A stretch of 64,000 nt of DNA from Candidatus Faecousia excrementipullorum (lineage in GTDB: Bacteria; Bacillota; Clostridia; Oscillospirales; Oscillospiraceae), in NCBI GenBank assembly GCA_018712825.1, contig DVGG01000001.1, positions 1-64,000 of the forward strand. The letters run 5' to 3'. Below the pieces are notes generated by a model. It made no database searches, had not been told where the DNA came from, and saw nothing but the letters and a program-made list of their open reading frames with translations. This document shows positions 1 to 64,000 of the stretch, piece after piece. The position numbers and the translations under genes are program-made. Position 1 is the first letter of the stretch. Each line of letters opens with the position of its first letter.

Positions 1-131
1 CGAGAGATTTTTTGTCAGACAAAAGAATGGAAAACAGGGGAATACTGTATGTATTTCCTGTTTTTCATTCTGCATGGCTGGCGAAAAAGATAAGCTTTCC
101 AGCCGCAGACGATTTGTTCAGAGATTCCCTA
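1..131 (+). repeat. Copy A (5'-truncated by window edge) of 167-bp palindromic MITE-like repeat
   Basis: Matches positions 37-167 of the other copies: GTCAGACAAAAGAATGGAAAACAGGGGAATACTGTATGTATTTCCTGTTTTTCATTCT ... TTGTTCAGAGATTCCCTA. Confidence 0.9.
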
Positions 132-249
132 TATCCCCAAACCCTTCCCGACCCATGTCCATGCTGGGAGTTCGGGAAAAGTTTTCCCCACAGGAAAATT
201 TTGGATTGGGGCTTGACAAATGAAGGGTTGTTGTGTATACTGTTGGCAG

Positions 250-265
250 TTAGCGAAAGCTAACA
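250..265. promoter_or_regulatory. Palindromic operator candidate GTTAGC-GAAA-GCTAAC
   Basis: Perfect 6-bp arms, N4 spacer, upstream of feoA. Confidence 0.7.
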
Positions 266-282
266 AAAATTCAACCATACTG

Positions 283-298
283 TTAGCCTGTGCTAACA
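283..298. promoter_or_regulatory. Palindromic operator candidate GTTAGC-CTGT-GCTAAC
   Basis: Second site, 33 bp downstream of the first. Confidence 0.7.
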
Positions 299-323
299 TC
301 AAACCGGGAAGGGAGGCATACCC

Positions 324-539
324 ATGACCTTAATGGAAGCCCAGGTAGGGCAGGAATACACCATCAGAGCCATCGAAACCCAGGACGAGGAGATGGACGC
401 CTTTCTGTTTTCCCTGGGGTGCTACACCGGGGAGACCATTACGGTGGTTTCCCACCTGAAGGACAGCTGCGTGGTCTGCGTAAAAGACGGACGGTACAAC
501 ATGGATAACCAGCTGGCATCGGCCATAGTGGTGGCGTAA
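324..539 (+). CDS. feoA: FeoA-domain ferrous iron transport protein
   Basis: 71 aa FeoA-like ORF directly upstream of feoB. Confidence 0.8.
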   Translation: MTLMEAQVGQEYTIRAIETQDEEMDAFLFSLGCYTGETITVVSHLKDSCVVCVKDGRYNMDNQLASAIVVA

Positions 540-564
540 CGCCACCCCTGTTTTTTGCTGTATA

Positions 565-580
565 GTTAGCATATGCTAAT
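565..580. promoter_or_regulatory. Palindromic operator candidate GTTAGC-ATAT-GCTAAT
   Basis: Third site, between feoA and feoB. Confidence 0.65.
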
Positions 581-611
581 CGTATAGAAAAGAAAATGAG
601 GAGGAGAAGTT

Positions 612-2657
612 ATGAGAATTGCGTTGGCGGGCAATCCCAACTCGGGAAAAACCACCATGTACAACGCCCTCACCGGCAGAAATGAGAAGGTGGGCAACTG
701 GGCGGGGGTGACGGTGGAGAAAAAGATCCACCCCATCAAAAAGTCCTTTTGTCCCGGAGATCAGGAGCTCCTTGCAGTGGATCTGCCCGGCGCCTACTCC
801 ATGTCTCCCTTCACCAGCGAGGAGAGCATCACCAGCGCCTATGTGAAGCAGGAGAGCCCCGATGTGATTATCAACATCGTGGACGCCACCAATTTAAGCC
901 GCAGCCTGTTTTTCACCACCCAGCTGCTGGAGCTGGGCATCCCTGTGGTGGTGGCCCTGAACAAAAGCGACCTGAAGGACAAAAAGCAGACCCAGATTGA
1001 CGAAAAGCTTCTGTCCCAGAAGCTGGGCTGCCCGGTGGTGGCCACGGTATCCACGGAAGCCAAGGGCCTTGAAGCGCTGGTACGCCAGGCGGCTGCCCGG
1101 CGGGGGGCAGCCCAGACCGCACCCTTCCACCAGGGGGATGTGGATCTGACAGACAAGAAGGCTGTGGAGGCTGCGGACCGGCGGCGGTTTGACTTTGTAA
1201 ACGCCGTGGTAAAGGACGTGGAGACCCGGAAGGTGCTGACCCGGGAGAAGACCACCAGCGACAAAATCGACAAGGTGCTCACCAACCGGTGGCTGGGGAT
1301 TCCCATTTTCGCCCTGGTGATGTTTCTGGTGTTTGAGATTTCCCAGACTTATCTGGGTGCCTGGATTGCAGAGGGCGTGGAGCTGCCCAGCGGCAAAACC
1401 ATTCCCGGCCTGGTGACCCTTCTGGAGGAGTTCCAGGGCTGGGTGGGTGAGCTGATGGCAAATGCCAACCCGCTCCTGAGCGCTCTTCTGGTGGACGGCA
1501 TCATCGGCGGCGTGGCGGCTGTGGTAAGCTTCCTGCCTCTTGTGATGGTGATGTACTTCCTCATCGCCCTTCTGGAGGACTGCGGCTATATGTCCCGGGT
1601 GGCGGTGGTGCTGGACCCCATTTTCAAGAAGGTGGGTCTTTCCGGCAAGTCCGTCATTCCCTTCGTCATCACCATCGGCTGCGCCGTGCCGGGCATCATG
1701 GCCTGCCGTACCATCCGCAACGAGCGGGAGCGCAGAGCCACGGCAATGCTGGCTCCCTTCATGCCCTGCGGTGCCAAAATCCCGGTGATTGCCCTGATTG
1801 CCGGTGCCTTCTTTGATAACGCCGGCTGGGTCAGCGCCACGATGTACCTTACGGGCATTGTGCTGATTTTCCTGGGAGCCCTCCTGGTGAACAAAATCGC
1901 CGGGTACAAAAACCGCAAGTCCTTCTTCCTCATGGAGCTGCCGGAGTACAAGGCACCCTCCTTGTGGTTCGCCTTCAAGGCCATGTGCAGCCGGGGCTGG
2001 GCCTATATCGTAAAGGCCGCCACCATCATCCTGCTGTGCAATGCGGCGGTACATATCATGCAGACCTTCAGCTGGAGCTTTGCTGTGGCAGAGTCCCCCG
2101 ACAGCTCCATCCTGGCCTCCATTGCCGGCCCCTTTGCCTGGGTGCTGGTGCCCATTGTGGGTGTGCTGTCCTGGCAGCTGGCAGCGGCGGCAGTCACCGG
2201 CTTCGTTGCCAAGGAAAATGTGGTGGGAACCCTGGCGGTGTGCTTTGCCGGCCTGGAGAACTTCATCGACACCGATGAGCTGGCTATCATCGAAGGCTCC
2301 GGCACCCAGGTGGCAGGCATCATCGCCATTACCAAAGTGGCTGCCCTGGCTTACCTCATGTTCAACCTCTATACACCCCCCTGCTTTGCCGCCATCGGCG
2401 CCATGAATTCCGAGATGAAGAGCCGCAAGTGGGTCTGGGCAGGCATCGGCCTTCAGATGGGTGTGGGCTATACCGTGGGCTACCTGGTCTACACCGTTGG
2501 CACTCTGATCACCGCCCCGGAAACCCTGAATGTCACCGCAGCCCTCTGCGGTCTGGCAGTGGTAGCTGTCTTTGTGGGAGTGCTGGCGGCCCTGATTCGC
2601 AACACCAACCGGAAGCTGAAAGGGGAGTACGCCCTGACAGCTGCCAGAAAGGCATAA
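612..2657 (+). CDS. feoB: Ferrous iron transport protein B
   Basis: 681 aa; G1 motif GNPNSGKTT, NKSD, Gate domains. Confidence 0.97.
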   Translation: MRIALAGNPNSGKTTMYNALTGRNEKVGNWAGVTVEKKIHPIKKSFCPGDQELLAVDLPGAYSMSPFTSEESITSAYVKQESPDVIINIVDATNLSRSLFFTTQLLELGIPVVVALNKSDLKDKKQTQIDEKLLSQKLGCPVVATVSTEAKGLEALVRQAAARRGAAQTAPFHQGDVDLTDKKAVEAADRRRFDFVNAVVKDVETRKVLTREKTTSDKIDKVLTNRWLGIPIFALVMFLVFEISQTYLGAWIAEGVELPSGKTIPGLVTLLEEFQGWVGELMANANPLLSALLVDGIIGGVAAVVSFLPLVMVMYFLIALLEDCGYMSRVAVVLDPIFKKVGLSGKSVIPFVITIGCAVPGIMACRTIRNERERRATAMLAPFMPCGAKIPVIALIAGAFFDNAGWVSATMYLTGIVLIFLGALLVNKIAGYKNRKSFFLMELPEYKAPSLWFAFKAMCSRGWAYIVKAATIILLCNAAVHIMQTFSWSFAVAESPDSSILASIAGPFAWVLVPIVGVLSWQLAAAAVTGFVAKENVVGTLAVCFAGLENFIDTDELAIIEGSGTQVAGIIAITKVAALAYLMFNLYTPPCFAAIGAMNSEMKSRKWVWAGIGLQMGVGYTVGYLVYTVGTLITAPETLNVTAALCGLAVVAVFVGVLAALIRNTNRKLKGEYALTAARKA

Positions 2658-2659
2658 CT

Positions 2660-2812
2660 ATGGATATTGTGCTTATTCTTATCATCGCAGCCATTCTGGG
2701 AGGCGCCATCTGGTACCTTCGCAGAGCCAAAAAGCAGGGGCAGACCTGCGTAGGCTGTCCCCATGGGAAGCAGTGCCAGGGGCATTGCGACTGCGGTCAT
2801 CACGACCATTGA
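2660..2812 (+). CDS. FeoB-associated Cys-rich membrane protein
   Basis: 50 aa: one TM helix then CVGCPHGKQCQGHCDCGHHDH, immediately after feoB. Confidence 0.85.
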   Translation: MDIVLILIIAAILGGAIWYLRRAKKQGQTCVGCPHGKQCQGHCDCGHHDH

Positions 2813-2818
2813 CAAAAG

Positions 2819-2845
2819 GGGAGACCGGAACCTCCGGTCTCCCCG
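2819..2845 (+). terminator. Stem-loop GGGGAGACCGG/CCGGTCTCCCC after feo genes
   Basis: Strong inverted repeat; T-rich tract slightly downstream. Confidence 0.5.
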
Positions 2846-2876
2846 CCCCCAAAGGGTTTCTTTTTTTTACATAGCG

Positions 2877-2892
2877 GTTAGCATATGCTAAC
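2877..2892. promoter_or_regulatory. Palindromic operator candidate GTTAGC-ATAT-GCTAAC
   Basis: Fourth site, upstream of the DUF2325 gene. Confidence 0.7.
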
Positions 2893-2910
2893 TCAGAAAG
2901 GAGAAGGACC

Positions 2911-3186
2911 ATGAGTGTGGTAATCGTAGGAGGCAATGAATGTATGGCCCGGCGGTATGTGGAAATCTGCCGGGAATACCGTTGCAAGGCCAAGGTTTTC
3001 CCAAAATCCGATGCCGCCCTGAAGAGCATCGGCGACCCGGATCTTCTGGTGCTGTTCACGGGAACGGTTTCCCACAAGATGGTCCGCTCCACCCTGCGGG
3101 AAACCCGGGGTAAGGCAGTGAAGATTGTCCGGTGTCACACCAGCTCCGCCTCTGCCTTGCGAAACATTTTGCAGACCCATACCTGA
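2911..3186 (+). CDS. DUF2325 family protein
   Basis: 91 aa, MSVVIVGGNECMARRYVEICREYRCKAKVFPK... Confidence 0.8.
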   Translation: MSVVIVGGNECMARRYVEICREYRCKAKVFPKSDAALKSIGDPDLLVLFTGTVSHKMVRSTLRETRGKAVKIVRCHTSSASALRNILQTHT

Positions 3187-3200
3187 AAGGAGGAAGCACC

Positions 3201-3761
3201 ATGCCGGATGCCATGATTGTGCGCCACTGCGCCCCCACACTGGCGGGGCTGAAAACAGCCAGCATGTTCACCTGTCCCTTCCAAAGCCGGGAGGAGATGA
3301 ACCGGCAGGTCAGCCGGCTGAACCGTCGGCTTGCCCCCAAGGGAATCCGGGTGCTGCCTCTGCGGTTCCGGGGAGGCAGGGGCCTCATTTACCTGTACCG
3401 CCCCGGCTGGCTGAACCGGGACTTGCAGCAGGCCGAGACCAGAAGCATTCTTGCCCGCTGCGGCTACGGCTGGGACACCTGTGCCGGACAGCTTCGCCGC
3501 CTCCGGCAGCGGCTGGAATCCAGCCGGGAGTTTCCCCATGAAATCGGACTGTTTTTGGGATATCCTCCGGAGGATGTCCGGGGCTTCATGGAGGAAAAGG
3601 CGGAAAATTATAAATGCGTAGGTTGTTGGAAGGTTTACGGCGACCCGGAGAGGGCGCAAAGAACCTTCGACCGATATAAAAAGTGCACCGACGCCTATTG
3701 CCGGTGCCTGGAAAAAGGCAGACCCATAGAGGGTCTTGCGGTCATCAGGAAAGGAAGTTGA
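3201..3761 (+). CDS. DUF3793 family protein
   Basis: ATG after AAGGAGG; HEIGLFLGYPPEDVRGFM and KCVGCWKVYGD motifs. Confidence 0.8.
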   Translation: MPDAMIVRHCAPTLAGLKTASMFTCPFQSREEMNRQVSRLNRRLAPKGIRVLPLRFRGGRGLIYLYRPGWLNRDLQQAETRSILARCGYGWDTCAGQLRRLRQRLESSREFPHEIGLFLGYPPEDVRGFMEEKAENYKCVGCWKVYGDPERAQRTFDRYKKCTDAYCRCLEKGRPIEGLAVIRKGS

Positions 3762-3765
3762 TCAT

Positions 3766-4188
3766 ATGGGAAAAATTGCAGTGGTATACTGGAGCGGCAC
3801 CGGCAACACCGAGGCCATGGCTCAGGCAGTGGCGGAAGGCGCCCGGGAAAAGGGCGCAAAGGTGGCGGTGTTCACCCCCACGGAGTTTGACAGCGCCATG
3901 GTGGAGGACTTTGACGCCATCGCCTTCGGCTGCCCCTCCATGGGGGCGGAGCAGCTGGAGGAGAGCGAGTTTGAGCCCATGTTCTCCGCCTGTGAACCCC
4001 GGCTCCGGGGAAAGCTCCTGGGTCTGTTCGGCTCCTACGGCTGGGGGGATGGGGAGTGGATGCGCTCCTGGGAGGAGACCTGCACCGCCCGGGGAGCGGT
4101 GCTTGCCTGTGAAAGCGTCATCTGCCAGGAAACCCCCGACCAGGAAGCCCTAAAGGCTTGCCAATCCCTGGGCGCCGCCCTGGCATAA
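3766..4188 (+). CDS. Flavodoxin
   Basis: N-terminal VVYWSGTGNTEAMA FMN-binding loop. Confidence 0.92.
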   Translation: MGKIAVVYWSGTGNTEAMAQAVAEGAREKGAKVAVFTPTEFDSAMVEDFDAIAFGCPSMGAEQLEESEFEPMFSACEPRLRGKLLGLFGSYGWGDGEWMRSWEETCTARGAVLACESVICQETPDQEALKACQSLGAALA

Positions 4189-4202
4189 TATCAAAAACCA
4201 AA

Positions 4203-4230
4203 GGCCGCAGCTGCTTGCTGCGGCCCTTTT
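4203..4230 (+). terminator. Rho-independent terminator
   Basis: GGCCGCAGC-TGCTT-GCTGCGGCC followed by CTTTTTC. Confidence 0.8.
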
Positions 4231-4239
4231 TCTCAGGGA

Positions 4240-4693
4240 TACGCAAACGCAAAGAAAGCCCGGCCGGTGGCGAAGGAGAATAACGTTCGGCCCTTCACCC
4301 GGAAGGAATAGAAGGCATCGCAGCCGGGGCTTTCCCGGATGAGACGGTGCATGGCACCAATCTCCGGTGCCCGGAGAAGGTGCCCGGCCGGGGCTTCCCG
4401 GGCCAGTCCCCCTGCCGGATTACCAGCTCCCCGGAAATCCGGCAGCCGCCCCCTTCCAGATTCAGCCGGATGCCCTGCCGCCCCAGAGAGTTTTCTCCCA
4501 GCCGGACGGTGAAATTCCCCTTGTCAAAGGTGAGCCTTTCCCCCGGCAGGGGAAGAAAGAAGGCCTTTTCGTCGGTGATGACCTGCAAAGAGCAGGTGGT
4601 TTTCCCCCGGAATCGGTGCCGGGCGGGAATCAGGGCCAGAGTCTTGTCCTCTTCCTGGCACTTAAAGTACCACCCCTCAAAATAATTGCCCAA
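4240..4693 (-). pseudogene. Degraded tocopherol cyclase-like protein
   Basis: YFEGWYFKCQ..KTLALIPA start; the 3' part reads sensibly only in another frame (GAMHRLIRESPGCDAFYSFRVKGRTLFSFATGRAFFAFAYP*). Confidence 0.45.
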
Positions 4694-4777
4694 TACAACC
4701 CCTCATTTCCCGGTTTTTTGCATATTTTGTGTGCCCCGGGAAAATAATATTCAGGAAAAAAAGAAAGGGGACGAAAG

Positions 4778-6076
4778 ATGGAGAGTTTGTGGAGCGCCAC
4801 CGCCTCCTTGCCGGTGTTTCCCCGGCTGGAGGCGGATAAGCGGACGGATGTGCTGATTATTGGAGGCGGCATGGCAGGCCTTCTTTGCGCCTACCTTCTG
4901 GAGCAGGCGGGGGTCAGCTATCTTCTGGTGGAGGCCGGGGAGATTGGGGCCGGGGTCACGGGAAACACCACGGGCAAAATCACTGCCCAGCACGGTCTGG
5001 AATACACCCGGCTTCTGAAGGAATTTCCGGTGGAGCTGGTACGGCAGCACTGGCAGGCTCAGACCCAGGCGGTGGAGGATTTGTCCCGGCTGTGCCGGAA
5101 GATTCCCTGTGATTTTCAGGAAAAGGATGCCTTCGTTTTTGCCCGGGACAATTTGGAGGCCCTGGAAAAGGAAGCCCTGGCCATGGCAAAGGTGGGGGCG
5201 GCCCCGGAGCTGGTGTCCGACCTGCCCCTGCCCTTTGTGGCGCAAGGTCTGAAAATCCCCCACCAGGGACAGTTTCATCCCCTGAAATTCCTGGAGGGGA
5301 TTGCCCGGGGGCTGCACATTTATGAGCATACCCGGGTGCTGGAGCTGTCGGGGAACACCGCCGTCACCGACCGGGGAGACATCCGGGGGGAGAAAATCAT
5401 CGTGGCCACCCATTTCCCCTTTCTCAACCGCCGTGGGGCCTATTTCCTGAAAATGTACCAGCAGCGCTCCTATGTGCTGGCGCTGGAGGGGGCAGCCCAG
5501 GTGGAGGGGATGTATATTGAGGCAGAGCCGGGGGGACTGTCCTTCCGGAATTATGGTAACCTGCTGCTTCTGGGAGGCGGGGGACACCGCACCGGCAAGG
5601 CCGGGGGCGGCTGGGAGTATCTGCGGCAAAAAGTCCAGCGGTACTACCCCGCAGCCCGGGAGTGTTACCACTGGGCTGCCCAGGACTGCATGACCCTGGA
5701 CGGCATGGCCTATGTGGGGCCTTATTCCCGGGGCACCCGGAACCTGTATGTGGCCACCGGCTTTCACAAGTGGGGCATGACCGGCTCCATGGCGGCGGCA
5801 ACCCTTCTGCGGGACATGGTGCTGGAAAAGGAAAACCCCTACGCCCGGGTATTTGCCCCGGACAGGCCCATGCTCCGGCCCCAGCTGGGGGTGAACGCCT
5901 GGGAGGCGACACGAAGCCTTCTCACCTTCCGCACCCCCCGGTGCCCCCACTTAGGCTGCTCCCTGGTGTGGAACCCCCAGGAGCACGCCTGGGAGTGCCC
6001 CTGCCACGGCTCCCGGTTCTCCCAATCCGGCAAGGTTCTGGATAACCCAGCCAACAAAAATATGAAAAAGAAATAA
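4778..6076 (+). CDS. FAD-dependent oxidoreductase with C-terminal Rieske [2Fe-2S] domain
   Basis: VLIIGGGMAGLLCAYLLEQAG; CPHLGC...CPCHGSRF. Confidence 0.9.
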   Translation: MESLWSATASLPVFPRLEADKRTDVLIIGGGMAGLLCAYLLEQAGVSYLLVEAGEIGAGVTGNTTGKITAQHGLEYTRLLKEFPVELVRQHWQAQTQAVEDLSRLCRKIPCDFQEKDAFVFARDNLEALEKEALAMAKVGAAPELVSDLPLPFVAQGLKIPHQGQFHPLKFLEGIARGLHIYEHTRVLELSGNTAVTDRGDIRGEKIIVATHFPFLNRRGAYFLKMYQQRSYVLALEGAAQVEGMYIEAEPGGLSFRNYGNLLLLGGGGHRTGKAGGGWEYLRQKVQRYYPAARECYHWAAQDCMTLDGMAYVGPYSRGTRNLYVATGFHKWGMTGSMAAATLLRDMVLEKENPYARVFAPDRPMLRPQLGVNAWEATRSLLTFRTPRCPHLGCSLVWNPQEHAWECPCHGSRFSQSGKVLDNPANKNMKKK

Positions 6077-6240
6077 GGAAACTCTGAATAAATCGTCTGC
6101 GGCTGGAAAGCTTATCTTTTTTGCCATCCACGCAGAATGAAAAACAGGAAATACATACAGTATTCCCCTGTTTTCCATTCTTTTGTCTGACGAAAAATCT
6201 CACGCTGCCAGCTCTTGCCAATTTATTCAGAGCTTCCATA
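6074..6240 (-). repeat. Copy B of 167-bp palindromic MITE-like repeat
   Basis: TAAGGAAACTCTGAATAAAT ... ATTTATTCAGAGCTTCCATA. Confidence 0.95.
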
Positions 6241-6242
6241 AA

Positions 6243-6272
6243 AAATTCCCTGGCAGCTTTTGCTGCCAGGGA
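6243..6272 (-). terminator. Rho-independent terminator of sigma/anti-sigma operon
   Basis: CCCTGGCAGC-TTTT-GCTGCCAGGG with T tract on minus strand. Confidence 0.85.
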
Positions 6273-6284
6273 AAAACGTTTGCG

Positions 6285-7961
6285 TCAATCCTTGTCTATA
6301 TCTCTTTCCAGAATGGTGCCGTCGGCGGCGGAGATGGTGTATTCGTATTCCGTACCATTCACCCGGAACTCCACCTCATATTCCAGCCGGCCGTCGTCAT
6401 TGTCCTTCTCCACCTGCAGATTCTGAACCTGGGAGGCGGTGAAGCCTGCATCGGACAGGGCGATGGACTTGGCCTTTTCTGCGCCGATGTCGGAACCGGC
6501 GGAGGGCTGGGTGGTCTGGGAGCCGCCGTGCTCCTCCTTGTCCTGCTTCAGGATGGTGCCGTCGGTGCCGGAGATGGTGTAGTCATATTCGGTGCTGCCT
6601 GCATAGAATTCCACCTCATATTCCAGCCGGCCGTCGTCATAGTCCTTTTCCACCTTCAGGCGCTGAACCTGGGAGGCGGTGAAGCCTGCATGGGACAGGG
6701 CAATGGACTTGGCCTTTTCTGCGCCGATATCGGAACCGGTGGAGGGCTGAGTGGGCTGGGTGGTGTGGGAACCGCCCTCCTGCTCCACATCCTGCTCCAG
6801 AATGGTGCCGTCCACGCCGGAGATCACATAGTCATATTCGGTGCTGCCTACATAGAACTCGATTTCATATTCCAGCTGACCGTCGTCATAGTCCCGTTCC
6901 ACCCGCAGGTTCCGTACCTGGGAGGCGGTGACGCCGGCGGCTTCCAGGGCGATGGACTTGGCTTTTTCCGTGCCGATGTCCGTGGTTCCGGTGACGGCAG
7001 GGGCAGAATCGTCATCGTCGTCCTGCTGGGTGTTGCTGTACAGAACCTCTCCGGTGTAGGCCTGGATCTTGTATTCGTACTCCTGGCCGCCCTGGTGCAG
7101 CTCCACCTCATAGTGGGGGGGTACTTCGTCCAGCTCCGGGTCTACCTCCCAGGTCAGCCCGGTATCGGTGAGGCCGGCGTGGGTCTTGGCGATTTCCAGG
7201 GCTTCGTCCCGACCGATGGGCATCTGGGAAGCCTGGGACTTTGCCATCTGGGACAGCTCCTCCACAGAGAGGGCCGCCAGCTGGTCAAAGGTGAAATCTC
7301 CGTTTTGCTGGATGGTCTGAATCAAAGCGGCCTTGCCAACGGAGATGTTGTTCTGAGCTGCCTGATCCTGCAGCTGCTGGTCAGAGGTCAGGGTCTGGCT
7401 GAGGATAGAGGCCTGGGACTGCTGGTTCAAAAGGGCAGCGCCCACCTGATCCGTCAGCTCCTGCTGCAGCCGGGAGGCCCGCTGGATGTCTGCGTCCTCC
7501 ACAGAAATCAGAATGGCAGAGGAGATGCTGTCCAGGTAGCCATGCTGCAAAAGGCTTCCCACAATGGCGTTTACCGCCACATTCAGGTGGGTGCCCTCCA
7601 GGGGCATATCCGCCAGCACTTCCTGGGCTTCGGCGTTGAGAGCCTGAACCTGCAGCACCTTCTCGCTGCTGTTGACCTGTAATTGAATACTGGGGTTCAC
7701 ATCCAGGGATACCACGGATGTAACGGTTCTGGCCTGGTGCAGGAGAAATCCACCTGCTGCGGCGCCAACGAGGATAAGGGACAAACAAGCTGCAACGGCA
7801 TAGCGCAGCCAATGCTTTTTGGTTTTATGGTTGGTCATAGGGATCACAGTTCCTTTCCGCTCCGTGCAACGGGAAAGAATGTCGTCCAGCTGATTGGGGG
7901 TGGCGTGGGTCACGGCAGTGTTCAGCTTCTGCAACACATCCTGCTCATTCATAGACGGCAT
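6285..7961 (-). CDS. RsgI-like anti-sigma factor with tandem PepSY domains
   Basis: Cytoplasmic N-terminus, one TM (YAVAACLSLILVGAAAGGFLL), SVVSLDVNPSIQLQVNSSEKVLQVQALN motif, then four PepSY-like repeats (KAKSIAL..AGFTASQVQ..). Confidence 0.85.
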   Translation of the reverse strand: MPSMNEQDVLQKLNTAVTHATPNQLDDILSRCTERKGTVIPMTNHKTKKHWLRYAVAACLSLILVGAAAGGFLLHQARTVTSVVSLDVNPSIQLQVNSSEKVLQVQALNAEAQEVLADMPLEGTHLNVAVNAIVGSLLQHGYLDSISSAILISVEDADIQRASRLQQELTDQVGAALLNQQSQASILSQTLTSDQQLQDQAAQNNISVGKAALIQTIQQNGDFTFDQLAALSVEELSQMAKSQASQMPIGRDEALEIAKTHAGLTDTGLTWEVDPELDEVPPHYEVELHQGGQEYEYKIQAYTGEVLYSNTQQDDDDDSAPAVTGTTDIGTEKAKSIALEAAGVTASQVRNLRVERDYDDGQLEYEIEFYVGSTEYDYVISGVDGTILEQDVEQEGGSHTTQPTQPSTGSDIGAEKAKSIALSHAGFTASQVQRLKVEKDYDDGRLEYEVEFYAGSTEYDYTISGTDGTILKQDKEEHGGSQTTQPSAGSDIGAEKAKSIALSDAGFTASQVQNLQVEKDNDDGRLEYEVEFRVNGTEYEYTISAADGTILERDIDKD

Positions 7962-8505
7962 CTCCTTCCAGTTTGATTTTCAGCTTTTTCAGCCCCCGAT
8001 GATACTTGGACAGGACAGTGGGAAGGGGCAGCTCCAGCAGGGCGGCGATTTCCCGGTGCTTCAGTCCGGACACTGCGTGAAGCAGGAGAATCTGCTGTTC
8101 CTGTTGGGGTAGGGTAGATAGAGCGGCTCTCAGAACCTGCCGGTCCTCCGGAGTAACGGCCGGGGCATCCATGGCCAGGGATGCCCAATCCTCCGGAGGC
8201 AGCTGGGTGCTTTTCTCCCGGCTGCGCAGACACATGAGGGCAAGGTTTTTTGCGATGGTCAGAATCCAGGCCAGGGGTTTTCCCTGGGGGCGGTAGGAGG
8301 AGGCGTTGTCCCAGACCTTTACAAAGGTATCCTGGGTCACGTCCTCCGCATCGGGACCGCTATGCACGTAGGTCAGGGCCAGACCATAGACCGAGGGGCT
8401 GGTTCGGTGGTATAGACTGGCGAAGGCCTCCCGGTTCCCGGCGGCCGTCTGCAAAAGCAGGGCTTCCAGCTGGGAACTGGGCTGGGTTTCTGAAAACATC
8501 ACCAT
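7945..8505 (-). CDS. ECF RNA polymerase sigma factor
   Basis: 186 aa; sigma2 DAEDVTQDTFVKVW, sigma4 HREIAALLELPLPTVLSKYHRGLKKL; overlaps the anti-sigma start. Confidence 0.92.
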   Translation of the reverse strand: MVMFSETQPSSQLEALLLQTAAGNREAFASLYHRTSPSVYGLALTYVHSGPDAEDVTQDTFVKVWDNASSYRPQGKPLAWILTIAKNLALMCLRSREKSTQLPPEDWASLAMDAPAVTPEDRQVLRAALSTLPQQEQQILLLHAVSGLKHREIAALLELPLPTVLSKYHRGLKKLKIKLEGDAVYE

Positions 8506-8740
8506 AGGCTGCTGCCTCCTGTCATCTGTATAATGCGCCGGCAGGGCGTTTTATTGCAGGGAATAAAAAAATTTTTTCTTTTTCATATCGTACCAGAAAA
8601 ACCGGTGTCTGTCAAAGGGTAATGGATATTTTCGGGGAAAGCTGAGAGCGGGAAAAATCTTCATGGCCTATTCACAATTTCCGGGAAACGTGGTATAATA
8701 ACCTGAAAATCGGGCCAACCCGGTGCAAGGAGGAAGTCAT

Positions 8741-9634
8741 TTGAGCTTTATAGAGAAACAGCCCCGGAAATGGGGAGACCGTCGGGACGGCGTTTGGGTC
8801 AAGGATGCTCCGGGCCTGAATGTGGTCATGGCCAGCCTCTTTCCCAAGCGGGCGGATTGTGAAGTGTATCTCCGGCAGGAGATTGATATTACGGAGCTTT
8901 TGCAGTACATTGACAGGAAAAACACCCCGGATGCGCCTTATAAAACCACCTTGTTTCACTGCATCGTCACCATGGTGGCAAGGGTTCTCAACGAGCGGCC
9001 TTTTCTTAACCGGTTTGTCCAGGGCAGAAGAATCTACCAGCGGGACGAGATTACCGTGAGCTTTGTGGCAAAGCGGAAGTTCTCTGACCACAGCGAGGAG
9101 GCCCTCATGCAGTACACCGCCCGGGGTGAGCACACCCTCTCAGACATCAGCCGCCTGATTGTGGGGGATGTGCAGCAAATGCGCCAGGAAAGCAAGGCAA
9201 ACGATATCAATAAGATTATCGATGCCTTCGGACGGCTGCCCCGGCCGGTTCTTATGCTGATTATCCACTGGATTCGGGTGCTGGACTTCTGGGGCAAGAC
9301 CCCCAGGTTTTTGCAGGAGGGGGACTCCAACTGCGCCTCGGTCTTGCTCAGCAACTTAGGAAGCATCCAGTGCCCTTCCGTGTACCACCACCTGAACAAT
9401 TACGGCACCAACTCCGTCATGATTACCATTGGCGCCATCCACAAGGTGCCGGTGGTGGGGGAGGACGGTCAGGTTCAAATCCGGGACTATGTGGACATCG
9501 GCGCCACCCTGGACGAGCGGATTGCCGACGGCTTCTATTTTGCCCGTTCCCTGAAACTCATTCAACACATCTGTGCCCATCCGGAGCTTCTGGATCGGCC
9601 TTTACAGGAGGAAAGCAACTATGAATATGCATGA
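8741..9634 (+). CDS. CAT/2-oxoacid dehydrogenase E2-fold acyltransferase-like protein
   Basis: TTG start after AAGGAGG; TLFHCIVTMVARVLNERPFLNRFV and SVMITIGAIHKVPVV resemble E2/CAT catalytic-fold proteins. Confidence 0.65.
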   Translation: MSFIEKQPRKWGDRRDGVWVKDAPGLNVVMASLFPKRADCEVYLRQEIDITELLQYIDRKNTPDAPYKTTLFHCIVTMVARVLNERPFLNRFVQGRRIYQRDEITVSFVAKRKFSDHSEEALMQYTARGEHTLSDISRLIVGDVQQMRQESKANDINKIIDAFGRLPRPVLMLIIHWIRVLDFWGKTPRFLQEGDSNCASVLLSNLGSIQCPSVYHHLNNYGTNSVMITIGAIHKVPVVGEDGQVQIRDYVDIGATLDERIADGFYFARSLKLIQHICAHPELLDRPLQEESNYEYA

Positions 9635-11393
9635 TGACATTTTTCATCCCGTTACGGAGGACTGGGTAGGCTACCCCCAGCCGGAGGGGGTCAAGACTCC
9701 CTGGTACCAGGTGGCAGGAGACCTGCCGGTGAACCTCAGGTACTACAACGGCTCCATGGTGGATACCATCGAAGCCACCGCCCAGGGAATGCCCAAGGGT
9801 ATGGCCTATGACTTCTTCGGCAACAAGGTGTCCTACAAGGACTTTGTGGAGCAGATTCACCTGGCTGCCCGGGCTCTCAAGGCCCAGGGCGTGGAAGTGG
9901 GACAGCGGGTCACCATCTGCATGCCCAACACCCCCCAGGCCATTATCCTGTTCTACGCCGTCAACCGGATTGGGGCCGTGGCCAACATGATTCACCCCCT
10001 CTCCGGCGAGGAGGAGATTGTGGGCTACATCAATAACTCCCAGAGCGTCCTGTGCCTGACCCTGCGGCAGTTCTACCCCAAGTTTGAGAAAATCCGCTCC
10101 CGGCTGAATCTGAAAACCCTGCTGATTTGCGACATCACCGATGGCCTGGCGGGGGTGAAGAAGTTCATGTACCCCCTGATTCAGAAGAACACCGTCAAGC
10201 TTCCCCAGGATCCCTGGATTCTTCTGTGGAAGGATTTCCTGAAGGGCGGTCAGAAGTACAGCGGCGAGTATATCCACCAGGGCAAGGGAGAGGACACGGC
10301 GGTGATTCTCTACTCCGGCGGCACCACCGGCATCACCAAGGGCATCCTCCTGTCCAACCTGAACTTCAATGCCCTGGCCCTCCAGACCGGTACCGCCGGC
10401 GACTGTGTCCAGCCGGGCCTGAGCTGCCTTGCCATTATGCCCATTTTCCACGGCTTCGGTCTGGGCGTCAGCATCAACACCATGCTCTACTGGGGCATCG
10501 GGGTGATTCTGGTGCCTCAGTTCAGTGTCAAGTCCTACTGCAAGATGCTGGAAAAATACAAGCCCAACTGCATTGCCGGCGTTCCTACCTTGTATGAGGC
10601 ATTGCTTCGGATGGAGGACGCCCAGAAGCTGGACCTGAGCTGCATCCGGGGTATTTTCTCCGGCGGCGACACCCTGAGCGTGGAGCTGAAAAACAAGGTG
10701 GATACCTTCCTCCGGGAACACGGTGCCATGGAGCAGGTGCGGGAGGGCTACGGTCTGACGGAGAGCGTCACCGCCTGCTGCCTCACCCCCCGGTTTACCT
10801 ACCGGGAGGGCAGCATCGGCATCCCCTTCCCCGATACCTACTTCAAGATTTGCGCCCCCTCCACCCATGACGAGGTTCCCTACGGCACCATGGGCGAAAT
10901 CTGCATCTGCGGCCCCACCATCATGCAGGGCTACATGGATAACCCCAAGGAGACCGCCCAGACCCTCCAGCTCCACGCCGACGGTCACCTGTGGCTCCAC
11001 ACCGGCGACCTGGGCACCATGGACGAGGAAGGCTTCGTGTACTTCAAGCAGCGGATGAAGCGGCTGATTATCACCAGCGGCTACAATGTCTACCCCTCCC
11101 AGGTGGAAAACGCCATCGACTCCCACGAGAGTGTCCTCATGAGTACCGTCATCGGCGTGAAGGACAGCTACCGGATGCAGAAGGTGAAGGCCTTCGTGGT
11201 GCTGAAGCCCGGCGTGGAGGCCACGGAGGAGATCAAGAAGGAAATTCTTGCCCACTGCTCCGCCCGGCTTCCCAAGTACGCCCTGCCCCGGGAGATGGAG
11301 TTCCGCACGGAGCTTCCCAAGACCCTGGTAGGCAAGGTGGCCTATACCCAGCTGGAAAAAGAGGAAGAAGAAAAAGCCGCCCAGCAGGTATAA
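9621..11393 (+). CDS. AMP-binding acyl-CoA synthetase family protein
   Basis: ILYSGGTTGITKG P-loop, GYGLTES, LHTGDLG..., C-terminal LPKTLVGKVAYTQL. Confidence 0.92.
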   Translation: MNMHDDIFHPVTEDWVGYPQPEGVKTPWYQVAGDLPVNLRYYNGSMVDTIEATAQGMPKGMAYDFFGNKVSYKDFVEQIHLAARALKAQGVEVGQRVTICMPNTPQAIILFYAVNRIGAVANMIHPLSGEEEIVGYINNSQSVLCLTLRQFYPKFEKIRSRLNLKTLLICDITDGLAGVKKFMYPLIQKNTVKLPQDPWILLWKDFLKGGQKYSGEYIHQGKGEDTAVILYSGGTTGITKGILLSNLNFNALALQTGTAGDCVQPGLSCLAIMPIFHGFGLGVSINTMLYWGIGVILVPQFSVKSYCKMLEKYKPNCIAGVPTLYEALLRMEDAQKLDLSCIRGIFSGGDTLSVELKNKVDTFLREHGAMEQVREGYGLTESVTACCLTPRFTYREGSIGIPFPDTYFKICAPSTHDEVPYGTMGEICICGPTIMQGYMDNPKETAQTLQLHADGHLWLHTGDLGTMDEEGFVYFKQRMKRLIITSGYNVYPSQVENAIDSHESVLMSTVIGVKDSYRMQKVKAFVVLKPGVEATEEIKKEILAHCSARLPKYALPREMEFRTELPKTLVGKVAYTQLEKEEEEKAAQQV

Positions 11394-11401
11394 ATAACCA
11401 T

Positions 11402-11441
11402 AAAAAAGAGGTACAGAACGGAAGTTCTGTACCTCTTTTTT
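11402..11441. terminator. Bidirectional terminator
   Basis: Perfect 18-bp stem AAAAAAGAGGTACAGAAC-GGAA-GTTCTGTACCTCTTTTTT between convergent genes. Confidence 0.92.
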
Positions 11442-11448
11442 GCACTTT

Positions 11449-12489
11449 TTACAGGTTCAGGTATCCTTCCAGCACCTTCAGTGTGTTGAGGACACCGTCT
11501 ATGTGGCTGCGCTCGTAGCCGTGGCTGGCGTAGACGCCGGGGCCGATGAGGCCGTGGCGCAGGTCATAGCCTGCCCGGAGAGTGGCCTCCACGTCGGAGC
11601 CGTAGTGGGGATACACGTCCAGGGCGTAGTCCGCACCGCTGGCTTTGGCGGCTTCGATGAGCTTGCCCACCACCTCATAGTGGTAGGGGCCGCCGGAATC
11701 CTTGGGGCAGATGGAGACCTGATGTTCGGTGCAGGTGAGGCCGTCCCCCACACAGCCCATATCCACGGAGATGGCCTCCGTCACCCCCTGGGGCACGGAG
11801 GAGGAACCGCCGTGGCCCACCTCCTCAAACACCGTCACATGGACATAGGTGCGCCGGGGCAAGGTGATGTTCCGGTCCTTCAGGTACTTGGCAAGGCCCA
11901 GAAGAATGCCCACGGACAGCTTGTCATCCAGAAAGCGGCTCTTGAGGTAGCCGGAGGCAGTCCGCCGGGTCCGGGGGTCAAAGCACACAATGTCTCCCAC
12001 CTGCACACCCAGGGCCTCTGTCTCTGCTTTGGAGGCGGTGGCCTCGTCCAGCACCACTTCCATGGCGTCAAAGCTCCGGGATGTGGAGGAGTAAGCGCCG
12101 TTTACATGAACGGAGGGGTTGCACAGCTGGAAGGTGCCCTCCAGCACCTTTCCATCCCGGGTATACACCCGGACATTTTCTGCCTCGGTGTTGTTGGGAT
12201 TCAGTCCTCCCAGAGGGGTGATGGTCAGCCGCCCGGTGCCCTTGATCTGGGACACCATGCCACCCAGGGTATCGGTGTGGGCAGCCAGCAGCAGTCCATC
12301 CTGACTGTTTTCGCCTCCCAGGTCAGCCAGAACGCCACCCTTTCCTGTCAGGTGGACATCATAACCCAGATTCCGGAAAGCCTCCAGAACCCACCGGGCG
12401 GCGTTATGGGTAAAGCCGGAAGGGGAGTCCACCCCCAGCAGGGCTTCTGCCTGCTCCCAGGCGTAGTCAGCGTATTCTTTTTCTATCAT
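11449..12489 (-). CDS. M42 family metallopeptidase
   Basis: LLLAAHTDTLGGMV, SRFLDDKLSV, TVFEEVGHGG motifs. Confidence 0.9.
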   Translation of the reverse strand: MIEKEYADYAWEQAEALLGVDSPSGFTHNAARWVLEAFRNLGYDVHLTGKGGVLADLGGENSQDGLLLAAHTDTLGGMVSQIKGTGRLTITPLGGLNPNNTEAENVRVYTRDGKVLEGTFQLCNPSVHVNGAYSSTSRSFDAMEVVLDEATASKAETEALGVQVGDIVCFDPRTRRTASGYLKSRFLDDKLSVGILLGLAKYLKDRNITLPRRTYVHVTVFEEVGHGGSSSVPQGVTEAISVDMGCVGDGLTCTEHQVSICPKDSGGPYHYEVVGKLIEAAKASGADYALDVYPHYGSDVEATLRAGYDLRHGLIGPGVYASHGYERSHIDGVLNTLKVLEGYLNL

Positions 12490-12493
12490 GGTC

Positions 12494-13231
12494 TTAACCT
12501 CCAAACAGCATATAGTACCAGATTCCCACAATTTCCCGGAGGAAATAGTTTACATAAAGATGGGGATAGGTGGTGTGGGCAGGGATGCCCACCGGGGACA
12601 GCCCCAGATTTTTCCCCATCAGCCCCGCCCGGCACAGGTGGTAGTCGCTGGACACCAGCCCGATGGTTTCATAGCCCTCCAAAAGGGGCAAGGAGTAGGC
12701 AAGATTTTCCTGGGTGCTTTCCGCCTGTTCTTCCAGAATCAGCCGCTGGGGGGCGATGCCCAGAGCAGTCAGCTCCCGGAACATACACGCCGCTTCCGTA
12801 ATGTCCTCCCCATCCCCCTGACCGCCGGAGAGCACCGCCACACAGTCCGGGTGGGCTTCCAGATAGTCGTAGGCGGCCTGAATCCGCTCCCACAGGGACA
12901 AAGAGGGCTCCTCCCCATTCACCCCGGCCCCTAAGACGATGATAGCATCGCAGGAGGTTTCCGGGCTTCCCAGGCTGGCCCGGTACACAAACACCCCGGT
13001 GATGAGGGTCAGCACCAGCAAAAGGGCAACGGCTGCCAGATAGCAGAGCCTGAGAATTTTCCATTGCTTTTGGCCTTTCCGGTCATGCAGCCACTGATAC
13101 AGGGCAACGGCCCAGGCCGCCCCCATGAGCAGCAGCCCCAAAAAGGAGCAGCCTCCCACAAACAGATACACAAACACACCCCAGACCAGCAGACCCAGGG
13201 CAATCCCATATCCCAATGCAATTTTCTTCAT
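12494..13231 (-). CDS. YdcF/ElyC/SanA (DUF218) family membrane protein
   Basis: IIVLGAGVNGEEPS, VLSGGQGDGEDITEA, SSDYHLCRA. Confidence 0.85.
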   Translation of the reverse strand: MKKIALGYGIALGLLVWGVFVYLFVGGCSFLGLLLMGAAWAVALYQWLHDRKGQKQWKILRLCYLAAVALLLVLTLITGVFVYRASLGSPETSCDAIIVLGAGVNGEEPSLSLWERIQAAYDYLEAHPDCVAVLSGGQGDGEDITEAACMFRELTALGIAPQRLILEEQAESTQENLAYSLPLLEGYETIGLVSSDYHLCRAGLMGKNLGLSPVGIPAHTTYPHLYVNYFLREIVGIWYYMLFGG

Positions 13232-13290
13232 GGCGAACATCCTTTAGAAAAAGCCCAGGGGCGGCTGCCCCTGGGCTTGGGGTTATATGC

Positions 13291-15087
13291 TTACACTTCC
13301 TTGCTCTTGGTGGCAATTTCCGTCAGGCACTTACCCAGGAAGGCCTCCGGGGTCATGGCCCCCAGGTCCTCGCCCTTCCGGGTGCGGACGGACACGGTGC
13401 CGTTTTCCATATCCCGGTCACCCACAACCAGCATATAGGGAATCTTCTGCACCTGAGCCTCCCGAATCTTGTAACCCAGCTTCTCGCTGCGGCAGTCAGC
13501 CTCTGCCCGGATGCCGGCGTTCTTCAGCTGCTCCGTAAGGTTCTTGGCGTAGCCGTGAGCCCGGTCGGTGATGGGCATGACCCGGACCTGGGTGCCCATG
13601 AGCCACAGGGGCAGGGCTCCGGCGTACTTCTCAATCAGCAGTGCCAGGGTCCGCTCATAGCAGCCCATGGAGGTGCGGTGGATGATATAGGGGGTCTTCT
13701 TCTGGCCGTCGGAGTCGGTGTACTCCATGCCGAACTTCTGGGCCAGGAGCATATCAATCTGGATGGTGATGAGGGTGTCCTCCTTGCCAAAGACATTCTT
13801 GCACTGAATGTCCAGCTTGGGGCCGTAGAAGGCTGCCTCGTCAATGCCCACCTGGTACTGTACCCCCAGGTCGTCCAGAATGGTCTTCATGGTCTCCTGG
13901 GCCAGCTCCCACTGTTCCTGGGTGCCCTCGTACTTGATGCCGGCCTTGGCAGGATCCCACTGGGAGAACCGGAAGGAGCAGTCCTCCTTGAGGCCCAGGG
14001 TCTCCATGCAGTAGTTGGCCAAATCCAGGCAGTTCTTGAACTCCTCTTCCAGCTGGTCAGGCCGCAGAACGATGTGGCCCTCGGAGATGGTGAACTGGCG
14101 GACACGGATCAGGCCGTGCATCTCGCCGGAGTCCTCGTTCCGGAACAGGGTAGAGGTCTCACCCAGACGCATGGGCAGATCCCGGTAGGAGCGGGCCCGG
14201 TTCAGGTACACCTGGTACTGGAAGGGGCAGGTCATGGGACGAAGGGCAAAGCACTCCTTCTCCTCGTCGTGGGGGTCGCCCAGGATGAACATGCCGTCCA
14301 GATAGTGATCCCAGTGGCCGGAGATCTTGTAAAGCTCCCGCTTGGCCATGAGGGGGGTCTTGGTGAGGATATAGCCCCGCTTCTGCTCCTCGTCCTCAAT
14401 CCAACGCTGCAAAAGCTGAATGGCCCGGGCACCGTTGGGCAGCATGATGGGCAGGCCCTGGCCGATGCACTCCACGGTGGTGAAGTAGTCCAGCTCCCGG
14501 CCCAGCTTGTTGTGGTCCCGTTTCAGAGCCTCTTCCTGGGCGGTGAGATAAGCCTGGAGCTCATCCTTGCTGGGGAAGCCCACGCCGTAGATACGCTGGA
14601 GCATCTTCCGGTTGGAGTCGCCCCGCCAGTAGGCGCCGCAGCTCTTGGTGAGCTTGAAGCCGTTGTGCTTGATTCTGCCGGTGTGGTCCAGGTGGGGGCC
14701 GGCGCACAGGTCGGTAAACTCTCCCTGGGTGTAGAAGGAGATGACAGCATCCTCCGGCAGATCCTCAATCAGCTCTACCTTATAAGGCTCGTTCTTCTCC
14801 TGCATGTAGGCAATGGCCTCTGCCCGGGGCTTTTCGCTGCGGACGATGCTCAGCCGCTCCTTGCAGATCTTCTTCATCTCCGCCTCAATCTGGGTCAGAT
14901 GGTCGGGGGTGAAGGAGAAGGGGGAGTCAAAGTCGTAGTACCAGCCCTCGTCGATGGCGGGGCCAATGGCCAGCTGCACCTCCGGCCACAGCCGCTTCAC
15001 GGCCTGGGCCATTACATGGGAGCAGGTGTGCCAGTAGGTTTTCCGGTATTCCGGGTTTTCAAAGGTGTACAGGTTTTCTTCAGACAT
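13291..15087 (-). CDS. thrS: Threonyl-tRNA synthetase (no TGS domain visible)
   Basis: HTCSHVMAQAVKRLWP editing domain; class II catalytic domain; T-box leader upstream. Confidence 0.97.
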   Translation of the reverse strand: MSEENLYTFENPEYRKTYWHTCSHVMAQAVKRLWPEVQLAIGPAIDEGWYYDFDSPFSFTPDHLTQIEAEMKKICKERLSIVRSEKPRAEAIAYMQEKNEPYKVELIEDLPEDAVISFYTQGEFTDLCAGPHLDHTGRIKHNGFKLTKSCGAYWRGDSNRKMLQRIYGVGFPSKDELQAYLTAQEEALKRDHNKLGRELDYFTTVECIGQGLPIMLPNGARAIQLLQRWIEDEEQKRGYILTKTPLMAKRELYKISGHWDHYLDGMFILGDPHDEEKECFALRPMTCPFQYQVYLNRARSYRDLPMRLGETSTLFRNEDSGEMHGLIRVRQFTISEGHIVLRPDQLEEEFKNCLDLANYCMETLGLKEDCSFRFSQWDPAKAGIKYEGTQEQWELAQETMKTILDDLGVQYQVGIDEAAFYGPKLDIQCKNVFGKEDTLITIQIDMLLAQKFGMEYTDSDGQKKTPYIIHRTSMGCYERTLALLIEKYAGALPLWLMGTQVRVMPITDRAHGYAKNLTEQLKNAGIRAEADCRSEKLGYKIREAQVQKIPYMLVVGDRDMENGTVSVRTRKGEDLGAMTPEAFLGKCLTEIATKSKEV

Positions 15088-15124
15088 AATGGTTTCCCTC
15101 CTTTAATATTGGGGGCAGGTATGC

Positions 15125-15370
15125 AAAAATCCCACCCCTGAAAGATCAGGGGTGGGATACAAAATTGTATTCCACGGTTCCACCCTGGTTGCAGCCGCAG
15201 CTGCCACTCATTGACGCGGTAACGGGCGCACCCGACCCGGCATTTCCGCCGGACGGCTCCGAAGTGGTGTGGCATAGGGCAGCGTCGCAGAGCCCTTTCA
15301 CCATATGGGCTCCTCTCTGGGCGGCTTACCGGATGCCGGGTCTTCCTCATAGCCTTTCTATGGGGAAATA
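15125..15370 (-). promoter_or_regulatory. T-box leader of thrS
   Basis: Minus strand carries AGGGTGGAACCGTG (15173-15186) followed by terminator ATCCCACCCCTG/CAGGGGTGGGAT-TTTTT; stem I-like upstream sequence. Confidence 0.9.
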
Positions 15371-15648
15371 TAGCACATTTTTTCCCTCTTGTCAATGGGG
15401 TTTACCACCGGCGAAAAAGGGATTTTTCCGGAAAAAAAGGGGTAAAAAGGTTTACCATAATTCAAAAACTTCCGTGGTTTACAGGAGGTTACATATTTCG
15501 GCAACTTATGTCAACACCTGTTACCAATTCCACCAGATATCGTGGGTGAGGAGGGGAAAATCATGTATATTTAGACAAAATGTTTACATAAAAATAATAT
15601 AAAAAATCGGGCAAAAGTTGTCTAAATATGGTATTTTGGAGGAAAGAC

Positions 15649-15676
15649 TTGACTTTTGGCATTTTTTTGTTATAAT
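15649..15676 (+). promoter_or_regulatory. Sigma-A promoter TTGACT-N16-TATAAT
   Basis: Near-consensus hexamers upstream of the G5/3D protein gene. Confidence 0.7.
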
Positions 15677-15775
15677 ACCTATGCTGTCATTCATCTGCAC
15701 AGCCTTTGTTACATTTTGATACCAACGGATTTCCCAGCGGAAATCCCCCTATATTTTCGGAAGGAGGACGAACCC

Positions 15776-16867
15776 TTGCAGCGATTGATTGCGTTTGCAA
15801 AAGCAAGAAAGAAGTGGCTCAAGCGCGGGGCCGCCTGTGTGGTACCCCTGGTGCTTTTGGTCCTGATGCTGTCCCAGACAGCCTTTGCCCAGATTACATA
15901 TGTGATCACCGACGGGGACCAGGTGGTGGTGCATACCACCAGTGCATCCGACCCTGCGGCAGTTCTGCACGAGGCCGGTCTCCAGTTGGGTGAGGAGGAT
16001 ACCTACACCACCCAGGCTGGAACGGAAGGCACGGAGATTACCGTCCGCCGGGGCCAGATCATTACCATTGACAACTGCGGTGTGCAGCTTCAGGCCTGCA
16101 GCTATGGCGAGACCCTGGAGGAGCTGCTGACCCGGCTGGAGGTGCCTATGGGCACCGATTATCAGGTGTCCCTGCCCCTGGATACGGAAACCTACGATGG
16201 TATGCATGTATCTGTTGAGTGGGTAGTGGAGGAGGAACAGACCTATACGGCAGAGGTTCCCTTTGAGACCGTTTACTGCGATGCCCCTACCCTGGCTTTG
16301 GGTGAGGAGAAGGTGGTAACGGAGGGCGTCCCCGGCGAGGCGCTGTATACCGACCATGTCACCTATGTGAACGGGGAGGAATCCCAGCGGGAGAACCTGA
16401 AAACGGAGGTTACCACCGAGCCTGTGAGCCGGGTGGTGCTCCGGGGCACCGGGGAGGACCTGGACGGGGACAAGAACCAGCCCATCATCGGAAACGGCGT
16501 GATTGTGCTGCCCTCCGGGGAGGTGCTGACCTACACCCACGCCGACCAGTACTGGGCCACCGCCTATACTTCCTGGGTTGAGGACTGCACCGGCACCACC
16601 GCCACCGGCACCCAAGCCCGGGTGGGCGCCATTGCCGTTGACCCCACCGTGATTCCCTACGGAACCCGGATGTTCATTGTCACCAATGACGGGGAGTATG
16701 TCTACGGCATCGCCACTGCGGAGGACTGCGGCGGCGGTATCAAGGGCAACCATGTGGACCTGTTCTTCAACACCGTGGAGGAGTGCTTCCAGTTTGGCGT
16801 CCGGGACTGCATCATCTACTTCCTGGGTGATGCCGAATGGCAGGGCGACACCGACTGGCAGGAATAA
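15776..16867 (+). CDS. DUF348/G5/3D-domain cell-wall protein (YabE/Rpf2-like)
   Basis: TTG start after AAGGAGG; TM segment, DUF348 repeats, G5, 3D motif ATAEDCGGGIKGNHVDLFF. Confidence 0.88.
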   Translation: MQRLIAFAKARKKWLKRGAACVVPLVLLVLMLSQTAFAQITYVITDGDQVVVHTTSASDPAAVLHEAGLQLGEEDTYTTQAGTEGTEITVRRGQIITIDNCGVQLQACSYGETLEELLTRLEVPMGTDYQVSLPLDTETYDGMHVSVEWVVEEEQTYTAEVPFETVYCDAPTLALGEEKVVTEGVPGEALYTDHVTYVNGEESQRENLKTEVTTEPVSRVVLRGTGEDLDGDKNQPIIGNGVIVLPSGEVLTYTHADQYWATAYTSWVEDCTGTTATGTQARVGAIAVDPTVIPYGTRMFIVTNDGEYVYGIATAEDCGGGIKGNHVDLFFNTVEECFQFGVRDCIIYFLGDAEWQGDTDWQE

Positions 16868-16878
16868 AACCATTGCAT

Positions 16879-16924
16879 ATCCGCCTTTTGTTTGCTATAA
16901 TGGCAGACGAAAGGCGGATTTTTT
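16879..16924 (+). terminator. Stem-loop with T tract between the G5/3D gene and rsmA; loop contains a promoter -10
   Basis: ATCCGCCTTT (16879-16888) pairs AAAGGCGGAT (16910-16919), then TTTTT abutting the rsmA ATG. Confidence 0.75.
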
Positions 16925-17794
16925 ATGATAAATGTTTGCGATATTCAGGTGATGAAGCCGCTTCTTGCCCAGCACGGCTTCCACTTTTCCAAAGCCAAGG
17001 GGCAGAACTTTCTAATCAGCCGGTGGGTGCCGGAGCGGATTGCAGAGGAGGCCGGGGTGGACGAGACCGCCGGTGTTCTGGAAATCGGCCCGGGCATCGG
17101 ACCCCTGACCCAGCAGCTGGCTCTCCGGGCGGGAAAGGTCTGCGCCGTGGAGGTAGACGAGCGCTTAAAGCCCATTCTGGCGCTGACGGTAGGGGAGTTT
17201 TCCAACACGGAGATTCTCTGGTCTGACATTCTCAAGCAGAATATCCCGGCACTGGTGCAGGAGAAATTCCCGGGGCTGCGGCCCATGGCCTGCGCCAACC
17301 TGCCCTATTACATTACCTCTCCCATCCTCACCGCCCTTCTGGAGGCGGAGTGCTTCCGGTCTGTGACGGTGATGGTGCAAAAGGAGGTGGCCCAGCGGAT
17401 TGCCGCTCAGCCCGGCTCCCCGGACTACAGTGCCTTTTCCATCTTCTGCCAGTACTATGCCAAGCCGGAGATTCTCTTTGATGTACCTGCCGGGTGCTTC
17501 CTGCCCCAGCCCAAGGTGACCTCGGCGGTGATTACCCTGAAGGTCCGGGAGGAAAAGCCCTGGGACATTCCGGAGCCGGAGATTTTCTTCCGGGCTGTCC
17601 GGGCCAGCTTTGCCATGCGCCGGAAAAAGCTGCAAAATGGCCTGGCCTCCGGTTTCCCCCAGCTGGGAAAGGCCGGGGCGGCAGAGGTGATTGCAGCCGC
17701 TGGCCTTCCGGAAAATGTCCGGGGAGAGACCCTGGGGATTCCGGAGTTTGCCCGGCTGTCCAAAGAAATTTCCGGGAGGCTTCACCATGATTGA
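16925..17794 (+). CDS. rsmA: 16S rRNA (adenine(1518)-N6/adenine(1519)-N6)-dimethyltransferase
   Basis: KAKGQNFLIS, VLEIGPGIGPLTQQL, NLPYYITSPI. Confidence 0.96.
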   Translation: MINVCDIQVMKPLLAQHGFHFSKAKGQNFLISRWVPERIAEEAGVDETAGVLEIGPGIGPLTQQLALRAGKVCAVEVDERLKPILALTVGEFSNTEILWSDILKQNIPALVQEKFPGLRPMACANLPYYITSPILTALLEAECFRSVTVMVQKEVAQRIAAQPGSPDYSAFSIFCQYYAKPEILFDVPAGCFLPQPKVTSAVITLKVREEKPWDIPEPEIFFRAVRASFAMRRKKLQNGLASGFPQLGKAGAAEVIAAAGLPENVRGETLGIPEFARLSKEISGRLHHD

Positions 17795-18467
17795 GTTTTT
17801 GTTTCTGGATCTGGACGACACCATTTTGGACTTTCAGAAAGCGGAGCGGCTGGCTCTGGCCAAGACCCTGGAGTCCTTCGGCCTGCCGCCGACAGATACC
17901 GTCCTTGCCCGGTACCATGAAATCAACCGGGAGCACTGGGAGCGGCTGGAGCGGAAGGAGCTGACAAGGCAGCAGGTTCTGGTGGGAAGATTCGCCGCCC
18001 TCTTTGCCGAGATGGGCCTTTCTGCCCAGGCAGAGCAGGTTGCCAGAGCCTACGAGGAGAATCTCAGCCAGGGGCATTACTTCCTCCCGGGAGCGGAGGA
18101 AGCCCTCAAGTCTTTGAGCAAAAAATACAAGCTGTACTTAGCCAGCAACGGCACCGCCCGGGTTCAGGCAGGACGGCTGAAAAGCGCCGGAATCATCCCT
18201 TATTTTCAGGAGATTTTTGTGTCGGAGGAGATGGGGTACAACAAGCCGGACCCGGCCTATTTTGATGCCTGCTTTGCCCGGATTCCGGGCTTCCGGAAAG
18301 ACCGGGCCATGATGGTGGGGGACAGCCTGACCTCGGATATTTTAGGGGGGATTCAGGCGGGAATTGCCACCTGCTGGGTCAATCCCCACCACAAAACAGG
18401 AAGTATTCGTCCTGACTATGAAATTGAAAGCATCGTTCAGTTGGAGGCGTTATTAAAGAACCTATGA
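17787..18467 (+). CDS. HAD-superfamily hydrolase (YjjG-like)
   Basis: FLDLDDTILDF, NKPDPAYFDACFARI, MVGDSLTSDILGG. Confidence 0.88.
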   Translation: MIEFLFLDLDDTILDFQKAERLALAKTLESFGLPPTDTVLARYHEINREHWERLERKELTRQQVLVGRFAALFAEMGLSAQAEQVARAYEENLSQGHYFLPGAEEALKSLSKKYKLYLASNGTARVQAGRLKSAGIIPYFQEIFVSEEMGYNKPDPAYFDACFARIPGFRKDRAMMVGDSLTSDILGGIQAGIATCWVNPHHKTGSIRPDYEIESIVQLEALLKNL

Positions 18468-19111
18468 AGTACATTGATTTGGAAAATTATCCCCGGCGGA
18501 GCCACTACGAATTTTTCAAAAGCCTTGCCTACCCCTATGTGGGCATGACCGCCAACATGGATGTAACAGACCTGATTGCCAAGGCAAAGGCCATGGGCAA
18601 GTCCACCTTCCTGGCCTGCCTCTATGTGGGCATTCAGGCTGCCAACCGGGTGCCGGAGCTGCGGCAGCGGATTGTGGGGGACAAAATTGTGGAGTTTGAC
18701 TTCTGCCACGCCGCCCACACGGTGGCCCTGCCCGACGAAACCTTCTGCAACTGCCAGACCAACGGTCAGCTGTCCTTTGCGGAATTTCTGGAGGACGCAA
18801 AAGCCCGGCAGGAGGAGACCAAGCACCACCACGGCTTTGTGGGCACCCAGGAGGACGAAACGCCCCTGCTGTTCTTCTCCTGCGTCCCCTGGGTGGCCTT
18901 TACCCAGGTGATTCAGCCCGCCCCCATCCCGGCAGACTGCAATCCCCGGATTGTCTACGGAAAGTTTATCAAGGAGGGGGACCGGATTCTCATGCCCGTA
19001 GGCATCCAGGCCAACCACGCCCTGGTAGACGGCCGCCACATCGGCAAATTCTACCAGGCCTTTGAAGAAATCAGCCGGGAGGTATGCAGCACCGAGTCGC
19101 TGCAGCCCTAA
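18464..19111 (+). CDS. Chloramphenicol acetyltransferase-like protein
   Basis: CAT-family fold; NHALVDGRH matches the HxxxDG active-site motif. Confidence 0.85.
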   Translation: MKYIDLENYPRRSHYEFFKSLAYPYVGMTANMDVTDLIAKAKAMGKSTFLACLYVGIQAANRVPELRQRIVGDKIVEFDFCHAAHTVALPDETFCNCQTNGQLSFAEFLEDAKARQEETKHHHGFVGTQEDETPLLFFSCVPWVAFTQVIQPAPIPADCNPRIVYGKFIKEGDRILMPVGIQANHALVDGRHIGKFYQAFEEISREVCSTESLQP

Positions 19112-19478
19112 GCTCCCCGGGCCATTGTGGGGGTGCCTCGGCAACGCCGAGGCGGGGGGATTCCGTGGCCAAGGCCACGGACTTATTCACTATTCACTCT
19201 TCACTATTCACTAAAAATGCCCTTCCCCTTTCCACATGGGTTTGTGCCTATGGGAAGTGTCTGCTGTGGAATCCCTCAGTCACGCCTCCGGCGTGCCAGC
19301 TCCCTTTAGCAAGGGAGCCTTTGGGTGCGGTATCGATACCGGGCAGTATTAGGGAATAGTGAAGAGGGAATATGTAATAGGTTCGGCGGACAAGCCGCCG
19401 ATACCGGGCGGGGCAGGGAAGTAGCGATTCGTAGGAAGCCGCCGTGCGCATTGACAGCGGCAGCACGCCGCAAAAAAC

Positions 19479-19506
19479 AGGACACCAAAGGGTGTCCTGT
19501 TTTGTT
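19479..19506 (+). terminator. Terminator-like hairpin
   Basis: CAGGACACC-AAA-GGGTGTCCTG followed by TTTTGTTT. Confidence 0.7.
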
Positions 19507-19673
19507 TAGGGAAGCTCTGAATAAATAGGCAAGAGCTGGTAGCGAGGGATTTTTCGTCAGACAAAAGAATGGAAAACGGCGGAATACTGTATGTATTTCC
19601 CGTTTTTCATTCTGCATGGATGGCAAAAAAGCTTCGCTGTCCAGCCGCAGACGATTTATTCAGAGTTTCCTTA
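19507..19673 (+). repeat. Copy C of 167-bp palindromic MITE-like repeat
   Basis: TAGGGAAGCTCTGAATAAAT ... ATTTATTCAGAGTTTCCTTA. Confidence 0.95.
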
Positions 19674-19834
19674 GGGACTTTATCCACCATGTCACAGTAT
19701 CGCTGAAAAACCGCCCTCAACGGCCTGTTCAAAAACAGCAGTACAATATTCCATGTCTTCCTGTGGCTTTTCATAGTTTCGCTCAAATACGGTATTGTCC
19801 ATACGAACGCCTCCTGCAATTTGGTAATCGTGTT

Positions 19835-20251
19835 TCATTCAAATTCGATTTCAAAGTCTCTGCACCAGCGTTCGGCAAGTTCTCGATAAGCGTTGGCTTT
19901 GTAGTCATACCACAACTGCTCGATACCATGAAAACGGATGGTTTGCTTGAAACGCCGGAACGCGCCCTTCCCGCGTATTGCGCTGTTCAGCTCGCTTTTG
20001 ATCCTGCCCTGTGGAAGATAGTCCACAAAGGACTCCATAATGCTGTATTCGTGGATTTCATATTTTGTCGGGAATTGGAGGAAGCGTTCTGGTTCATTCT
20101 CAACCAGTTTGGCAAGCTCTTCATCTGTCTCACCGGTAATCCATACATCGGGCAGATAAACTGTTTCGCCGGTTTTGGTATCGTAGAGCATCGTGTAGGC
20201 ATCGCTGGCCTGTTCGATTGCATCTATGACCGTTTGCAGCTTGATTCTCAT
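19835..20251 (-). CDS. UPF0158 family protein
   Basis: RFLQFPTKYEIHEYSIMESFVDYLPQGRIKSELNSAIRGKGAFRRFKQTI. Confidence 0.75.
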   Translation of the reverse strand: MRIKLQTVIDAIEQASDAYTMLYDTKTGETVYLPDVWITGETDEELAKLVENEPERFLQFPTKYEIHEYSIMESFVDYLPQGRIKSELNSAIRGKGAFRRFKQTIRFHGIEQLWYDYKANAYRELAERWCRDFEIEFE

Positions 20252-20256
20252 ACACA

Positions 20257-21243
20257 TCACCGCCCGCAGCACTTTTTGTATTTCTTACCGCTTCCGCATG
20301 GGCAGGGATCGTTTCGTCCTACCTTCTTCGGCTTTGTTGCAGACTCAATCTCTGCGATCTGTTTCAGGAAATTCATTCGCAGCTCTTCGCTGGGCAAATC
20401 CATAGTCAAAATGCCTTGCCGCAGCTCGTTGGGATTCATGGTGCCATCTGCGATTGCCTGACGGATGTTCGGACCAAGGGAGATGAATTTCGGGATGCGT
20501 TCTTCCGGGGGAAGTAAGGCAAAGAGTTCATCCGGGGTATGGCCTCGGTTGCACTGCATCCGCACACGGTTGTGGAATGCTGTATACACCTCGGAAAAAG
20601 CGTTTACATCCGATTTGCGGTTGAATGCCACACCAACATCATTCAGCCGATTCATTACCTCCTGAAATCCTGCGTTCATGCAGCGGACACCGCAATAGAT
20701 GTCGGTAAACACAGCACCCATCATGTCTTCCTGCAATGTGGTTTTGGACAGGAGAAAGTTTCGGAACGCAGCCGCTTCCGGGGTGTCCTCACAGTAGAAG
20801 GGATTCTCGTAAGCAAGGAATTCCTTCTTACCCGGTATATAGTAGGGCTTTCCCTGATGTCCTCGCAGCATTTCATGATATGAGTCAAGGTTCTCGTCGA
20901 TCAGCATGATATCTATGACTTCATACTCCATCAGGTCGGTGTCAGGACCGTCGTAATAGAGTTCGGATTTACCAAGGATAAAGTAGTCCTCGCATTCATG
21001 TCTTGCGATTTCTGCAAAAGCAAGAAACTCTTCCTTAGTCACCAGCGATTTGTTCTGCGATGTGATGATCCCATAGAGCTTGCACAGGGGGATAATGCCG
21101 TACAAATTGGCAGCGGCATTAAAATATTTCCTCAGAAGCCTCGAAGTGGTATCTTTCAGGGGGATCTCACGGTAGAGCGCATTCAATTTTCTACGTCCGT
21201 ATTCCTCTGGTATCGGGATATAATATGGTTCCTCTCTGCTCAT
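20257..21243 (-). CDS. SEC-C motif-containing protein
   Basis: C-terminal [23 protein letters not shown]. Confidence 0.85.
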
Positions 21244-21545
21244 TCCGCTTCCTCCACAATGCCAAAATCAATCAGAATATTTTTGTCGCCGTGCGTGGGA
21301 TACACAATACCCATCATTTCGTAGGCATAGCGCCGAACTCTGCGAAAATCCTTCACCGGTTCAGGAGCATATGCAGCAGTTTCAAATTTTTCATATTCAG
21401 GCATACCCGCCAGATCATCCGCTGCTGCCTTAATCAGGGCGTCTGTCACATCATAGATGTCCTTGCCATACTCCACGGCAACCAACTCGTGTTTTTTGAC
21501 ATCCTTATCAAGATTACCAAAGGAACGATACAACAAATATTTCAT
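21240..21545 (-). CDS. Hypothetical protein
   Basis: ORF overlapping the SEC-C gene start; AGGAGAAG upstream of MKYLLYRSF. Confidence 0.6.
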
Positions 21546-21589
21546 CTTTCTCTTCTCCTTCTTCTCTATATGTAATTGTAATCCATACT

Positions 21590-21853
21590 TCAATTTTCCC
21601 GCAGCCTTTCGGCCAGTAGCTTTTCCAAGGAAAGGGAAATGGTTTCCAGATACAGACTGTCGACTTTCGAGATAAAGTCAATATCAATCTGTATAAACGG
21701 TCCCCGAAGCTGCTTGAAAACCAGTTCAATCATTGGTAATTCGGTGGGTATATCAAACAGCCGGAGCTTTTCAATGTGTTTTTTCGCAGTCTCCCAGTCC
21801 CTATTCCGCTCAACCTCGTCACTTGTAATCACTTCCACGAGGATCTGACTCAT
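21590..21853 (-). CDS. Hypothetical protein (start downstream of MITE copy D)
   Basis: MSQILVEVITSDEVERN...; the track ORF is extended artificially into the repeat. Confidence 0.5.
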   Translation of the reverse strand: MSQILVEVITSDEVERNRDWETAKKHIEKLRLFDIPTELPMIELVFKQLRGPFIQIDIDFISKVDSLYLETISLSLEKLLAERLREN

Positions 21854-21877
21854 AGCCAATTTCCCGCCGATTAGAGC

Positions 21878-22044
21878 AAGGGAAACTCTGAATAAATCGT
21901 CTGCGGCTGGATAGCGAATCTTTTTCGCCATCCATGCAGAATGAAAAACGGGAAATACATACAGTATTCCGCCGTTTTCCATTCTTTTGTCTGACGAAAA
22001 ATCTCTCGCTACCAGCTCTTGCCTATTTATTCAGAGCTTTCTTA
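21878..22044 (-). repeat. Copy D of 167-bp palindromic MITE-like repeat
   Basis: AAGGGAAACTCTGAATAAAT ... ATTTATTCAGAGCTTTCTTA. Confidence 0.95.
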
Positions 22045-22153
22045 GATAGTCCAGTACAACATTGTCTGCGGTAAAATCGGCACCTACATTTTCGTTGAAA
22101 ATCGCAATCGCTCTTTCAAAATACCGTTGATAGTCCATCCCGCCCTACCTCAC

Positions 22154-22669
22154 TCATTTCAAGAAGTTACTTCGGTGTTCCTGTTCACGAAAGCGATACC
22201 CCCGCGTGTTCAGCTCTGCGACCTTGAGCGCCACCAAATTTATATCCGAACACATCGCTCGTGCAATCTGGCCGACATCATAGCCTCCATATATGTATTC
22301 CAGAATTTCATCGTCTGGAAGGGCTATCTGAGCAGCAAACATATTTGCTTCGTACTCCATGCGCTGGTCTCTCATATCGAAGATATTGAACTCCTGCAAG
22401 CCGCCGACTTGAACCGCCTCTTTGCGGTGGAGACAGTCATGTCCGATCTCATGGAGCAGAACAATGTCGTGCATCACGGGATCAAGATGTTTGTTGATAA
22501 AGATATACCGGTTTCGTTCAATGACCATATATGCGCCTTTTTGACGGGAGAAATCACGAGGCATGACGATCAGCCCCAGTTCACGCGCAATTCGGTCAGC
22601 ATTCCTCGTGCCACATTGTCGCACGATGCGATTGGCTTTTTGAATGGCTTCCTCAGCTCGAATCAGCAT
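22154..22669 (-). CDS. ImmA/IrrE-family metallo-endopeptidase
   Basis: LLHEIGHDCLHR zinc motif; downstream of an XRE regulator. Confidence 0.88.
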   Translation of the reverse strand: MLIRAEEAIQKANRIVRQCGTRNADRIARELGLIVMPRDFSRQKGAYMVIERNRYIFINKHLDPVMHDIVLLHEIGHDCLHRKEAVQVGGLQEFNIFDMRDQRMEYEANMFAAQIALPDDEILEYIYGGYDVGQIARAMCSDINLVALKVAELNTRGYRFREQEHRSNFLK

Positions 22670-22740
22670 AGTGGTATCACCCCTTTCGGGCAGAATGGTA
22701 CAGTTTCAGTTTAACAGATATAAAGTCCGATACTGCGGAC

Positions 22741-23160
22741 TTACTCTGCATTGTTCTGCTTGAGATATTTTTTCGGGGTGTATTTCTTATTGCGCTTCTT
22801 CGCGTCAATGTAGGCTTCCTGAATGGCAAGCATAAGCTCATCCATATCTTCCTCTGCCATCTCACCACCAGAAAAAGCACCCCGTATTTCTTTCAACAGT
22901 CGCTCAGCACCCTTTTTGCCGCGATAGCCGTATTCCTGCCCTGCCATCGCAATGAAGTCATCGCCCTCGTTGTGCAGATAGTCAGCATCACAGCCGAGAA
23001 TCCGGGCAAGAATGCCGTACACCTCACGGTTTTGAGGGTATGTGGTTCCTTTTTCATAATTGGTGATGGTCTTGAGACCTACTCCTGCCAGCTTCGCAAG
23101 TTCTGCCTGAGTAAGCCCCTTTTCTCTGCGCAATGCGCGGAGCTTTTCTCCGAACCTCAT
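22741..23160 (-). CDS. XRE-family transcriptional regulator
   Basis: LRREKGLTQAELAKLAGVGLKTITNYEKGTTYP helix-turn-helix. Confidence 0.93.
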   Translation of the reverse strand: MRFGEKLRALRREKGLTQAELAKLAGVGLKTITNYEKGTTYPQNREVYGILARILGCDADYLHNEGDDFIAMAGQEYGYRGKKGAERLLKEIRGAFSGGEMAEEDMDELMLAIQEAYIDAKKRNKKYTPKKYLKQNNAE

Positions 23161-23224
23161 AGCATATCCTCCTACCTGTTAGCCTAAAATATGTAATCTG
23201 CTTGCGCTTTTTGTTCAAAACTGC

Positions 23225-23253
23225 TTGACATAAGCAATCGGTTTTCTTATAAT
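23225..23253 (+). promoter_or_regulatory. Consensus sigma-A promoter TTGACA-N17-TATAAT
   Basis: Exact consensus hexamers with 17-bp spacer, divergent from the XRE gene. Confidence 0.8.
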
Positions 23254-23427
23254 GGTATTGCGTAATCGCCTTACGCATTTATTGTATATCGGTTTGCGCA
23301 TTTCGTCAAGAGGTGCCAGCTGAAAATAGGAAAATCGTATTTAATCAATTCGGAACCGGCAATGAATACCGGATCATGAGAAAAATGCCGGTGCTTTGCC
23401 CGTTATGTGCAGCAAGGAGTGAGGAAC

Positions 23428-23679
23428 ATGAGCGTACAGTGCAGGAAAGCCTATGTCTCGGTAAATCTGGATGTGGATCCGGAAGGCGTATTCCATCCGC
23501 GCTATATCCGATGGGAAAACGGGCTGATTTTTCAGATTGACCGGATACTCTATAAATGCCGCGCCTCGTCAAAGAAGGTGGTAGGCGGTGGCATTCGTTA
23601 TACGGTGCTGATCCGAGGCAGAGAATCCTATCTGTTTCAGGAGGGTAGTAAGTGGTTTGTTGAAGCGAAGGAGATTTGA
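23428..23679 (+). CDS. Hypothetical mobile-element-associated protein
   Basis: ORF with GGAGTGAGG upstream; MSVQCRKAYVSVNLDVDPEGVFHPRYIRW. Confidence 0.6.
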   Translation: MSVQCRKAYVSVNLDVDPEGVFHPRYIRWENGLIFQIDRILYKCRASSKKVVGGGIRYTVLIRGRESYLFQEGSKWFVEAKEI

Positions 23680-23716
23680 CGATGATTTTATCTCAGAAGA
23701 ATACGGAGGGAAAGAT

Positions 23717-23788
23717 ATGACTGTCGCGGTTTATCTGCGGGTAGCTACGGAAGAACAGATCAGCCGTGGCGAAGCCAAAGGTCAATAG
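23717..23788 (+). pseudogene. Serine-recombinase N-terminus-like fragment
   Basis: MTVAVYLRVATEEQISRGEAKGQ* resembles the YxRVSTxxQ start of large serine recombinases. Confidence 0.5.
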
Positions 23789-23855
23789 GGATGAAGCAAG
23801 CCGTTCACGGGTGGTTGTCCACCTATGAACGGCTTGTAAAATCTCAAAAATTTTT

Positions 23856-24022
23856 TAGGGAAGCTCTGAATAAATAGGCAAGAGCTGGTAGCGAGAGGTT
23901 TTTCGTCAGACAAAAGAATGGAAAACGGCGGAATACTGCATGTATTTCCCGTTTTTCATTCTGCATGGATGGCGAAAAAGATCCGCTATCCAGCCGCAGA
24001 CGACTTATTCAGAGTTTCCTTA
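23856..24022 (+). repeat. Copy E of 167-bp palindromic MITE-like repeat
   Basis: TAGGGAAGCTCTGAATAAAT ... ACTTATTCAGAGTTTCCTTA. Confidence 0.95.
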
Positions 24023-25434
24023 GTTCCTACTTGACACAAGAAGACCTGTCCCGGCTGGTCAGGGAGTATTCCTACATGGGGCGATTGCAGGATTTCATCT
24101 TTCCTGCCTATGACGTCCGCTTTATTGCCATCAACGACGATGTGGGCAGCGCCAAAGGGGAAAATGATTTTGCGGTGTTCAAAAATGTATTCAACGACTA
24201 CTACGCCAAGGATACCAGCAAGAAAATCCGGGCAGTGGTTAAGATGCGGGGCGAAGCCGGGGAGCATCTCGCCAGCAATCCGCCCTATGGGTACATAAAA
24301 GATCCGCAGGACAAAAAGAAATGGATTGTGGACGAAGAAGCGGCAAAGGTGGTGCAGCGCATTTTCAACCTCTGCATTGCGGGGAAAGGCCCTATGCAGA
24401 TCGCAAAAATCTTCACAGCCGACAAGGTGCTGACCGTCACCGCCTATCACGCCAGGCAAAAGGGCTGGGTCATGCCGGAGAACCTATACCGTTGGAATAC
24501 CAACGCCGTGCTTAGAATTTTGGAGCGGCGGGAGTACACGGGCTGTACCGTGAACTTCAAGACCTATACCAAGTCCCTGAAATTCAAAAAGCGGATGGAA
24601 AACCCGGTTGAGAACCAGCGCATTTTTGAGGATACCCAGCCCGCCATCATTGATAAGGGACAGTGGGAACGGGTACAGGAACTTCGGAAGAACAAACGCA
24701 GGCCGACAAAAACAGGAAGAACCAGCATGTTCTCCGGCCTGCTCTACTGCGCCGACTGCGGGGCCAAGCTGTATTTCTGCACCTGCAATACCTACAAAGA
24801 CGACAGCCAGAATCATTTTGTCTGCTCCAATTACAAGAGCAACACCGGCTCCTGCAAAATCCACTATATCCGGGAACAGGTGCTTTACCGGATTGTGCTG
24901 GAAACCATACGGCAGACATTGCGTTACGTCCGTATGTTCCGGAAGGATTTCAAGCTGGAAATGCTGGCGCAGGACGAGGAAAGCCGCAAGGCCGAACTGG
25001 CAGAAAAACAGAAAGCCCTCTCCGGGGCGAAAAAACGGATGGAGGACTTGGACCGGATTATCCAGCATATCTATGAGGACAATGTGCCGGGCAAGCTGTC
25101 TGACAGCCGGTACCTAAAATTATCCCGCCAATATGAGAAGGAGCAGGCAGAGATGGAGCAGCTTGCCGCCGTACTGGAACGGGAAATTGAAACACAGGCC
25201 GGGCAGGTTTCCAATGTAAACGAGTTTCTGAAGCTGGTGGACAAGTGCCTGGATATTCCGGAACTCGACGCCGCCATCCTCAATGAGCTTGTGAGCAGGA
25301 TCGTGGTACACAGTCCGGTAAGGGAGAACGGAAGGAAGCAGGTGCAAATTGACCTGTATTTCACCTATGTGGGGCAAATCCGCATCCCTTTGAAGATTGG
25401 AAGGGAGTCCCTAAACGAATCGGAACCGGCGTGA
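24023..25434 (+). pseudogene. Large serine recombinase lacking its catalytic N-terminus
   Basis: Starts at DLSRLVREYSYMGRLQDFIFPAYDVRFIAIND; Recombinase and zinc-ribbon domains intact; N-terminal region containing the catalytic Ser is absent. Confidence 0.85.
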
Positions 25435-25520
25435 CCTGACACGCCGGTTCCTACCAAAATTCTTTTTACTTCCTTATGGGACGCTGCCGAAAAGGGGCAG
25501 GTTTTGTTTGTTTGGTTTGC

Positions 25521-26768
25521 TTACTTGGCGAAAACCTTCTTCAGCTTCACAAAGCGGGGCAGGCCGTCTTCCTTGACCATGCCGGTCTCGCCCTGGATGA
25601 GGGGCAGGCAGTAGTCGATGAAGCCCTGCTTCACGCCGTTGCCTTCCTCGTTGATCCACTCCAGAGGAACCTTCTTCTCGGTGTTGGCCACCAGGCTCAA
25701 ATCAAACAGCTCGGGCTCGCAGTGGTAGCCGCTGCCGTCACGGGTGCACTTGAAGCCAACCATCTTGTCAGTCTGGCCGGCGACAGCGGCTTCCACAGCC
25801 ACCTTACCGGACATGAAGGACTCGGCGATGTCGGTGCCGGAAGCGCAGTGAGCGGCGCAGCGCTGCAGCAGGCTCAGCTCGATGGGACGAACCTTGACAC
25901 CGTTCAGCTCCTTCTTGATGATGTCGGTCAGGCGGGCAGCCAGGCCGCCCAGCTGGGCATGGCCGAAGCCGTCGGTGCCGGAGGTCTTGGCCTCGGACAC
26001 GAAGGTGCCGTCAGCGTAGTGGATGCCCTCGGAAACAGCCACCAGGCAGTTCTTCTTGGCCTCGTACACCCGCTTTACGTCAGCGATGAACTGCTCCATG
26101 CTGAAGTCCACCTCGGGCAGGTAAACCAGATCGGGGCCGTCGCCCTTCACGTTGGCAAGAGCTGCAGCGGCGGTCAGCCAGCCGGCGTGACGGCCCATGC
26201 ACTCGATAACGGTGACCATGCCGGTGTCGTACACCTGGCAGTCCCGGGAGACTTCCATGAAGGAAGTGGCGATATACTTGGCAGCGGAGGCGAAGCCGGG
26301 GCAGTGGTCGGTGCCGGCCAGGTCATTGTCGATGGTCTTGGGCACGCCCATTACACGGCACTCATAGCCAACCTTGTTCATATACTTGGAAATCTTGTTG
26401 CAGGTGTCCATGGAGTCGTTGCCGCCGTTGTAGAAGAAGTAACGCACATTGTACTTCTGGAAGATCTCCAGAATCCGCTTGTAGTCGGTGTCGTCCACAT
26501 CGGGATCGGCGATCTTGTAGCGGCAGGAGCCCAGGGCGGAAGAGGGAGTGTGGAGCATGTTGGCCAACTCAGCGGGATCTTCCTCGTCCATGATCATCAG
26601 CTCATCGTTCAGCACACCCTTGATGCCATGGTATGCGCCGTACACCTTGGTGATGTTCTCATTTTCCAGAGCGGTCTTGATGACGCCGTAAGCAGAGCAG
26701 TTGATGACGGAAGAAGGGCCGCCGGACTGACCAATGATTACAGAGCCAACCAGAGTTTTTTCGGACAT
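25521..26768 (-). CDS. pfp: Diphosphate-fructose-6-phosphate 1-phosphotransferase
   Basis: GGNDSMDT and PKTIDNDL motifs of PPi-type phosphofructokinases. Confidence 0.92.
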   Translation of the reverse strand: MSEKTLVGSVIIGQSGGPSSVINCSAYGVIKTALENENITKVYGAYHGIKGVLNDELMIMDEEDPAELANMLHTPSSALGSCRYKIADPDVDDTDYKRILEIFQKYNVRYFFYNGGNDSMDTCNKISKYMNKVGYECRVMGVPKTIDNDLAGTDHCPGFASAAKYIATSFMEVSRDCQVYDTGMVTVIECMGRHAGWLTAAAALANVKGDGPDLVYLPEVDFSMEQFIADVKRVYEAKKNCLVAVSEGIHYADGTFVSEAKTSGTDGFGHAQLGGLAARLTDIIKKELNGVKVRPIELSLLQRCAAHCASGTDIAESFMSGKVAVEAAVAGQTDKMVGFKCTRDGSGYHCEPELFDLSLVANTEKKVPLEWINEEGNGVKQGFIDYCLPLIQGETGMVKEDGLPRFVKLKKVFAK

Positions 26769-26954
26769 AAATTGGTACCTCCATAAATATATTATCCATT
26801 TTGGTAAATACAAGGCTCTTTGAGCCTGGTTTTCTCCATTATAGCACGCCTTCTCCCCAATAGCAAATATTTTTATTGAAAAGCGAAAAATATGTGGTAT
26901 AATGGGTTCATAAGAATGCGGGTACGCCCGCTATTTAAGAAAGGATTGATTCCA

Positions 26955-27893
26955 ATGGCTCTTGTAACTACAACCGAAATGTTCAAGAAGGCTTACGACG
27001 GCGGCTACGCCATCGGCGCTTTCAACGTGAACAACATGGAAATCGTTCAGGCTATCACCGAGGCCTGCCGGGAGGAGAAGGCTCCTGTTATCCTGCAGGT
27101 GTCCAAGGGTGCCCGCGCCTACGCCAACCACACCTACCTGGTGAAGCTGGTTGAGGCTGCTGTAATCGAGTGCCCCGAGATCCCCATCGCTCTGCACCTG
27201 GACCACGGCGACAGCTTCGAGACCTGCAAGTCCTGCATCGACGGCGGCTTTACCTCCGTTATGATCGACGCTTCCTCCAAGCCCTTCGCTGAGAACATCG
27301 AGATCACCCGCAAGGTGGTTGAGTACGCTCACGACCACGGTGTTGTGGTTGAGGCCGAGCTGGGCGCTCTGGCCGGCGTTGAGGATGAAGTGAATGTTTC
27401 CGCTGAGGATTCCCACTACACCCGTCCCGAAGAGGTTGAGGAGTTCGTTTCCAAGACCGGCTGTGACTCCCTGGCTATCGCCATCGGCACCAGCCACGGC
27501 GCTTACAAGTTCAAGCCCGGCACCAAACCCCAGCTGCGCTTCGACATCCTGGAGGAAGTCATCAAGAAGCTGCCCGGCTTCCCCATCGTGCTCCATGGCT
27601 CTTCTTCCGTGCCTCAGGAGTATGTGGAGATGGTGAACACCTACGGCGGCAAGATGCCCGGCGCCATCGGCGTGCCCGAGGATCAGCTGCGTCACGCTGC
27701 TGAGCTGGCCGTGTGCAAGATCAACATCGACTCCGACCTGCGTCTGGCTATGACCGGCACCATCCGTAAGTTCTTCGCCGAGCATCCCGACAAGTTCGAC
27801 CCCCGCGAGTACCTGAAGCCCGCCCGTGCCAACATCAAGGAACTGGTTCGCCACAAGCTGGTGGACGTTCTGGGCTGCGCCGGCAAGGCCTAA
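26955..27893 (+). CDS. fba: Class II fructose-1,6-bisphosphate aldolase
   Basis: GAFNVNNMEI, LHLDHGDSFE, VEAELGALAGVED, LHGSSSVP. Confidence 0.95.
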   Translation: MALVTTTEMFKKAYDGGYAIGAFNVNNMEIVQAITEACREEKAPVILQVSKGARAYANHTYLVKLVEAAVIECPEIPIALHLDHGDSFETCKSCIDGGFTSVMIDASSKPFAENIEITRKVVEYAHDHGVVVEAELGALAGVEDEVNVSAEDSHYTRPEEVEEFVSKTGCDSLAIAIGTSHGAYKFKPGTKPQLRFDILEEVIKKLPGFPIVLHGSSSVPQEYVEMVNTYGGKMPGAIGVPEDQLRHAAELAVCKINIDSDLRLAMTGTIRKFFAEHPDKFDPREYLKPARANIKELVRHKLVDVLGCAGKA

Positions 27894-27918
27894 TCAGAAA
27901 TCCGGTCAATCCATTTTT

Positions 27919-27947
27919 GGCTCCCGCTTCGGCGGGAGCCTTTTTTT
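27919..27947 (+). terminator. Rho-independent terminator
   Basis: GGCTCCCGC-TTCG-GCGGGAGCC-TTTTTTT. Confidence 0.95.
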
Positions 27948-28071
27948 ACCCCTTGTAAACCTGAGGAAAATGTGGTAAAATGAATTGCTTTTAAGTAATT
28001 TTACCATTTCAGGAGGGTGCTATGTTTCTGAGTGTACCCATTTAGAAGCCTCCGGCAACCAGATAATCCTT

Positions 28072-28238
28072 TAGGGAAACTCTGAATAAATCGTCTGCGG
28101 CTGGACAGCGGATTTTTTTCGCCATCCACGCAGAATGAAAAACAGGAAATACATACAGTATTCCACTGTTTTCCATTCTTTTGTCTGACGAAAAATCTCA
28201 CGCTGCCAGCTCTTGCCAATTTATTCAGAGCTTCCTTA
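28072..28238 (-). repeat. Copy F of 167-bp palindromic MITE-like repeat
   Basis: TAGGGAAACTCTGAATAAAT ... ATTTATTCAGAGCTTCCTTA. Confidence 0.95.
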
Positions 28239-28261
28239 GATTTGATTTATGGAGGTATATT

Positions 28262-29854
28262 ATGTCTACTTTACAAGAAGAAATCAGCCGCCGCCGGACC
28301 TTTGCCATCATCTCCCACCCCGACGCCGGTAAAACCACCTTAACAGAAAAATTCCTGCTGTACGGCGGCGCCATTGCCCAGGCCGGTGTGGTCAAGGGCA
28401 AGAAAAATTCCCGGGCCGCCACCTCCGACTGGATGGAGATTGAAAAGCAGCGTGGTATCTCCGTCACCAGCTCTGTCATGCAGTTTCAGTACGAGGGCTA
28501 CTGCATCAACATTCTGGACACCCCCGGTCACCAGGACTTCTCCGAGGATACCTACCGTACCCTCATGGCTGCGGACTCCGCCGTCATGGTGATTGACGGT
28601 GCCAAGGGCGTGGAGCCCCAGACCCGGAAACTGTTCAAGGTCTGCGCCATGCGCCACATCCCCATTTTCACCTTCATCAACAAGATGGACCGGGAGACCC
28701 GGGACCCCTTCGACCTGCTGGACGAGGTGGAGCGGGAGCTGGGCATCGAGACCTACGCCATGAACTGGCCCATCGGCTGCGGCAAGGACTTCCAGGGTGT
28801 TTACGACCGGGAGAACGGGCAGCTGCTGTTCTTCTCCGGCGTCTCCGGCAAGAACCGGGCTGGCAAGCAGGAGGTTGACCTGTACGACCCCCAGGTGGCT
28901 CAGCTTCTGGACAGCGAGAGCAAGCACCAGCAGCTCATTGATGATGTGGAGCTTCTCTCCGCCGGACGGGAGATGGATATGGAGGCCGTCCGGTGCGGAC
29001 AGCTCAGCCCCGTGTTCTTTGGCTCCGCCCTTACCAACTTCGGCATTGAGCCTTTCCTGGAGTCCTTCCTGAAGCTCACCCCGCCTCCCCTGTCCCGGAC
29101 GGCAGACTGCGGCGTGGTGGATGCCTTCTCCCCGGACTTCTCCGCCTTTGTTTTCAAGATTCAGGCCAACATGAACAAGGCCCACCGGGACCGGCTGGCC
29201 TTTATGCGGATTTGCTCCGGCAAGTTCCAGCGGGACGCAGAATACTACCATATGCAAAGCGGCCGGAAGATGCGCCTGTCCCAGCCCCAGCAGCTGATGG
29301 CTGCAGAGCGGGAAATCGTGGAGGAGGCCTACGCCGGAGACGTGATCGGCGTCTTTGACCCGGGCATCTTCTCCATCGGAGACACCATCACCGTGCCGGG
29401 AAAGAAGTTCCTCTACTCCGGCATTCCCACCTTCGCCCCGGAGCATTTCTGCCGGGTGTCCGCCAAGGACTCCATGAAGCGCAAGCAGTTTGTGAAGGGC
29501 ACGGAGCAGATTGCCCAGGAGGGTGCCATTCAGATTTTCAAGGTCCCCAACTCCGGTATGGAGGAAGTCATCGTAGGCGTGGTGGGCACCTTGCAGCTGG
29601 ATGTGTTTCAGTTCCGGATGAAGTCGGAATACGGGGTGGATCTGCGGATGGAGACTCTGCCTTATGAGGAAATCCGGCTGATTGAAAGCTATAGCGGAGA
29701 TTTACAGGATCTGAACCTGGGCTCCGATGCAGAGCTTCTGGAGGACTACCGGGGCAGAAATCTTCTGGTATTTTCCAGCTTCTGGGCCATCGATTTCACC
29801 TGCCGCCGGAATCCCGGTCTGGTTCTGAAGGAAATCGTCGTGGCAGAAGGTTAA
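28262..29854 (+). CDS. prfC: Peptide chain release factor 3
   Basis: AIISHPDAGKTTLTEKFL, DTPGHQDFSEDTYRTL, NKMDRE; true start is downstream of MITE copy F. Confidence 0.95.
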   Translation: MSTLQEEISRRRTFAIISHPDAGKTTLTEKFLLYGGAIAQAGVVKGKKNSRAATSDWMEIEKQRGISVTSSVMQFQYEGYCINILDTPGHQDFSEDTYRTLMAADSAVMVIDGAKGVEPQTRKLFKVCAMRHIPIFTFINKMDRETRDPFDLLDEVERELGIETYAMNWPIGCGKDFQGVYDRENGQLLFFSGVSGKNRAGKQEVDLYDPQVAQLLDSESKHQQLIDDVELLSAGREMDMEAVRCGQLSPVFFGSALTNFGIEPFLESFLKLTPPPLSRTADCGVVDAFSPDFSAFVFKIQANMNKAHRDRLAFMRICSGKFQRDAEYYHMQSGRKMRLSQPQQLMAAEREIVEEAYAGDVIGVFDPGIFSIGDTITVPGKKFLYSGIPTFAPEHFCRVSAKDSMKRKQFVKGTEQIAQEGAIQIFKVPNSGMEEVIVGVVGTLQLDVFQFRMKSEYGVDLRMETLPYEEIRLIESYSGDLQDLNLGSDAELLEDYRGRNLLVFSSFWAIDFTCRRNPGLVLKEIVVAEG

Positions 29855-29870
29855 CAACAAGGAGAAACCT

Positions 29871-31136
29871 ATGGACGCTTTTATCCATTTTCTGGAGATT
29901 GCCGTATCCGTTCTGGCGGTTGTGGTTACGGTCATGTTCCTGTATCAACCCCTGTATCTTGTCATCCCCCTGCTGTTTCACAGGAAGAAGCCCCAGGGGG
30001 AGGCGCCAAAGCGGCGGTTCGCCATTCTCATCGCCGCCCGGAATGAGGAAGCGGTACTTCCTCACCTGCTGGACAGCATCAAAGCTCAGGACTATCCGGA
30101 AGCGCTCATTACCACCTATGTGGTGGCGGACAACTGCACCGATAAGACCGCCAAGCTTGCCCGGGAGCACGGGGCCGTGGTCTTTGAGCGGTTCAACAAG
30201 GTGCAGGTGGGCAAGGGCTACGCCCTGGACTACCTGCTGACCCAGCTGAAGGAGCAGGGGCTGCTGGAGAATCACGACGCTTTTATGATTTTCGATGCGG
30301 ACAACCTGCTGCTGCCCAACTACTTCACGGAGATGAACAAAACCTGTGCCCAGGGGTACGACGCCTTCTGCGGCTACCGGAACACCAAGAACTTTGGCAC
30401 CAACTGGATTTCCGCCGGGTACGGCATCTGGTATCTCCACGACTCCACCCACCTGAATCAGTCCCGGAGCATCATCGGCGCCAACTGCGCCGTCAACGGC
30501 ACCGGCTTCGGCTTTACCCGGGAGCTTCTGGAGCGGATGGGCGGCTGGAAGTTCTTCACATTGACGGAGGACATCGAGTTCAGCGCCGTCAGCGCCGCCC
30601 GGGGCTACCGGATTGGCTACTGCCACGATGCCATCTTGTTTGACGAGCAGCCCACCCGTTGGAAGCAGTCCTACCGCCAGCGGATTCGCTGGAGCCAGGG
30701 TGGTATTCAGGTGTCCTTCAAGCACTTTAAGGAGTTTTTCAAGGGTATGTCCCATCTGCGGACCCTTTACTCCTCCTTCGAGATGTTCACCCTGTCCTTC
30801 TGGGGCATGGCGGTGGGTGTCACCGCCGGTGTGCTGGGCTTGCTGCTGGTATTTCTGGAGATGGGCTTTGTGGCCCTGCTGAACACCATCGGCATTGCCC
30901 TGCTGACCACCTATCTCACCACCGCCGGCATGGCTGCCCTGACGGTGGCCACGGAGTGGAAGCGGATTGCCGCTCCCACCCGGTGGAAGCTGCTGAGCAT
31001 CCTGTGCTTCCCCATTTTTATGATTACCTGGGCCCCCATTGCGGTGCTGGCTGGCTTCTACAAGTTTCAGTGGACCCCCATCGACCACACCGCCGCCGTC
31101 TCCGTTACGGAGCTGACCGGCACCAAAAAATCCTGA
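29871..31136 (+). CDS. Membrane glycosyltransferase family 2
   Basis: FAILIAARNEEAVLPHLLDSI, FDADNLLLPNYF, QRIRWSQGG; TM segments. Confidence 0.88.
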   Translation: MDAFIHFLEIAVSVLAVVVTVMFLYQPLYLVIPLLFHRKKPQGEAPKRRFAILIAARNEEAVLPHLLDSIKAQDYPEALITTYVVADNCTDKTAKLAREHGAVVFERFNKVQVGKGYALDYLLTQLKEQGLLENHDAFMIFDADNLLLPNYFTEMNKTCAQGYDAFCGYRNTKNFGTNWISAGYGIWYLHDSTHLNQSRSIIGANCAVNGTGFGFTRELLERMGGWKFFTLTEDIEFSAVSAARGYRIGYCHDAILFDEQPTRWKQSYRQRIRWSQGGIQVSFKHFKEFFKGMSHLRTLYSSFEMFTLSFWGMAVGVTAGVLGLLLVFLEMGFVALLNTIGIALLTTYLTTAGMAALTVATEWKRIAAPTRWKLLSILCFPIFMITWAPIAVLAGFYKFQWTPIDHTAAVSVTELTGTKKS

Positions 31137-31139
31137 AAG

Positions 31140-31167
31140 AAGGCGTACCCCATAAGGGGTACGCCTT
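31140..31167 (+). terminator. Stem-loop after glycosyltransferase
   Basis: AAGGCGTACCCC-ATAA-GGGGTACGCCTT. Confidence 0.65.
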
Positions 31168-31183
31168 CAGTCTGTCAAAGAAC

Positions 31184-31211
31184 CCCCGGTTCCGGAGATT
31201 CGGAACCGGGG
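31184..31211 (-). terminator. Stem-loop downstream of GH operon
   Basis: CCCCGGTTCC ... GGAACCGGGG just beyond the GH3 stop on minus strand. Confidence 0.55.
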
Positions 31212-31239
31212 CGTATTGTTCAGAGAATATGGGTACTTT

Positions 31240-33441
31240 TTATTCCTTCAACAGAAAGCAAGGGCCCTCTGTCACCCGGCTGTCGGTGCCCAGCATGACC
31301 CGGAACCATCCCGGTTCGCTGGCCCATTGGTTTTCTCCGGTGTAGAAGCGGAGCATTTCTTCCGTGATGGCAAATTCCACCCGGGCTGTCTCCCCCGGGG
31401 CCAGGGAGATTTTCCGGAAGCCCTTCAATGCTTTTACCGGGCGCACCCGGCTGCCTGCCAAATCCTGCAGATACAGCTGCACCACCTCTGTGCCGGTAAC
31501 CTCTCCGGTATTGGTCAGCTCCGTCCAGGCGGTGATTGTCTCTCCTTTCCGCATCTCCCGGCTGCTGAGGCAGACCGGAGTAAGGGTAAAGTCCGTATAA
31601 CTCAGGCCGTAGCCAAAGGGATACAGAGGATCATTGCCGCAGTCCAGATACCGGCTGGCGTAGTCGGTTTCCGGGGTCAGGGATGCAGGCCGCCCGGTGG
31701 AATAGCTGCTGTAGCTCATGGGAAGCTGTCCCTCCTGGCGGGGGAAGCTCATGGGCAGCTTGCCTCCGGGGCAGACCTTGCCGGTGAGTACATCCACAAT
31801 GCCCGGGCCGCCTTCACTTCCCGGGAGCCAGCACGCCAGCAGTGCCTTTGCCCTGCTCTCCTTCTCCAGCACCAGGGGCCGTCCGGAAAATACCAGCACC
31901 GCCGTATTGGGGTTCCATGCCAGCACCCCGTACAGGAGCTTCTGCTGAATCTCCGGCAAATGCAGGGACACCCGGCTGGCGGCCTCGCCGCTTTGGAGCC
32001 GGTGCTCTCCCAGGCACAGCACCACCGCATCGGCCCACCGGGCCGCTTCCTCTGCCTCCCGGAGAAGGGCCTGATTTTCTTCCTCAAAGGAAGAGGATTC
32101 ATACCCCCCGATGGCTAAGCGGGTATGGTTATCCAGCATGGTACAGCCGGAGGCGAAACGCAGCTGCCAACCGGCCAGCTCCGGGCTGGCTTTTGCTCCC
32201 TCCTCCAGACTTACGCAGTCCTCTGCCCTGGCAGAGAAGGACCAGGCGCTGCGCAAATCCTGATGTCTGGCATAGGGGCCGATAAAGGCGATTTTCCCCG
32301 GCTGCAAAGGAAGAATCCCCTCATTTTTCAGCAGGACTGCCGATGCTGCCGCCGCTTTCCGGGCGGCTGCCCGGTGGTCTGGGCACAGCTGCACCTGCCG
32401 GGACCGCTCCTCACTGGCCCCGTGGTAGGGATCTTCAAAGAGGCCCAGGTCGTTTTTCAGTTTCAGCACCCGCCACACCGCTTCGTCCACCCGCTCCATG
32501 GGGATAAAACCGCCCTCCACCAGCTTCTGAAGATTTCCGGCGTAGCTCCGCCCTTCCATATCCACATCCACTCCGGCCTCCATGGCAGCCTTGGCTGCTT
32601 GGGCATAGTCCTCACAGTAGCCGTGGGGCACCATCTCCCCCACGGAGCGGTAATCGGAAATCAGCAGCCCGTCAAAGCCCAGCTCTTCCCGGAGAATATC
32701 CTTCAGGAGCCACCGGTTTCCGGTGCAGGGAATGCCGTTATAGGTATGGTAAGCAGACATCACCATCTTGGCTCCGGCGTCGATGGCCGCCTGATAGCCG
32801 GTGAGGTAATACTCCCGGAGGGTGTGCTCCGAAAGCTCCACATTCTGGTAGTCCCGGCCTGCCTCCGCTGCGCCGTAACCGGCAAAGTGCTTGACGCAGG
32901 CGGCAATATGCTCCGGACTGTGCAAGTCCGCCCCCTGGAAGCCCCGGACCATGGCGGCTGCCATCTGTCCGTTCAGAAAGGGGTCCTCCCCGGAGGACTC
33001 CATGCACCGCCCCCACCGGGCATCCCGGCACAGATCGGCCATGGGAGCAAAGGTCACATGGATGCCGTCGGCAGCACTCTCCCGGGCCGCCACCGCCGCT
33101 CCCTCCTCCACCACCTCCGGGGAGAAGGTGGCTGCCAACCCCAAAGGACAGGGAAAAGCAGTACGATGGCCGTGAATCACATCCAGCATAAAGAGCATGG
33201 GGATGTGGTGGGGCTGGACAGCCATACAGGCATCCTGAATTTTCCGCAGCTTGTCCGCCCCCCAGATGCACAGGGTACTCCCCGCCAGCTCCAGGCCCCG
33301 GCGGGTGATGTGGTCCTGCTCCAGGGCCCCGGTCAGAGCCGCATCCTCTGCATAATTTGCCCCCTGATATTGCACCAGCTGGTACACCTTTTCCTCCAGG
33401 GACATATCCTCCAGCAGCTTTCTCAGCGCTTCTTCTTTCAT
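31240..33441 (-). CDS. Glycoside hydrolase family 3 beta-glycosidase
   Basis: 733 aa; GH3 N/C domains and C-terminal fibronectin III-like domain. Confidence 0.93.
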   Translation of the reverse strand: MKEEALRKLLEDMSLEEKVYQLVQYQGANYAEDAALTGALEQDHITRRGLELAGSTLCIWGADKLRKIQDACMAVQPHHIPMLFMLDVIHGHRTAFPCPLGLAATFSPEVVEEGAAVAARESAADGIHVTFAPMADLCRDARWGRCMESSGEDPFLNGQMAAAMVRGFQGADLHSPEHIAACVKHFAGYGAAEAGRDYQNVELSEHTLREYYLTGYQAAIDAGAKMVMSAYHTYNGIPCTGNRWLLKDILREELGFDGLLISDYRSVGEMVPHGYCEDYAQAAKAAMEAGVDVDMEGRSYAGNLQKLVEGGFIPMERVDEAVWRVLKLKNDLGLFEDPYHGASEERSRQVQLCPDHRAAARKAAAASAVLLKNEGILPLQPGKIAFIGPYARHQDLRSAWSFSARAEDCVSLEEGAKASPELAGWQLRFASGCTMLDNHTRLAIGGYESSSFEEENQALLREAEEAARWADAVVLCLGEHRLQSGEAASRVSLHLPEIQQKLLYGVLAWNPNTAVLVFSGRPLVLEKESRAKALLACWLPGSEGGPGIVDVLTGKVCPGGKLPMSFPRQEGQLPMSYSSYSTGRPASLTPETDYASRYLDCGNDPLYPFGYGLSYTDFTLTPVCLSSREMRKGETITAWTELTNTGEVTGTEVVQLYLQDLAGSRVRPVKALKGFRKISLAPGETARVEFAITEEMLRFYTGENQWASEPGWFRVMLGTDSRVTEGPCFLLKE

Positions 33442-33457
33442 GGTTCGGCTCCTTTTC

Positions 33458-35302
33458 TCAGATTTCCATGGCGGTCACCATATGCCGCCAGCCGCAGTTT
33501 TCCAAAATGGGATACTTTCCATCCTCCGGCCCAGGGGGACTGAAGGGCAGCCGGGGTTCTTCCAGTTCCTCGATGGTCTGCTGCTCCCCGGAGAGGAAGC
33601 GTCTGATCGTATCCGCCGTGGCTTTCAGGCGGAAAATCAGTCCACCCAGCCGCAAATCCAGTACCTCAAAGCCCGGAGCCTTGTTTTCTTCCAGCCACAG
33701 CTTCCGTCGGACTTCCAGAAAATCTCCCGTAAGCTCCGCCGTTCGGCGGCACCTGGCTTCCAGCACCCGCAGGACGGCCTTATCCCGCCGTCCATAAGCC
33801 GCTCTCAGCTCCACCCCCAGGGTGGCCTTTTCCGCCAGCACCCGGCAAAGATTCTCCAACACCCGGTATGTATCCGAAGCTTCCGGGTCCTCCTGTCCGG
33901 CCCTGGCCATGAGGGCAGCACAGTCCCGGAAATGGTCCGGGGTATCCGGCGGGACATGGCAGTCAAACAAACCCAGCATGGGGTCCTGGTACAGAAGGTA
34001 CTTGGCAGGGCCGGAGGACAGCTTTCCCGGGGCAGGATTGCCCGGAATATAGTTAATCCGGGAGGTAGCCATGAGCCACTTCCAACTCAGGCCGGTACAC
34101 GCTGCCAGCCGTCGGGAAAGAACCTCCTCCGGCACCTGGGCCGTGCCCCGGTAGCAGCACTCGGCATACAGCTGCATAATTGGCAGCACCACCCACAAGC
34201 TGGCCTCCGCCCCGTCGTCTCCCCAGGCGGTGAGCATCACCTGCCGGATTCCCTGCTCCAGGCACTGCTCCAGGGCCAGCCGGCCTGCCAGGAGGGAGTG
34301 GTCCAGAAGGGGGGCATAGCCGCTCCACTTCCAGGCGCCCCCGGCAAAGCAGATTTTTTCCGTCAGGCTCCGGTGCTGCAAAATGTGATTCCGGTATTTT
34401 TCCCCGGTGCGGCAGTAATAATCCCAGTAGACCAGGGTCACAGTCTCCGGAATCCGGGCAGAAATCTCCGCCGCCCGACTCTGCCGCTGTTCCTCCGGCA
34501 GGCTCCGCAGCTCCTTGATGAACATATCGCTCCACATCATGGGCTCCAGCCCCTGCTCCCGGCAGATGTCTGCCACCCGGTTCAGGTGGCGCAGGAGAAT
34601 CTCATGCCGGGGCACATAGCCATGAATGGTCAGATACCGGCCCAGACCTGTCATCTCTGCCTCATCCATGCCAATGTGGATTTTTCTGCTGCGGAAGCAG
34701 TTCCGGCAGGTTTCAACCATGGCCCTGATCAGCTTTTCCGTCTCCTCCCAGTCACACAGAAGAATATCTCCGGTGTCACGGACAGAGGAGAAAGCGCTCC
34801 AATGGAACAGAGCATTCAGGTGAGCCAGGGTCTGGATGCAGGGAATCACCTCAATCCCCAGAAATGCGGCGTAATCGTCCATTTCCATCAGCTCCTGCCG
34901 GGAGTATCTGCCCCGCATATGGCCGAAATAGGGGTAGTCCTCCAGGGTATAGGTATCCTCCGTATAAAGGAGCAGGGCGTGATATCCCATCACCGCCATC
35001 CGCCGCAGCAGCTTTTTCACCGTTTCCACCCGGGGGACGGCGTTGCGGGAGCAATCCAGCATAAAGGACAGCTGGGAAAACCGGGCCTGTTCCTCCACCC
35101 GGCAGGGCTCGGGATGGTCCGCTGCCATGGCCAGCAGCCGGCAAAGCTGCACCCGGTTGGGGTATCGCAGAAGCATGCCCTTTTCCGTGATCTCCAGAAG
35201 CCCCGGCCTTTGCGGGTCATAGACCAGGTGCCAGTTCGCCGGCAGGGGCGTGGGAATGGGGCTGGGCAGCTCCCGGTTCAGTTCTTCTATGAGCGTATAC
35301 AT
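33458..35302 (-). CDS. GH20-like beta-N-acetylhexosaminidase
   Basis: IHIGMDEAEMTGLGRYL (D-E catalytic pair), YTEDTYTLEDYPYFGHMRGRYS. Confidence 0.82.
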   Translation of the reverse strand: MYTLIEELNRELPSPIPTPLPANWHLVYDPQRPGLLEITEKGMLLRYPNRVQLCRLLAMAADHPEPCRVEEQARFSQLSFMLDCSRNAVPRVETVKKLLRRMAVMGYHALLLYTEDTYTLEDYPYFGHMRGRYSRQELMEMDDYAAFLGIEVIPCIQTLAHLNALFHWSAFSSVRDTGDILLCDWEETEKLIRAMVETCRNCFRSRKIHIGMDEAEMTGLGRYLTIHGYVPRHEILLRHLNRVADICREQGLEPMMWSDMFIKELRSLPEEQRQSRAAEISARIPETVTLVYWDYYCRTGEKYRNHILQHRSLTEKICFAGGAWKWSGYAPLLDHSLLAGRLALEQCLEQGIRQVMLTAWGDDGAEASLWVVLPIMQLYAECCYRGTAQVPEEVLSRRLAACTGLSWKWLMATSRINYIPGNPAPGKLSSGPAKYLLYQDPMLGLFDCHVPPDTPDHFRDCAALMARAGQEDPEASDTYRVLENLCRVLAEKATLGVELRAAYGRRDKAVLRVLEARCRRTAELTGDFLEVRRKLWLEENKAPGFEVLDLRLGGLIFRLKATADTIRRFLSGEQQTIEELEEPRLPFSPPGPEDGKYPILENCGWRHMVTAMEI

Positions 35303-35370
35303 AAGAAAGCCTCCTGTCTGAAAGGCAAGGGCACATACCGTGGCAATTTTCCGGTATGTGCCCTCCTTTT

Positions 35371-37497
35371 TTAATCCATTTGAATTTCGGCTTCCAGGCA
35401 GCCGGTGCCGGTGAGCCGCTGGCTCAGGCTGTCAGGCTGACTGCCGCCGGCGTACAGGCGGAAGGTGCCCGGCTCAAAGACCCGCTCGCCCTCCTCTGTC
35501 ACCAGGGTAAACATCTGGCTGGGAATCTCCACTGTTACCTTCTGGGACTCTCCGGCCTTCACAAAGACATGGGTAAAGCCGCACAGCCGGTATTTGGGTA
35601 CGGTGGTGGAGGCCTCCACATCCTTCAGGTAGAACTGCACCACGGTGCCGGAGTCAACCTTTCCTGTATTGGTCACGGTAACGCTGGCCTGGCAGCTCTC
35701 TCCAGCCCGGATGTGCTCCGGGGCTTCCAGCTGGGAATAGGCAAAGGTGGTGTAGCTCAGGCCGTAGCCGAAGGGGAACAGAGGCTCCTCTGTGAAGTAC
35801 TTGTAGGTGCGGTTTTTCATGCTGTAATCGCAGAAATCCGGCAGCTGGTTGTCGTTGCGGTAGAAGGTCACCGGCAGCCGTCCGCTGGGGCTGAATTTTC
35901 CCGTAAGCAGATCCGCCACAGCCTTGCCGCCCATGGCACCGGGATACCAGGCCTGGATAATGGCCGCAGCCTTTTCATTGCCAGGGCCAAAGTCGATCGC
36001 GCTGCCGCTGAGGTTCACAATCACAAAGGGGGTATCCTGGTTGCACAGCACCTCGATCATCCGCCGCTGGCTGTAAGGCAGAAGCAAATCCTGCTTGTCG
36101 CCCTCCATGCCCTGGGCCAGCAGCTCTTCCCCTTCCACGGTTTCGTCCAGGCCGGTGACAACCACCACCAGGTCTGCCATATCCGCCATGGCCCGCACTT
36201 CTCCCAGCCGGTCGCCGTCGTAGCCCGGGTCCTCCAGCTTCTCCTCGTACAGGTGGCTGCCCTCGGAATAGAGCACCCGGCTCTGGGGCAGAGCTGCCCG
36301 GATGGACTCCAGCACCGTGTGGTACTGGTTGGCGGTACCGTGGTAGTTGCCCTCCAGAGCCACAATGGAGTTGGCGTTGGGGCCCATCACCGCAACGCAG
36401 CCCAGCTTCTCCGGATTCAGGGGGAGAATCCCGTTGTTTTTCAGCAGCACCAGGGACTCACAGGCCATGCGGTAATTTACATCCCGGTTGTAGGGGGTGT
36501 CCACATCCTGCAAATCCAGGTGGTCAAAGGGGGTATGGGCATCGAACATACCCAGCTTCATCCGGGTGGTCATCAGCTTGGTGGCTGCGTGACGTACCTG
36601 CTCCTCCGTAATCATCCCCAGCTCCACAGCGTGAAGCACATGCTCATAGGTACAGCCGCAGTTTAAGTAGCAGCCGTTGTCCAGGGCCAGCTTCACAGAT
36701 TCCACAGGCTTTTCCGTTACCTTGTGGTGAAGGTGGAAGTCCGCAATGGCCCAGCAGTCGGAGGTAATATAACCCTCAAAGCCCCATTTTTTCAGGAGAA
36801 TATCCTGCAAAAGGGTCTTGCTGCCGCAGGCGGGCTCCCCGTTTACCCGGTTATAGGCACCCATCACACCCTCAACCCCCGCGTCCACCAGGGCGTGGAA
36901 GGCGGGAAGATAGGTTTCCTCCATATCCTGCTTGGTAGCCCGGGCGTCAAACTCATGGCGCAGCTTCTCCGGGCCGCTGTGAACGGCATAATGCTTGGCG
37001 CAGGCGGCGGTCTTCATGTAGTGGGGGTCGTCGCCCTGCAGACCGTGAACAAACTGCACACCCAGTCGGGCAGCAAGATAGGGGTCCTCTCCGTAGGTCT
37101 CCTGACCCCGGCCCCAACGGGGGTCCCGGAAGATATTTACATTGGGGGACCAGAAGGTGATTCCCTTGTAAATGCCGTAATCCTGATACTTCTGGTAGGA
37201 GTTGTACTTGGCTCTGCCCTCGGTGGAGATCACATCCGCCACCTTACCCATCAGCTCCTCGTCAAAGGAGGCAGCCATACCGATGGCCTGGGGGAAAACC
37301 GTGGCCATGCCGCACCGGGCAACGCCGTGGAGGGCCTCATTCCACCAGTTGTAGTCCTTCACCCCCAGGTGGGGTACCCCCTTGGCTCCGTGGAGCAGCT
37401 GGGCTGCGCACTCCTCCAGGGTCATACGGCTGACCAGGTCCGCCGCACGCTCCTGGAAACTCAGGCTTTCGTCCAGATATTTTGCTTTTTCTTCCAT
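35371..37497 (-). CDS. Glycoside hydrolase family 3 (beta-xylosidase/glucosidase-like)
   Basis: 708 aa; YNWWNEALHGVAR, NIFRDPRWGRGQETYGEDP. Confidence 0.93.
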   Translation of the reverse strand: MEEKAKYLDESLSFQERAADLVSRMTLEECAAQLLHGAKGVPHLGVKDYNWWNEALHGVARCGMATVFPQAIGMAASFDEELMGKVADVISTEGRAKYNSYQKYQDYGIYKGITFWSPNVNIFRDPRWGRGQETYGEDPYLAARLGVQFVHGLQGDDPHYMKTAACAKHYAVHSGPEKLRHEFDARATKQDMEETYLPAFHALVDAGVEGVMGAYNRVNGEPACGSKTLLQDILLKKWGFEGYITSDCWAIADFHLHHKVTEKPVESVKLALDNGCYLNCGCTYEHVLHAVELGMITEEQVRHAATKLMTTRMKLGMFDAHTPFDHLDLQDVDTPYNRDVNYRMACESLVLLKNNGILPLNPEKLGCVAVMGPNANSIVALEGNYHGTANQYHTVLESIRAALPQSRVLYSEGSHLYEEKLEDPGYDGDRLGEVRAMADMADLVVVVTGLDETVEGEELLAQGMEGDKQDLLLPYSQRRMIEVLCNQDTPFVIVNLSGSAIDFGPGNEKAAAIIQAWYPGAMGGKAVADLLTGKFSPSGRLPVTFYRNDNQLPDFCDYSMKNRTYKYFTEEPLFPFGYGLSYTTFAYSQLEAPEHIRAGESCQASVTVTNTGKVDSGTVVQFYLKDVEASTTVPKYRLCGFTHVFVKAGESQKVTVEIPSQMFTLVTEEGERVFEPGTFRLYAGGSQPDSLSQRLTGTGCLEAEIQMD

Positions 37498-37512
37498 AGG
37501 TTTCCTCCTGTT

Positions 37513-38145
37513 TTATTCCCCGGCAAACATTTTTTCTTCTACATAACGGCAGATGGCATGGTAGATGGGCAGGTGGTATTCCTGCACCTGATAGGTTTCC
37601 TCCGCCGGTGCCTTGATACAAATATCACACAGGTGATCCATCGTCCCCTGACGGCTGCCCGTCAGGCCAATGACCACCATGCCCTTGGCCTTGGCGGCCA
37701 CAATGGCATAGTAAACATTTTTGGAGCTGCCGGAAGTGGAGATGGCCAGCAGCACATCCCCGGCCTTTCCGTGGCCCCACACCTGCTGGGCAAACACCAG
37801 CTCCGGCACCGCATCGTTGCTGTAAGCGGTGGACAGGGCAATGCTGCCGGTAAGGGGGATGGCAGGCAGCGCCCCTTGCAGATGCTGTCCCAGCAGAATC
37901 CCGGCTTCATCCACCGCCGCCAGACGCTGCTGCTCCTCCCGGCTCAAAGGCCGCCGGATGTAAAATTCCTTCATCAGCTCCCCTACGATATGCTCGGCAT
38001 CCGCACCGCTGCCGCCATTGCCGCATACCAGAAGCTTTCCTCCATTGCGGTAAGCCTCCACCAGAGCTTCCGAAGCCTGGGCCACCGCCTGGGCACAGCC
38101 GGACAAGGCCGGGTAGCGCTGTGTCAGTTCCTCCATGATATCCAT
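37513..38145 (-). CDS. SIS-domain protein (phosphoheptose isomerase-like)
   Basis: LLVCGNGGSGADAEHIVGELMKEF; STSGSSKNV. Confidence 0.87.
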   Translation of the reverse strand: MDIMEELTQRYPALSGCAQAVAQASEALVEAYRNGGKLLVCGNGGSGADAEHIVGELMKEFYIRRPLSREEQQRLAAVDEAGILLGQHLQGALPAIPLTGSIALSTAYSNDAVPELVFAQQVWGHGKAGDVLLAISTSGSSKNVYYAIVAAKAKGMVVIGLTGSRQGTMDHLCDICIKAPAEETYQVQEYHLPIYHAICRYVEEKMFAGE

Positions 38146-38163
38146 ATGGATTCCTCCCCGTTT

Positions 38164-39387
38164 TCAGAAAGGCAGCAACTTACAGTAGGCCTTCTCAATA
38201 AAAGCCTCTGAGCCAAAGCTGCCGGATTTGAGTACAAAGTGGAAGTCTTCCCCGGTTTTTTTCAGAAGGGGGACTCCCGGCTCAATCTCCTGACCGATCT
38301 CCATGCCGGTAATCTCCATGGCGCGGCAGAAGGCGGCAGAGGTGTCCCCGCCCAGCACAATACACTTGCGGATCCCCCGGCGGCGGCACAGCTCCCGGGC
38401 TGCCCGAGCCATGATGGATGAGATATTTCCGGAGATTTCCACGTTGGAAATCCCTCGTGCAAGGGCTTTTTCCTTGGTTTCCCCCACTTTTTCCGGCTCC
38501 TGGGTGGTGTGAATCAGCACCAGGTTCTGCCGGTCAAAGCCGGCCTCCGCCCGGGAGAGCAAATCCTCCAGCACATCGGCGCCTTCCGCTACTGCCACCG
38601 TGTCCAGTTCTATCACAGGAAATCCCTGCCGGCGCAGGTATGCCACCTGGGCTATGGTCTGGGGCGTCAGGCTGCCTGCCATCGCCAGCACAGGCTCATG
38701 GCGCTCCATCTGCTCCTGCAGGCCCAGGTAATAGCCGATCTGGGCACTGCCGCAGACCACCTTCTCCCGGGCAATCACCCGGGCAATGAGGGCCAGGTCT
38801 TTTTCGTTCCGGGTGTCAAAAATCACATACTGATAGATCTGCCGGGCCTGCTCCAGGGCCTTTTTCAGGTGCTCGGCTCCTTTATCCAAATCCTCTACCG
38901 TAATGGCTCCTACCCGGCGCCGGGTCTGGCTTGCCAGAATCCGGCACATATCCGACTCTTTCATGGGATGCACCGGGTCGTTCCGGAACTGGGACTGGGC
39001 AAGCTCTACCCCATGGACATAGTGGATGCTGTTGATGGTGGTTCTTCCGTTTTCCGGGTAGCCGGGCACCACCACAGCAAAATCCTCTCCCAGGGCATCC
39101 AGCATGGCATCGAACTCGGCGCCGATGTTTCCCCGGAACACGGAGCATTGCTTGTCAAAATACCGGTCGCAGTCCGGGGCCAGCTTCACCGCATCGTATA
39201 CCCGGCGGTAGGCCTCCTTCGGTTCCAGAAACCGGGAGTCTGTATCCGCCACGCACACCGCCTCCCCGGCCTGAAACAGCGTTTCGGTTCCGCAGGTGTA
39301 GGTGACGGTTTTCAGGCCGCTTTTGGCGTACATCACTGCAATGTCATTGGCACCGGTGATGTCATCCGCCACAACCAAAGTTTTCAT
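38164..39387 (-). CDS. Four-carbon acid sugar kinase family protein (DUF1537)
   Basis: MKTLVVADDITGANDIAVMYAKSGL; LGGDTSAAFC. Confidence 0.9.
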   Translation of the reverse strand: MKTLVVADDITGANDIAVMYAKSGLKTVTYTCGTETLFQAGEAVCVADTDSRFLEPKEAYRRVYDAVKLAPDCDRYFDKQCSVFRGNIGAEFDAMLDALGEDFAVVVPGYPENGRTTINSIHYVHGVELAQSQFRNDPVHPMKESDMCRILASQTRRRVGAITVEDLDKGAEHLKKALEQARQIYQYVIFDTRNEKDLALIARVIAREKVVCGSAQIGYYLGLQEQMERHEPVLAMAGSLTPQTIAQVAYLRRQGFPVIELDTVAVAEGADVLEDLLSRAEAGFDRQNLVLIHTTQEPEKVGETKEKALARGISNVEISGNISSIMARAARELCRRRGIRKCIVLGGDTSAAFCRAMEITGMEIGQEIEPGVPLLKKTGEDFHFVLKSGSFGSEAFIEKAYCKLLPF

Positions 39388-39392
39388 ACTTC

Positions 39393-40838
39393 TCACTCCT
39401 TCTCCAGTCCCCCCAGGATTACCCGGTACCAGTGACAGTAACGGCGGTACCCCTCCTCATAGAGAGCCTGCCTCCGGGGGTCCGGGGCGTATCGGGCACC
39501 CAGGGTCATGCCCCGGGCAAATCGGCCGGCCTCAGGCCCTCCCTGCTGACAAAATACCATCAGGGTTACGGCGCCGGAAAGGGTTGCCTCCTTCTGGGCC
39601 AGGGTAAGCACCTGCCGTCCCAGAATGTCTGCCTTCCGCTGCATCCAGCCGGGGCTTTCTGTGGCCCCGCCCACGCTCAGCACCGGAAGCTCCGGTGCCC
39701 CGGCAGCTTCCAGCACCAGCCGTCCCTGGTAGCCCAGTCCCTCCACCACCGCCCGGAGCATATCCCGGTGATCGTGGCGGGGTTCCAGTCCCAGAAAGGC
39801 CGCCGGAAAGGTCTGCCGGCAGCAGGGGGTCCCCATGCCGGTAAGGGCCGGGAAGTACAGGATTCCCGTTGGCTCCCGGTTTTCCTCCAGATAAGCATTG
39901 AGGGTTTCATAGGAGAGCGGACCGCTCCCCTTGGTGCGGTACCACTCCACCGACAGCCCGGAGGCGCTGATATTGCCCATCCAGAACAGGCCGCCTCCGG
40001 GAAAAGGCCCGAAGCAGCAGCCGGTATCAAAATCCTGTTGGGTCAGAGGCCTTTGCGCAAGCTGCCCCAGGTAGGTTTCCGCTGTACCGCAGCTGTCGCA
40101 GATGCCCTGCCCCGCCGCCAGAGCCATACCGAAGGCGGCGCACACATGGTCATGGGCACCGATACACACCGGCACCCCTTCCCAACCCGGCAGGCAGCAG
40201 CTGCCCGCCGCGGCCCCGGAGGGGATGATCCGGGGAAAATTCTCCCGGGACAAGCCCCATTTCTCCAGAAAAGCCAGGTCAAAGTCCCCGGTTTCCAGAT
40301 GATAGGCGTAGGTTCTGGCAGCAAAGGTCGGCTCCGTCACCATCTGTCCGGTGAGCAGATACACCACATAGTCCACCGCCGACAGCCACACCGTTCCTTC
40401 TGCCCGGTGGTTTCCGTGGTCCAGCACCCAGCGGTACTTGTAAATGCCGTACTTGAAGCTGTTCCGAAGGCCGGTGGTGCAAAACCGCTCCCTGTCCGCC
40501 TCCGGGGAAAGCCTCTGGGCATAGGAAAGGGTCCGCCGGTCGTACCAGGGGATGATGGGGCTTAAAGGACTTCCGGAGGCTTTCTCCAGCGCCAGCCCCG
40601 CTTCCGCCATGCCTGTGACCACAATGCCCCGGGGTCGGGTGCTGGGCAGCCGCAGCCGTCCCAGCAGCTCTTCCAGAAGCGCCTCCACCTCCCGGGGGTC
40701 GTACACCGGGCCCAGGGGGTCGGGCTGGGTGGGGGTGGGAACCCGCTCCAGCTGGAGGAGGGTTCCATCCCCGTCAAACAGCCCCGCCTTCACATGGGTG
40801 GTGCCAAAATCCAAACCGATATAGGTCTGCATAGCCAT
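39393..40838 (-). CDS. FGGY-family carbohydrate kinase
   Basis: IGLDFGTTHVKAGLFD; AHDHVCAAFG; SVGGATESPGW. Confidence 0.9.
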   Translation of the reverse strand: MAMQTYIGLDFGTTHVKAGLFDGDGTLLQLERVPTPTQPDPLGPVYDPREVEALLEELLGRLRLPSTRPRGIVVTGMAEAGLALEKASGSPLSPIIPWYDRRTLSYAQRLSPEADRERFCTTGLRNSFKYGIYKYRWVLDHGNHRAEGTVWLSAVDYVVYLLTGQMVTEPTFAARTYAYHLETGDFDLAFLEKWGLSRENFPRIIPSGAAAGSCCLPGWEGVPVCIGAHDHVCAAFGMALAAGQGICDSCGTAETYLGQLAQRPLTQQDFDTGCCFGPFPGGGLFWMGNISASGLSVEWYRTKGSGPLSYETLNAYLEENREPTGILYFPALTGMGTPCCRQTFPAAFLGLEPRHDHRDMLRAVVEGLGYQGRLVLEAAGAPELPVLSVGGATESPGWMQRKADILGRQVLTLAQKEATLSGAVTLMVFCQQGGPEAGRFARGMTLGARYAPDPRRQALYEEGYRRYCHWYRVILGGLEKE

Positions 40839-40841
40839 GGC

Positions 40842-41489
40842 TCACAGCTTTTCCAGCTGGGCAACGCCGCTGACGGGACTGGTCAGCACCCGCGGCCGGG
40901 CAGACTCCGGCAGCAGAGGCAGGCACCGGGCCATGGAGGCCTGGGCCAACAGGAGAATTTCATTTTCTTCCAGCTGGCGGAGAATCTCCGCCGACACCAG
41001 CCGGTCATACCCCTCCAGGTCCCCGGACTGCAGCAGGGCTCCGGCCCCCTCTACCACGTGAGAGGTAACCTCCAGGGTCTTGCCTGCGGCTTTTGCTTTC
41101 CGCAGAATCAAATCTGTGGTAGGGCCCAGTGTGGAGGGCAGGGCTGCCAGCACGGCAATCCGGCTGCCGGCATTCACCGCCGCCTCTGCCATGGGGCCGT
41201 CAATCCGCAGCACCGGCACGGAGCAGAAGCTGCTGCCCTCCTCAATGACACCGCCGATGGAGGAGCAGGCACACAAAATGGCATCGGGCTTCAAAGTCTG
41301 GGCCATGGCAAGCTGGGTATACAGCCGGGCACGCACCCCCGGGGTAATGGCCCCAGCCTGATTGATTTCCGGCAGAATGCTGTCATCCAGAAGATTGGCA
41401 ACCTGCCAGGGCTGGGAGAGGTTCCCCACCAGCTGTCCCAAAGAAGGGATGGTGGCAGGGGTTGTATGGATAATCACCAGTTTTTTCAT
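40842..41489 (-). CDS. Aspartate/glutamate racemase family protein
   Basis: ILCACSSIGG and ILLLAQASMARCLP active-site regions. Confidence 0.8.
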   Translation of the reverse strand: MKKLVIIHTTPATIPSLGQLVGNLSQPWQVANLLDDSILPEINQAGAITPGVRARLYTQLAMAQTLKPDAILCACSSIGGVIEEGSSFCSVPVLRIDGPMAEAAVNAGSRIAVLAALPSTLGPTTDLILRKAKAAGKTLEVTSHVVEGAGALLQSGDLEGYDRLVSAEILRQLEENEILLLAQASMARCLPLLPESARPRVLTSPVSGVAQLEKL

Positions 41490-41503
41490 AGTAAATGCCC
41501 CTT

Positions 41504-42382
41504 TTATGCCTGATTGCTGGCAAAAAGATAATTTTCAATCCGGTCTTCCACCAGAGCCTGCACCGCTGCGGCGCCCCGCTCCAATTCCTCCCGGGGCAGG
41601 CGGAGCAGCTCTGCGTTGGGCATTCTGGTCACCCCCAGCTCCTTCTGGAAGGCCAGCTCCAGGTCCGTTGCAATGTTGATTTTGGCAATGCCGCCGATAC
41701 CGTCCAGGGCAATGGCCCGGTGTACCGTCTGTGCCGGCAGACCGGAGCCGCCGTGGAGCACCAGGGGCGCATTGGTCAAGGCACGAATCTTCTTCAGCCG
41801 GTCAAAGTCAATCTTGGGGTCCTTTACGGGATACACACCGTGGGCGGTGCCGATACTCACTGCCAGGGAGTCGCATCCGGAACGGGCCAAAAAGTCCGGA
41901 ACCTGCTCCGGCAGGGTGTAAAGGGCTTCGTCGCCGCCGGTTTCCAGCTTGTCGGCGCCGCCGATGTTCCCCAGTTCCGCCTCCACCGCCACATCCCGGT
42001 CATGGGCATATTCCACCACCTTCCGGGTCAGGGCGATATTCTCCTCGTAGGGCAGCTTGGAGCCGTCAATCATCACCGACTGGAAGCCTGCCTCAATGGC
42101 TTCAAACACGGTTTCCGGGTCATAGGTGTGGTCCAGATGGAGCACCACCGGCACCGTTACGCCCTCCACCGCCTGGTAAAAGGCCCGGGCAAATTCCTTT
42201 GCCGTGAGGGAAAACCACTTCAGCTCATTGGAGGAAATCTGCACCAGCACCGGAGCATTTTTCTTCTGGGCTGCCCGGACAACGGCAGAAATCAGCACCG
42301 TGTTCCGGGGAGAGAAGGAGCCCAGGGCATAGCCCTTCCGGTTGGCCCGGGCATAAGCTTCCAGAATCTCATTTCTTTTCAT
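41504..42382 (-). CDS. Class II (GatY/KbaY/Fba-like) ketose-bisphosphate aldolase
   Basis: VVLHLDHTYDPETV; VEAELGNIGGADK; LHGGSGLP. Confidence 0.9.
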   Translation of the reverse strand: MKRNEILEAYARANRKGYALGSFSPRNTVLISAVVRAAQKKNAPVLVQISSNELKWFSLTAKEFARAFYQAVEGVTVPVVLHLDHTYDPETVFEAIEAGFQSVMIDGSKLPYEENIALTRKVVEYAHDRDVAVEAELGNIGGADKLETGGDEALYTLPEQVPDFLARSGCDSLAVSIGTAHGVYPVKDPKIDFDRLKKIRALTNAPLVLHGGSGLPAQTVHRAIALDGIGGIAKINIATDLELAFQKELGVTRMPNAELLRLPREELERGAAAVQALVEDRIENYLFASNQA

Positions 42383-42403
42383 GTTACTTGCCTCCCAAAT
42401 TTT

Positions 42404-43000
42404 TTACCGGATGTGCCGGGGGTTGCCCAGCAGCTCCGCCCAGATGGAGGATTGGGCAATGTGCTCCGCCGTCTCACAGCGGCACAAGGCATCCTCCGGG
42501 TTCTTTCCGCAGCACAAAAGGCCGTGGTTTTGCAGCAAAATCGTATTGTAGCTCCCGGCAAAGGGGCGCACCGCCTCCACCAGCTCCCGGGAGCCTGCAG
42601 GGGCATAGGGTGCCAGGGCGGTACTGCCCACAATCTCCTTCATTTGCAGCAGGTAGTCCTCCGGGATGGGTCTGCCGGCAATGGCATAGGCACAACAGGC
42701 CACCGGGTGGGCGTGGATGATACATTTCACATCCGGCCGGGCTTCATAAATCATTTTGTGGAGGGGAAATTCCTTGGTTACTCTCCCCTGTCCCTCCAAA
42801 AGGCTTCCGGACATGTCCGTCACCAGCATATCCTCCGGTGCGAGGCTGCCTTTGTGCCGGGAGGAGGGGGTGATGACCAGGAGGTCATCAACTCCCCGGA
42901 TGCTTACATTTCCCTCGGAGCCGGCAAGAATCCCGGATTCATACAGCCTCCGGCACAGCCGGGACAATTCTTCTCTTTCCGCTTCCAGCATGCCAATCAC
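42404..43000 (-). CDS. Class II aldolase/adducin family protein
   Basis: GSEGNVSIR, IIHAHPVACCAYA, LLQNHGLLCCG. Confidence 0.9.
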   Translation of the reverse strand: MIGMLEAEREELSRLCRRLYESGILAGSEGNVSIRGVDDLLVITPSSRHKGSLAPEDMLVTDMSGSLLEGQGRVTKEFPLHKMIYEARPDVKCIIHAHPVACCAYAIAGRPIPEDYLLQMKEIVGSTALAPYAPAGSRELVEAVRPFAGSYNTILLQNHGLLCCGKNPEDALCRCETAEHIAQSSIWAELLGNPRHIR

Positions 43001-45417
43001 TCCAATTCCAACAGGTTGGTCTCTGTCCAGGTGTCTGCATCCACCCGGAGGGTCTTGATCTCCCAGGGAGTGAAGGTCAGGATCTTTTCCGCAGACAGGA
43101 AGGGCAGCGCCACTTTCGCCTGGGCAGGCTGTCCGGTGGTCTCCCGGAGCCGCACCACCACGCCCTTCCCATCCTCGGCAGCTTTGAGAACCGTCAGCTG
43201 CACCTGAGAGGTGGACACAGAGGCGAAGGATGCCTTCTGGGGAAGGATGCCCGGGTGATAGGTTTCAAAAAGGGCAATGGGCTTTGCCAGCATGGTCTGG
43301 GAAAGCTGGGCTGTCCGGGACTGCTCCCAGCTGCCCGTATGGGGATACAGGGCATAGGTAAACTCGCTCATCCCCTGGTCAATATAGTCATAGGTGATGT
43401 TCTCATCCGGCACGTAGGGGGTATGGTGGGCAAAAATGGGGCTGCGGAGCACCGTCAGGTATGCCTCCTGGTTCAAGGTGCTGCAGGCCGAACGGGTATC
43501 CGTCAGGATGGAAAGGCCGGCAATGGCAGTTTCCATGCCCGGGTTGGTGCCCTCCAGATCCATGAACTTCTCCATGGGAAATTCCTGGCCGTTGGGCTCC
43601 CGGCCCACCACGCCGTAGGGAATTTCGTAGGAGCAGCGCAGGTAATTCAGCTGCATGGGGAACCGGAGCTTCAGCATCTTCATCTTTTCCTGCCAGTCCA
43701 CCCGCACCCGGACATAGACCTGGGGCAGGGCCCGGTAGAGGATAAAGTCCTGCTGCAAAGTGGACTTTCCGTACCGGTAGACAGCACGGATGACTTTCCG
43801 CACGGAACCGGATTCCAGGCAGAACATCCGCTCCAGGGCGAAGGTGCCTGCCTCCCGGTCAAACTGATACACCCCGTGGGACCAGGTGTCGCTTTGGTCG
43901 TCTATCACCACCGGGATGGCTGCGGGTGCCTTGAAGAACTGGGTGCCGTCGGCCTTGTTTTCCAGGGCGGCAATGCCGCCGGTGGTCTCGTCCATGGCAA
44001 GGCTTACAAAGGCATTTTCCAGGGCGAGGGCGGTATCTGCCTCCTGCTGGGGATTTTCCAGATTTTCCCGGATGGCCAGCCGGTACACCCGGTAGCCCAG
44101 AGCCGGCAGCTGTGCCACAAACACCATCCGGCTTCTGCCGTTGCAGGCTGCCTCAGACTGGACCAGCTGGTAGGGAATCAGGTGGTTTTCTTCATCCAGC
44201 AGCACCGTGTGGGGCTTGGGGGTGACCATCTCCACCTCCACCGGAAGCTTCCCTTCAAAGGCATTGGGGTTAAACACCACCAGGGGCCGCATGCCCTCTT
44301 CCTTGGGGATGTCAATGCTCCAGGTAAGCCTTTGCAAAGCGCCGTTGGCTGCGTGGTCGGCGATGGTGGCGGCATAGCCGTACTCCTGCAGGGCATCCTC
44401 ACAGGCAGAACGGATGCTGGTGCCGGCCATAATGTCATGGAACTGATTGAACAGCACCGTTTTCCAGGCCTTGGTCAGCTCCTCCATGGGATAGGGGTAA
44501 TCCCGGAGGGCATTGGCAAGAACCGACAGCTTTTCCGCTGTCAGGAGCTTCTCCTCCGTGCGGCGGTTGGCGGCCTTGATCCGCATCTCTGCGCTGTAAC
44601 AGCCGCTGGAATGGTGCAGCAGCTCTCCGTATACCTTGGGAAGGGCCTTGCGGCTTTCCCGCACCTCCCGGAAATACCGGTCGGGAGAGGAGAGCACCAG
44701 CTCCGGCAGATCCTGCCGCTGGTTCATCTCGTGCAGGCTCTTGATATTTTTTACTGTGGGAGCGCCGCCGTGGTTCCCCACGCCGTAAAAGCTCATCATC
44801 TGCGCCCCTTCCTCTTTCATCAGGTTGGCGCAGCGCTCCACATGGCCTGCCAGCTGGTCCGGCCAGGAGCAGTATTCAAAGGGAATCCGGTAAGCCATGA
44901 CCGTGGAGCCGTCGGGGGCTTCCCAGGTAAAGGTCTCCCCTTCCAGGTGCTTTTCGTGACGGCCGGGGCGCATGAACACATAGCCGTCCATTCCCTGCTT
45001 TTTCAGTATCTGGGGCAGCATGGCATTGTGGCCGAAGCTGTCCACATTGTAGCCGAACTCTGCCATTTTTCCGAATTTCTCCAGGAAGTACCGCTGGGCA
45101 TACAGGCCCTGGCGGACAAAGGACTCCCCGTCCGGGGCGTTGCAGTCCGGCTGAATCCACCAGCCGCCTGCCAGCACCCACCGGCCTTCCGCCACCCGCT
45201 TGCGGATTTCCTCAAACATCTGGGGGTCGTTCTCCTCAATCCAGGCGTAGTAGGCCCCGGCGCTGCAGGTGAAGATAAAGTCGTCAAACTCCTCCATCCG
45301 GTCCAGGGCGGAGCGGAAGGTGGCCTTGATTTCCTGGAAGCCCTCCTGCCAGCGCCACAGCCATACCGGGTCGATATGGGCGTTTCCAATCATATGCATT
45401 TTCTTAGCCTTTTCCAT
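42997..45417 (-). CDS. GH38 alpha-mannosidase
   Basis: MIGNAHIDPVWLWRWQEG; GYNVDSFGHNAMLPQIL. Confidence 0.95.
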   Translation of the reverse strand: MEKAKKMHMIGNAHIDPVWLWRWQEGFQEIKATFRSALDRMEEFDDFIFTCSAGAYYAWIEENDPQMFEEIRKRVAEGRWVLAGGWWIQPDCNAPDGESFVRQGLYAQRYFLEKFGKMAEFGYNVDSFGHNAMLPQILKKQGMDGYVFMRPGRHEKHLEGETFTWEAPDGSTVMAYRIPFEYCSWPDQLAGHVERCANLMKEEGAQMMSFYGVGNHGGAPTVKNIKSLHEMNQRQDLPELVLSSPDRYFREVRESRKALPKVYGELLHHSSGCYSAEMRIKAANRRTEEKLLTAEKLSVLANALRDYPYPMEELTKAWKTVLFNQFHDIMAGTSIRSACEDALQEYGYAATIADHAANGALQRLTWSIDIPKEEGMRPLVVFNPNAFEGKLPVEVEMVTPKPHTVLLDEENHLIPYQLVQSEAACNGRSRMVFVAQLPALGYRVYRLAIRENLENPQQEADTALALENAFVSLAMDETTGGIAALENKADGTQFFKAPAAIPVVIDDQSDTWSHGVYQFDREAGTFALERMFCLESGSVRKVIRAVYRYGKSTLQQDFILYRALPQVYVRVRVDWQEKMKMLKLRFPMQLNYLRCSYEIPYGVVGREPNGQEFPMEKFMDLEGTNPGMETAIAGLSILTDTRSACSTLNQEAYLTVLRSPIFAHHTPYVPDENITYDYIDQGMSEFTYALYPHTGSWEQSRTAQLSQTMLAKPIALFETYHPGILPQKASFASVSTSQVQLTVLKAAEDGKGVVVRLRETTGQPAQAKVALPFLSAEKILTFTPWEIKTLRVDADTWTETNLLELE

Positions 45418-45435
45418 ATATGTGTCCTTTCCGCC

Positions 45436-47847
45436 TCAGTCCTGAGGCTCCTCCAGAAGGTTCACCCTTTGGAGCTTTCCGGCTTCGAACCGGAAGGTTT
45501 CAATGGCATAGTGCCCCAGGGTGATGGGGAAGGTATTTTCTCCGATTCGCAAGGTGGCCTCCGTGTCCAGGCCGTCGGTTTCCAGCAGCCGAAGAATCAT
45601 GCCGCCCCCGGTTTCCGCTTTCTTCACCAGCACAGGACGCACATTGGCCTTGTCTACCCCGATAAAGCCCTCCCGGATGTCTGCCCCCTTCTGGGGGTTC
45701 CGGTGTACCGAATCCATCAGGTACTGACATTTTACCGTCAGCCGCTCCGCCAGACCGTACAGGTCACTGCCGGAGGCCGGGGCCTTATGGGGCCGGAGCA
45801 AAAGCTTTACCCGATGCTCCCCCAGGTCGGTGTACTCGTAGGTTTCCACCTGGTTATACCAGTCCTTGCTGTTGCCCTGGGCAAAGATGGCGCTGCGGGT
45901 GAGGGTCAGCCGCACCTCATTGCCCACCAGGTTGAAAGCATACTTGCTGTCGTTGGCAATGGTCAGTCCGGAGCCCTTTTCCTCCGCTGCATCCAGGAAC
46001 CGGTGCATATTGAACTCCGTCTCCGCCTCATAGGGACGGTGATGGACACCGTAGGCGGTTTCGGCGGTGGTGGAAGCAATGGCCGGCATGGGCAGGGCCA
46101 GCTTCATCAGGTGCCAGGGATGGTTGAACCGCAGCAGCAGCTCCACCTGCAAAGCATCTGCACCTTTTTCCAGAACATAGTGCATCTCTGCCCGGGTTTC
46201 CTCAAAGTGGCTGCGTACCCGGATTACCTCCCGGAGGGAACCGCTTTCGATTTTCTCCATGGAATCCAGGGTGAATGCCACCTGCCGGTCCTCATAAATC
46301 CGGCCCTGGAGGCCGCCCCAGGCATCCCGCTCATCCCGGTACAGGCACAGCCTTACGGGGGCGGACAGGCTCTCATACCCGGTTTCCAGCTGGGTCAGCC
46401 GTGCAAGGCCGCCGGTGGCCGGGTCAAAGGAGGCCCGGATAATGCTGTTGTCCAGGGTCAGGCAGTGGGGGTTCTGAATCTCAAAGTGGTCATTTTCCAA
46501 AAGTGCGGCCTTATCCCGGGACACATAGAACACCTGCACCCCGTAGGCGGGAACCTCTGCCTGGAACAGGAATCTGCGCCGTCCCCCCAGGGTGGTGTGG
46601 CGCACCTTGGCATCGGTATGAATCCGCTGATAAGGAACCTCGTTCCCTTTGTCGTCCATCAGCTTCAGGTTGTCCTGGCAGAACCATTCCAGCTCTGCCT
46701 CCACCAGGCCCCGGTAGGGCTGGCTGGAAGCATTGCAGACAAACAGAGGGAAGCCGTAGTCTCCCGTGGGAATTTGCTGGCACAGTTTCTGCATGGCAAT
46801 TCCCCGGATAATCCCCGCCTGGGCGCTGACGGAAGCCATCTGCATCATAGCCTCGTCCCGTCCCGCCCGGATGGTGGTGCCCCCAAAGGTATCGTGGAAT
46901 TCATTGAACAGAAGGAGCTTCCAGAGATTTTTCATCTGGGCCGTCTCCGGCATCCAGCCGCCCCCTGCCAGCTGCACCATGCCCATGAGCCGGTCTGCCT
47001 CCATAAGCCGCTGCTCTGTCTGGCGGTACAGACGCTTGAAGGGGGCGTCGATGCTGTAGCAGCCGGGGTTGATTTTTTCAAAGGGCCCGGTAAGGGTGGG
47101 CTGATTTTCCGTATCTGCCTCCCGGAAGAAGGTATCCAGGGTGGCAAAGTGAAGCCGGGTATCCGGGAAGCTGTCCTTCAGGCTGCGGATGCTCTCGATA
47201 TTGGCCTTGGTGGGGCCGCCGCCGTGGTCTCCCACGCCGTAAAAGACCGCCATCTTGTCCCACTGGGGTGTCCGGTCCAGGGTATCCTGGATGTTTTTCA
47301 CTGTGGGGTCGTGGAACCAGGTGGTGTACTCCCCCGGCAGGCACAGGGCCTGCACCCGGCTGCCGTCCGGCCCCTCCCAGCAGAACAGAGACTGCTGAAT
47401 CCGGGGGCGCATGAACACATATGTGTCCATGCCGGACTTGGAGAGAATCTGGGGCAGGGCACCGCTGTGTCCAAAGCTGTCGATGTTAAAGCCGATATGG
47501 CAGCGGACACCCAGCTTCTCCTGCAAATAGTGCTGCCCGTAAAGTCCGTGGCGGACAAAGGCCTCGCCGCAGGGGAGCAGGCAGTCCGGCTCGATGAACC
47601 AGCCCCCTACCAGCTCCATCCGCCCCTCCTGAATCCGCTCCTTCAGCCGGGAGAACAGCTCCGGGTCAATCCGCTCAATCCACTCCAGAAATGCGGTGGA
47701 GGAGCAGGTGAACCGGAACTCCGGATATTCCTCCATCCGGTCCAGGGCAGAGGACAAGGTGGCCTTGACCTCCTGCATACCCTCCTCCCAGGTCCAGAAC
47801 CACACCGGGTCGATGTGGGAGTTGCCAATCATGTATAAGTCTTTCAT
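45436..47847 (-). CDS. GH38 alpha-mannosidase (second paralogue)
   Basis: MIGNSHIDPVWFWTWEEG; GFNIDSFGHSGALPQIL. Confidence 0.95.
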   Translation of the reverse strand: MKDLYMIGNSHIDPVWFWTWEEGMQEVKATLSSALDRMEEYPEFRFTCSSTAFLEWIERIDPELFSRLKERIQEGRMELVGGWFIEPDCLLPCGEAFVRHGLYGQHYLQEKLGVRCHIGFNIDSFGHSGALPQILSKSGMDTYVFMRPRIQQSLFCWEGPDGSRVQALCLPGEYTTWFHDPTVKNIQDTLDRTPQWDKMAVFYGVGDHGGGPTKANIESIRSLKDSFPDTRLHFATLDTFFREADTENQPTLTGPFEKINPGCYSIDAPFKRLYRQTEQRLMEADRLMGMVQLAGGGWMPETAQMKNLWKLLLFNEFHDTFGGTTIRAGRDEAMMQMASVSAQAGIIRGIAMQKLCQQIPTGDYGFPLFVCNASSQPYRGLVEAELEWFCQDNLKLMDDKGNEVPYQRIHTDAKVRHTTLGGRRRFLFQAEVPAYGVQVFYVSRDKAALLENDHFEIQNPHCLTLDNSIIRASFDPATGGLARLTQLETGYESLSAPVRLCLYRDERDAWGGLQGRIYEDRQVAFTLDSMEKIESGSLREVIRVRSHFEETRAEMHYVLEKGADALQVELLLRFNHPWHLMKLALPMPAIASTTAETAYGVHHRPYEAETEFNMHRFLDAAEEKGSGLTIANDSKYAFNLVGNEVRLTLTRSAIFAQGNSKDWYNQVETYEYTDLGEHRVKLLLRPHKAPASGSDLYGLAERLTVKCQYLMDSVHRNPQKGADIREGFIGVDKANVRPVLVKKAETGGGMILRLLETDGLDTEATLRIGENTFPITLGHYAIETFRFEAGKLQRVNLLEEPQD

Positions 47848-47879
47848 AGTATCCCTCCGTGGGTGCTTCCGGCCTGGGG

Positions 47880-50510
47880 TCAGAAGGTTTTGGTGGTGAT
47901 TCTCTTTTGGGGCAGGGTGCTTTGCCGGGCAAGCCATGCTTCATAATCCGTCTTTACCCCCGTGAGAGCCGCAAGACTCTGCCGGGCGCTGTGGCTCAGA
48001 GGCAGCTGGGGCAGGTTCAGGCAGGCAAGAAGCCCTTCATAGCCTTTCCTTCTGCCGTTGGCTGCCAGAGCCCGGTACATAAGGTAGCGCAGCATCAGAA
48101 GCCGCTCCTTCAGCAAATCCCCCCGGGGCAATTCCTGGGCCTTTGCCAGCTCGGGAAGCTCCGAAAGTGCCTCCAGCCAGTCCAGAAGCTTAACGCTTCC
48201 GTTTCGCTCCGCCACAAAGGCGAAGCTCTCCAAATAGGGGAAAATCCCCTGGGAAATGCTGTTGTAATCCCGTTTTTCCCGGGTAATCCGGGAGAAAACC
48301 ATAGAAAATGGGCCTTCACACCACCGGGGCGGCACATAGGCCAGCAGGTTCAAATCATATACCGGCTCCGGCATCACGCCGTGATCCGGCAAAAGCTGGA
48401 CGCAGGTGGCGGGGCCGGTACGCTCCGGCAGGGTGTCCCCTGCCAGTCTGTTTTCCAAATCCTTTACAAATTCCTGGCAGTAAGTCTCGCTTCCATGCCA
48501 GAGGGACAGCCGCAGCAGGAAGGGACGGGCCTTTGCCTCCGCCCCGGATTCCAGGGCTGCCTCCACAAGGGGCAGCACCCTCTCCCTTTCTGCACACATC
48601 AGCTCCAGGTAGGGTTGCCGGTCATTCTCGCAGTCCGTAAAGCCTGCATCCACCCAGTGGGTACGCACCTTTCCCGACAGGGCTTTTATCCAGTCCTCCG
48701 GGTTTCGGCTTCCCGCCGCCGGGGCATAGCAGGGGTCACCGGAGAAGGCTTCCGTCAGCCGGGAAAGCTGTTCCGGGGGCAGCGCCTCCGGGGCCGTCCC
48801 CAGCTTCCGGCAATGGGCAATGAGATTTCCCATCACCGCTCCCTGGTGCATCAGATCCTTTTGCATCCGAATGCTGGGGAACACATCATGGGAGGCGCTG
48901 ATGGCTTTGCCCAGAACGTACAGCCCCGGAATCCGGTTTCCCTCCGGCGTCACCGGAGTCAGGGCAGATAAGGGGATCTCCATTTTCGTCTGGGGCGGCA
49001 GGGCGCCGCAGTAGACCATGTCCGCCGTTACCTTGCCCTTGGGGTCATAGTTGGAATAGCAGGTATATAAGGTATCCGGAAAATGGGTGTGGCAAATCAA
49101 ATCCTTCAGGGTCAGCCAGGTCTTGCCCCGGATGTGCCGGCTCTCCCGGACGACACCGCAGCTGCCATGGTCGAAAAGGCCCTCCCCAAAGTGTCGGGCT
49201 TCCAGGACAAATCGGGTATAATCCAGCGGGTCATCCAGGCACATCATGGCGCTGAAATTGTTCCGGTAGGTATCTGCCCGGGGATACTGGGCCAGGGAGG
49301 CCCAATAGGTCAGGCAGTCCCGGTCATTGCCGTATTGGAAGTCGGCTCCCGCAAACACCGCCAGATCTCCGTCCCCTGTGGCATCCAGAAGATAGGTTCC
49401 CCGGAGGAACCGTACGCCGTCCTCTCCCGCCGCTGCCACACCGGCCGGGCGGTTATCCCCCTCCCAGATACCGAATACCACCGTACCCAGGTGTACCTCC
49501 ACTCCGGCTTCCACCAGAAGCTTCAGTAGTGCCGTGGCTTTGATGTCCGGGTTCCAGCTGTCCACCGGCCCCCAGAGGCCGGGCAGGTCCTTCCAATCTT
49601 TTTGGGGGGTCAGGGTCTTTACCAGCTGGTCCACCTGGTCTGTATCCCGGTACCGTGTTCCGAACCAGTAGGCGCTTACGCCGCCTATGGTGCCGGTACC
49701 CCCCAGGGCATAGCCTGGTTCCACCAGTGCCACCCGGCAGCCCCCCCGGGCAGCCGCCAGGGCCGCCATACATCCGGAAGTTCCGCCGCCGGCTACCACC
49801 ACATCATAGGAAAGGGCACAGCCTTCCAGGGTGCCGTCCACGGTCAGAACAGGGTATTTCCCCTCCCGGCTGGGGTCTTGCCGGGACAGGACCCGGTGGG
49901 TTTTCATAATCTTTTCCTCCCGGGACGGGGCTTTTTTCTGTCCCCCTCCCCGGAGGGCAAAGCGGCCCAGCCGCCACTTTTCTTCCAGTCCGTCCGCCTG
50001 ATAGCGGTGAAGGAGGGCCATCCGGGCTCCCAGCAGCCGCCGGGCCAGAGAGGGCTCCGCCGCCGCCGGATTTTCTGTTTCCAGAATCCGGATTTGCTCC
50101 GGTGCATCCCGGTTCGTCAGCCAGGCCCGGAAGGTAATATCTCCCAATTCCTCCCGGAAGTCCTCCACCCGGCGGGTAAGGATTCCGGCCAAGCCGAATT
50201 TTCCTGCCAGCCGCACCAGAATTTTCTCTTTCTCCCGGGGCGTCCGGTCCACCACCCATACACCGTAAAGGAGGGTAATTCCGGCACGCCGGCAGCTTTC
50301 CTCCAGCTGCTTTTTCCGGAGGTCCGGCAGGGTATCCAAAGGTGCATGGAGGGTCAGTTCCTCCGTCCCCAGGAAGGACCGGGAAGTGACCAGAGCCACC
50401 TTGTATCCCGCTTCTGCCAGGCTCAGAGCCTCCGCCACCGCCGGGCCGGAGCTGCCCAGAATCACCGTGTCCACATTTGCCAGAATGGGCAGCTGCTGCG
50501 CAGTATTCAT
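47880..50510 (-). CDS. FAD-dependent oxidoreductase with an extra N-terminal Rossmann-like segment
   Basis: Main FAD motif YDVVVAGGGTSGCMAALAAARGGCRVALVE; preceding VDTVILGSSGPAVAEALSLAEAGYKVALVTS. Confidence 0.88.
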   Translation of the reverse strand: MNTAQQLPILANVDTVILGSSGPAVAEALSLAEAGYKVALVTSRSFLGTEELTLHAPLDTLPDLRKKQLEESCRRAGITLLYGVWVVDRTPREKEKILVRLAGKFGLAGILTRRVEDFREELGDITFRAWLTNRDAPEQIRILETENPAAAEPSLARRLLGARMALLHRYQADGLEEKWRLGRFALRGGGQKKAPSREEKIMKTHRVLSRQDPSREGKYPVLTVDGTLEGCALSYDVVVAGGGTSGCMAALAAARGGCRVALVEPGYALGGTGTIGGVSAYWFGTRYRDTDQVDQLVKTLTPQKDWKDLPGLWGPVDSWNPDIKATALLKLLVEAGVEVHLGTVVFGIWEGDNRPAGVAAAGEDGVRFLRGTYLLDATGDGDLAVFAGADFQYGNDRDCLTYWASLAQYPRADTYRNNFSAMMCLDDPLDYTRFVLEARHFGEGLFDHGSCGVVRESRHIRGKTWLTLKDLICHTHFPDTLYTCYSNYDPKGKVTADMVYCGALPPQTKMEIPLSALTPVTPEGNRIPGLYVLGKAISASHDVFPSIRMQKDLMHQGAVMGNLIAHCRKLGTAPEALPPEQLSRLTEAFSGDPCYAPAAGSRNPEDWIKALSGKVRTHWVDAGFTDCENDRQPYLELMCAERERVLPLVEAALESGAEAKARPFLLRLSLWHGSETYCQEFVKDLENRLAGDTLPERTGPATCVQLLPDHGVMPEPVYDLNLLAYVPPRWCEGPFSMVFSRITREKRDYNSISQGIFPYLESFAFVAERNGSVKLLDWLEALSELPELAKAQELPRGDLLKERLLMLRYLMYRALAANGRRKGYEGLLACLNLPQLPLSHSARQSLAALTGVKTDYEAWLARQSTLPQKRITTKTF

Positions 50511-50523
50511 AGGAATCCTCCTG

Positions 50524-51960
50524 TTACAGCTCCAGGGTCTTTTTCTCGTCCTTTTCCCAGTAGGAAATGGTAAAGTCACAGGTATTCAGGTCCGCTTCCA
50601 GCAGAACCTTGTCCCCATTTCCTTCCCAGAGGATTTTCAGCTCTCCTTCCTCCTGGGAAGGCAGGGTCATCTCCCCGGAGAAAGCCGGGTGGGAATTATA
50701 GAAACGCATCATCTTGCACAGCTTCTGCACCACCGGCTTTTGAACCGCCTCATCAATCTCCTCCAGGGTATAGTTATGGCGGCTGATATTCCGGTCATAA
50801 TGGGTCCGCTCCATCAGCTCATAGTCGTTGGGGCCTGCCAGCAGACCCATGTAGTACACCTGGGGAATGCCGGGGGTGAAGAACTGAATGGCCCGGGACA
50901 GCAGGTACGCCTGGTCATTCTCCCCCACCGCAGAGTAGTAGGAGCAGTTGATCTGGTAAACCACCTTTGCTCCCTGGGAGTCCTTGCTGTAATCCCACTT
51001 GAAGTTGGCGCCGTAGTCTTCGGTTTTGCGAATCACCGACTCCAGCTCCTCTTTGGTGAGCAAGTCCACCACGTCCACCGTTCCCAGTCCGTCGTGGGTG
51101 TCCAGGGTGGTGTACTGCTTCCGGGGGCAGATATTCAGCCAGTGGAGCAGCCGGGTATTGCTGTGGGTATAGAGGGTGTGGAGCACCATCACCGGCAGCA
51201 CAAAGTCATAGACATAGTAGCCATGGTCGGCAATGCTCAGCTGCTTGGTATAGTGGTCGTGAATCTCCGGCAGCAGCTCCACCCCGGTGCCTTCCAGCAT
51301 ATCCCGCACCCGGTCAATGAGCTGCCAGAAATCCGGCTCCAGGAAGAAGCAGGTAGTGCCGGGGCGCTTGGTGGCAAAGGCCAGGGCGTCCAGCCGGATC
51401 AGGGGAATGCCGTGGCTGGTAATCTCCCGGAGGGTCCGCTCCACAAACTTCCAGGCCGCCTCGCTGCGCAAATCCAGATCCATCTGCTCCTCATCAAAGG
51501 TACACCAGATTTTTTCCGTTGTGCCGTCGGCAAAATCGATGTCCACGCAGGGAGCGCAGGGCTTACGCTTGTTCAGCAGGGCGATTTCCTCCTCCGTGGG
51601 GAAGCCGTTTTCCCAGAAGTCCTTGAAGCGCATGAACAGGTGGGCATACTCCGAATCGTCATGCTTTTCCACAAAGTCCCTGAATTCCTCCGACCGCTTG
51701 GACAGGTGGTTGATCATAAAATCCGCCATAATCTCATAGTCCCGGGAAATCGTCTCAATATCCTCCCAGGTGCCAAACTCCGGGGAAACCCGGCGGTAAT
51801 CAATGGGGGCAAAGCCCCGGTCCCCGGAGGAGGGGTAGAAAGGCAGGATGTGCACAGCGCCGATTTCCTTGGGGAAATAGGTGTGCATCACTCGGTTCAG
51901 CTCCTTCAGGTTTTTGCCGAAGCTGTCGGGATAGGTGATGAGCATGATGTGATTTTTCAT
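50524..51960 (-). CDS. GH13 (sucrose phosphorylase-like, GH13_18 type) enzyme
   Basis: VHILPFYPSSGDRGFAPIDYRRV; IRLDALAFATK; LPEIHDHY. Confidence 0.9.
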   Translation of the reverse strand: MKNHIMLITYPDSFGKNLKELNRVMHTYFPKEIGAVHILPFYPSSGDRGFAPIDYRRVSPEFGTWEDIETISRDYEIMADFMINHLSKRSEEFRDFVEKHDDSEYAHLFMRFKDFWENGFPTEEEIALLNKRKPCAPCVDIDFADGTTEKIWCTFDEEQMDLDLRSEAAWKFVERTLREITSHGIPLIRLDALAFATKRPGTTCFFLEPDFWQLIDRVRDMLEGTGVELLPEIHDHYTKQLSIADHGYYVYDFVLPVMVLHTLYTHSNTRLLHWLNICPRKQYTTLDTHDGLGTVDVVDLLTKEELESVIRKTEDYGANFKWDYSKDSQGAKVVYQINCSYYSAVGENDQAYLLSRAIQFFTPGIPQVYYMGLLAGPNDYELMERTHYDRNISRHNYTLEEIDEAVQKPVVQKLCKMMRFYNSHPAFSGEMTLPSQEEGELKILWEGNGDKVLLEADLNTCDFTISYWEKDEKKTLEL

Positions 51961-51980
51961 AGCTGTCTGCCCTTTCTTTT

Positions 51981-52700
51981 TCAGAACTGATAGTGTATAT
52001 CGAACCGTTTGAACCAGGGGTTATAGTAGTTGGCAAACTGAAGCTTTGCATCCAGCAGCCGCCGGTCTGCATCTGCCAGCAGCTGGGGTCCGATGTGTCC
52101 AAAGGTATAGTAATCAAAGTGTTGGGATGTGAGCTTGTCCAGCGTGGTTCTCCATTGGGCCTCGCTGGAGCCGATTTTCTCACTGAAGCCGCCCCAGACC
52201 GCATCTCCGGCAAAGAGGGTGACACTCTCCTGGGTGCGGAGCACAAAGCTGACGGAGCCCATGGAATGGCCCGGGGTGTGGAGCACCTGAAGGCTTCCGT
52301 CCTTAACCGGGAAGGTCATCCCCTCCTCCAACTCTGCGTCAATTCTCACCGGTACCGGCACCTTGCCGTAGAGCAAAGCGGCAGAGGTCATCTCCGGGTC
52401 ACCGGTTTCCACCTGCTTTTTGTCCAGATGGTGAATGGAAATGTTACAGCCGTACTTTTCCTTCCACAGATATCCGGCACCCACATGGTCATAGTGGCCA
52501 TGGGTCACCAGGATGGTGTGGATATCCCCCGGGTTCAGCCCCAGGGAGCGGATATTCTCCTGGATTCTCTCAAAGCCCTCCGGGGTTCCGCAGTCAATCA
52601 TATAGAAGCCCTTTTCGTCTGCCACCAGGTAAGCCGTGGCATCGAAGGGGTGGGACAGGCTGGGGCCTGCCACCTGATAAACATTTTTCATCAGTTTCAT
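51981..52700 (-). CDS. MBL-fold metallo-hydrolase
   Basis: VTHGHYDHVGAG; HTPGHSMGSVSF; FAGDAVWGG. Confidence 0.92.
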   Translation of the reverse strand: MKLMKNVYQVAGPSLSHPFDATAYLVADEKGFYMIDCGTPEGFERIQENIRSLGLNPGDIHTILVTHGHYDHVGAGYLWKEKYGCNISIHHLDKKQVETGDPEMTSAALLYGKVPVPVRIDAELEEGMTFPVKDGSLQVLHTPGHSMGSVSFVLRTQESVTLFAGDAVWGGFSEKIGSSEAQWRTTLDKLTSQHFDYYTFGHIGPQLLADADRRLLDAKLQFANYYNPWFKRFDIHYQF

Positions 52701-52712
52701 GGTATTCACCTC

Positions 52713-53693
52713 TCAGGTTTCCCGGGGAAGCTGCATAAGCCCCACCGTGATGGCGGCGTAGTCTCCGATCCGCTCTCCCAGAGCCGGGGGGCAGATTTTG
52801 CACACCTTTGCACTCTGGCAAAGGGCTTCCTGCCGGATGATTTTCAGCATGGTGTCCCGGAGCACCGTCTCCTGCCGGGCGTAAATGCTGCCAATGACAA
52901 TCATCTGGGGATTGAGAATGTCAATGAGAATGGACAGTCCCTGTCCCAGCCGCCGGGCCACCTGGGCAAAAATCTTCTCTGCATAGGGGTCCCCCTCCTG
53001 CAGTGCCTGGGCTACCCGCTCTGCCGTTACATTGGGAAGATCCTCCATGTCCCGGCAGAAGCCCACCTTTTTGCCTCTGCGCATTGCCTCCACAGCTTCT
53101 TCCCGGCCCTGGTTGGCAATACCGCCGCCGCTGCAAAAGCCCTCAAAGGAACCGTTCTTTCCATAGCCCAGGGGGCCTTCGTCTGCCAGACGGATGTGCC
53201 CTACCTCGCCGGCCATGTCGTTGGTGCCGGAGTAGAGCTTGCCGCCCAGAATGAGGCCTGCTCCCATGCCGGTGCCGAAGGTGAGGAACACCATATTCTC
53301 CGTCCCCACACCGGCACCCTGATACCATTCCGCCAAAGCGCAGGCATTGGCATCGTTTTCCATGGCCACCGGCACCCCAAAGGCCTCCCGCAAGGGGGTA
53401 TAGATATCCACCTGATCCCACAGGGGCAGATTGGGAGGTGCCAGAATCAAGCCTTTCCGGGAGTCCAGGGGTCCGCCGCAGGAAATACCAATCGCCGCCA
53501 GCTTCCACTGGGGGTTCTCCCTGCACTTATCCCCGATGATCTCCACAAAGCGTCCGATGGCCTTCTGGGGATCGTCCCGGATGGTCTGCTCCTTTACCTT
53601 ATCCAGAAACCGGAAGGTTCCCTTCTCCTCCACCTGGGCAAAGGTAATGGCACATTTGGTGCCGCCAATGTCAATACCTGCAATGATTTTCAT
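52713..53693 (-). CDS. ROK-family sugar kinase
   Basis: AGIDIGGTKCAI; ENDANACALAEW. Confidence 0.92.
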   Translation of the reverse strand: MKIIAGIDIGGTKCAITFAQVEEKGTFRFLDKVKEQTIRDDPQKAIGRFVEIIGDKCRENPQWKLAAIGISCGGPLDSRKGLILAPPNLPLWDQVDIYTPLREAFGVPVAMENDANACALAEWYQGAGVGTENMVFLTFGTGMGAGLILGGKLYSGTNDMAGEVGHIRLADEGPLGYGKNGSFEGFCSGGGIANQGREEAVEAMRRGKKVGFCRDMEDLPNVTAERVAQALQEGDPYAEKIFAQVARRLGQGLSILIDILNPQMIVIGSIYARQETVLRDTMLKIIRQEALCQSAKVCKICPPALGERIGDYAAITVGLMQLPRET

Positions 53694-54979
53694 TTCTTCA
53701 TCATCCTCACATAGCCGGCGGCACCGGAAGCTGCCGCCTCAGGGCTTTCCTCTTCCAGAAGCCGTATCCCAAACGCCTCCTGGGTCAGCTGCCGCAGAAT
53801 CCGGTTTTTCACGATTCCACTGCCGGCTCCATAAAATTTCGTCTTTTCCCGGCGGATTTCCTCCGGGATGGCCAGGTACAGCCGGTGCAGCTCCCGGGCC
53901 ATTCCCCGGACATAGCCTTCCAGCAAATCCCCGAAATCCTGCTCCTCCCGGATGTCTCCAATCTGGAGGGTTCCCGGCTTCAGACCTTCCAGCTCTCCGT
54001 AGATTGCCGGAATCACCTGAAGAGGCCCATGTCCCCTCCGGTGCCGCTGCCACAGTCTGTCCAGGGCTTCGTAACCGTCAATTTCCAATCCTGTGCATTG
54101 ACGCACCACGTCCTCCACCAGCCGGACGAAACGCTCGTAGCTTTTTCCGCCGTTCTGGGATACCCCCACATACAGGTAACCCAGATCAAAGAAGCTGCGC
54201 ACCTCCACACCGGATGCCGGCAGGTATCGGGGGGCATAGCAGGAAACCTGCTGCCCTGTACCCACATTGAGCAGCACACTTCCGGTAAAATCCCATGTGC
54301 TGCCCAAAAAACTACACTGATTGTCCCCCAGGGCACTATGAACCCCAGCCCCCCGGTAGGTACCCAAGACCTGGTCCTCCCGGCTTACCCGGGGAAACCA
54401 GTCCGGGTTCAGGCCCAGGTTTTTCAGGGTCTTCCGGCAAAAGTCCCCCCTCTGGATATCAAAGCACCCAAGGCTTTCCGCCATGGTCACATTCATCCGG
54501 GGCAAGGTGGTTTTCGTAAGCTGCAACGCCGCATAGTCGCCGATGGTGCACACCCAAGCGGTATCTTTCGGAACCTGTCCCTGCTCCTGCAAGTACAGGG
54601 CGGTCACCACACCTCTTCCGGAAATCTCATTGCCTCCCGTAATCCCCCGGACGTATTCGGCATAAGTCTCCTGCCCCCGGGGATAATTTCCAAAGGGATT
54701 TTTCCAGGTATACAGGGGGGACAAGGCTTTCCCTTCCCTGTCCAAGAGCAGAATCCCGTGCATCTGGCAGGAAATGCCAATATCTGTCACGTTCTCCTGC
54801 CACAATCTGTCCACCAGGCTGCGGACGGTGGCGGCGATGGCCGCCGGGTCCTGGGTGTAAATCCTTCCATCCAGAAACCCATGGTTTATTTTTTCCACCC
54901 GAAGGGGGCGGCTGCCGGATTCATCCAGCAGCACGCCGCAAATGGAGGTGGTTCCGATATCCATTCCAATGACTGCCAT
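53690..54979 (-). CDS. FGGY-like carbohydrate kinase (sedoheptulokinase-like)
   Basis: IGMDIGTTSICGVLLD; YGAGSGIVKNRIL. Confidence 0.85.
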   Translation of the reverse strand: MAVIGMDIGTTSICGVLLDESGSRPLRVEKINHGFLDGRIYTQDPAAIAATVRSLVDRLWQENVTDIGISCQMHGILLLDREGKALSPLYTWKNPFGNYPRGQETYAEYVRGITGGNEISGRGVVTALYLQEQGQVPKDTAWVCTIGDYAALQLTKTTLPRMNVTMAESLGCFDIQRGDFCRKTLKNLGLNPDWFPRVSREDQVLGTYRGAGVHSALGDNQCSFLGSTWDFTGSVLLNVGTGQQVSCYAPRYLPASGVEVRSFFDLGYLYVGVSQNGGKSYERFVRLVEDVVRQCTGLEIDGYEALDRLWQRHRRGHGPLQVIPAIYGELEGLKPGTLQIGDIREEQDFGDLLEGYVRGMARELHRLYLAIPEEIRREKTKFYGAGSGIVKNRILRQLTQEAFGIRLLEEESPEAAASGAAGYVRMMKK

Positions 54980-54985
54980 AGCGAT

Positions 54986-56974
54986 TTATTCTCCAAAGGC
55001 AATTTCCACGGCCATAGGCCCGGTATCTCCGGGAACCTGATAGCAGCCTGCCCGGGGCGTTACTTCCACAGCCCGTCCGTTTACCAGCACCTGGCTCACC
55101 GGCTTCTCTGCCACAAACAGGAAGCTTTCGCAGGCTGCCAGGGCAGCGGTGAGGGTATTTCCCTCCACCTGCTGACTCTGCACCACCCAGGTAGACAGGT
55201 ACTTTGCCGGATCGCCCAGAATCTGGCCGCCGGGTCTGCGGGGCAGCACCAGCAAAAGCTCTGCATCCTGGGCTTCCAGAGTCAGCTCCACCGGCTGTCC
55301 CGGCTCCAGAGGGGTGCAGCTCCCGGCAAAGTGCCGGTACACCAGCCACTGCTTGCCCCCCAGCTGGGGAATATCCTCCACCGCCAGGGTGCCGCAGCAG
55401 GTTTCGTTCTCCTCATCCAGGTTGAAAACCGCCACCACATAGCCGTCCCCATACCGGTTGAACACCTTGAAAAGCTTTTTGCTGCTCCTGGGGTCTGTCA
55501 GCAGGCAGTCCGCCGTGGGCACACCCACATCATCACAGAGCAGAAGCCTGCCGTTGTTCCCAACCAGGGGCATAATATTGATGGGATCGGTACCGTCCAG
55601 GGGGTCACTGATGTAAACCGGGCCGCCGCTTACTGCCCGAAGCACGGAATTCTGGCGGCTCTCCACGTGGCTGCTCCAGAACATGTCCCAGTCACCCCAG
55701 TAGAACTGGCCGTGAAGCAAGGTGTTGAAGCTGTTTTGCAGGGCGTGCTCCCGGAAGCCCCGGGGAACCTGAGGCACAAAGTCATCGCTGCTGCGGGCTA
55801 CCGGGGAGTGTCCCCGGAGCCAGAGGTTCTCCGGCGCCATGCCCATGCAGTTTACCAGATTCCCACCAAAATGGGCATCCGTGGACCGTTCCAGCGCCCG
55901 CAGGCATCCCCCGGCGGACCGGTTGTAATCCGCCATACCTTTATAATACAGAGAACCGCTGCCCTGGCCGTCCACCTTTACAAAATCAATGCCGCACTTG
56001 TCTGCCAGGTAGCTGTGCCAGCCGTTGTAGAAGTCAAAATAGGTTTCCTCCCGGGGTTCCAGCACATCGTCCTGTCCCCGGTGAACCAGCTTGTCCTGCC
56101 ATTTCCGGAAGATGGGAGAATCGGGAGCCAGGCCGGTCCAGTAGCCCATAAGGGCGTGCCACACACCCACCTGCTCCAGGCCAAACGCCTCCTTGGCAAC
56201 CTTCACCGTATGAGAAAGGCCCTGGGGAAATTTCTCCTTGTCTGCCGTCCAGTCCTTCAGCTTCCGGTTGGGATAGTCCGCATCGGACCAGCCGTCGTCA
56301 ATCAGCATCCACCGCACCGGCACCTGTTGGTCCTTCAGCTGCTGAAGCTTTTTAAGGATGTCCGCCTCGTTGACTTTGTGGTAGAAGGCATCCCAGGTAC
56401 ACCAGCCCAGGCTGCGGAACATCTGGGGGAAGGTTTTGTTTTCCCGGAGCATATGGGTTTTTCCCAGCCGGCGGCATACGGCTGCCACCATTTCCTTTAT
56501 GCACACATAGGGATCGGCGCCGTGATGGACCGCCGCCACAATGTGGGAGTTGCTGTCTGCCGGGCAGCCGTTGGCAGAAAGGGAAAGTGTGACACCTCCC
56601 GTTTCACCGGAAAAGTCCCCCCGGAGCACACCGTCGCACACCGTAACTGCCGCCCAGTACTCCCCCTTCTGCTGCCACAGCAGCAGCTGGGTCCGCTCCG
56701 GAACCTGCTCCGGCCCGGAAACAAAAGCAGGCCGCAGCCACCAGGTCTTGTGCTGATAGACTGCCGTCATGGCACCGGCCTCCGGCAGGGGCAGAGAAAA
56801 CAGTCCCACTTGGCTGCTGGCATCCGTATCCAGGCTGGCATCCAGTGCTTCATTCCCCAGAACGGCGCTGCCGTTTGTTACCTGCACCCGGTACAGCCAG
56901 ACACCTTCCTCCTGCTCCGGTGTAACCGTGCAGTTTTCCATATGCTGCGCCGCAAGTCCTGTTTTCTCTGTCAT
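54986..56974 (-). CDS. GH36-like Sip1/raffinose synthase family protein
   Basis: LGWCTWDAFYHKV; RWMLIDDGWSD; GIDFVKVDGQGS. Confidence 0.9.
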   Translation of the reverse strand: MTEKTGLAAQHMENCTVTPEQEEGVWLYRVQVTNGSAVLGNEALDASLDTDASSQVGLFSLPLPEAGAMTAVYQHKTWWLRPAFVSGPEQVPERTQLLLWQQKGEYWAAVTVCDGVLRGDFSGETGGVTLSLSANGCPADSNSHIVAAVHHGADPYVCIKEMVAAVCRRLGKTHMLRENKTFPQMFRSLGWCTWDAFYHKVNEADILKKLQQLKDQQVPVRWMLIDDGWSDADYPNRKLKDWTADKEKFPQGLSHTVKVAKEAFGLEQVGVWHALMGYWTGLAPDSPIFRKWQDKLVHRGQDDVLEPREETYFDFYNGWHSYLADKCGIDFVKVDGQGSGSLYYKGMADYNRSAGGCLRALERSTDAHFGGNLVNCMGMAPENLWLRGHSPVARSSDDFVPQVPRGFREHALQNSFNTLLHGQFYWGDWDMFWSSHVESRQNSVLRAVSGGPVYISDPLDGTDPINIMPLVGNNGRLLLCDDVGVPTADCLLTDPRSSKKLFKVFNRYGDGYVVAVFNLDEENETCCGTLAVEDIPQLGGKQWLVYRHFAGSCTPLEPGQPVELTLEAQDAELLLVLPRRPGGQILGDPAKYLSTWVVQSQQVEGNTLTAALAACESFLFVAEKPVSQVLVNGRAVEVTPRAGCYQVPGDTGPMAVEIAFGE

Positions 56975-56992
56975 AACATTTGCCTCCTTGGA

Positions 56993-58207
56993 TCAGTTCT
57001 TTGCCCAGATTCCGTTGACCGCCTCCTGGAAGAAACGGTCAATCACCACTTCTGCACAGCCGATGACGCCGGCATCAGCGCCCAGCTGAGATTTCACAAT
57101 ATTCCGGCCGTTGCCTTTTTTCATCATTCGCTGGACTGCCACGTTGGTGATGATTTCGTAGCTGCTTTCAAAGTCCCGCAGGAACAAGCCGCCCAGCACC
57201 ACCTTTTCCGGGTCCAGCAGGTTAATCACGTTGGCAACCCCTATCCCCACATAAAATGCCGCCCGATTGATAATGGGTACTGCAATCATATCCTTTTCCC
57301 GGTACGCCTGGGCAAGATTATCGATTTCCAGACATTCCCGCCGGGGATACAACGGATGTTCCGGGTGCTTTTCCAGCTCCGTCCGAAAATCCCGCAGGAC
57401 TGCGATTCCCGAAGCCATGGCCTCCAGGCAGCCCCGGTTGCCGCATTTACATACCGGCCCGTTCAGGTCGATGGTCACATGGCCGAACTCTCCGGCCTTG
57501 CCTTCTGCGCCGGCGTTGATTTTGCCGTTGGTTATCATGCCGCTGCCGATGCCCATATCCACATCCAGGTAAAACAGGCTTTCGCTGCCCCGGCCTTCCT
57601 CGTTCCAGAATTCCCCCAGGGCAATCACATTGGTGTCCTTGTGCAGATACACCGGCAGACCCAGCCGGGACTGCAAAATGTCCCGCAGGGGCAAATAATG
57701 GAGCATGGGCATATTGGGCGGGGTCAGAACCATTCCCTGTTCCATATCAATCGGACCGGGAACGCCGATGCCCACTCCGATATACTTCTCCCGGGGTGCT
57801 CCTGCCTCCTCCATAACCTCCTGTACGGAGCTGAGCAGCTGCTCCACCAGCTCCTTCTGGGAAAGGCAGCGGTTTTCCATGGGAATCCGCCGGCGTGCCA
57901 CAATTTTACGCCCCAGGTTCACCACCGCCACGTGGATCTCCTTGCGGTTCATATATAAAGAAATCATGTATCCGAAGTCCGGATTGATTTCATACATTGC
58001 AGAGTTACGCCCCACCGCCTTCTTCTCGATGCAGGCAAACCGGACAAGCCCCTGGTTTTCCAGCTCATCCAGAATCTTTTTTACTGCTGCGAAGGTAAAG
58101 CCCGTAGCAGAAGCCAGTCCTGCCTTGGTGGCGTGGGTATGCTTTCTTATGTAGTTGAGTACGGTTCTTCGATTGATATTTTTCAGTTGGGTCTGGTGAT
58201 CATCCAT
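56993..58207 (-). CDS. ROK-family transcriptional regulator
   Basis: N-terminal wHTH RRTVLNYIRKHTHATKAGLASATGFTFAAVKKILDEL plus ROK domain CKCGNRGCLEAM. Confidence 0.93.
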   Translation of the reverse strand: MDDHQTQLKNINRRTVLNYIRKHTHATKAGLASATGFTFAAVKKILDELENQGLVRFACIEKKAVGRNSAMYEINPDFGYMISLYMNRKEIHVAVVNLGRKIVARRRIPMENRCLSQKELVEQLLSSVQEVMEEAGAPREKYIGVGIGVPGPIDMEQGMVLTPPNMPMLHYLPLRDILQSRLGLPVYLHKDTNVIALGEFWNEEGRGSESLFYLDVDMGIGSGMITNGKINAGAEGKAGEFGHVTIDLNGPVCKCGNRGCLEAMASGIAVLRDFRTELEKHPEHPLYPRRECLEIDNLAQAYREKDMIAVPIINRAAFYVGIGVANVINLLDPEKVVLGGLFLRDFESSYEIITNVAVQRMMKKGNGRNIVKSQLGADAGVIGCAEVVIDRFFQEAVNGIWAKN

Positions 58208-58498
58208 GGCAATTGCCTCCCTGTTGTTTTTTCTGTCCAAGGTACTGACAGTGGTTATTACGGGTATAATATACCACATTTTTCCAGTAACACCAACGAA
58301 ATTCCCGCTAATCTTACAATTTTTATTCTCTATATTCCTGGGACCTATACGATTTGTGCAGAAAATGAGGAACTTTTCATCCGTCCCCGCCGGACAAAGC
58401 CCCAGGTGGAATCCGGCAGGCGGTATCAGGAGAATCTTTCAGAGGATTATGCAGGTGCCGGTGTATCGGGTCGGCCCCGATACACCGGCGGTTTGGCA

Positions 58499-59809
58499 TC
58501 AGTTGATTACAACCTCGGGGTACTGGTCAGCCAGCGCAGCCTTGAAGTTGGCAACAATCTCATCGTTGGTCTGGCCTTCCTTGATTCCGTTGGAAGCGTA
58601 CTTCTGGAACAGGTTCTGGACGGCTCTGGTGTACTTGTCGGGGGTGATAGCCTCCACATTCTCCAGAATCTCGCCGTAGGTAGCCAGCAGGTTCTGGCCG
58701 CCGAAGTCCTCATTGGTGTAGCCTTCAGCCATCTTCTCAATGGCGGTTCTGCTGGCGGGCACCTGGTTGTTCACTTCCATGTTGGCAATCTGGAACTCGT
58801 CAGAAGCCACGTAGGACAGGAACAGGCCGGCCAGGTCCTTGTTGGGGGACTTGTCGTACACGCACAGGCAGGTCTGGCCCTCGAAGGAGGACAGGAAGGG
58901 AACTGCCAGGCCTACATTGCCAGTGTTGGTTTCCCAGTCGGTGAAGTAGTCCCAGGAGGGCATGGCGCGGAACAGCAGCTTGCCGGCGTTCCAGGCAGTG
59001 GCCCATTCACCGCTCCAGGAGCCGTACTCGGGGTCATAGCCGCTCTCGTAGAATGCACGCATATCGTCAATCAGGCCCATCCAGTCATCGCTGATGACCA
59101 GCTGGCCATTCTGAACCAGGGGATCGAAGGAGAAAGCGGAAACCTTGGGCATCTCGGAGATGGTGCCGAACACGGAAACCTCACCGTTGGACTCCTTGTA
59201 AACCTTCTCCTGCAGAGCCAGCATATCCTCCCAGGAGGTGATCATGGCAGAGATCTCAGCAGGATCGGAGGTTCCCAGCCACTGCTCGCAGGCATCCCGC
59301 AGGTACCAGAAGCAGACAGGGTTGGACATGAAGGTCAGGCACTTGAAGTTGCCGTTGGAATCCTTCATGGAAGCCAGCTGGTAATCATAGTAGTTGGCAG
59401 TCAGGGACTCGATGTCGATGTAGGACAGGTCGGCAATCACGCTGCTGTCCAGGAACTCGTACACATAGGCCTCTTCCAGGTCGAAGATGTCGGGCACATT
59501 GGTGCCGTCCTGCAGGGCGGTCAGGATCTTGGTCTTGTACTCGTCGCCGCCGAAGACCTGCACGTCAATGGTCACATTGGGGTACACCTTGGCAAACTCC
59601 TCCGTCAGCTGGTAGGCGTTGTCGGTGTAGGTCCAGTAGGTCAGGGTGCCGGTGACATCCTCGGGGTTGGTGGCAGCAGTGGTGCTGTCGCCGCTGGGTT
59701 CGGTGGTGGCAGCGGTGGTGTCGTTGCCGCCTTCCTGGCTGGGGGCGCAGCCCGCAAACAGGGCCACTACCATAACCAGGCTGCAAAGCAGAGCAAGCAG
59801 TTTTTTCAT
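58499..59809 (-). CDS. ABC transporter sugar-binding lipoprotein
   Basis: Lipobox VALFAGCAPSQ; family 1 extracellular solute-binding protein features. Confidence 0.94.
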   Translation of the reverse strand: MKKLLALLCSLVMVVALFAGCAPSQEGGNDTTAATTEPSGDSTTAATNPEDVTGTLTYWTYTDNAYQLTEEFAKVYPNVTIDVQVFGGDEYKTKILTALQDGTNVPDIFDLEEAYVYEFLDSSVIADLSYIDIESLTANYYDYQLASMKDSNGNFKCLTFMSNPVCFWYLRDACEQWLGTSDPAEISAMITSWEDMLALQEKVYKESNGEVSVFGTISEMPKVSAFSFDPLVQNGQLVISDDWMGLIDDMRAFYESGYDPEYGSWSGEWATAWNAGKLLFRAMPSWDYFTDWETNTGNVGLAVPFLSSFEGQTCLCVYDKSPNKDLAGLFLSYVASDEFQIANMEVNNQVPASRTAIEKMAEGYTNEDFGGQNLLATYGEILENVEAITPDKYTRAVQNLFQKYASNGIKEGQTNDEIVANFKAALADQYPEVVIN

Positions 59810-59894
59810 TTTTCGTTCCTCCTAATTTCTTTTTTACCAAAGCATCCTGCACTTTGGTTGTTTTTCAAAAGGACCTGAGTCCCAGTGAACCAAT

Positions 59895-60752
59895 TTAGCC
59901 CTTTACGGCTGCGCCGACGGTAATCTTCTCCATAATGGTCTTGGAGCCGAAGCAGTAGATGATAACCGTGGGAATCACGGAGATCACCATGCCCAGGTAC
60001 TGAGCGCCGTAGTCGGCGTTGGTGGCGTCCCGCACCGTGGCAATCATCAGGGTCAGGGTAAACTTTTCTTTGTCATTGAGCAGAATCAAAGGATTCAGGT
60101 AGCTGTTCCAGGTTCCGATGAAGGTAAGCACCGCCTGGGTCACCATAGCCGGCTTCACCAGCGGAATGACGATGCTGTGGAAAATCTGGATTTCCTTGCA
60201 GCCGTCCATGATGGAGGCCTCAATCAGCTCCGAAGGCAGGGAGGTGTCCATGTACTGCTTGTAGAAGAACACCGCAAAGCAGTTGGCAATGGTGGGGATA
60301 ATCAGAGTCAGGTAGGAGTTCATCATCTTCAGGGCCTGGATTTCCTTGTAGAAACCAATGATACCCAGCTGGCCCGGCAGCATCATAAACACCAGAATCA
60401 CGCCGAACAGAAGGTTGCGGCCCCGGAAGCGGAACTTGGCGAAAGCGTAGGCGGTCATGACGGTGAAATAGGTCTCTACTACGGTAACGGATACGGAGAG
60501 GATAATGCTGTTCTTGATACCCGTCAGGATATTCATGTTCCGGGTCAGCCGCTCATAGTTCTCCAGAAGGTGACTGCCGGGCAGAAGATTGATCTTGGAT
60601 ACGATGTTGAAGTTGTCATGGGTACTGGAGACGATCATGACGAAGAAGGGGTAAAAGGCGGTTATGGCCACCAGAGAGCAGAAGGCAATCAGCAGGCCGT
60701 GAACCAGCTTCCGGCGAAACACCAGGGCGTTGACATTGGTTTTTGTATTCAT
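59895..60752 (-). CDS. Carbohydrate ABC transporter permease (MalG-like)
   Basis: 285 aa; ~6 TM; EASIMDGCKEIQIFHSIVIPLVKP EAA loop. Confidence 0.93.
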   Translation of the reverse strand: MNTKTNVNALVFRRKLVHGLLIAFCSLVAITAFYPFFVMIVSSTHDNFNIVSKINLLPGSHLLENYERLTRNMNILTGIKNSIILSVSVTVVETYFTVMTAYAFAKFRFRGRNLLFGVILVFMMLPGQLGIIGFYKEIQALKMMNSYLTLIIPTIANCFAVFFYKQYMDTSLPSELIEASIMDGCKEIQIFHSIVIPLVKPAMVTQAVLTFIGTWNSYLNPLILLNDKEKFTLTLMIATVRDATNADYGAQYLGMVISVIPTVIIYCFGSKTIMEKITVGAAVKG

Positions 60753-61666
60753 GCCTTCACCATATCCTTTCTCCGGCTGGTCTTAACCGGCTTCTCCTTA
60801 TCCCGGTCCCGGGTAATCCACATGGCAATGGCGCTGAAGAACATGATAATCAGGAACACCACATAGGCACAGGCGGCACCGTAGCCGAACTGGAATCGGA
60901 CGAACGCCGAATCGTACATATACTTGATCATGGTGGTGGTGGCATCGCCGGGCACGCTCTGGAACACCAGCTTGGACTCGTCAAACATCTGCAGGCCGCC
61001 GATGATGGAGGTTACCATCACATAAATCAAAATGGGCTTCATAAGGGGTACCGTAATCTTGGTGACCTTCTGCCACCAGCCGGCACCGTCAATGCTGGCG
61101 GCTTCCAGAACCTCGTTGGAGATGGAGTTGATACCGGCAGTGAAGTAGATGATATTAAAGCCAAAGTTCTTCCAGCAGATGGCGATGGCGATAACCATCC
61201 GGGCCAGCATAGGGTTATTCTGGAAGTCCACCGGCTCCAGGCCCAGCACCGACATCACATTGTTGATGGCGCCGCCGGGATAGCTGAACATGGTGCCGAA
61301 GAGCAGGCCGATGGTAACAGAGGTCACCAGATTGGGGAAGAAGTAGACATTCCGGAAAATCGCTCTGCCCCGCAGCCACTTGTTGCTCATAAGCATTGCC
61401 AGCAGAAACGCCAGGGTAAGCTGGGGTATGATGGACATAATCCAAATCAGGAGGGTGTTTCCGATGGAGCGGTAGAAGAATTCCGAATGGAGCAGACGGC
61501 TGTAGTTGTCCCAGGCCACGTAGGTCAGGTCGCCGGACAGCAGGTCCATGTCGCACAGGCTAAGGACAAATGTGTAAATGATGGGATATAGTTTGAAAAT
61601 TAAAAAAACTATAAAAAACGGCAAGATATACAGATAAGCATATCTGGATCTCTTTGCTCTCCACAT
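60749..61666 (-). CDS. Carbohydrate ABC transporter permease (MalF/UgpA-like)
   Basis: EAASIDGAGWWQKVTKITVPLMKP EAA loop; overlaps the next permease by 4 bp. Confidence 0.93.
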   Translation of the reverse strand: MWRAKRSRYAYLYILPFFIVFLIFKLYPIIYTFVLSLCDMDLLSGDLTYVAWDNYSRLLHSEFFYRSIGNTLLIWIMSIIPQLTLAFLLAMLMSNKWLRGRAIFRNVYFFPNLVTSVTIGLLFGTMFSYPGGAINNVMSVLGLEPVDFQNNPMLARMVIAIAICWKNFGFNIIYFTAGINSISNEVLEAASIDGAGWWQKVTKITVPLMKPILIYVMVTSIIGGLQMFDESKLVFQSVPGDATTTMIKYMYDSAFVRFQFGYGAACAYVVFLIIMFFSAIAMWITRDRDKEKPVKTSRRKDMVKA

Positions 61667-61739
61667 GAAGCTTCCTCTCCTTTGTTGTGTGATATTTTTC
61701 TTTTTCCTTTGTTTTCTCTCAGTTCTGTTGTGCAAATTC

Positions 61740-61768
61740 AATATAACGCAAAGCTTTTTATTTGTCAA
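61740..61768 (-). promoter_or_regulatory. Sigma-A promoter TTGACA-N17-TATATT upstream of ABC permease
   Basis: Read on minus strand: TTGACA-AATAAAAAGCTTTGCGT-TATATT. Confidence 0.8.
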
Positions 61769-61773
61769 TCCCT

Positions 61774-61794
61774 TTATTAAATTTTGTTTAATAA
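61774..61794. promoter_or_regulatory. Operator candidate TTATTAAA-N5-TTTAATAA
   Basis: Perfect 8-bp inverted repeat just upstream of the -35 hexamer. Confidence 0.55.
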
Positions 61795-61909
61795 GTAAAA
61801 TTCAAGGCTTGGTTTTTATGGGATATGCCCAGAGAAAACCGTACAAATAGCGGGGCGTCCGGGATAGGACGCCCCGCCATGGGGTTCTTTGTATGGATTG
61901 CCGCCGGTT

Positions 61910-64000
61910 TTACTCCATTTCAGTCATGGGAAAGCTTCGGAATACGATCTCCGGCTCACAGGGAAGCGCCCGGGGGTATTCGTCAAAGCCAAAGTTGAAC
62001 CGGCTGCGCAAATGGAGCGTCACAGTTCCGGACTCTCCCGGGAAAAGGGTAAAGAAATCCTCCTCAGGCAAAATTACGGCGCAATCCGTCTTTTCCTGAG
62101 CATGAATGTGCAGCGCAGCCCATTCTCCCCGGTTGGCGACGGTATAAACCAGCCGATCCGGTTCCTTCTCCACCAGGGAAACCTCCAGCTCCGGCTGAGG
62201 CAGGTGCCGGTAAGGCCTGTAAATCTCATGGCCGCAGGTGGAGAAATAGTACAGGGTTTCGTCCCGGTGTCCCGGGCTTTCAGCGCTGACCCGCACCGCA
62301 AAAATCTGCCGATCCGGCACCGGGAAGTCCAGGGCCATACAGAGGCTGCTATGCCGGCCATCCTCCAGTACCACATCCTCTTCCCGGCTGTAAAGCACTT
62401 GTCCGTCCAGCCCCAGCACCCGGGCGGCAATCCGGGCCTGCTTCACCTGGAGGAAGGCCTCCCGGCTCAGCCACACATCCCCCCGGAAGCGCTCTCCCCG
62501 GCGGTAGTCCAGCCGGCGGTAATCCAGGCTCACATGATAAGGCGCATAAGCATGCTTTGCCCAGAAGTAGGCCATCTTGGGCTCCTGGTAATAGGTGAAC
62601 AGGCAGGTGTTGGCCACATTGGGCCAGGGCTCATTGAACTGCCAGATGATGCTGCCGCTGTTGCGGAAGGCACGGCGGCGGTTGGCCTCCACCGTGTAGC
62701 GAACCGCCTCCGCCTGCATCCACTGGCTGGCAGAGGAGAACTCCGGGAAGGTCTCCATAGGCCCGAAAATCTCCCAATCCCGCTCATAGGTACACCACCA
62801 GTCTCCCTTGAACCGCCACAGGGCGTTGTCCCGCATATTGGCAGGTTTCCACTCCTGGGGAGGCAGCACCTTCCGGGCGGTTCTGGGAAAGGTGACGCCG
62901 GAACAGCCGAACTCGCTGTTGAACAGGTGGTCAGCCTCCGCCTGGGCAGGGTAATGGCCGGGGTTTCCGCCGTATTCCCAGTCCCCGTGGACATCGTGGC
63001 TGGTGTCCGGCACCTTGGACTGGCGCTCGTTGGGACCGGAAGCAGAGGTGGGGTAGAAGAATCGGTCCAGGCACAGCTCCCGGCACAGCCGGGCAAGCAT
63101 GGCAATGTTCCGGTCGCCGTATCCCGCAGGCACCCCCTCCTCGTCCATCAGCTCATTGCCGCCGCTCCAGGCCGCCAGACTGGTGTGGTTCCGGCATCGG
63201 AGCAAGGCACACCGGGCGGTTTTTTCCAGCAGCTCCAGAAATTCCGGGTGCTTGGAGGGCACATTGTCCATGCCGGAGCTGGACTGGATAAACTCCTGCC
63301 ACACCAGGATGCCCAGCCGGTCACACAGATCGTAAAACCGCTCATCCTCGATGATTCCGCCGCCCCAGACCCGGATTAGGTTCACTCCCATGGCGGCAGC
63401 CGCCTCCAAAGAAGCCTGGTACTGGGCATCGGGAATATCCCCGTAGATATGGTCCAGCGGGGTGAAGTTTACGCCCTTGATATAGATTTTCTCCCCGTTC
63501 ACCTCATAGGTATAGGGCAGCGCCCCTGCCGGGGCATTTTCATTCTGCAAAAACCGCAGACGGCGGACGCCCTGGCTGCACTGCCAGCTGTCCAACTTCT
63601 CCTCCCCTGCCAGCAAGGTAAGGCGAACCCGGTACAGCGGCTGCTTGCCCCGGCCGTTGGGGTACCACAGGGCAGGCTGAGGAATTTCCAGCACCCCGGC
63701 AAAATCCCCATTTGCAACCGGGAAAGTCTCCCGGGCCTTCACAATCCCGTCCAGCTCCGCTGTGGCCTCCACCCGGAGAGTTTCCCCGCCGGAGCAGTAG
63801 GCAACGACCTTACCGGAGCACCGGATAAACCCCAGATTCCCGTCCAGGTCGGCGCTTACATAAGGCTCCGAGAGGGCATACCGCTCCCGGGCCTCCAGCA
63901 GCACATCCCGCCAGATGCCCAGATTCACCAATCGGGTGCCAAAGTCCCACTTATAGCCGAAGCGGCTTTTCTGGGTGGTGGTGTCGGAAGTGCGCCCCAC
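61910..64000 (-). CDS. GH2 beta-mannosidase-like protein (N-terminus beyond window)
   Basis: GVNLIRVWGGGIIEDERFYDLCDRLGILVWQEF; AWSGGNEL; FNSEFG. Confidence 0.92.
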   Translation of the reverse strand: MGRTSDTTTQKSRFGYKWDFGTRLVNLGIWRDVLLEARERYALSEPYVSADLDGNLGFIRCSGKVVAYCSGGETLRVEATAELDGIVKARETFPVANGDFAGVLEIPQPALWYPNGRGKQPLYRVRLTLLAGEEKLDSWQCSQGVRRLRFLQNENAPAGALPYTYEVNGEKIYIKGVNFTPLDHIYGDIPDAQYQASLEAAAAMGVNLIRVWGGGIIEDERFYDLCDRLGILVWQEFIQSSSGMDNVPSKHPEFLELLEKTARCALLRCRNHTSLAAWSGGNELMDEEGVPAGYGDRNIAMLARLCRELCLDRFFYPTSASGPNERQSKVPDTSHDVHGDWEYGGNPGHYPAQAEADHLFNSEFGCSGVTFPRTARKVLPPQEWKPANMRDNALWRFKGDWWCTYERDWEIFGPMETFPEFSSASQWMQAEAVRYTVEANRRRAFRNSGSIIWQFNEPWPNVANTCLFTYYQEPKMAYFWAKHAYAPYHVSLDYRRLDYRRGERFRGDVWLSREAFLQVKQARIAARVLGLDGQVLYSREEDVVLEDGRHSSLCMALDFPVPDRQIFAVRVSAESPGHRDETLYYFSTCGHEIYRPYRHLPQPELEVSLVEKEPDRLVYTVANRGEWAALHIHAQEKTDCAVILPEEDFFTLFPGESGTVTLHLRSRFNFGFDEYPRALPCEPEIVFRSFPMTEME

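Follow-up and report, generated by a model that had tools for sequence, protein, structure and literature searches.

The ferrous-iron transport (feo) locus of Candidatus Faecousia excrementipullorum carries palindromic sites that are very probably bound by an iron-type DtxR repressor controlling iron uptake, here and in many relatives, as judged from shared operators and gene linkage. Several of these sites lie exactly 8 bases behind a terminator and not at a promoter. This arrangement suggests a further role for the repressor in setting the end points of transcripts.

Operator sites at the feo locus

We refer to the whole 64,000-nt stretch of DNA analysed as the window. Its feo locus contains the following features.

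213..218 and 236..241, + strand: sigma-70-type promoter (TTGACA, 17-nt spacer, TATACT); operator 1 begins 7 nt later
249..264: operator 1, GTTAGCGAAAGCTAAC, no mismatch to GTTAGC-N4-GCTAAC; over the expected transcription start
282..297: operator 2, GTTAGCCTGTGCTAAC, no mismatch; 33 bp downstream of operator 1
324..539, + strand: feoA (Pfam FeoA)
530..546, + strand: RNA hairpin GGTGGCG-UAA-CGCCACC of a predicted intrinsic terminator, overlapping the feoA stop codon; -14.8 kcal/mol, z -4.4
551..556, + strand: T-tract TTTTTT; last base 8 nt ahead of operator 3
565..580: operator 3, GTTAGCATATGCTAAT, one mismatch; terminator-type (T-type), without promoter
612..2657, + strand: feoB (Pfam)
2660..2812, + strand: FeoB-associated Cys-rich membrane protein (PF12669)
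2818..2844, + strand: strong 12-bp RNA hairpin; -30.7 kcal/mol over 2818-2868, z -4.4
2861..2868, + strand: T-tract of 8 T, TTTTTTTT; last base 8 nt ahead of operator 4
2877..2892: operator 4, GTTAGCATATGCTAAC, no mismatch; T-type
2911..3186, + strand: DUF2325 gene (Pfam)
3201..3761, + strand: DUF3793 gene (Pfam)
3766..4188, + strand: flavodoxin gene (Pfam)
4203..4225, + strand: plain terminator 3' of the flavodoxin gene, with no operator behind it

The first-pass annotation had reported four GTTAGC-N4-GCTAAC sites. All exist, the first two shifted by 1 bp to the coordinates above and the third with one mismatch; the 33-bp spacing of the feoA pair was given correctly, and Pfam gene calls bear out the placement of the sites before feoA, feoB and the DUF2325 gene. 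RNA folding places a small second hairpin between the 2818..2844 hairpin and the 2861..2868 T-tract. A 135-nt repeat, with inverted copies at window positions 1-135 and 6070-6204 (93% complementary), flanks the region from feo to flavodoxin. It looks like a small mobile element, inside which the contig starts; a similar stretch follows directly after the third site on contig C32 (L018 488-655).

Motif conservation

Counts for the 1.96-Mb genome come from pattern searches. With up to three mismatches allowed, the window holds 10 sites against 15 expected, which is not above chance. Matches with two mismatches are also at background level across the genome (14 versus 18 for a reversed control). 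The first-pass annotation had called for a genome-wide search, on the grounds that randomly scattered copies would speak against an operator. There are six sites with 0–1 mismatches in the entire genome, confined to two loci: the feo locus of the window and C32:391/427. The latter sites lie upstream of a pair of ABC-transporter genes and are accompanied by an extra two-mismatch site at C32:475.

Across the family, 70 of 151 genomes contain the perfect motif, with 151 occurrences in all, compared to 8 for the reversed control. We also assembled a comparative set of 80 feoB loci from public genomes, the nearest being that of Candidatus Faecousia excrementigallinarum (FeoB 98% identical). These loci contain 164 sites with at most one mismatch, versus 2 for the control. 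In relatives, the motif before feoA is usually paired at 33–35 bp, and a further copy stands before feoB. Cultured relatives that share this layout include Angelakisella massiliensis (L117) and Merdimmobilis hominis (L054). The second feoA operator is usually 34 bp from the first and has a T-tract ahead of it, a tract that operator 2 of the window lacks. The palindrome is thus real, but its consensus across the 80 loci is shorter than first described: the core is GTTAG-N6-CTAAC, with positions 6 and 11 favouring C and G yet varying.

Two classes of operator

The sites fall into two classes by what precedes them. At promoter-type sites, the operator begins 7–8 nt past the -10 box and would therefore cover the transcription start, as operator 1 does. 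The first feoA sites have a sigma-70 promoter in 92% of 74 loci (3.8% in shuffled sequences). At T-type sites, a T-tract takes this place. Of the 75 sites between feoA and feoB, 38 have a run of at least four T ending 8 nt ahead of the operator, 9 have it at 9 nt and 7 at 10 nt. T frequencies at positions -13, -12 and -11 of these sites are 0.79, 0.85 and 0.92, and A frequencies are 0.15, 0.00 and 0.01. Both internal window sites, operators 3 and 4, have the T-tract end exactly 8 nt upstream, and the second feoA operator shows the same geometry in 38 of 48 loci. The two classes are mutually exclusive: 81 sites are promoter-type and 88 are T-type, with one site in both. Outside the feo loci, site orientation taken from a crude ORF caller is too noisy.

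We also scanned 401 family genomes without preselection for five T, any 1–25 bases and then the core. Among the matches listed, a gap of 8 accounts for 31 of 119 sites, gaps of 6 and 7 for one each, and counts are at background by 14. In other Clostridia families, gaps of 8, 9, 10 and 11 occur at 16, 13, 9 and 8 sites against a background of 2.2. The composite of T-tract and operator is almost certainly a real, selected feature. Its sharp lower bound at 8 nt fits a steric limit.

The T-tract was considered as a -10 box and rejected, since A makes up 0–1% of bases at -12 and -11 compared with about 50% in promoter-type sites.

The T-tracts tend to follow RNA hairpins. Median folding energy ahead of the tract is -8.0 kcal/mol at 127 T-type sites and -3.8 kcal/mol at other T-runs (p about 1e-16), with a convincing hairpin directly ahead of the tract missing in about half of the T-type sites. 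At both window junctions a hairpin is followed by a U-tract, as in an intrinsic terminator (z -4.4 in each case). In the C32 leader (L018 385-445), the first operator, lengthened by flanking GCG/CGC, forms a 10-bp RNA stem followed by TTTTTT and, 11 nt on, the next operator, so that operator and terminator stem are one sequence. An RNA element or riboswitch was rejected as an explanation of the motif: we found no Rfam family at the window locus or at feo, and the palindrome often fails to pair at positions 6 and 11 (A/G, T/T), so the RNA stem is not what is conserved.

Of the operators that the first-pass annotation described, those before feoB and DUF2325 stand 8 nt past terminator T-tracts and are not promoter operators. 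For these internal sites we consider repressor-gated termination reasonably probable, with the metal, the binding of the repressor and the raised termination being what we infer from sequence. One alternative is ordinary repression of initiation, in which every operator controls a promoter of its own and the terminators do no more than close off the transcript ahead of them. Sites of the operator 1 kind are exactly this, and intergenic terminators are common. We nevertheless regard it as unlikely for the internal sites, because a promoter is found at 0 of the 75 feoA-feoB sites (2.9% in shuffles), neither flank of the operator shows a -10 peak, and a chance insulator would not hold its T-tract at 8 nt.

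It is also rather improbable that the T-tract is unrelated to termination and belongs to the DNA site itself, for example by bending the DNA asymmetrically and so helping the repressor to bind. The tract is indeed rigidly placed relative to the operator while hairpins vary, and the half-site on its side is the better conserved. But promoter-type operators lack it, the hairpins ahead of it are strongly enriched over those at other T-runs, and it keeps the direction of transcription: on the opposite side of the 75 feoA-feoB sites there is no A-run to match, which also rejects the tract as a symmetric part of the operator.

Geometry alone leaves the sign of the effect unfixed. Polymerase might stop just before the U-tract, so that bound repressor bars it from the tract and prevents proper termination, or antiterminates. 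We hold this to be highly unlikely, as one protein would then repress the operon at operator 1 and activate it further downstream, a contradiction, and a stalled polymerase still would not reach feoB. Repressor-gated termination, with the repressor raising termination, is the reading we carry forward.

Regulator

The first-pass annotation had placed the cognate regulator outside the window, and we found no DtxR or Fur gene within it. Elsewhere, the genome has one good DtxR gene (C62:1636-2001, minus strand, 122 aa), which matches the PF01325 N-terminal winged-helix domain (47.6 bits, E 3.8e-12). It stands alone, with no operator upstream. In relatives, many dtxR genes are themselves preceded by the operator. 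In about 30 of the 80 feoB loci, a DtxR orthologue is found close to feo or as the divergent neighbour of feoA, and the operators are commonly in the intergenic region shared by divergent dtxR and feoA. When loci were fetched by DtxR sequence alone, 13 of 30 had partner genes beside dtxR: feo in 6, DUF3793/DUF2325/flavodoxin in 4 and the ABC pair in 3. The operator is present at all of the feo and all of the DUF3793/DUF2325/flavodoxin loci in this set. The motif also tracks the regulator across genomes, occurring in 37 of 44 with a close DtxR orthologue and in 33 of the 107 without one (Fisher p about 2e-9).

On this evidence the regulator is assigned with high confidence to the DtxR family. 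The first-pass annotation had named Fur or a DtxR-type protein; the second half of that proposal stands. That Fur, or some other regulator, binds the sites is scarcely plausible: the genome does have one Fur-family gene (C2:8747-9079) and, in a few genomes, sites occur where no close DtxR is present, but Fur was rejected for want of linkage, lying near 1 of the 80 feo loci compared to about 30 for DtxR, and the TAGC-N4-GCTA core equals that of the E. coli box for MntR, a DtxR-family protein. Within one genus, the genomes G056 and G123 carry six and two perfect operators without a close DtxR orthologue; a divergent PF01325 protein was all that was found in G056.

We aligned the protein to DtxR, IdeR and MntR structures. 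Its metal ligands Met9, Cys100, Glu103 and His104 align with Met10, Cys102, Glu105 and His106 of DtxR. Among close orthologues, Met is present in 44 of 48 and Cys, Glu and His in 48 of 48. The MntR ligands Asp8 and Glu99 are not kept, those columns holding Met and Cys. The C-terminal SH3-like domain is absent, as the protein ends at 122 aa, right past the dimerization region. From this DtxR-like Met/Cys/Glu/His site on an MntR-sized protein, we infer Fe2+ as the effector.

Paralogues with Asp or Asn in place of Met also adjoin such operators, so further regulators, or Mn2+, may be involved. L117 (4347-4775) and L101 (4346-4774) each have, next to the first DtxR gene, a second paralogue that has Asp for Met and the same operator upstream. 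This Asp-type paralogue may respond to another metal.

Predicted regulon

A search that did not depend on feo placed sites ahead of DUF2325, DUF3793-flavodoxin, the ABC pair, FecCD permeases and a NEAT-domain protein. Of these, FecCD, NEAT and flavodoxin belong to families with known roles in acquiring or sparing iron. A few sites stand before genes whose link to iron is not clear, encoding an S-layer protein and a peptide-type ABC permease. DUF2325, DUF3793 and flavodoxin recur near feo behind the same operator at window 2911-4188 and at L090, L107, L114, L115, L117, L119 and L122. The predicted regulon, wider than first described, comprises feoA/feoB, DUF2325-DUF3793-flavodoxin, the ABC-transporter pair and the genes for FecCD and NEAT proteins, and it often extends to dtxR. 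The earlier suggestion that an iron-type metalloregulator co-controls feo and DUF2325-DUF3793-flavodoxin is well supported by regulator linkage and shared operators.

At L176 (824-3415), a NEAT-domain (iron transport-associated) protein lies behind a T-type operator. Downstream of the ABC pair at L018, positions 5272-5479 match the cobalamin riboswitch RF00174 (94.7 bits), which precedes apparent cobalt-transport (CbiM/N/Q/O-like) genes.

Proposed mechanism

When iron is plentiful, a metal-loaded DtxR dimer, most likely activated by Fe2+, would bind GTTAG-N6-CTAAC. At operator 1 it would cover the transcription start and shut off initiation from the feoA promoter. Bound to operators 3 and 4, and in most relatives also to operator 2, it would sit 8–11 nt beyond a terminator U-tract. 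Polymerase that had passed initiation control would be halted with its active site on or beside the U-tract. The A-U hybrid, usually helped by an upstream RNA hairpin, would favour release, and the complex stalled at this roadblock would fall apart by intrinsic termination. The feoA|feoB and feoB|DUF2325-DUF3793-flavodoxin junctions would thus be terminators that close with iron. When iron is scarce, the repressor would leave, and polymerase would continue into the ferrous-iron import gene and from there into the gene for flavodoxin, which usually stands in for ferredoxin. Because the strong terminators of the window might stop most transcription even without repressor, read-through at low iron must be assumed.

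We see an even chance that this extends to a widespread class in Clostridia. In such a class, a DtxR-family regulator bound 8–11 nt beyond a U-tract would gate the terminators of iron operons, one protein would set both initiation and end points, and in some leaders (C32, L018:385-445) the transcript of the first operator would serve as the terminator stem.

Comparison with known systems

The regulator shares with DtxR and IdeR the PF01325 domain, the primary-site ligands Met, Cys, Glu and His, and iron-uptake target genes. It differs in its length of 122 aa without an SH3-like domain and in its ancillary site, where Glu is lost and His kept. The operators also differ: the IdeR/DtxR box is 19 bp, whereas the operator here is GTTAG-N6-CTAAC. 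In size and two-domain architecture the protein resembles MntR of E. coli and Bacillus, and the region upstream of E. coli mntH (ACATAGC-CTTT-GCTATGT) has the same TAGC-N4-GCTA core and spacing as the operators here. Unlike MntR, however, it has Met and Cys in place of the Asp and Glu ligands, and is predicted to act on Feo and other iron genes instead of mntH.

Like leader attenuators and riboswitches, the proposed arrangement places a conditional intrinsic terminator within an operon. It differs in that a protein bound to the DNA further downstream would supply the signal; no known Rfam family is found at the window locus.

LacI, PurR, CodY and CcpA act as roadblock repressors, and the roadblocked polymerase is removed, in E. 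coli mainly by Mfd, according to the relevant excerpts of PMC10310618 and PMC4132739. The T-type sites are similar in that they lie in a predicted transcribed region without their own promoter (0 of 75 feoA-feoB sites), where a bound repressor is expected to stop elongating polymerase. They differ in being tied at 8–11 nt to a terminator U-tract. Coupling of an operator to a U-tract is not described in the same excerpts of PMC10310618 and PMC4132739; those of PMC4132739 name the sequence upstream of a roadblock as a factor that it did not test. If the gating is true, these loci would offer a natural and readily testable example of intrinsic terminators coupled to a repressor on the DNA, and would address how the sequence ahead of a roadblock affects stalled polymerase.

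Our search of the open-access literature found no paper on the motif, on bacterial DUF3793 function or on operator-coupled intrinsic terminators, which is weak evidence of novelty, and no described iron regulon for these gut Clostridia. The analysis ties two domains of unknown function, DUF2325 and DUF3793, to iron limitation, and assigns a putative regulator, operator and iron regulon for a large set of gut Clostridia, most of which are uncultured.
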